Origin: a virus
Direction: 5' to 3' (one strand)
Virus record (IMG/VR): IMGVR_UViG_3300025137_000246
Span: 1 to 26,162 of that record
Length of the DNA stretch: 26,162 nt
A program made the translations under genes and the position numbers. Shown piece by piece: positions 1-26,162 of the stretch (positions are counted from its first letter, which is position 1; each line of letters begins with the position of its first letter). The notes under the pieces are model-generated. The model saw only the letters and a program-made list of their open reading frames with translations. It did not search any database and had not been told where the DNA came from.

Positions 1-111
1 ATTGAGTTCTACGAAATCAAAACCAAGAAGGGTAGAGTGTCTAAGCTTCAGGAGTATCGTTTAAAAGAATTAAGACAATATGGATTTACCGCAGAAATAC
101 ACAGGGGATGA
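1..111 (+). CDS. VRR-NUC domain nuclease, C-terminal fragment
   Basis: The window opens inside this gene; 36 codons and a TGA stop are visible. The fragment contains EFYEIKTKKGRVSKLQ, followed by a helix and a final strand ending in IHRG. This matches the end of the VRR-NUC fold (PD-(D/E)XK superfamily), where the E-x-K pair (here E5 and K7 of the fragment) supplies catalytic residues and the conserved Gln (Q13) follows. In phages such small stand-alone proteins are thought to act as Holliday-junction or flap nucleases in replication and recombination. The N-terminal part, with the first acidic active-site residue, lies outside the window. The end overlaps the next gene by 32 bases in another frame, typical of compact phage early operons. 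Confidence 0.75.
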   Translation: MEFYEIKTKKGRVSKLQEYRLKELRQYGFTAEIHRG

Positions 112-421
112 ACACTACTACGAAATGGAAGAATCATTTCTAGAAGACCTTGAATCTTTGCCTTCGCTTTACAGTGCAGGAATTATAATGCAACTAGACA
201 ACTTAGCTGAAGACATGTATCAAAGAAACAGAAAGTCTGTGCCAACTAAAAGGATTGGTAAGGTTGCTGGAGTTGTAGCAATGGACGACCCACTTTTTTT
301 TAGTGTGGAATACTTAAACAGCAAAACAATGCACCCACTGTTTTATAAATTTAACATCATAGACAGTGACCAATACTTAGATTACATTAACCTAAATAAA
401 ACTATCAAACATGAAGCTTGA
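80..421 (+). CDS. Hypothetical acidic phage protein (113 aa)
   Basis: I do not recognise this family. The protein is soluble, with no signal peptide or membrane segment. Its N-terminus is acidic (DEHYYEMEESFLEDLESL), and it has a basic middle (QRNRKSVPTKR) and a beta-rich C-terminal half. The ATG at 80 lies inside the nuclease gene; an alternative ATG at 125 lies just after the nuclease stop, behind a purine run (AGGGGA), and would give a 98-residue product. The gene ends with an 11-base overlap into the DnaA-like gene, so the two are probably translationally coupled. Its place between a nuclease and a DnaA-like protein suggests a replication-associated role, but nothing in the sequence proves it. 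Confidence 0.6.
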   Translation: MDLPQKYTGDEHYYEMEESFLEDLESLPSLYSAGIIMQLDNLAEDMYQRNRKSVPTKRIGKVAGVVAMDDPLFFSVEYLNSKTMHPLFYKFNIIDSDQYLDYINLNKTIKHEA

Positions 422-809
422 ATTAATTGAAGATTTAGTAGTAAGAGAATTTCAAAATGATTTTACTATTCCAGTAAGAACCCAAGAGAATGTATACCAG
501 AGAGCTGTATATTATAGAATATGCAGAGAGTTTACTAATAAATCCTTAAAAGATATAGGGTATTCAATTGGCAGAGACCACGCTACAGTCCTGCATGGTA
601 TAAAAATATTTAAAAACTTTGAGCTGTGGGGAGAGGAAAGACTATTAGATTCCTATTTAAAAATTAAAAATAAGGTTCAGAAAAAGAAAGATAAAGAGTA
701 CCGCTCGGCTTTAAATCGTAAGCAGACATACAAGCTTTTACTTAACCAGTACATCAACCTCAAAGAAAAAAATTATAAATTAAAACAATCATTACAAAAA
801 ATTTCCTAA
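411..809 (+). CDS. Stand-alone DnaA domain IV-like DNA-binding protein
   Basis: Residues about 27-70 match the C-terminal DNA-binding domain of the bacterial initiator DnaA: the helix REFTNKSLKDIGYSIG is followed by the signature GRDHATVLHG (residues 54-63), which in DnaA recognises the DnaA box. The protein is only 132 residues and lacks the AAA+ ATPase and oligomerisation domains, so it cannot be a full initiator. Residues 78-130 form a Lys-rich helical or coiled-coil tail. It may bind a phage replication origin, compete with host DnaA, or regulate early genes. The fold call is strong; the function is inference. It lies in a + strand cluster with a VRR-NUC nuclease, and its start overlaps the upstream gene by 11 bases. 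Confidence 0.85.
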   Translation: MKLELIEDLVVREFQNDFTIPVRTQENVYQRAVYYRICREFTNKSLKDIGYSIGRDHATVLHGIKIFKNFELWGEERLLDSYLKIKNKVQKKKDKEYRSALNRKQTYKLLLNQYINLKEKNYKLKQSLQKIS

Positions 810-835
810 CTTAGAATTAGAAGTGAGCTTAGATA

Positions 836-1024
836 ATGATTATAACACCGCTCGATAAGAAACGTCTTCAGAACATTAACTTTATAATGGCTGATATTCA
901 CGACTCAGTTAATCAGATATACGAAACTTTAGTAGACCAAGAGTATGACGAGACTCGCAAAAGTATTCTCACTCTTAATAGTAAACTCAAAACTATTAAT
1001 GAATCTATTAACGAAGAGCTCTAA
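836..1024 (+). CDS. Small helical hypothetical protein (62 aa)
   Basis: A short protein with no recognised family. It is almost entirely predicted helix (LDKKRLQNINFIMADIHDSV and a second helix SILTLNSKLKTINESINEEL) with heptad-like hydrophobic spacing that suggests a two-helix coiled-coil. No cysteines, membrane segment or signal peptide. It is the last + strand gene, 26 bases after the DnaA-like gene, and probably belongs to the same early transcript. No Shine-Dalgarno sequence precedes the ATG; the upstream region is AT-rich. Its stop is 22 bases from the stop of the convergent small gene. Confidence 0.6.
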   Translation: MIITPLDKKRLQNINFIMADIHDSVNQIYETLVDQEYDETRKSILTLNSKLKTINESINEEL

Positions 1025-1046
1025 TTAACTATAACTTTATTTCACC
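1025..1046. other. Convergent junction between early (+) and late (-) clusters
   Basis: Only 22 AT-rich bases separate the stop of the 62-residue + strand gene from the stop of the 58-residue - strand gene. I see no stable hairpin with a T-run in either direction, so transcripts probably run into each other or stop by another mechanism. Confidence 0.6.
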
Positions 1047-1223
1047 TCATCTTCTTACTCCTCTTCTAGCTCTACGCTGAGTAAGTCTTCTACGAGTATT
1101 GGTTCTGGGGTGTAACCTGTTAGGAAGAGAATCTGGGTTAGAAGTTTCTTTCTCAAACTCCTTCGCCATCTCAGGCTTATTAGTATACATCCATCTACGC
1201 TGTGCTTTACTTTTGAATGGCAT
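1047..1223 (-). CDS. Small basic conserved phage protein (58 aa), MPFKSKAQRRW family
   Basis: This gene falls below a usual ORF length cut-off but is clear when read by eye: ATG at 1223, 58 codons, TGA at 1047-1049. The product starts MPFKSKAQRRWMYTNKPEMA, the hallmark of a small protein seen in many tailed phages (MPFKS-x-x-QRR-(F/W/Y)-(L/M)...P-E-(I/M)-A). It ends in an Arg-rich tail (RRRLTQRRARRGVRR) that suggests nucleic-acid or polyanion binding. The ATG lies only two bases after the stop of the 2709-residue gene, so it should be the last cistron of the late transcript. The molecular role of the family is not known to me. Confidence 0.8.
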   Translation of the reverse strand: MPFKSKAQRRWMYTNKPEMAKEFEKETSNPDSLPNRLHPRTNTRRRLTQRRARRGVRR

Positions 1224-1225
1224 AA

Positions 1226-4200
1226 TTAATCTATATCAAAATCTGTTTTTAAATCAAGGTCTAGGCTGGTATCAAAATCAAAATCTAATCCTTTACTTTT
1301 CTTACCAGAAGAACCAAACTTTAATTTCTTAGCTTTTTTCTGAGGCCCACTTATAGCATACTCACTAAAGTTAAATATTCTAAGCACGTCTTCTCCTGCC
1401 CCATCTGTTTCCCCATTGATAACTTTCTGTAAATTTTTAACCCACTTCTCTCCAATACTATAAGGTAAACCATTCCTATTTATAAAATCAAACATTTCTT
1501 TATACGCTTTATCATAATCAGATTGTTTACCCGTTCTGCTAGCTCTACCTACAGCATTAACAATAACCGCAAAATCTGTAGCTGTTTCAAAAAACGGAAG
1601 AGAATTTGTTTGTCTCCACCATGGTTTATCTTCATATGCATCAGCAAATTGAGTAAATACTTTACCCCAAAGGAATAAACCATTCATGTTACCTATAAAA
1701 GCTGCTCTCATTAATGAGTCTTCATCATCATCTCTTCTGTCTCTCGCAAGTCCAGGAAATCCGAGAGATGTATAAGCAAATAAAGCAGGCATAAATGCAT
1801 GATAAAATGCTAACTGAGAAAATGCTTGAACAACATTAGGAGCGTTTTTATTTTTATCACCTTTAGCAAATCTTTTTGCCGCTCTTATCATTTGTCTATA
1901 CGCTGTTATCTCCCTTCTTAGATATTGCTTTGGCGTTGTCAAGAACATGTTTAAACCACGAGAAAATGGGTCTCTGTTTTGATGAACATCCCTATCCTGT
2001 AAATCATAAGATTGTTGAGTAGATTTTACATCTTTTTCAAACTTTCTTATAGCATAATCTATAGCCTGCTGTTCTGTGGCGTTTGGATTTTCTTTTTGAA
2101 ACTTAGCTTTATAAAAAGAATAATTAGGAAGACCTCCCATTAAAATTGCGCTTCTATCGGCTACTTTAATCATACCCATTAAAATATCTATAGCAAAGTT
2201 TTGAGTTGGTTTTGGAATAAAGCTTTGAAATCTCTCTGGGTTATATGTTTCTATGTTACGCAATATACTTGTAGCGGCTCTGTCTTTTAAATAAACTGAG
2301 TTTTCTAAAACTTCTTTGTAAACTGAAAGTTGTTGAGTTTTATTTTTAGCTGAATATTTAATCCAATTAGCAGGTCCAACCTCTGGTTCTAAAGCAAACG
2401 TAGGAATAGAAGTAAGCTGTTTAATTGCTATTGCAGGTGAAAGCATTAATCTAGAAACTTGAAAAACATTATTAAAAAAGTTAAGAATTTGTGTGCCAAA
2501 TAAATTTAATTGTGACTTTCCAGCCATAGCAATATTGTTAATCATATTATCAATTAACTTATAAAATTTTTCACCATGTATGCTTTCAATTATAATTTTA
2601 GCATCTTTGTTTGTAAACAATCTTGATATAGTTTGCAGATTTTCAGCATAAGCATCAAAATATTCCATGTCCTGCGTGTATTCCGTCATCGCATCTACTA
2701 ACGTACTGTTTTTAATTTTATCTGTGCTTTTAACTCTTAGTTTTGTGTAGTTAGAACCAACTGTAGCATTGTATTTACTTGCTCCTTTTAATAAATGAAA
2801 CTCTTCTGTTTTTTCTCCTTCTCTTCTAATAGGCCCTGCATAGTATTTGTTATAAGGCATATCAGTGTAATAAATTCTTTTATATGTTTCATTAAACCTT
2901 TGATGCATAATAGGATAAAACTCCTTGACCTGCCACTCACCAAATGCTCTAACTCTATCATCTAATTTTTCATTCATTTCTCGCATTACTCTTTGATACT
3001 CCTCACCATACATGTTTTTAAATGTTGGGTGTAAAGCAGGGTCGTTATACTGAAAAACCATATAACCTATTTGTTCTTGAGATAATATAATTTCATTACG
3101 TGCTAGTACGTCTCTAAGATTATTTTTGTTTTCATCATTTCTATTCTTATCATATTTAGATTGAGCCGCCTCAACCTCTTGTGGGTTTTTATAAAATATA
3201 TTATCAGTTTGATTTAAATTTTTTAGAGTTAATCTATAATTTTTACCATAATATTTTATTAAATTTTCTTCCAGTAATAGTGAAAAGTCAAGCATCCTGC
3301 TTTTGTATTGCCTTGTAGATTCGTTAACCTTTGCTGTAACTATTTCTTGAAGCTGACCTCCAAACACAACGCCAGGAAATTCAGCTAATTGGTCAATTAA
3401 TCCAGTTAAATCTTGAGCAGCTCCAAACCCTATAACATTACTAAAATTTCTCATCAATCTTTTAACTTTTACAATTACGTTATTGCTCAATTTTTCTTTT
3501 TCTGCAATCCCTTCTCTTGTTTGCGAAAGTTTTTCTACTTCTGTTTTAAAGTCTTTGTCATCTGGATTTAATTCTTGCTTTGTTGTTTCTTTAATAAGTA
3601 TAGATAGGTTTTGCATATACTGTTTATGCTTCTCTTGTAGTATACCTGCCTGTATATCTCTACCTCTTACTACTATGTTTTCCAGTTGTGCGTATGCTCT
3701 TGTTAAGTTTTCAAGTCTTGAGATATCAGTGGGGTCTTGCAGCATCGCCTCATTATAATTCAGTGCGGTTGTAATGTCAGCAATCCTCATTAAAGTTTCT
3801 GGAGTCAACTCTTGGTTTTCTGTATCATTATTGCTTTCTAATAAACTTTCAAGCTCAGCTCTTAATTTATCCTGTGTCTTCTCTATAACCTCAACATCAG
3901 TACTTGTTACCAGTAAAGATGCAATGGTTTTTAATCTTTTTTTTGTATCAACATCTATCTTAACTCCTTTAGGTTTTCCCGAAACAACAACTTCATACTT
4001 ACCATTTAACAATCTTTTAATTCTGCTAAGTACGTTTTTGTTGTTAAGCTTAGTTACAATTCCCTCTATCTCATCTACAATGTTTTCTAAATTATTTCCT
4101 TTTAAATCTGCCGTACTTAGGTCTTGAATTTCTCTAACTATATCTATTACCTCTGATTTAGTAAACAAAGACTTAGGAAGATTTCTTCTTAATAAATTTA

Positions 4201-7200
4201 TAAGTATCTGTTGTTGACTTTTAACAGTTGTAGCACCTTTCTTTTTATCTCTAAGACTTTGTCTAGCTTTTACTATTTGGGCAGTAACTGTTTGAGATGG
4301 TCTTGCTTCGAGTATACTTGTAAGGTCACTAAGCATTTGTGCTTGAACTGTTGATAAACCTTTTTTAGTTTTGGTCTCGCCTTTTACTTTATAAGTTTCA
4401 GCTAAACCTTTAAACTGTGGCCTTTCCATTAAATAATTAATAACTGAATCAGCTTCAGCCGTTTTACTTAAAGGTTTTTTCTTGTTAGCTTTTCTTTGTT
4501 TTAAAATAAAAGTTTCTAATTGTAAAAATAGTTTTGTTCCAGCAGCATCTCCAATCTTTTTAAAACTATCAGGCACTCCTCCTAATGTTAAAGACTGGAT
4601 GTCTAATATATCTTTAATCTTTGTTTCAGAAAGTTTATACTGTCTTCTAAGTGTGTCAACTATAAGCTCTTCTCTTACCTTTCTATCTCTTAACTGGCTT
4701 GCAATGTCTACATAGAAGTCATCGCTTCTCTGACCTCTGCCCGTCAATTGATTTGTATCAATTTCGTATGGGTTTATAAACTTATTATTTTTAGTAACAT
4801 AAAGCGAGCCACTCCTAGCTCTTGCCACTCCATATCCTAATGGCTCTGCTGCCTTTCTAAATTGAAACTCATCTACCATTGGATTAGCAAACCCTGCTGT
4901 ATCTACATTATAAAGCTGTGCAACCTCTTGTATTGTTTTCTCTCTTTGCTCTCTAGGTGTAATTTTTTCTGGAATTTTACCTACAAACTGTCCACCCATT
5001 GCAGATTTCGCTGCTCGGCTTTTTGGTCTTTTACCAATAGGAACAGTCGAAGCATCTTTACCTTTACCTACTGCATCTGGAAAAACTAACCTAACATCTA
5101 CCGCTTTATTAAAGACCATCAAAGGTTTACCAGATAGTGTAAACGGGTATGATGGATGATAATTTGGGTCACCCTCTCTTACCTGTACTACTTCAGAGTT
5201 CTTATCAAACTGTATAGCAGAAACAATATCACCATACTCTGTTTTTGTCAGAGTAGGGTCATTAACATAATCAAGAACACCTACATCGCTTTTAGCCGTA
5301 GGGGTTAGTGGTGGAATTCCAAAATCTTTTAATGAAGTTGCAGAAAAAAACTTTTCTGTAAATAATCTTCTTTCAGCATAAGTTAATTTCTGATTACTCC
5401 CTATAGTTTCAATGGGCATTAATGTATTAAGTTGTTCTAGGTTTGTTAATTGTAGTGGCTTTCCTTTTTTTTCTAACACATTTTTAAGTGAAGGTAAAGC
5501 AAGTTTTTCATTTACATAATTTAAAAGCTCATTAGGGTTTGCTCCTTTATTAATTGCATGGGCTATTTCAGCGTTTAAATATTGATAAAAACTTAAGCTT
5601 CCTGTTATTCCTGTATCAGCTTGCATCATTACTAATCCAATACCATCGCTTTCTTTTACTTTGTTTAAAACTTTTTGAGCACTGTCGTTATCTGTAAAAG
5701 CCCACGCATAACCAGACCCATACGGATATAAGTAGCCTCCATAAAAATTAAATTCTAAACCTGAAGGACTTTTAGTTAAACCATATGTTGATTTGTCTGC
5801 CGCATACACAAATGCAGTTGCTCCACTTAAGTCATTAATACTTCCGTATTTAATAGAACTCATATCTATACCACCCCTGTTTATCTGATAAGAAGTTTTT
5901 TGTTCTCTTCCTATTGTTCTATCAGACTCTTTAATGTTTGATGGGATTACTCCACTAGCATTTGGAACTAAAGTTCCAGGCTCTAATATTTCAATATCTG
6001 CTTCTGTTATTTCATCTCCAGTTGCAATCTTACCTGCTAAAGTATTTAATAAATCTACCACATCTGAGTCTTTCTGCGTGAACTCAGAAATGTTTATATT
6101 TAAACCAATCTTATTGGCAAGCTCTTGTAGGAATTTAATTATTTTGTTTTTCTGCGGCTTAGTAAGTGTTGCATACTCTGAAGACATAATACCCATAAGC
6201 TCAGCTAACCTTTCTTCATTCTGTAGCTCAGGATTATTATCATATTTTGCAGCAAACTCATCTATTCTTCTAGCAAGAGGACTGTTTTTTGGTAATGCTT
6301 TTCTAACTGACCTCATCATGTTCTCAGCTAGCTTAGCTGCTTCAGCATCTGTTTTAATTTTACTTAGTAAAGTTGCATGAAATATTTCGTGGGGCACTGT
6401 TGTCGCAAGAGCTTTATTTAAATCAACATGTATAACATTCTCATTAGTGTCATAAAAACCTCTGTTTCCTGCTGGAGCAAATCTTTCAAACTCAGTTGTA
6501 CTTTCGTGTAATATTATTTTAGTTTCAGGAAAAAGTTTCTGTATTGCTTTTGCTCCTGTTTTTGCTATTCTTTTAACTAAGCTTCGTCTTGTTGTTTGGT
6601 CAGGCTCTAGGTTATCTGGTTGCTCATTAGTATTTATAATTAAATTTTCAGAAACCTCTTCAACATTTTCAGTTTTTTTATCACCAAAGAAAGTGTCCGT
6701 AGCGCTTTCTTTTGTTTCTTGTACGGGAGGAGCAGCTGATTCAGCTTCTTCAACTACCTCTGTTATGTCTTTAGACTCTTGCTGTGTAGCACCTTTTACC
6801 TGTGTATCTGTGGTAGGCTCGTTTATTTTGGAAAGCTTTTCATTAATCTGTTGTATCTCAAGGTTGTCTTGTTTAACTGAGCCAAGGTTCTGGTCTATTG
6901 GAGGTGCAGTTCTGTCTTCTAAAATTTTCTTTCTTATTTTTAAATCCATAGCCTCAGCAAAATTAGGATTATCAATACCCCCTGGCAATTCATTTGCTAA
7001 CCCTATAGCTAATTCATAGTCTGCTTTAATCTGTTTACCCTGTTCTGTAGTTATCTCTCCACCATTAATCTCCATCTTTATAAGATTTGTTAAAGCTGAT
7101 TGAGATATTTTAGGATTATTTTTTATCTCTCTAAATATTTGTATTTGTTGGTCAGTTAAGTTTGCAAATTTATTTTCACTAACAGCTGATGACACTGCTG

Positions 7201-9355
7201 GTATTGTTCCCAAAACAAACCCACCTACAGCTTCTTGAGCTGATGCATAAGCAACTTGACCTAATAAAGCTGCAAGACTTTCAGGGGTATCAAATAATTC
7301 CTTCCCTTTAATAAGGTTATATAGAGATTTAAATCCTATATCACTAAGCTCTTGAGCTGCACCAGTTTCTGCTTCAGCAAGTGTTGCTCCCCCTAATACT
7401 AAAGCTCCTTTGGTTGCAGAGTTTTTAACTTCTTGGTCTAAAAACTGTTTAAATGTTCTTGCTGAACCTCCTTTAGGCATTTTATTTAAGACCTTTGTTA
7501 ATACATTGGCAACAAACCCACCTTTGTCAAATATATTTCTAAAACCTTTATTTTCTAATACCGCAACTGTAAGGGCAGCTGGTACTTTAAATAAAATTTT
7601 TTCATTTTCACTTATGTTTGCAAAATCAGGATTGTTACTCATCTGCTCATCGAGCTTACCAGATGTAAGCATAAATAAACTTGCTAGCCTACCAGGCCCA
7701 GCAAATAAAGATGGTATAGATTCTGCTACACCTGATAATGCTCCTAACCAAAAACCTTTTTGTTTTGTCGCTGCATATTGTTCAGTAATTGATTTACCTC
7801 CTAATCTTTTTTGCCATCCATCTCTTATATCAGTTATAATTCCGCCTTGTCTAACCCCATCTATCTCTTCACCATACTTCACATCTTTTATATACCTGTC
7901 TTGTATTTTCCCTTGGATAACATCAAACTCACTCCTATTATTTAACATAGATTTTTTACCAGAATCTTTTTTATAAAACTCTTTTAAATCATCAACACTC
8001 ATGTCTTCTAATTCCTCTTCAAATGGTGTAGAGTATTCTAATAATTTAGCTGCACGCAAAATTTCTTCTTTAAATTTATCATCACCCATCTCTTTTTGTA
8101 AATCCACTGCTCCCGGAAGACCAAGCTTTAAAGTTAAAGCATAGTTTGCCACTTCAGAAATTGGAGTACTTACACCACTTGCCAAGTTGTACTTCATTAA
8201 AAGACCAAAGTTTCCTTGCTCTTTCTGCATGTCGTAATATGCTCCAACCGCTGTGTTTAATTCTGCTTTTTGTAAATCTAAATTATCTCCTTCTTCTAAT
8301 AACTTTACCCCTGCCGCTTCATGTAAGTTAACTCTGCTGTTATAGTCGTCAATTTGTTCTTGATTCATTGACTCCTTATTTTCAAAATCTTTTTCTAGCC
8401 TTAGACTGTTTGCGCTATATTGTTGAATACCTTCATTAAACCTGTCTTGTCTTTTAGTTATAGAAGATAAAGTGTCATCCATCTCTTTATTATTTCTAAA
8501 CTTTATTTCGTTAGCCTCATACCCAATTACACTTTGTGCAAGTGCAGAACTTTTCTCTTTGTTTTCTTCTATAAATTCTAGCAATTCTTTAGCACGTTTA
8601 CCTTCGTCTTGAAAATTTCCTATGTTAATTTTTATTGTAGGACCATCATCAAATCCATTTTCTCCTCTTGCTGAAACTTTAATTTTTTGCCCAAGAATAT
8701 CTGCTTCTTCAAATTTAAAACCTTGGTCTCTATACAAGTAGTTTAGTTTTGGTACAATAAAACTTTCATTTTTATTCAACAAATCCTTGACATCTTTAAA
8801 CTCTTGAGATAAATCGTTTACCCTTGATAGTTCCGTATCTGTAGAAACTATTTCTCCTTCTCTTTTTTTCTGTTCTTCTATGTTTGTATTATCAAAACCT
8901 TCAACCGGTTTTATAAGAGCATCTCTTTGCTCAGTTAAAGATTCAAGCTCTATCATTGCAGGGGTTTTCTCTGCAGGTTTACCTAAAGGATACAATTTTT
9001 CTTCTTCTTCAGATAAAGGAGTTTCAGCTTCTGTTTGAATTTGTTTTTCAAGGTCAGCTATTTGAATAGAAAGAGTATCTATTTTACGCCCAGTTTGTAG
9101 CTCTGGGTCTTTTGATAAATCCGAGCCACCAGTTCCCGAAGGTGAATCCATAGGTTCGTCTTCGATTTTTTTTTTTGAAGAATACTGGTTGGTAAAAGTT
9201 TCTTTGTCTTTTGAATAGAGCTTTTTATCGGTGACCACATTATAAACTTTATCTACATATTCAGGCTCAGCAAACTGCACTTGAAAGTCTTCCAAGGATT
9301 TGGAATAAAGTTTTTTATCTATTAATACGTTATATAATTTTTCAATTTCTTCCAT
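1226..9355 (-). CDS. Giant internal/ejected virion protein with HEIFH metallopeptidase motif (2709 aa)
   Basis: A polyvalent-type phage protein, probably carried in the capsid and injected with DNA. Residues 7-28 and 37-58 are two copies of a 30-residue-period repeat (LYNVLIDKKLYSKSLEDFQ and VYNVVTDKKLYSKDKETF). Residues 100-450 are charged and helical. Hydrophobic Gly/Ala-rich segments near 530-560 and 690-720 could contact membrane. Residues 989-993 are HEIFH, a zinc metallopeptidase motif; NEERLAELMG (1046-1055) offers Glu1048 or Glu1052 as third ligand. An aromatic/Gly-rich domain lies at about 1150-1290, a long helical region at 1500-2250, and a C-terminal region (SRLMLSPAIAIKQLT near 2300; hydrophobic helix near 2520) resembles the large-polyvalent-protein associated domains. 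The tail is strikingly acidic. I see no RNA polymerase catalytic motif. It starts one base after the 534-residue gene. Confidence 0.75.
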   Translation of the reverse strand: MEEIEKLYNVLIDKKLYSKSLEDFQVQFAEPEYVDKVYNVVTDKKLYSKDKETFTNQYSSKKKIEDEPMDSPSGTGGSDLSKDPELQTGRKIDTLSIQIADLEKQIQTEAETPLSEEEEKLYPLGKPAEKTPAMIELESLTEQRDALIKPVEGFDNTNIEEQKKREGEIVSTDTELSRVNDLSQEFKDVKDLLNKNESFIVPKLNYLYRDQGFKFEEADILGQKIKVSARGENGFDDGPTIKINIGNFQDEGKRAKELLEFIEENKEKSSALAQSVIGYEANEIKFRNNKEMDDTLSSITKRQDRFNEGIQQYSANSLRLEKDFENKESMNQEQIDDYNSRVNLHEAAGVKLLEEGDNLDLQKAELNTAVGAYYDMQKEQGNFGLLMKYNLASGVSTPISEVANYALTLKLGLPGAVDLQKEMGDDKFKEEILRAAKLLEYSTPFEEELEDMSVDDLKEFYKKDSGKKSMLNNRSEFDVIQGKIQDRYIKDVKYGEEIDGVRQGGIITDIRDGWQKRLGGKSITEQYAATKQKGFWLGALSGVAESIPSLFAGPGRLASLFMLTSGKLDEQMSNNPDFANISENEKILFKVPAALTVAVLENKGFRNIFDKGGFVANVLTKVLNKMPKGGSARTFKQFLDQEVKNSATKGALVLGGATLAEAETGAAQELSDIGFKSLYNLIKGKELFDTPESLAALLGQVAYASAQEAVGGFVLGTIPAVSSAVSENKFANLTDQQIQIFREIKNNPKISQSALTNLIKMEINGGEITTEQGKQIKADYELAIGLANELPGGIDNPNFAEAMDLKIRKKILEDRTAPPIDQNLGSVKQDNLEIQQINEKLSKINEPTTDTQVKGATQQESKDITEVVEEAESAAPPVQETKESATDTFFGDKKTENVEEVSENLIINTNEQPDNLEPDQTTRRSLVKRIAKTGAKAIQKLFPETKIILHESTTEFERFAPAGNRGFYDTNENVIHVDLNKALATTVPHEIFHATLLSKIKTDAEAAKLAENMMRSVRKALPKNSPLARRIDEFAAKYDNNPELQNEERLAELMGIMSSEYATLTKPQKNKIIKFLQELANKIGLNINISEFTQKDSDVVDLLNTLAGKIATGDEITEADIEILEPGTLVPNASGVIPSNIKESDRTIGREQKTSYQINRGGIDMSSIKYGSINDLSGATAFVYAADKSTYGLTKSPSGLEFNFYGGYLYPYGSGYAWAFTDNDSAQKVLNKVKESDGIGLVMMQADTGITGSLSFYQYLNAEIAHAINKGANPNELLNYVNEKLALPSLKNVLEKKGKPLQLTNLEQLNTLMPIETIGSNQKLTYAERRLFTEKFFSATSLKDFGIPPLTPTAKSDVGVLDYVNDPTLTKTEYGDIVSAIQFDKNSEVVQVREGDPNYHPSYPFTLSGKPLMVFNKAVDVRLVFPDAVGKGKDASTVPIGKRPKSRAAKSAMGGQFVGKIPEKITPREQREKTIQEVAQLYNVDTAGFANPMVDEFQFRKAAEPLGYGVARARSGSLYVTKNNKFINPYEIDTNQLTGRGQRSDDFYVDIASQLRDRKVREELIVDTLRRQYKLSETKIKDILDIQSLTLGGVPDSFKKIGDAAGTKLFLQLETFILKQRKANKKKPLSKTAEADSVINYLMERPQFKGLAETYKVKGETKTKKGLSTVQAQMLSDLTSILEARPSQTVTAQIVKARQSLRDKKKGATTVKSQQQILINLLRRNLPKSLFTKSEVIDIVREIQDLSTADLKGNNLENIVDEIEGIVTKLNNKNVLSRIKRLLNGKYEVVVSGKPKGVKIDVDTKKRLKTIASLLVTSTDVEVIEKTQDKLRAELESLLESNNDTENQELTPETLMRIADITTALNYNEAMLQDPTDISRLENLTRAYAQLENIVVRGRDIQAGILQEKHKQYMQNLSILIKETTKQELNPDDKDFKTEVEKLSQTREGIAEKEKLSNNVIVKVKRLMRNFSNVIGFGAAQDLTGLIDQLAEFPGVVFGGQLQEIVTAKVNESTRQYKSRMLDFSLLLEENLIKYYGKNYRLTLKNLNQTDNIFYKNPQEVEAAQSKYDKNRNDENKNNLRDVLARNEIILSQEQIGYMVFQYNDPALHPTFKNMYGEEYQRVMREMNEKLDDRVRAFGEWQVKEFYPIMHQRFNETYKRIYYTDMPYNKYYAGPIRREGEKTEEFHLLKGASKYNATVGSNYTKLRVKSTDKIKNSTLVDAMTEYTQDMEYFDAYAENLQTISRLFTNKDAKIIIESIHGEKFYKLIDNMINNIAMAGKSQLNLFGTQILNFFNNVFQVSRLMLSPAIAIKQLTSIPTFALEPEVGPANWIKYSAKNKTQQLSVYKEVLENSVYLKDRAATSILRNIETYNPERFQSFIPKPTQNFAIDILMGMIKVADRSAILMGGLPNYSFYKAKFQKENPNATEQQAIDYAIRKFEKDVKSTQQSYDLQDRDVHQNRDPFSRGLNMFLTTPKQYLRREITAYRQMIRAAKRFAKGDKNKNAPNVVQAFSQLAFYHAFMPALFAYTSLGFPGLARDRRDDDEDSLMRAAFIGNMNGLFLWGKVFTQFADAYEDKPWWRQTNSLPFFETATDFAVIVNAVGRASRTGKQSDYDKAYKEMFDFINRNGLPYSIGEKWVKNLQKVINGETDGAGEDVLRIFNFSEYAISGPQKKAKKLKFGSSGKKSKGLDFDFDTSLDLDLKTDFDID

Positions 9356-9356
9356 A

Positions 9357-10961
9357 TTAATCTAATATAAATTCTTCTTCAACATTAACATCGCCTTCGT
9401 ATGAATAATCTGGGTTACTTCTTCTAAATAAAGCATAAATCTCATCTTCACTTCCAGCTATCAATGCTGTTTTTAACAACTCCAATCTTTCTTTCGTTAC
9501 TTCCTTTCCTAAGTTTAATACCGCTGTGTTACCATTATAAACTATAACATTCTTGTCATCATCTTTTTGAATATTTAAACCAAGAGGTGTAAGTATAGTT
9601 TCGATTTCAGCATCAGTATATTCATCACCTTCGGTTGGTGTTGCAAATACTCCGTTCTTTGTAAATAAATTTTTTGTTAAAAAAGTTTTTGCTTCATCTA
9701 TTTTAATAGCATTTTTTAATGCTGTTTCTTCATCATAAATTCTTTTTAATTCAGCTGCTGATAATTTTTCTGGAATGTCTGTAAACATTTCTCCACCTAA
9801 TTGTTGAGCTAAAGCTTCAAAGTTTATATTACCTTTTGCGTTAGCAAGAAGTATTCCTAATGTATTCTTATCTATTCTTTGACCACTTCTCTGTGCAATT
9901 AAAGTTAAATCTAATATTCTTTTAATATTATCATCAGTCGAGTCTGTTGTTACAGCCTCTACCTCTGTATAATCTGAAGCAAATTTTAAATCTTTTTTAA
10001 AATTATCAATTATTATTTCACGGTCTGCATCACTCACATGAAATTTGCCTGATAAATCTTGATAAAAAATACCTGGATTTTTTGCCTGTAATCTTTTTAA
10101 CTTTTCTTCATCTAGTATACCTCCGACTAAATATCCACCTGGTAATTTTGCGTAATCGTAATTTATAACCTTATCATCTTTTGTAATTACATTAGCTGAA
10201 GCGTACCCCATCAATTGATTTATTTGAGCTAACCCAGCTTCAGCAGCGTTAGTTAATGCTGCATCTGCTTCTGGTCCAGCAAACTCACCAATAGTTTGAG
10301 AACCATCTTTAAGTGTTATGTCTTGTATACCTGCTTGTTTTAAAGCGTTACTAACTAAGCTTGTAGTATCAGTAGGTCCACTCATTTTCATGTTAACATC
10401 ATTAAAGAATTGATTAATTAACATTGCTTCAGCTTCTCCGTCTTCATTAACCTTTACTAGACTCGGCTGTTTTGACTCAGGGTCTAACACCAAAGTTACA
10501 TTTCCTAAATCTGCAAAAGATTGTAGCTGACTTAATCTGTACAAGTCTTGCTTACCTAAAAGTCCTGCTTCTTTTTTTTCTTCTAAATCATTTATTAAAG
10601 CTGTATAGCCAGTTAAAGAATCAACCATCATCTTTCCACCAGAATTTAAGTTTGCCATTTGAATATCATGGGTACGCTTATCTATTCTTCTATTTGCAAA
10701 GTCAGATTGTATTTTAGCTGCATCAGTACTATACAGACTAGAGGCTTCTCCTAAAAATGAATTAAACTCTGCGTTGTAGCTGCTAGGCATTGTAGCCAAA
10801 AGCTCTGCAAAATCTCTATTAGATTTAGCGACTGACTCTTTATCGTCACCTTTTTTCTTTTCATATGCTCTTAAATCAGTACCAACTTTCTTGGTTATCT
10901 CAGACATGTCTATCCCTAGCGCATCTCCTGGTCTTAATCTTTCGTATCCGTAATATGCCAT
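9357..10961 (-). CDS. Probable internal virion protein (534 aa)
   Basis: No enzyme motif is visible. The protein is soluble, acidic and largely helical, beginning MAYYGYERLRPGDALGIDMS and rich in Lys/Asp/Glu/Ala helices, with no cysteines that I can see. It lies between a T7 gp14-like Ala/Gln-rich coiled-coil protein and the giant peptidase-bearing protein, with gaps of three and one bases. That three-gene order is how podoviruses arrange their internal core or ejection proteins (small, medium, very large), so I infer a core/ejectosome component corresponding in position to T7 gp15. Sequence alone would not identify it; the call is from context. Confidence 0.55.
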   Translation of the reverse strand: MAYYGYERLRPGDALGIDMSEITKKVGTDLRAYEKKKGDDKESVAKSNRDFAELLATMPSSYNAEFNSFLGEASSLYSTDAAKIQSDFANRRIDKRTHDIQMANLNSGGKMMVDSLTGYTALINDLEEKKEAGLLGKQDLYRLSQLQSFADLGNVTLVLDPESKQPSLVKVNEDGEAEAMLINQFFNDVNMKMSGPTDTTSLVSNALKQAGIQDITLKDGSQTIGEFAGPEADAALTNAAEAGLAQINQLMGYASANVITKDDKVINYDYAKLPGGYLVGGILDEEKLKRLQAKNPGIFYQDLSGKFHVSDADREIIIDNFKKDLKFASDYTEVEAVTTDSTDDNIKRILDLTLIAQRSGQRIDKNTLGILLANAKGNINFEALAQQLGGEMFTDIPEKLSAAELKRIYDEETALKNAIKIDEAKTFLTKNLFTKNGVFATPTEGDEYTDAEIETILTPLGLNIQKDDDKNVIVYNGNTAVLNLGKEVTKERLELLKTALIAGSEDEIYALFRRSNPDYSYEGDVNVEEEFILD

Positions 10962-10964
10962 ATA

Positions 10965-11816
10965 TTAATATTGTATTTGTCCACTTAAATCATATCTAAA
11001 TGCTTCTGGGTCTATACGATTTGTTAACCCTGATTGAGTAGAAATTAAAGGTGTTGGCGCTGTAAACTCTATAGGTTTAAATTGTATGGTATTACTCAAA
11101 ATATTATTTGCATCTAAAATATTATTAGTATTGCTTATGCCAGATTTAAAAATATTTTTTTGTTCAGCTCTTACTTGGCCAGCTTTAAATTCATCGGTCT
11201 TCATATACCTGTCTAGCTGTCTTTTAGACTTTCTATCTGCTCTATTTGCTATCCCTTCTGGTGTAGATTCAAAAAGTCCAGACGTTGCTAAACTAGTTAA
11301 CCCTCCTACACCTTGTTCAATACCTTTTCCCATATTGTATTGAGCCATTAATGCTGCGTCTTGAGCAGCTGCCTGAGCTCCTGTTGCTTCACCTAAATCT
11401 ACACTAGCTCTAGCTGTACCTAATCTTGCATCTTCTTGCGCTACCAATCTCTCTAGCTGTGACATTTCTTGTGACATTGATGCACGCTGTTGAGCCAGTG
11501 CGCCTTGCTGTGCTTGTAAAACTCTACCCGCTGTAGCTGCTGCACCTCTTTGGTCTCCCTCCACCCCAGCTTGTATTGCTGATGCAGCTGCTTGATTCAA
11601 TGCTTCTCTTTCTAATTCGTAAGGTTCTTTAGCTATTGACAGTCCTTCCATGTAGTTAACCTCAAGTTCTTGTTTAGCTTGTGCCAGCGCACGTGCTGCT
11701 TGTCGTTGAGCTTCTTTCTCCCTATCTCTTGCTTTACCTGCTTGTATAAAACTAAATACTGAACCCCCAATCTGAGCACCTGCTGCTACTAAGGGAATAA
11801 TTAAAGGTACTGCCAT
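10965..11816 (-). CDS. Internal virion protein, T7 gp14-like in architecture (283 aa)
   Basis: The N-terminus (LIIPLVAAGAQIGGSVFSF, residues 5-23) is a hydrophobic Gly/Ala-rich segment. It is followed by a long Ala/Gln/Glu-rich helix or coiled-coil (about residues 27-160, for example REKEAQRQAARALAQAKQEL). This layout, a short membrane-active helix plus an alanine-rich coiled-coil, is typical of podoviral internal virion protein B, which forms the outer-membrane pore during DNA ejection. The C-terminal third is polar and Asn-rich. A TAnnTTTGTAA motif lies 18 bases upstream, so this gene may start a transcript for the three internal proteins. Family membership is inferred from architecture and synteny. 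Confidence 0.6.
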   Translation of the reverse strand: MAVPLIIPLVAAGAQIGGSVFSFIQAGKARDREKEAQRQAARALAQAKQELEVNYMEGLSIAKEPYELEREALNQAAASAIQAGVEGDQRGAAATAGRVLQAQQGALAQQRASMSQEMSQLERLVAQEDARLGTARASVDLGEATGAQAAAQDAALMAQYNMGKGIEQGVGGLTSLATSGLFESTPEGIANRADRKSKRQLDRYMKTDEFKAGQVRAEQKNIFKSGISNTNNILDANNILSNTIQFKPIEFTAPTPLISTQSGLTNRIDPEAFRYDLSGQIQY

Positions 11817-11834
11817 AATAATTTTTTATACTTA

Positions 11835-11842
11835 CAAAGATA
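11835..11842 (-). promoter_or_regulatory. TAnnTTTG promoter-like element before the internal-protein genes
   Basis: Read on the - strand the site is TATCTTTG followed by TAA. It matches the Bacteroidota -7 consensus TAnnTTTG and lies in the 32-base gap between the 594- and 283-residue genes, ending 18 bases before the ATG at 11816. No convincing TTTG element is visible at the -33 position. Confidence 0.5.
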
Positions 11843-11848
11843 CTAATT

Positions 11849-13633
11849 TTACGGATAGCTTTTCATTACTTCGCTTTCTACAGCAAAGAGTTCCGTAGCC
11901 TGTGTATTAAAGTTAGTAATAGTAAATACACAATAATGCCCCAGTAAACCATGAGACTCTGCCTCTGAGCTTTTGATAAACATAATGTAAGGATTGTCCA
12001 GCGGAAACACTACAGTGTCAGCAGAGGTTGTGCTTACTATCAATTGATTAATACCATTTTGTAAATCTATATTTATTTGTGTTACTATTCCTCCAAAAAC
12101 AACATCAGTATATTGAGGAACTGCGTGATACACATAGTCACCTACACTTATAAAGTTTCCTATAGACACTAATGGGTCAGTAGAAAAACTAAGGGTGGTT
12201 GTTCCTTGAGTTATAGCTACACTTGATGTCTTACCTATACCATTAGCAGACCTCATAGCGTATTGCCCTTTTAAAGCGGGGACTTCACCTCTTTGTCTTA
12301 GGTATGCAAACCATGCACCTTCTTTTTTCTCAAACCATCCATCCTGCATAAACCCGTTTATTTGTATGTCAGTTTCAAGGTATGACTGCCACGCATCGTT
12401 TGACTCTAAATTTAAAGTTTTAAATATTTTATTCTCTAAAGGGTTTTGATTAAACACACTTGTAATCTGTGAATGAAATTGTTGTCCGTAATAATTGTTT
12501 CTTAAAGGGTTGGTGTTGTGTTGAAATAAATTACCACCTTTAAATGTGTAAAAGAAATTATTCATTCCTATCATATACTCTGGTATATAAGAGTAAAAGG
12601 ATGGCCATCCCTGTGAGTTTTGACTATAACTAACTGTCCACTCTGTATCTACCGGTGACGGTATTGGAGGTACAACACTAGGAGGTGTTACAGGTGTAGG
12701 TGTGGGGGTTGGTGTAGGTGGACTGGAAGGATTACAATCTGTTGAAAATCTTAGGTTATTTTGTCCTAAAAAATATGCTCCATTAGTAGATAAAGGGTAG
12801 AGTGTTTGATAACTTATAGCTCCAAAATCATTATTGACATTTAATGTTATAGTGCCAGAATAAAATTTGTAAACATTCCCGTCTAAAGCTGTTGCCTCTC
12901 TCTCAACCTCAGTATTTCCAGTATATGAAATTAAATTTTCTTTTCCATTGTTTAAAAAAGCAATTGGCCACTCTGCTGGTACGCCTGTTATTTGATATAC
13001 CCCAGTGTTAACTTCATATATTCCAAACTCACCATTAATTACATAGAAATTTGCAGTAATATCTTGAAAAGTTAATTCATTAACCGTAAGTATATTGGTA
13101 AAACTCAAACAATATTGTGCTGTTCCAGGAGGAACTGGAGGAACTGGAGGTGGAGCTGGTGGTGGAGCTATAGCTGCTAAACAAGTTGCGCAATCAGCAA
13201 ACACTTGTTGTATATCTTGAATATCTAAAGACGAGGTACTACTTGTACTAACACCATTACTCCAACATATAGATTGATAAGCCATAGTGTTGGGCCACGC
13301 AGTAAATCCGGCTGGAGCTCTAAATATTTGTTTCTGACTTGCCGCATTACAATTCTCATACTCATAATAAATATAACCCGCAATAGGAGTAGGGTCGGCA
13401 GTCCCACAATTCGTATCACATACTAACCCTTTAGTAGTCCACTCTCCACCAGTTCCATTAGGTATTATAGTATCCTTTGAAGGATTATCCAAACAATATG
13501 TAGCAAAAGTGTTAACAGGTACGTCAATTTGTATTTCTTTCCCGTCACAACAAGTAACTATCCATGAACAAATTGCGGTATTGCTCCCCACTGTATCAAT
13601 AGGACACGAAAAACGTACTGACAGACAAGCCAT
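11849..13633 (-). CDS. Tail/structural protein with Cys modules, two proline-rich linkers and conserved C-terminal domain (594 aa)
   Basis: Modular virion protein. Residues 1-76 are Cys-rich (ten Cys). Residues 86-151 form a module ending DCATC that is also found in the 906-residue adhesin. Residues 156-170 are a proline tract (APPPAPPPVPPVPPG). Residues 171-300 look like a beta domain, and 303-328 are a second linker (SPPTPTPTPTPVTPP). Residues 330-594 form a domain with WPSFYSYIPEYMIGMNNFFY and a later NQNPLENKIFKTLNLES, which I associate with tail proteins of marine Bacteroidota phages and crAss-like phages, often as part of the large tail protein. It lies immediately after the hydroxylase/glycosyltransferase pair, making its proline linkers candidate substrates. 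The structural assignment is fairly firm; the exact position in the tail is unknown. Confidence 0.7.
   Translation of the reverse strand: MACLSVRFSCPIDTVGSNTAICSWIVTCCDGKEIQIDVPVNTFATYCLDNPSKDTIIPNGTGGEWTTKGLVCDTNCGTADPTPIAGYIYYEYENCNAASQKQIFRAPAGFTAWPNTMAYQSICWSNGVSTSSTSSLDIQDIQQVFADCATCLAAIAPPPAPPPVPPVPPGTAQYCLSFTNILTVNELTFQDITANFYVINGEFGIYEVNTGVYQITGVPAEWPIAFLNNGKENLISYTGNTEVEREATALDGNVYKFYSGTITLNVNNDFGAISYQTLYPLSTNGAYFLGQNNLRFSTDCNPSSPPTPTPTPTPVTPPSVVPPIPSPVDTEWTVSYSQNSQGWPSFYSYIPEYMIGMNNFFYTFKGGNLFQHNTNPLRNNYYGQQFHSQITSVFNQNPLENKIFKTLNLESNDAWQSYLETDIQINGFMQDGWFEKKEGAWFAYLRQRGEVPALKGQYAMRSANGIGKTSSVAITQGTTTLSFSTDPLVSIGNFISVGDYVYHAVPQYTDVVFGGIVTQINIDLQNGINQLIVSTTSADTVVFPLDNPYIMFIKSSEAESHGLLGHYCVFTITNFNTQATELFAVESEVMKSYP
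12661..12731 (-). repeat. Threonine/proline-coding low-complexity tract
   Basis: A run of G-rich hexamer-like units (GGTGTA, GGTGTG, GGGGTT on the + strand) that on the - strand encodes the Thr-Pro/Pro-Pro linker at residues about 302-324 of the 594-residue tail protein. It is the same kind of repeat as in the adjacent adhesin gene. Confidence 0.8.
13121..13172 (-). repeat. Polyproline-coding tract
   Basis: GGAACTGGA and GGTGGAGCT repeats on the + strand encode the Ala/Val-Pro-Pro linker (residues 155-170) of the 594-residue protein. Unlike the other linkers it has contiguous prolines, as in extensin-like rather than arabinogalactan-like sequences. Confidence 0.75.
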
Positions 13634-13651
13634 ATAAATATTATTTGATTA

Positions 13652-13659
13652 CAAATTTA
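13652..13659 (-). promoter_or_regulatory. TAnnTTTG promoter-like element before the 594-residue tail gene
   Basis: The - strand sequence is TAAATTTG followed by TAA. It lies in the 45-base gap after the glycosyltransferase stop, ending 18 bases before the ATG at 13633. The flanks are very AT-rich. There is no obvious -33 element. Confidence 0.5.
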
Positions 13660-13678
13660 CGAATTTATAAATTAAGGT

Positions 13679-15094
13679 TTACAAATCACCTCCCCAGTTC
13701 CCAGTGCCATAATGATACGTTTGAATAAAATCAAAATTAAATTTCCCAACTGGATTGAATTGAGCATAAGGCAATACTTTATGCGGTATATTATTGTCTT
13801 TTACAAAATTAGACAATGCAATAGGACCAACTATTTCTCTAACAAAACTACCTTGCGGTCTTCCTTCTATTTCTTTTCTATTTAAAATATCAGGTAAATT
13901 GTTTTTAATATTTACTTTTAAACTTTCTAGAAAAATATTCCATAATCCAGATGGAGGAGAAACTATAAAACCATTTTGATAATCTTCATCTCCTGCAGAT
14001 GACTCTAATAGATAGATAGAGTGACTGTCTAATTGTTTGGTAAAATCATTATGCACCTCAAAATCCATATCACAAATAACACCTCCTATATCTCTTGCTA
14101 TAAGATATCTAACAAAATCTATCTTATAAATAACAGGGCATTGGTTTAGTATCTCATAAAAATCTTTATCGTAATTCATTAAGTAAATGTTTATACCCTC
14201 TCTGTCACACCACTTATTTCTTTTATATCCTTTAATGGTATCCCAACTGTAGTCACATCTAAACCATTCTTTACTCCATCTGTTTTTATCTTGAGGGGCT
14301 ACTTGATGTATTATGTTAGGCCTATACTCTGTGCCATATGTTTTATTAAATTGTTGAATTGTTTTTTTATCATTTTTTAAACCTACTAATCTGGGTTGAC
14401 CTTGATTGGGATGGTATGTTTGTCTTTGATTGGTTTTATCATATAGATGATACACACCAGGGAAAGGAATATTAGTTATATCATACCCAGCTAAAAAAGT
14501 ATTAAAGGTTGCGTATGTTTCTTCAAAATACATATCACCTTTTTGTACGTATATGTCAATGTCCAATACACCTATATCGCTAAAGAAATATCCAGCTGCA
14601 ATTGTACTTGGTCCTAAGTATTTTTTTTCATCTACGCCTTGAGCTCCAGGCCAAAACCTTCCTTTTTCATCAATTTTATCTATCTTATTTATATAACAAG
14701 CATCCCAACTTTTTTTATCTGGCAGGTAATACATAGAAGGAAACCCACTAAATACTACTTTACCCGTATACTCGTCTAAATGAGTCATAAGTTTTTTGTC
14801 AAAGTCTTTATCAAATCTCATGTGAGCATCAATCTGTAAATAATATTTATGATGCGGTTGCACATGATTTCGTATTTGCTCTCTAGCCCACACAACACCA
14901 TTAGTTTTTTTATAACTACTATATACCTCCGTTACATTTGGATAATTTATATTCTCTGGATATTCACTTTGATTAAACACAACAATCTCCAAGTTGTTTT
15001 TATTGGCAGAGTTGTCAAGAATACTATCAATAGTTTTACTTAATTCATTATCACAAAAAGATGCTATTGATATAAGAAGCTCAGGATTATTCAA
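13679..15094 (-). CDS. Bifunctional glycosyltransferase: GT60 (hydroxyproline/polypeptide GlcNAc-transferase)-like fused to GT32-like
   Basis: Two catalytic domains in 471 residues. Residues 6-225 match family GT60 (Pfam GlcNAc, PF11397): LISIASFCDNEL, GVVWAREQIRN (66-76), the metal-binding core YYLQIDAHMRF (D89-x-H91), then EETYATFNTFLAGYDI (191-206) and YHLY. GT60 enzymes transfer alpha-GlcNAc from UDP-GlcNAc to hydroxyproline (Dictyostelium Skp1) or Ser/Thr (trypanosome mucins). Residues 258-471 match GT32 (Gly_transf_sug, PF04488): RPNIIHQV, DFVRYLIARDIGG (326-338) and the DxD motif D342-M-D344, ending HYGTGNWGG. The start is TTG: no in-frame ATG precedes the GT60 core, and an in-frame stop lies two codons upstream. 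It follows the hydroxylase stop by one base, implying coupled expression. I infer sequential addition of two sugars to hydroxylated proline-rich virion linkers; glycan or capsule modification is an alternative. Confidence 0.85.
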   Translation of the reverse strand: MNNPELLISIASFCDNELSKTIDSILDNSANKNNLEIVVFNQSEYPENINYPNVTEVYSSYKKTNGVVWAREQIRNHVQPHHKYYLQIDAHMRFDKDFDKKLMTHLDEYTGKVVFSGFPSMYYLPDKKSWDACYINKIDKIDEKGRFWPGAQGVDEKKYLGPSTIAAGYFFSDIGVLDIDIYVQKGDMYFEETYATFNTFLAGYDITNIPFPGVYHLYDKTNQRQTYHPNQGQPRLVGLKNDKKTIQQFNKTYGTEYRPNIIHQVAPQDKNRWSKEWFRCDYSWDTIKGYKRNKWCDREGINIYLMNYDKDFYEILNQCPVIYKIDFVRYLIARDIGGVICDMDFEVHNDFTKQLDSHSIYLLESSAGDEDYQNGFIVSPPSGLWNIFLESLKVNIKNNLPDILNRKEIEGRPQGSFVREIVGPIALSNFVKDNNIPHKVLPYAQFNPVGKFNFDFIQTYHYGTGNWGGDL

Positions 15095-15095
15095 T

Positions 15096-16382
15096 TTATA
15101 TTATTTTATAATGAACATAAAAATTTCTAAAGAATGCTCCTCCAAACGGCTCGCTTCTTCCATGTTCACAGATAGCTGACTCATATAGTATCATGTCTCC
15201 TGGTTGAGCATATACTTTATACCACTCGCCATCGTGTCCTTGAATATCTAAAGGCCAATCATCTGCATATTTTTTATTTTGACATCCACATCTTAGGTCT
15301 TTGTCTATTATGATAATAGATGATATATGATGTGTTTCCACCCTATCAACATGTTTTTCTAAGGTTGCTCCTTTTTTGTATGACCTTATGCCGTAGATAA
15401 ACGAAGGCTCAATGTTCTCATTGTTAATCCAATTTTGATGAGTTGGCAATAATTGTTTATGTATAAGACTTCTTATAGAAGGCAATGCATCAAAAGAAAG
15501 CAGTTCAGTTTCTCCACCTTTTATTACGTTTTCTTTTCCTTCAAACACCTCATCCACAGCTTTATCTTTTAAAATATTATATGAGTCATTTATTATATTC
15601 CAAACATCTTCTGGACATTTTAATATTTCAAAACCATTCTCAGTAAACTTAGGAATCTGTTCCTTTGATGTAAATATCTTAGGTGTGTTTGTTATTACAG
15701 GGTTTGTTTCTTGTTTTATTAAATCAGAAGCTTTAACAACATAAGATTTTTTTTCAGGATTTGGCTCTATAGTTTTTTTTTCAACGACAGCTTCTTTAGA
15801 ATCATAATACATTTTTTCATCTCCAGCTCCATCCCAACTTTTTTCTCTCCACCAAGAAGTAACAACATACTTTTTACCCTCATCCACAGTAACCCCTTCA
15901 TGTAAATATTGTTCTTGAACTTTTCCGTCTTTTAAATTATGCCACCACAAAGCTTTGCCTGTTTCGGGTTCTATTGTTTTTTGTAGTGTTGGAAAGTATG
16001 TGCCACCCCCTTTATAATCTTCATTAAGATATATCATTAAAGTGTGGGTTCTATTGCCAGATGCTTTACAGTGCATGTCATAGGCAGGGCCACTAAAGAA
16101 ATCATTATGTGGTTTAAAGTATTGACCGGGTTCGTATAGTTGTCCTTGAAGTGCTTCACCTTTAACAAGTTCCAATCCCAATGTTTCGGATATTTGTTTT
16201 TTTATTTTAGACATTACAGGGGTATTCATGTCTAGATTAGATGTGCTTGATGTTCTATGATTAGTAACATCAGTTCGGTCTGTACCCCCTACCACTACTG
16301 ATGAGCGTGAATGGTTAGCGTCAATCATTTTAATTAATTCTTGACACTCCTGTGGCGTAATATAATTGTGTATTTCCTCCAT
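15096..16382 (-). CDS. Two-domain 2-oxoglutarate/Fe(II) oxygenase; N-terminal prolyl 4-hydroxylase
   Basis: Residues 1-185 are a complete prolyl 4-hydroxylase catalytic domain: GQLYEPGQYFKPHND with iron ligands H92-x-D94, NRTHTLMIYLN, KGGGTYFP, GKALWWHNL, then distal His161 and 2-oxoglutarate-binding Lys171 in LHEGVTVDEGKKYVVTSWW. The ten-residue His-to-Lys spacing is that of animal and plant prolyl 4-hydroxylases. Residues 185-245 are a Lys/Glu-rich linker. Residues 246-428 form a second, different oxygenase domain with H344-x-D346 (KHVDRVETH), distal His407 and Arg419 as likely 2-oxoglutarate ligand. Both halves look catalytically intact. There is no signal peptide, so it acts in the host cytoplasm. 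It lies between the proline-rich adhesin and a GT60 transferase, making those linkers the obvious substrate. The first domain is very secure; the second is probably hydroxylase-type with an unknown target. Confidence 0.88.
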   Translation of the reverse strand: MEEIHNYITPQECQELIKMIDANHSRSSVVVGGTDRTDVTNHRTSSTSNLDMNTPVMSKIKKQISETLGLELVKGEALQGQLYEPGQYFKPHNDFFSGPAYDMHCKASGNRTHTLMIYLNEDYKGGGTYFPTLQKTIEPETGKALWWHNLKDGKVQEQYLHEGVTVDEGKKYVVTSWWREKSWDGAGDEKMYYDSKEAVVEKKTIEPNPEKKSYVVKASDLIKQETNPVITNTPKIFTSKEQIPKFTENGFEILKCPEDVWNIINDSYNILKDKAVDEVFEGKENVIKGGETELLSFDALPSIRSLIHKQLLPTHQNWINNENIEPSFIYGIRSYKKGATLEKHVDRVETHHISSIIIIDKDLRCGCQNKKYADDWPLDIQGHDGEWYKVYAQPGDMILYESAICEHGRSEPFGGAFFRNFYVHYKII

Positions 16383-16403
16383 TTGATTTGATTTAATTTC
16401 AAA

Positions 16404-16411
16404 TAAAGTTA
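16404..16411 (-). promoter_or_regulatory. Weak TAnnTTTG-like element before the hydroxylase gene
   Basis: The - strand reads TAACTTTA, one mismatch from TAnnTTTG, in the 53-base gap before the ATG at 16382 (21 bases between). The mismatch at the usually conserved G suggests a weaker promoter or read-through from the adhesin gene. Confidence 0.25.
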
Positions 16412-16435
16412 ATCATAATTATTTAAAATGAAAAA

Positions 16436-19156
16436 CTATGGACAACTTGTAGATGTACATGAAAGTGTAAATGATGAACCATTCCAATATCTATAGAAAA
16501 TACCAGTGTTATAGTATCCTGCTAAAGCCCCTCTTGTTCCTGCGCTATCCCTGTATAAGTTTGTAGCTGTACAGAAATCGGATGTGTTCATGTAAAAAGT
16601 AGTGTATCCACTACAAGTAAAACTTGGAACAGGCGAAGGACCACTCTGGACTATATACTCTAAACTAATAGACGGGTTACTAGGCGTTGGTGTAGGAGCT
16701 GGAGTCGGAGCTGGCGTAGGCGTAGGACTCGGTGTTGGCACTGGTGACGGTGATGGTGACGGTGTTGGAGTTGATGCTAAACAAGTAGTACAATTATTAT
16801 ATATAGCTACTGGACTGTTAGAGTTTATTGTACCTACGCTCCCACCATACTCATAACAATGGCCATCAGCCATTTTTACTGATTGTCCTTCTGATAATAT
16901 AGAAGTTGTAGCCACATTACTGAATGTTCCTGCGCTTCCATCACACCTGTCAATGTTATAATAATACACAGATTGTACGGGAGCTGGGCTTGGACTCGGA
17001 CTTGGAGTTGGACTCGGACTAGGCGTTGGGCTCGGAGTTGGCGTAGGACTAGGCGTTGGGCTTGGGCTTGGAGCAGTTGGCGTACATGCACCACAACTAT
17101 TTTGTACTGAAATTGTTGTTACGCTACAATCTGAAACCGTATTTACTGCTATAATTTCCCAACATTTTGTTCCATTAAATCCTGAACCACATGAGCCCCC
17201 TCCACCTCCGCTAATTTTAAGAGAAACTCCAATTGCATTAGAAGCGTAAGTTCCTGTTACAGTTACAAATGCCGTTGAACTAGAATTATTACAATCTCTA
17301 ATTTGAATATTAGTTGTTGGCGTTGGCGTAGGAGCTGGAATCGGACTTGGCGTAGGAGCAACACACGTAGTGATAGCCTGAACAACTCCTGTAGAAAGAA
17401 TTAAATATTTACTATCAGTCGATTGTGGCAAATAGCCTAATGTATTAGAAATACTAAACCATTCTAATCCTCCATTAAAGACAGTAGTTTTAGATGAATT
17501 TGCATATAGTATATCTCCAACTATAATCTGACCTACAGTTGCTCTATCAGAAAATACAAAATAATCTGTTCTAGCATTACACGCATTAGCTTCAGTATAA
17601 CCTTGTTGTGGTAAACCATTAATATACATTGATGGATTTTCACAACCCAGACAACCTCCAAAACTTGTAAGAGACTCAACACTTATATTTGAACTTGCAG
17701 TAGTGGTTTGTGTAAAGCTAAAACATAAATCACTTCCACTTACATTATATCTAACCACACTTGGGAAACTAGCAGTTGTAGTAAGTTTTCTAAATACCTC
17801 AGTTGTTGATGTCTGACATTCAGTATATATAGCATAATCATATTGCGGTGTTGCTCCACAAGCTGAACAGCTACTAAATGTAGAATTAAGAACGGCTGAA
17901 GAATCAAAAGATGTTGCAGCGTTGTCAATAATTTCCCAACAAGTAGAACCAGTAAACTCTGGGTTTGGTGCGCTAGCTGCGCCCGTTATTTGTATTACAA
18001 TACCATTAGCTAAAGTTGGCGCTGTTAAACCTGTTACTCTTACTTTGTAAGTTGGAGTCGTAGTGAAACATTCTCTTATTTCCACATCTTGGAAAGTTGC
18101 TGCTGTTGGCGTTGGCGTTGGAGCTGGTGTAGGTGTACAATTCACAATTGCGTCTACAACTCCTAGTGCACTAATTAATAAAGCATAGCCACTATCTAAG
18201 TTTGGATAATGACCATTTACGTTTGTTACACCATAAAAATTTGTTCCACCATTCCACACATTTGTTAATCCTGAATTAGTGTATATAATATCTCCAGTTT
18301 GAATCGAAGCTACATTAGCTCTTGAGGTATACATACTATTAGTTGCTTGCGCAACACACGCAGTAGCTGAGTTTCCTACTCCGTTTCCTACTGTATATGT
18401 AGAAAATATTTGTGTACCACTTACAGCAGGCACAGGACTTGGTGTAGGTGTTGGGCTTGGCGATGGACTTGGACTTGGCGTTGTAGCCTCACAAGTAGCA
18501 CAATCTCCATAAAAATCAGTTATATCATTTGTACTTGTTAATGTGGTTGTTTGTGGGCTTTCATAACAACAAACACCATCTTTTACAACAGCAGGGAACG
18601 TACTCCCTGTAACCTTTCTAAATACTTTTGTGCTAGCTCCTCCACACGTTGAAGTACTACAAAGAGTATATTCTCTAAAATCATAAGTAACCGTTGGAAC
18701 AGGTGTTGGTATTGGACTTGGTGTAGGGCTTGGACTTGGGCCAGGAGCAGGTGTTGTACCACAAGCGGCACAGTCAGCATAACTCACTAAACCATTAACA
18801 TTTATAGTAGATGTTGAACCAGTGGCTTGAGGGTTGTGATAACAAATACTATTATAAGATACAGATGCTGGAAAAGTTCCTCCTTGAACTATTCTAAATA
18901 TTTCATTACTACTTACTCCATCACAAGCTGTATACACTCTGTAATCATAAACTACTGGGACTGGTGTTGGAGTAGGCGTTCCACAGTTAGGACAATCATC
19001 TTCAGCAAATAATACTCCTGAAGCTTGTTGCCTTACTATTGATTGGTCTGAATACCACCCATCAGGAGCAAAACTAGATAGCGCTGCATCTAAATATAAT
19101 GCAGTAGCAGTTGAAAAACTTGCTGAGCTATAATAATATGTTCCTGTTGTTGCCAT
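16436..19156 (-). CDS. Modular Cys- and Pro-rich tail adhesin (906 aa)
   Basis: A mosaic of small Cys-containing modules joined by (Ser/Thr/Ala)-Pro linkers; almost certainly a surface-exposed tail fibre or receptor-binding protein. Type A modules (start YDY or YDF, then IFR or VFR...FP, end DCAxC or GCLGC) occupy about 70-132, 158-222, 437-503 and, divergent, 728-790. Type B modules (RANVASIQTGDIIYTNS...VWNGG) occupy 247-338 and 517-596, with related ends at 6-58 and 845-906. Type C modules (IREC or IRDC...CWEII...C-x-AC) occupy 353-432 and 613-690. Linkers lie at about 60-69, 134-156, 224-243, 338-350, 597-612, 689-725 and 792-824. There is no transmembrane segment or coiled-coil. Its neighbours are a large tail protein upstream and the hydroxylase/glycosyltransferase pair downstream. 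The module types are my own reading; I do not recognise a named family. Confidence 0.75.
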   Translation of the reverse strand: MATTGTYYYSSASFSTATALYLDAALSSFAPDGWYSDQSIVRQQASGVLFAEDDCPNCGTPTPTPVPVVYDYRVYTACDGVSSNEIFRIVQGGTFPASVSYNSICYHNPQATGSTSTINVNGLVSYADCAACGTTPAPGPSPSPTPSPIPTPVPTVTYDFREYTLCSTSTCGGASTKVFRKVTGSTFPAVVKDGVCCYESPQTTTLTSTNDITDFYGDCATCEATTPSPSPSPSPTPTPSPVPAVSGTQIFSTYTVGNGVGNSATACVAQATNSMYTSRANVASIQTGDIIYTNSGLTNVWNGGTNFYGVTNVNGHYPNLDSGYALLISALGVVDAIVNCTPTPAPTPTPTAATFQDVEIRECFTTTPTYKVRVTGLTAPTLANGIVIQITGAASAPNPEFTGSTCWEIIDNAATSFDSSAVLNSTFSSCSACGATPQYDYAIYTECQTSTTEVFRKLTTTASFPSVVRYNVSGSDLCFSFTQTTTASSNISVESLTSFGGCLGCENPSMYINGLPQQGYTEANACNARTDYFVFSDRATVGQIIVGDILYANSSKTTVFNGGLEWFSISNTLGYLPQSTDSKYLILSTGVVQAITTCVAPTPSPIPAPTPTPTTNIQIRDCNNSSSTAFVTVTGTYASNAIGVSLKISGGGGGSCGSGFNGTKCWEIIAVNTVSDCSVTTISVQNSCGACTPTAPSPSPTPSPTPTPSPTPSPSPTPSPSPSPAPVQSVYYYNIDRCDGSAGTFSNVATTSILSEGQSVKMADGHCYEYGGSVGTINSNSPVAIYNNCTTCLASTPTPSPSPSPVPTPSPTPTPAPTPAPTPTPSNPSISLEYIVQSGPSPVPSFTCSGYTTFYMNTSDFCTATNLYRDSAGTRGALAGYYNTGIFYRYWNGSSFTLSCTSTSCP
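16682..16772 (-). repeat. (T/S/A)-P linker-coding tract of the adhesin, C-terminal
   Basis: About fifteen degenerate hexamers of the form GGnGTn/GGnGCn on the + strand encode dipeptides Thr-Pro, Ser-Pro, Ala-Pro and Val-Pro between the fourth type A module and the C-terminal module. Third-position variation is high, so the protein pattern rather than the exact DNA is conserved. Confidence 0.85.
16979..17082 (-). repeat. Longest (T/S)-P linker-coding tract of the adhesin
   Basis: A roughly 104-base array of GGACTC/GGCGTT-type hexamers encodes seventeen or so Ser-Pro and Thr-Pro dipeptides (for example SPSPTPSPTPTPSPTPSP). This is the longest such linker in the window and the best single candidate for clustered hydroxyproline glycosylation. 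Confidence 0.85.
18426..18484 (-). repeat. (S/T)-P linker-coding tract of the adhesin, third linker
   Basis: A hexamer array encoding Thr-Pro/Ser-Pro dipeptides (TTPSPSPSPSPTPTPSPVPA) between the second type A module and the first type B module. Shorter tracts with the same pattern lie at 17313-17362, 18104-18137 and 18956-18980 in the same gene. Confidence 0.8.
18691..18757 (-). repeat. (S/T)-P linker-coding tract of the adhesin, second linker
   Basis: Encodes TTPAPGPSPSPTPSPIPTPV between the first and second type A modules. The hexamer pattern is the same as in the other linkers. Confidence 0.8.
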
Positions 19157-19167
19157 TTACAATTTTA

Positions 19168-19175
19168 CAAAGTTA
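19168..19175 (-). promoter_or_regulatory. TAnnTTTG promoter-like element before the adhesin gene
   Basis: The - strand reads TAACTTTG followed by TAA, inside a gap of only 24 bases between the 1655- and 906-residue genes, ending 11 bases before the ATG at 19156. If it is a promoter the leader would be only a few bases long. Confidence 0.5.
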
Positions 19176-19180
19176 ACCAT

Positions 19181-22100
19181 TTATACTGAACATCTTGAAT
19201 CTCCACATCCTGATACTTGAACTATTACTTCTCCGTTTTGCCCAGTTCCTCCAACATCATATAAAGACGCACATCCAATTGTTGTTCCAAATTGATATTG
19301 AACTTCATCGCCCACAACTATATTTAAAGTTTGATTTGCTTTTAAATATACCGCTTGTAAGCTTACACAATCTATTCCCAAGAAGTAATCATACACTGGT
19401 GCTGGTGCTGGCGTTGGCGCTGGTGTAGGGCTTGGCGTTGGCACTGGTGTAAATGTACAATTACAACATGCATCAAATAAACTTGTTGATGAATAACAAA
19501 GTTGTTGACCTACTGAATTTCTTAAATCATATATCAAATAAAGTTTGTTTCCATTTGCAGGCAAACCAAATTGAGCGCTATATAATGTTGGCGCTCCACT
19601 TGAATTAATAGGGGTAGCTTGAACAGAAGCAGCTAATAAAATATTAATATCCGTAGAATTATTTCCAAACAAAGCATCCGTCCTCAAATATCTAAATTCA
19701 TTTTCTGTAGGGTCAAATTGGAAATTATCAAAATTTATTTTATTACTTCTCATTGTTATAACAGCACCATTTGGTGGTATAATTCCTGAACCTTGTGGAC
19801 CTTCTAACTCTCTATATTGAGAAACGATAGGGTCGCTTGGACTAGCTAAAAATGTAACTAAATCAGATTGAGTTGGAGAAACTATCGATGAGTCAGACCA
19901 ACTAAATTCTGTGTGTGAAAATTGTCCAGAGTTTGCATTTGTTGTAAGCGTTACACTATAAACACTAAACAATTCTTCTTCTGGACATTTTACCGTTACT
20001 TGAATTGTATCGTTTACTATTGCATCAGACGAAACAATCATAACAACTTCAGTAGGCGTGGGATTTGGTTTTGGAAATACTAAAGTACCACTTTGATAAA
20101 CAACACCTGTTGTGTATGTAACACCATCATAGATAGCTTGAATGGTATAACCAGTACCCGAAACCTGTCCTTCAGTTTCAATATCTACTCCTGCTTCCGT
20201 AACAACTTGCTGTTCTGTTCCCTCGGTAACTATTAAATCTGTATTCTCAAAAGGAATTACATAATCTATTTCTACATAATACAACTTAGTAGGAGGCCCG
20301 ATGTCTTCACCTATATCGACACAATACACAAATTCTTGACCAGCAACAATTGTAATGTTTTTTGTTACACCACATGCTGTACATAACTCTGTTTCTGGTT
20401 TAACAATTGTGTTTGTTGTAAAAACATATTCTTGCATATAGGGGTCATACCCACCTAATTTTTGTGTAGCCGAAGCTTCAGCAAATAAATCTCTAAACCA
20501 GCTTCTCATTCCCTCATTAGAAATCACAGTTAAAACTTCATTCTGAGCTGAACTACCTGTAAGTTTTATAACAACATTTCTTTTTGCATCTGTAAAGTAT
20601 TTATTCTCACCAAACGTAGCAAAACTTTCAGGGTGATTACTAATACCAAACTCTTCTATTCTTGCAATTTGTGTGCCCAATACTTCTGGAACTGATGTTA
20701 CCACTCCTCCTCCTGTAGAATCAGATAATAAATTTTTACCTGCAAGAACGTAGGATATTTTATCTTCCTGTAGAGTAAGTACGTCCGTCTCTCTGGCAAA
20801 TAATATTTCAACATCACCATACGTTTCTTCTAATGGTTTAAAATTAGCTAAACCTAAATTAAACTCATTAAGCCTGTTTACATTTGATTCATCATTAAAA
20901 ACTCCACTATAAGTTATGTCAGCAAATCTATGCGCAGCTTTGTATTCCTCATTAGATGTTGTAAAAACTCTATTTCCTAAATTAAAAGATTTACCTTTTA
21001 TTGAATCTCTAATCCTATAACTTTCTACACCATTTCCAAAAGCATAACAATTTGTAAAACCAGGGTTTATTTTAGCAGGCAAAGTAACCGTTTGATTTTG
21101 AACATTACCTAAATGAAAACCATTGCTTATATCAAAAGATTCACTGTTTTCATACCAAACGTCAGGCAAAGCATCTGCTGGTTCTGTTTCAAAAACATAA
21201 GTAGCTCCATCTCCCCTATACACTGTGAATGAAATTTCAAGCATAGACTCAGTTGCATCCGTGTCACCATAAGAAATAGGACCTGAAGCTAAAAGATATA
21301 TTAAGTTGTTTCCATTAGAGTCTTGTGTGCTGTCATCCTCATATAATCTGTAGTAAAAATTTTCATTAAAATCTAATGTTGAAGGACTCCCCCCTCCAAA
21401 ATAAGTAGTAGCGTTCAATTCACCAATGTTTTTACAACCAAGATTTACATTAGGAGTTGTAAAAGGTGGGGCGCTATTGGTTACTTGAGGGCCTACAAAA
21501 GTATTATTAATAACTATCTTTTCACCTGGATTTTTAATTCCACTATTTAAAGTGCTAGCAACGTTATCGCCAATAAACCAATTAGCCATATTGGTGTAAT
21601 TGGTTGATGCAGTAAGCGTTTGCTCTAAGGTGTAATTTTGTCTTCCCCCAGCATTACTTGAGCCCGTTCCGTTTCTTCTTGTTTCAATCCTCATTACAAT
21701 TCTACTTCCTACAGGCACATCGTATACGTCATAAGTTGAAGTTAAAGGAGCGCTTCTATTTACTGTAGTAAAAAACGGGAATGCTATTGTAGGTATATCA
21801 CCACTAGTAGTACACGTTTTTTTAATTGGGTCAACAGCAATTACAGCATTAGGGTCTTGTATAGATGAAAAATTAGAAGCGTTTATTTTCATGTACACCC
21901 CTCCTATAACATCTACTGCAGTTCCTGCAGCATCAAAAATTGTAATAAATCCGCTTGCTTGAGCTTCTTTTTCTAATACGGTTGCTCTAATACATCTAGT
22001 TGTTGGTCCAGTATTGTCAGCCTTTACAATCAATGTATCACCCGCCTCTACTTTAGTAGCATTTTCACCATCTAATAAAAAATAACTTGAACTAGAAACA

Positions 22101-24148
22101 GTATCTCTATAAGCTATATTACTATATATAGTTTCATAAGTATCTTTTGTAGGCTTTATAACAAACTTATATTTTGTTGCCCAAGCAGGCGCAGGAGAAT
22201 TTTGAGGTATTTCTACTTGTATAAAGTTTTTACTAGTAGACTGGCTGCATGGTATGTTAATTGAAGCACCTTCTTGAGCAGTACTAACTAAAGCTGTAGA
22301 TGCACGATTAAAGTCATCCATGTAAACAATTCCAACTTCGTAACCTCTATTACTATGTAAACTCTCAGCATTTCCAGTGTCATTAAATGTAGCACTCTCA
22401 TTGACAATTCTCCAATAAGCATACCCTGACTGTGAAACATTGTCTCCGTAAAGTCCAGCTAAATTTTGTATGTTTAAAAGAGTTGATGATGTTCCGTTTA
22501 TTGTTGCTGCTATAGACTCTCCTGCATTAGGCAATACAGCCGTTCCCGAAGTTCTTCCTGTTTGCTGCAAGCTATAAGTAGAATCTAAATTTTCAGGTAT
22601 TGTTCTGTTAAAAACATCTGTTAAAGTATTTCCAAGACCAGCTTGAGCATTAGCAACAGTTTGTATTGTTCCGTTTACCCCATCAGTTCCTATCTTTTCT
22701 TGAAAATCTGTACTTGTAACAAAATTATATACATTTGCATAATCTTCAATTAAAGTATAAGACCACGACATGTCAAATACAGCTGTCGTAGGCGTTGGGT
22801 CAACAGCAACACTACCTATTTTTTTAAACTCTATAAATGTAATACCAAAATTAAAATTTAAACGTGTTCCTTTTTTTAATTTAGATTCTCCTTGCACTAA
22901 TGGACTTAAATCAATATTTAAAATTGAATCAGAAATAGTTGAACTTGAAGATGTGGGTGTGTACGTAAACTGACCAGCACTTGTGTGAGCTTCAGTAGTT
23001 ATAACTGATATTAATTGTGATTTATAACTAGCTGTAAAATTTAAAGCAAGAGAAGTGCCGTCAGATGTTTTTAAATCATATCCTTCAAAATAATTACCAT
23101 ACATCAATCTGTTACCCATCAACGTTTGAGCTTTAGCTATTTGAGGAACATTGTCATACAATCTTAAAATTTCTGAACTTGGTAATACAGTAAATATTTC
23201 TCGATTAGTAAACTCATACTGTAAGTCAGTGTTATTTAAGTTTCCTAAATCTTTTCTTTTATTTAAAGTTTTAATAACCTTTATAGATGAATTATCTGCT
23301 TCTTTAAATAATAATTGAATATCTGTAACACTTGAACTACCTGTATTATAAGTAATAGATACAGCGTTATTTTGATTTACCATACCTTCATTCAGATAAC
23401 TATTAGTAGTAAAGTCAAAATTACCCGGACTAAATGCTGGCTCAGTAAATTGTGATATAGCAGAAAACTCATTGTTAGCATACTTATATCTGTAAGCAAA
23501 ACATAAAAACTTATCTTCTAAATATGCATCAGTTATACTTGCAACATAATAAGGCACGATTTTAGGAGAGCTTGTTGGAGGTTTCTTAATTACCAATATA
23601 TCATCTTGGTTAAACACATCCACATTTACTCCCAACAAAGGGTCACCGTAGTTTTGATTAATATTAACTACTCTAGGAGGGTTTGTGTTATCTGTAAAAA
23701 ATAAAAGATTATCAATTTTATCTACACCTGTAATTAGAAAATTTGGATTAAAATTTAATGTTGTATTAATACCGTTGCCGTCATTTATACTTATTACATG
23801 ATAAATAAGTTGTCCGGTTTCAACATCAAAAGAAACAATTAAATCTAGTTTACCAGTTGCTCCTTGTGTAAATGCTGGGTCATGAACAAACCAGTACAAT
23901 GCTAAATTAGCTCCATCTTCAAAAGCACCAATACATCTAGCTTGCGAACTTAATGCTGTGCCATCAATATACTGAAGGGTTGTTAGCGGCAAATTACCTT
24001 TAGAATTTTCAACAGCTCCAATCTCAGAATCTTCTGTAGAACCAAGCCTTACATTTACAGCATTTATATACTCTCCATTAGGGACAAGCCTTTCGTCAAG
24101 GCTTTTGTTCATTCGGCCCGCTATAAAATTTCTTTGAATGTTTGCCAT
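19181..24148 (-). CDS. Large tail hub/nozzle-type structural protein (1655 aa)
   Basis: The N-terminus MANIQRNFIAGRMNKSLDER followed by LVPNGEYINAVNVRLGS is characteristic of a large tail (stabilisation-type) protein in crAss-like and marine Bacteroidota phages. The region to about residue 400 has repeated short strands and NPPRVVNIN-type segments compatible with a beta-propeller, as in P22 gp10 or T7 gp12 nozzle proteins. The rest is beta-rich, with CTAC near residue 1250 and VEIDYVIPFENTDLIVTEGT further on. A (Thr/Ser/Ala)-Pro linker lies at about 1566-1584, and residues 1585-1655 form a Cys-containing tail starting VYDYFLGIDC, similar to the adhesin modules. It starts one base after the stop of the 306-residue ring protein. 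The structural role is confident; the exact tail ring it forms is inferred. Confidence 0.7.
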   Translation of the reverse strand: MANIQRNFIAGRMNKSLDERLVPNGEYINAVNVRLGSTEDSEIGAVENSKGNLPLTTLQYIDGTALSSQARCIGAFEDGANLALYWFVHDPAFTQGATGKLDLIVSFDVETGQLIYHVISINDGNGINTTLNFNPNFLITGVDKIDNLLFFTDNTNPPRVVNINQNYGDPLLGVNVDVFNQDDILVIKKPPTSSPKIVPYYVASITDAYLEDKFLCFAYRYKYANNEFSAISQFTEPAFSPGNFDFTTNSYLNEGMVNQNNAVSITYNTGSSSVTDIQLLFKEADNSSIKVIKTLNKRKDLGNLNNTDLQYEFTNREIFTVLPSSEILRLYDNVPQIAKAQTLMGNRLMYGNYFEGYDLKTSDGTSLALNFTASYKSQLISVITTEAHTSAGQFTYTPTSSSSTISDSILNIDLSPLVQGESKLKKGTRLNFNFGITFIEFKKIGSVAVDPTPTTAVFDMSWSYTLIEDYANVYNFVTSTDFQEKIGTDGVNGTIQTVANAQAGLGNTLTDVFNRTIPENLDSTYSLQQTGRTSGTAVLPNAGESIAATINGTSSTLLNIQNLAGLYGDNVSQSGYAYWRIVNESATFNDTGNAESLHSNRGYEVGIVYMDDFNRASTALVSTAQEGASINIPCSQSTSKNFIQVEIPQNSPAPAWATKYKFVIKPTKDTYETIYSNIAYRDTVSSSSYFLLDGENATKVEAGDTLIVKADNTGPTTRCIRATVLEKEAQASGFITIFDAAGTAVDVIGGVYMKINASNFSSIQDPNAVIAVDPIKKTCTTSGDIPTIAFPFFTTVNRSAPLTSTYDVYDVPVGSRIVMRIETRRNGTGSSNAGGRQNYTLEQTLTASTNYTNMANWFIGDNVASTLNSGIKNPGEKIVINNTFVGPQVTNSAPPFTTPNVNLGCKNIGELNATTYFGGGSPSTLDFNENFYYRLYEDDSTQDSNGNNLIYLLASGPISYGDTDATESMLEISFTVYRGDGATYVFETEPADALPDVWYENSESFDISNGFHLGNVQNQTVTLPAKINPGFTNCYAFGNGVESYRIRDSIKGKSFNLGNRVFTTSNEEYKAAHRFADITYSGVFNDESNVNRLNEFNLGLANFKPLEETYGDVEILFARETDVLTLQEDKISYVLAGKNLLSDSTGGGVVTSVPEVLGTQIARIEEFGISNHPESFATFGENKYFTDAKRNVVIKLTGSSAQNEVLTVISNEGMRSWFRDLFAEASATQKLGGYDPYMQEYVFTTNTIVKPETELCTACGVTKNITIVAGQEFVYCVDIGEDIGPPTKLYYVEIDYVIPFENTDLIVTEGTEQQVVTEAGVDIETEGQVSGTGYTIQAIYDGVTYTTGVVYQSGTLVFPKPNPTPTEVVMIVSSDAIVNDTIQVTVKCPEEELFSVYSVTLTTNANSGQFSHTEFSWSDSSIVSPTQSDLVTFLASPSDPIVSQYRELEGPQGSGIIPPNGAVITMRSNKINFDNFQFDPTENEFRYLRTDALFGNNSTDINILLAASVQATPINSSGAPTLYSAQFGLPANGNKLYLIYDLRNSVGQQLCYSSTSLFDACCNCTFTPVPTPSPTPAPTPAPAPVYDYFLGIDCVSLQAVYLKANQTLNIVVGDEVQYQFGTTIGCASLYDVGGTGQNGEVIVQVSGCGDSRCSV
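19395..19450 (-). repeat. (T/S/A)-P linker-coding tract at the end of the large tail gene
   Basis: A hexamer array (GGTGCT, GGCGTT, GGTGTA) encodes PVPTPSPTPAPTPAPAPV just before the final 70-residue module of the 1655-residue protein. It shows that the linker type is shared among three neighbouring virion genes. Confidence 0.8.
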
Positions 24149-24149
24149 T

Positions 24150-25070
24150 TTACTTTATCCACTTATCTTCACCTCTCATATTCATCATTAATCTACTTGG
24201 GTGAATGTTACTTAATCTGATTTTAGCATTTCTTAACAAAGCTTGTTTGTTTTTTCTAACCCTGTTAACTATATACTCTTGAACTCCAAATTTACTATTT
24301 AATAAAGCATACTGTATATAAGCATAAATATAATCTTCAAATAATTTATTTACACTCATTTTAGAATCATCACCATTTTCCATTCCATCAGATATATATT
24401 GTAAAACACATTGTCTATTAGCCATGGTTGAATCAAAATTAATAACACCAGCTTTTTTATCAATTGTAAACGTTGGGTTTATATTAGCTGTTTCCGTGTT
24501 TAAACCATATCTAGCTCCAATACGAGAATTGTATATGTCGCCCTCACAATCAACACAATTACCGTTCTCATCAGCTTCATTGTTTTGATTCAAATAAATA
24601 CTATTTAAAGAACCATCTTTTCTAGCGGCATCTAAAGTTGAACTTACTATAGTTGCGCTATTGTTTGCATCGTATGTAAAAGTAGATGAAGAAGATTGAA
24701 TAAAAGAAACCGCAGATTGTACTTGTATATTCTCAGTAAGCTCTCTTAAAGTATTTCCTTGAAATAAATAAAGCTTAACCCAATTGACATAATCTGAAGG
24801 TAAAACAAATCTTAAGTCATCATAGACAGTAAGCTCTAAATTTTTAATTTCTTTAAAAGCGTCATAGTTTAATTCCTGTATTCCTCGTTTTGCGTGAAAT
24901 AAAATTTTAAACCTATTAACATTGTTTACTAAACCATGATTCCCAGCATACATTAATTGAAAGTTCTTAACGACATCTTCTAAGCTCACATATTGATACG
25001 AGCCCCAATTTTCATCCGTTGGATTAACACCATCATTAGTATAATATTTTCTTTGATTTATATATGCCAT
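24150..25070 (-). CDS. Ring (head-tail adaptor) protein, crAss-like type (306 aa)
   Basis: Starts MAYINQRKYY and contains YVSLEDVVKNFQLMYAG (27-43), NVNRFKILFHAKRGIQELNY (50-69) and a strand-rich PSDYVNWVKLYLF. I associate these motifs with head-tail adaptor/ring proteins of crAss-like phages (P22 gp4-like position). The middle carries a CVDC pair. The C-terminal 80 residues are helical and basic (RVRKNKQALLRNAKIRLSNI). It stands between another ring-type protein (gap of two bases) and the large tail protein (gap of one base), as expected for connector genes. The assignment rests on remembered motif similarity and order. Confidence 0.7.
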   Translation of the reverse strand: MAYINQRKYYTNDGVNPTDENWGSYQYVSLEDVVKNFQLMYAGNHGLVNNVNRFKILFHAKRGIQELNYDAFKEIKNLELTVYDDLRFVLPSDYVNWVKLYLFQGNTLRELTENIQVQSAVSFIQSSSSTFTYDANNSATIVSSTLDAARKDGSLNSIYLNQNNEADENGNCVDCEGDIYNSRIGARYGLNTETANINPTFTIDKKAGVINFDSTMANRQCVLQYISDGMENGDDSKMSVNKLFEDYIYAYIQYALLNSKFGVQEYIVNRVRKNKQALLRNAKIRLSNIHPSRLMMNMRGEDKWIK

Positions 25071-25072
25071 AA

Positions 25073-25804
25073 TTATAAATTAGTTTGATTTTGTTGTTGG
25101 TCTTCTAATTGTCCAAATTGAAACACATCAGATTCTCTAATTGATATACCAGCGTATTGTAATATTTTAGCCACTAAATTATTAGAGTCATCAATAGGTA
25201 ATTCAAAGTCTTGATAATCACTTTGCGTTTGGTCAAACAAAGGTTCACCTCCATACAATGTAACATACGTCCATTTTGGGTCTAAAGGGTATCTTATATA
25301 TTGAGCCTGTATGTCGTTTACATTACTAAATGTATTTGGAAATACGGTTAGCTCACTGGCTTCTTGAACATAAGCTGGAAATGTTGTTGATGGAGAAGTT
25401 AAAAGCGAACTGTTTAACATAGTAATTTTACTGTGCGAGACTTTTTCTGCCTCACCTTTTAATGTTCCTCCAGAAAAACAAAGAACTTTATTAAGTAAAT
25501 AATAATCAGAACCTGTTGTGGATTGAGAAGGTAAAAAATAAACGTTTTGAGTTTTTTGTGTAAGAAACGCAGTTATTGAAAACATATCTATAACTTCTTC
25601 ATACCCTTTTTTAATATCAGCATATCCTGTTCCTGAAACTCTTGCGTTCTCTTCATTAATTTGCTGATTGTATCTTATAAAATATTCGTCAAAAATATCT
25701 AACTGAGCTTGTTTTGCAAATAAATTAAAATCACCTGGAGATATATATCCATAGTTATTCTTGTTGATAATTGCAAGCACAGTATTTCTTACTGAATTTA
25801 TCAT
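25073..25804 (-). CDS. Ring (head-tail connector) protein, crAss-like type (243 aa)
   Basis: The N-terminus MINSVRNTVLAIINKNNYGY and then ISPGDFNLFAKQAQLDIFDE is a signature I know from connector/ring proteins of crAss-like and Cellulophaga phages: a helical start followed by a beta-rich body. The C-terminus is Gln/Asn-rich (QLEDQQQNQTNL). It is the first gene after the strong hairpin terminator, with a TAnnTTTGTAA motif 15 bases upstream of its ATG, so it probably starts a transcript covering the tail genes. Its role, joining portal and tail hub, is inferred from family and order. Confidence 0.7.
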   Translation of the reverse strand: MINSVRNTVLAIINKNNYGYISPGDFNLFAKQAQLDIFDEYFIRYNQQINEENARVSGTGYADIKKGYEEVIDMFSITAFLTQKTQNVYFLPSQSTTGSDYYLLNKVLCFSGGTLKGEAEKVSHSKITMLNSSLLTSPSTTFPAYVQEASELTVFPNTFSNVNDIQAQYIRYPLDPKWTYVTLYGGEPLFDQTQSDYQDFELPIDDSNNLVAKILQYAGISIRESDVFQFGQLEDQQQNQTNL

Positions 25805-25819
25805 TTGAAAATCTTTTTA

Positions 25820-25827
25820 CAAAGATA
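25820..25827 (-). promoter_or_regulatory. TAnnTTTG promoter-like element before the ring-protein genes
   Basis: The - strand reads TATCTTTG followed by TAA, directly downstream of the terminator T-run and 15 bases before the ATG at 25804. It matches the Bacteroidota -7 consensus. Its place between a terminator and the first gene of a cluster makes it the most credible promoter in the window. Confidence 0.55.
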
Positions 25828-25830
25828 CAT

Positions 25831-25861
25831 AAAATAAAAAAGCACCCTGATTTGGGTGCTT
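25831..25861 (-). terminator. Rho-independent terminator after the right-edge gene
   Basis: A perfect 8-bp inverted repeat (AAGCACCC / GGGTGCTT, arms 25840-25847 and 25854-25861) encloses a 6-base loop. On the - strand it is followed by TTTTATTTT. It lies 30 bases after the stop of the right-edge gene, so it ends that transcript before the ring-protein genes. Confidence 0.88.
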
Positions 25862-25891
25862 CTTCTTAATTTAGTACAATACTTAAACTAG

Positions 25892-26162
25892 TTAAGCATT
25901 TACAATACTTGTTACAGCTTTAGGTAAAGCTACAGAATACATAGGGTTTGTCCAACTTGTAACTAAAGCACCTTCAGTGGCATTTAGTATAGTTGTGTAA
26001 ACATCATGACCAACTTGTGCTGCAGTTGTTACTGTAGTTGCTGTTCCGTCTGCATACTTAATAACAACAGTTGTTGCAGTTGCAGTTGCAGTACCTATTG
26101 ACTTTATTCCGTTAACACTAATAAGTGCATTAGTAATAGGAGCGTTTGTAATTTTGATAAAT
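25892..26162 (-). CDS. Hypothetical (probably structural) protein, C-terminal fragment
   Basis: An open reading frame enters from the right edge on the - strand and ends at TAA (25892-25894); 90 codons are visible and the start is outside. The sequence is rich in Thr, Ala, Val and Ile, with short alternating strands (ISVNGIKSIG, TTVVIKYADGTATTV) and a C-terminal MYSVALPKAVTSIVNA. There are no charged catalytic motifs and no membrane segment. Beta-rich, Ala/Thr-rich small proteins like this are common next to capsid genes, so a virion decoration or minor capsid role is plausible but unproven. A strong terminator follows it. Confidence 0.65.
   Translation of the reverse strand, partial: FIKITNAPITNALISVNGIKSIGTATATATTVVIKYADGTATTVTTAAQVGHDVYTTILNATEGALVTSWTNPMYSVALPKAVTSIVNA

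Follow-up and report, generated by a model that had tools for sequence, protein, structure and literature searches.

The window, a marine Crassvirales contig analyzed over its 26,162 nt (IMGVR_UViG_3300025137_000246), was placed in the Crassvirales on the PF25729 crass C-terminal domain in its muzzle protein and on synteny with Cellulophaga and Flavobacterium phages. On its minus strand lie, in this order, the N-terminal part of the muzzle protein, a putative X-Pro adhesin, a hydroxylase, a transferase cassette and the C-terminal part of the muzzle protein, with the hydroxylase and GT60-GT32 ORFs together forming the cassette region (13679-16382). The gene content, established computationally, comprises the following features.

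11849..13633, minus strand: muzzle protein, C-terminal part, 594 aa (PF25729, tblastn to isolates)
13679-15094, minus strand: transferase ORF, 471 aa, TTG start, fused GT60-like and GT32-like
13691..14314, minus strand: GT32-like domain carrying D342-x-D344, joined here to the GT60-like domain and a stand-alone gene in relatives
14402..15094, minus strand: GT60-like domain (PF11397 'GlcNAc') with invariant D89-x-H91
15096-16382, minus strand: hydroxylase ORF, 428 aa, tandem 2OG-Fe(II) oxygenase
15099..15677, minus strand: hydroxylase domain 2, from about residue 236 to 428, another domain of 2OG-Fe(II) type
15813..16382, minus strand: hydroxylase domain 1, residues 1-190, with the fold of a prolyl 4-hydroxylase
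16436..19156, minus strand: putative adhesin, 906 aa with 9.8% Pro, in which X-Pro linkers connect Cys-bounded modules
16682..18979, minus strand: overall span of the seven adhesin X-Pro linkers
19181..24148, minus strand: muzzle protein, N-terminal part, 1655 aa (phrog_14478, E 3e-213)
19397..19450, minus strand: X-Pro linker TPVPTPSPTPAPTPAPAP of the muzzle N-terminal part
24150..25070, minus strand: structural gene R306 (phrog_13977), probable ring/tail-barrel protein, an independent anchor

The virion genes on either side (19181-24148 and 11849-13633) match the N- and C-terminal parts of the muzzle in Cellulophaga and Flavobacterium phages, where a single ORF encodes it, and by these matches are the two parts of one crassvirus muzzle protein; the isolated relatives have Flavobacteriia as hosts. 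A search of both parts against the PDB by sequence gave no matches. The N-part ends in its single X-Pro linker plus a small module containing Cys, and it also has a short FPKPNPTP, while the C-part begins with a Cys module and Pro-rich linkers (two segments, 13127-13168 and 12692-12724), followed by the crass domain (66.9 bits versus a cut-off of 27). R306 is, judging from crassvirus gene order, probably the ring protein (PMC10172136). The product of 16436-19156 would be an adhesin, of constant position and widely variable sequence among relatives, and has its X-Pro linkers at 18956-18979, 18695-18754, 18428-18481, 18107-18136, 17318-17359, 16979-17074 and 16682-16771. Thus the earlier note, which had described three flanking virion genes with such linkers, was right on this point, with one, seven and two segments in the muzzle N-part, adhesin and muzzle C-part, respectively. 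In window-type linkers the X position is Ser or Thr in 70-83% of cases, and the repeat is X-Pro, not the Gly-X-Y of collagen. The X-Pro runs in the three virion genes exceed chance, and a run of at least five X-Pro was present in 2 of 120 random viral loci. The split of the muzzle did not figure in the earlier note, nor did the second oxygenase domain and the exchangeable cassette described below.

Domain 1 of the hydroxylase, taken for a canonical prolyl 4-hydroxylase in the earlier note, matches Pfam 2OG-FeII_Oxy_3 (PF13640, residues 79-179, E 8e-15), and its catalytic residues H92, D94, H161 and K171, comprising the HxD...H triad and the 2OG-binding lysine, are invariant in 47 relatives. 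It also carries an R43-T44-S45 loop, and profile searches of the PDB matched a B. anthracis enzyme (E 8e-39) and 3gze (E 1e-26). The latter, a structure of the Chlamydomonas prolyl 4-hydroxylase together with a (Ser-Pro)5 peptide, is also the top structural match of the AlphaFold2 model (Z 24.3, rmsd 1.6 Å over 181 residues, in a comparison covering residues 1-197 of the ORF), with 5c5t, the PBCV-1 enzyme (Z 21.5), and the EF-Tu-acting bacterial prolyl hydroxylases 5v7y and 4iw3 as further matches. On profile and modeled fold, domain 1 is assigned to the prolyl 4-hydroxylases, and among them to the algal kind that binds (Ser-Pro)n. Domain 2 contains an H344-x-D346 ... H407 motif plus R409, conserved in tandem and single-domain relatives, and matches phrog_2954 (E 1.5e-15); single-domain homologues of it adjoin, in other phages, genes of the plant hydroxyproline O-arabinosyltransferase family (HPAT; GT95, PF23452). 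Profile-profile comparison of the two domains gave no significant match, and for this reason the membership of domain 2 rests on motif and context. Separate oxygenase pairs in loci L187, L188 and L228 were considered as domains 1 and 2 encoded apart, a reading that was dropped as the second gene fails to match the domain 2 profile. A search of Flavobacterium and Cellulophaga phage records did not find the hydroxylase in any of them, and an NCBIfam search of hydroxylase, glycosyltransferase and HPAT returned no matches.

The transferase ORF begins one base past the hydroxylase stop codon, and the GT60-like gene that the earlier note had placed there is indeed found, with a PF11397 match at E 7e-14 (52.5 bits versus a cut-off of 21; stand-alone GT60 relatives score 111-136 bits) and with D89-x-H91, a DxH-type metal site, invariant in the close relatives and in the stand-alone genes. 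Foldseek, run on a model of moderate confidence (pLDDT 69), listed among the best matches of the GT60-like domain GT-A, Ser/Thr-acting polypeptide GalNAc-transferases. Of the GT60-GT32 fusion claimed earlier, the GT60 half stands; the GT32 half scores below threshold in the window protein (PF04488, 18.5 bits versus a cut-off of 23) and draws its support from stand-alone relatives with 37-41% identity to it, among which one exceeds the PF04488 cut-off with 39.3 bits. Searches of the transferase and HPAT against the PDB by sequence gave nothing meaningful, and tblastn found no GT60 or HPAT relatives in deposited phage records. The enzyme activities of all cassette proteins are predicted from sequence.

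The order of muzzle N-part, adhesin, hydroxylase, cassette and muzzle C-part is kept across dozens of contigs, and the combination of a hydroxylase with a sugar-transferase cassette and Pro-rich linkers in virion proteins also recurs in phages outside the clade of the window; recurrence of these three elements in relatives, chosen beforehand by the earlier note as a test of its proposal, is thus present. Five cassette-free relative genomes were examined and contained zero X-Pro runs. Within the cassette the hydroxylase varies least and the transferases behind it are swapped, the gene set there changing type no fewer than 18 times on a hydroxylase tree of 47 tips. Nearly all swapped genes are sugar enzymes: GT60, GT32, O-fucosyltransferase (O-FucT), carbamoyltransferase, epimerase or dehydratase, and HPAT. 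The last of these, not present in the window, is found in many relatives' loci, with an oxygenase at most three genes away in 72 of 75 cases and with two of the other three at a contig edge. PF23452 matches 9 of 15 HPAT members at E ≤ 0.01 (best E 4.2e-12), with 28.8 bits for locus L126 versus a cut-off of 23.9, and 21 bits, below the cut-off, for locus L024. In one-per-species genomes, HPAT was seen only in three metagenome-assembled contigs, possibly mis-binned virus. Through the exchange behind the hydroxylase, GT60 and HPAT, both families known to act on hydroxyproline (Hyp), alternate in one slot; the acceptor of HPAT is uncertain because Pfam HPAT (GT95) is related to the Ser galactosyltransferase family GT96 (PMC8012813).

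Of 46 dereplicated loci with the tandem hydroxylase, 41 have a Pro-rich gene (one with 12 or more Pro within 30 residues) close to it, versus 4 of 120 random viral loci; these counts are not independent, as most of the loci share ancestry. X-Pro linkers alone are ordinary, since in an unselected X-Pro scan an oxygenase of this kind was nearby in only 3 of 83 loci (80 without), and 44 GT60 loci outside this set have neither hydroxylase nor Pro-rich genes. A few tandem hydroxylases (loci L213-L216 and L270) are located away from Pro-rich genes, and for L213-L215 and L270 the rest of the record showed no X-Pro pattern either. Like the synteny and the cassette exchange, this association is a computational observation.

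We consider it likely that 13679-16382 is the window's version of a phage system that hydroxylates, and then glycosylates, Pro-rich tail-tip linkers; the proline-rich tail parts of ocean crAss-like phages are probably decorated by the phages themselves, by means of a hydroxylase and swappable sugar genes. Domain 1, acting in the host cytoplasm, would produce 4-hydroxyproline in the X-Pro linkers of the adhesin and the muzzle ends, after which the GT60-like domain would add a first sugar, on hydroxyproline or on adjacent Ser/Thr, and the GT32-like domain a second. The decorated, extended linkers would then present modules around the tail tip. We infer substrate, sugar, order of steps and benefit from the genes and their setting. 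Linker hydroxylation and glycosylation as put forward in the earlier note gains from the triple co-occurrence, the fold of a (Ser-Pro)n enzyme and the HPAT genes in related loci; the acceptor of the window's GT60 may be either Hyp or Ser/Thr, since a related GT60 lineage in whose records a hydroxylase was not found keeps Ser/Thr-Pro linkers. The stiff stalks, receptor mimicry and immune shielding it envisaged are speculation.

A different explanation we regard as unlikely: the transferases would act, mucin-like, on Ser/Thr of the (Ser/Thr)-Pro linkers, with the hydroxylase serving separately in stiffening or a minor modification and with no Hyp-linked sugar in the window. The abundance of Ser/Thr at X in window-type linkers agrees with this, as do the Foldseek matches to Ser/Thr-acting enzymes and one GT60 sublineage that combines GT60, GT32 and Ser/Thr-Pro linkers (X 79-95% Ser/Thr) and in whose records, fragments of 10-52 kb, a 2OG oxygenase was not found. 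A trypanosome GT60 enzyme, moreover, adds GlcNAc to Thr. Yet it is the hydroxylase that is most constant and the transferases, HPAT included, that are swapped around it, and some loci with HPAT or carbamoyltransferase carry X-Pro stretches without Ser/Thr of up to 17 dipeptides, for example repeated Val-Pro, which if modified leave only Pro/Hyp as acceptor.

The presence of EF-Tu prolyl hydroxylases among the structural matches, and the PHROGs category of these oxygenases (auxiliary or host takeover), would fit an auxiliary metabolic or host-takeover enzyme, acting for instance on EF-Tu, next to sugar genes that alter host surface glycans and Pro-rich neighbors that are incidental. We hold this to be quite improbable, as the genes are inserted between two halves of a tail-tip gene, are associated with Pro-rich virion genes and recur in phages outside the clade, and the top structural match is an enzyme crystallized with (Ser-Pro)5. 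In some phages, 2OG oxygenases and glycosyltransferases serve DNA hypermodification, and the corresponding reading, in which a base is hydroxylated and then glycosylated, was rejected as having practically no likelihood here: domain 1 is of the protein prolyl 4-hydroxylase type by profile and fold, the genes sit in the tail module, and both HPAT and GT60 belong to the glycosyltransferases that act on proteins.

The favored pathway, hydroxylation and then glycosylation of the linkers, has counterparts elsewhere. In the Dictyostelium/Toxoplasma Skp1 pathway a cytoplasmic prolyl 4-hydroxylase (PhyA) is followed by Gnt1 acting on hydroxyproline (PMC3515798), and a prolyl 4-hydroxylase and a GT60-like enzyme (PF11397) are likewise neighboring genes in the window, whereas Skp1 is not to be expected in a phage or bacterium, the proposed substrates are virion X-Pro linkers, the hydroxylase is tandem, the transferase is fused to GT32 and other enzymes would add the second sugar. 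The hydroxyproline-rich glycoproteins of plants and algae (extensins) share with the phages a Chlamydomonas-type hydroxylase, HPAT (behind the hydroxylase in many relatives) and X-Pro or poly-Pro substrates, but the present genes are those of a bacterial virus, with no secretory pathway, and the window has GT60-GT32 in place of HPAT. Mimivirus also modifies its own repetitive proteins with a viral hydroxylase and glycosyltransferase (L230 lysyl hydroxylase/glucosyltransferase, R699; PMC9546862), though on lysine in collagen Gly-X-Y repeats, with unrelated enzyme families and in a eukaryotic virus. The PBCV-1 prolyl 4-hydroxylase, from an algal virus, is a viral enzyme of matching fold, compared here without a transferase partner; for a chlorovirus encoding such an enzyme, hydroxyproline was reportedly undetected in the particles (reference 162 of PMC7019647), a precedent that calls for caution on hydroxyproline in phage particles. 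Mycobacteriophage virions also bear glycans, located at the C-termini of capsid and tail-tube proteins and not on X-Pro linkers, and the passage describing them mentions no hydroxylase (PMC12619734, citing Freeman et al. 2023).

No earlier description of such a phage cassette was found among the open-licence papers searched. Phage 2OG-Fe(II) oxygenases with a prolyl-hydroxylase-like structure (PHROG 61) are widespread in marine phages (PMC12774648, which gives no substrate), and the locus offers for them a concrete candidate substrate, the tail-tip X-Pro linkers, and a partner pathway. A broader, tentative reading, to which we give slightly less than even odds, is that phages in several lineages make hydroxyproline glycoproteins of their own: a conserved hydroxylase would mark tail-tip X-Pro linkers, and a variable glycan would be built on them by exchangeable genes (GT60, HPAT, fucosyl-, carbamoyl- and possibly sulfo-transferases, sugar-nucleotide enzymes), giving a sugar coat that can be swapped, much like the surface-antigen loci of bacteria. 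If the proposed pathway is real, bacteriophages would join plants and protists in carrying out hydroxyproline O-glycosylation, here with a glycan locus that is exchanged while the hydroxylase stays the same, which could yield enzymes for hydroxyproline glycopeptides that are suited to bacterial expression and could bear on host recognition.

The window, a 26 kb IMG/VR virus record of Crassvirales type, carries all the elements from which the earlier note had proposed that a phage modifies its own proline-rich virion linkers, namely a hydroxylase and a transferase gene separated by one base, and runs of X-Pro (any residue alternating with proline) in three genes. The enzyme pair is arranged as follows:

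13679-15094, transferase ORF
15096-16382, hydroxylase ORF

Muzzle, the crassvirus tail-tip protein, is encoded in two parts at some distance from one another. The gene for its C-terminal part, muzzle-C (11849-13633), has two Pro-rich segments and is recognised by its crass C-terminal domain, which scores 66.9 bits with PF25729 (cut-off 27). The gene for the N-terminal part, muzzle-N (19181-24148), matches virion structural families, as do 24150-25070 and 25073-25804, and has a single X-Pro linker, located at its end. Seven X-Pro runs are found in the 906-aa putative adhesin at 16436-19156. This adhesin also features repeated small Tyr-rich modules, each with CxxC at its end, that look common to the ends of both muzzle genes. 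Elsewhere in the window, 411-809 (+) encodes a small protein that by eye is like the DnaA DNA-binding domain.

The hydroxylase is a tandem protein, the first domain of which gives profile matches to the solved prolyl 4-hydroxylases 5iax (E 8e-39) and 3gze (E 1e-26). The AlphaFold2 model of this domain (pLDDT 87) has as its best structural match 3gze (Z 24.3, 1.6 Å over 181 residues), the Chlamydomonas prolyl 4-hydroxylase solved bound to a (Ser-Pro)5 peptide. The metal triad and the 2OG-binding lysine of domain 1 are invariant in 47 relatives, across which its RTS loop is nearly invariant. Domain 2, spanning residues about 236-428, keeps HxD...H, and its homologues occur as free-standing proteins in another phage group, there beside HPAT, a member of the plant hydroxyproline O-arabinosyltransferase family. 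The transferase is a fusion, with the N-terminal half matching PF11397 as well as GT60 genes that occur unfused in relatives (111-136 bits), and the C-terminal half being 37-41% identical to stand-alone GT32-like genes; the PF04488 (GT32) score of the window protein itself falls under the cut-off. Polypeptide GalNAc-transferases are among the best Foldseek matches obtained with the transferase model, which is of moderate quality (pLDDT 69).

The crassvirus muzzle is two ORFs in the window versus one in several isolated flavobacterial phages, and the split point takes inserted genes. In Cellulophaga phi38:1, Calle_1 and a Flavobacterium elemo phage, a single ORF spans the matches to both 19181-24148 and 11849-13633; in phi13:2 the parts are two adjoining ORFs, and in MW202828 they are separated by one gene of 183 aa. 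X-Pro runs are absent from the muzzle region of the five genomes read, and a search of Flavobacterium and Cellulophaga phage records found the hydroxylase in none. In L136 (L-numbers denote loci or records of relatives), the N-terminal part of muzzle is present as many short ORFs, reflecting either decay or an assembly error.

Hydroxylase and transferase adjoin in constant order in all 12 close relatives of the transferase, and the hydroxylase is the more widespread of the two, with 172 loci, 80 of which were kept. Between hydroxylase and muzzle-C lies a variable set of genes, here called the cassette, encoding GT60, GT32, O-FucT (PF10250), HPAT (PF23452), carbamoyltransferase, epimerase, dehydratase or radical SAM proteins; one contig has an APS kinase and adjoining genes there. 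On a hydroxylase tree of 47 tips, at least 18 switches of cassette label are counted. L043 (12791-14137) has behind the hydroxylase a set possibly serving glycan sulfation: a gene whose start looks, by eye, like that of a sulfotransferase, one for an APS kinase (PF01583, E 4.5e-15) and one resembling a cytidylyltransferase. The cassette carbamoyltransferase of L062 (3296-4732) and its homologues is NodU-like (PF16861, E 1.8e-47), and L068 (1674-2579) and homologues have a radical SAM/SPASM gene placed between hydroxylase and GT60.

Of 46 dereplicated tandem-hydroxylase loci, 41 have a Pro-rich gene nearby, compared to 4 of 120 random loci, and an oxygenase is found within three genes of HPAT in 72 of 75 HPAT loci; most of the loci share ancestry, and these counts are not phylogenetically independent. 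Comparable gene sets occur beyond the clade of the window (L194/L198, L187, L188, L228-L230, L273 and L339), with L194/L198 having a terminase and portal of other families. X-Pro linkers are often found in the absence of the hydroxylase, as in 80 of the 83 loci of an unselected X-Pro scan, and 44 GT60 loci have neither hydroxylase nor Pro-rich gene. The tandem hydroxylases of L213-L216 and L270 are located away from Pro-rich genes; they are accompanied by HPAT and/or GT60. L533 (1-8812), a contig of a Planctomycetaceae metagenome bin that is either bacterial or a mis-binned virus, carries GT60 and HPAT fused in a single gene, together with genes for a JmjC/cupin-like protein and an FkbM methyltransferase and one with a long Thr-Pro repeat.

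Which residue accepts the sugar may differ between cassettes. Records L127, L129, L130, L148, L154 and L155 form a sublineage in which 79-95% of X in the X-Pro linkers is Ser/Thr, GT60 and GT32 are present where the contig extends, and no oxygenase was found, a combination suggesting that the acceptor of GT60 may be Ser/Thr in these phages. In the window linkers, 70-83% of X is Ser/Thr, and the window GT60 perhaps acts likewise. Ser/Thr-free X-Pro stretches run up to 17 dipeptides in HPAT loci and up to 13 in carbamoyltransferase loci, which, if these stretches are modified, favours Pro/Hyp as acceptor in these two. In the L129 lineage, a 147-aa gene (9283-9726 in L129, with homologues) separates GT60 from the part of muzzle that bears X-Pro, and farther along is a gene resembling by eye an FkbM methyltransferase.

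The component parts are of already known kinds; for their combination in a bacteriophage, with a constant hydroxylase, exchangeable genes and insertion into muzzle, we found no earlier description in the open-licence literature searched. The best explanation of these genomic data, and one we hold to be reasonably probable, is that the hydroxylase and cassette together would hydroxylate and glycosylate the tail-tip linkers of the phage itself.
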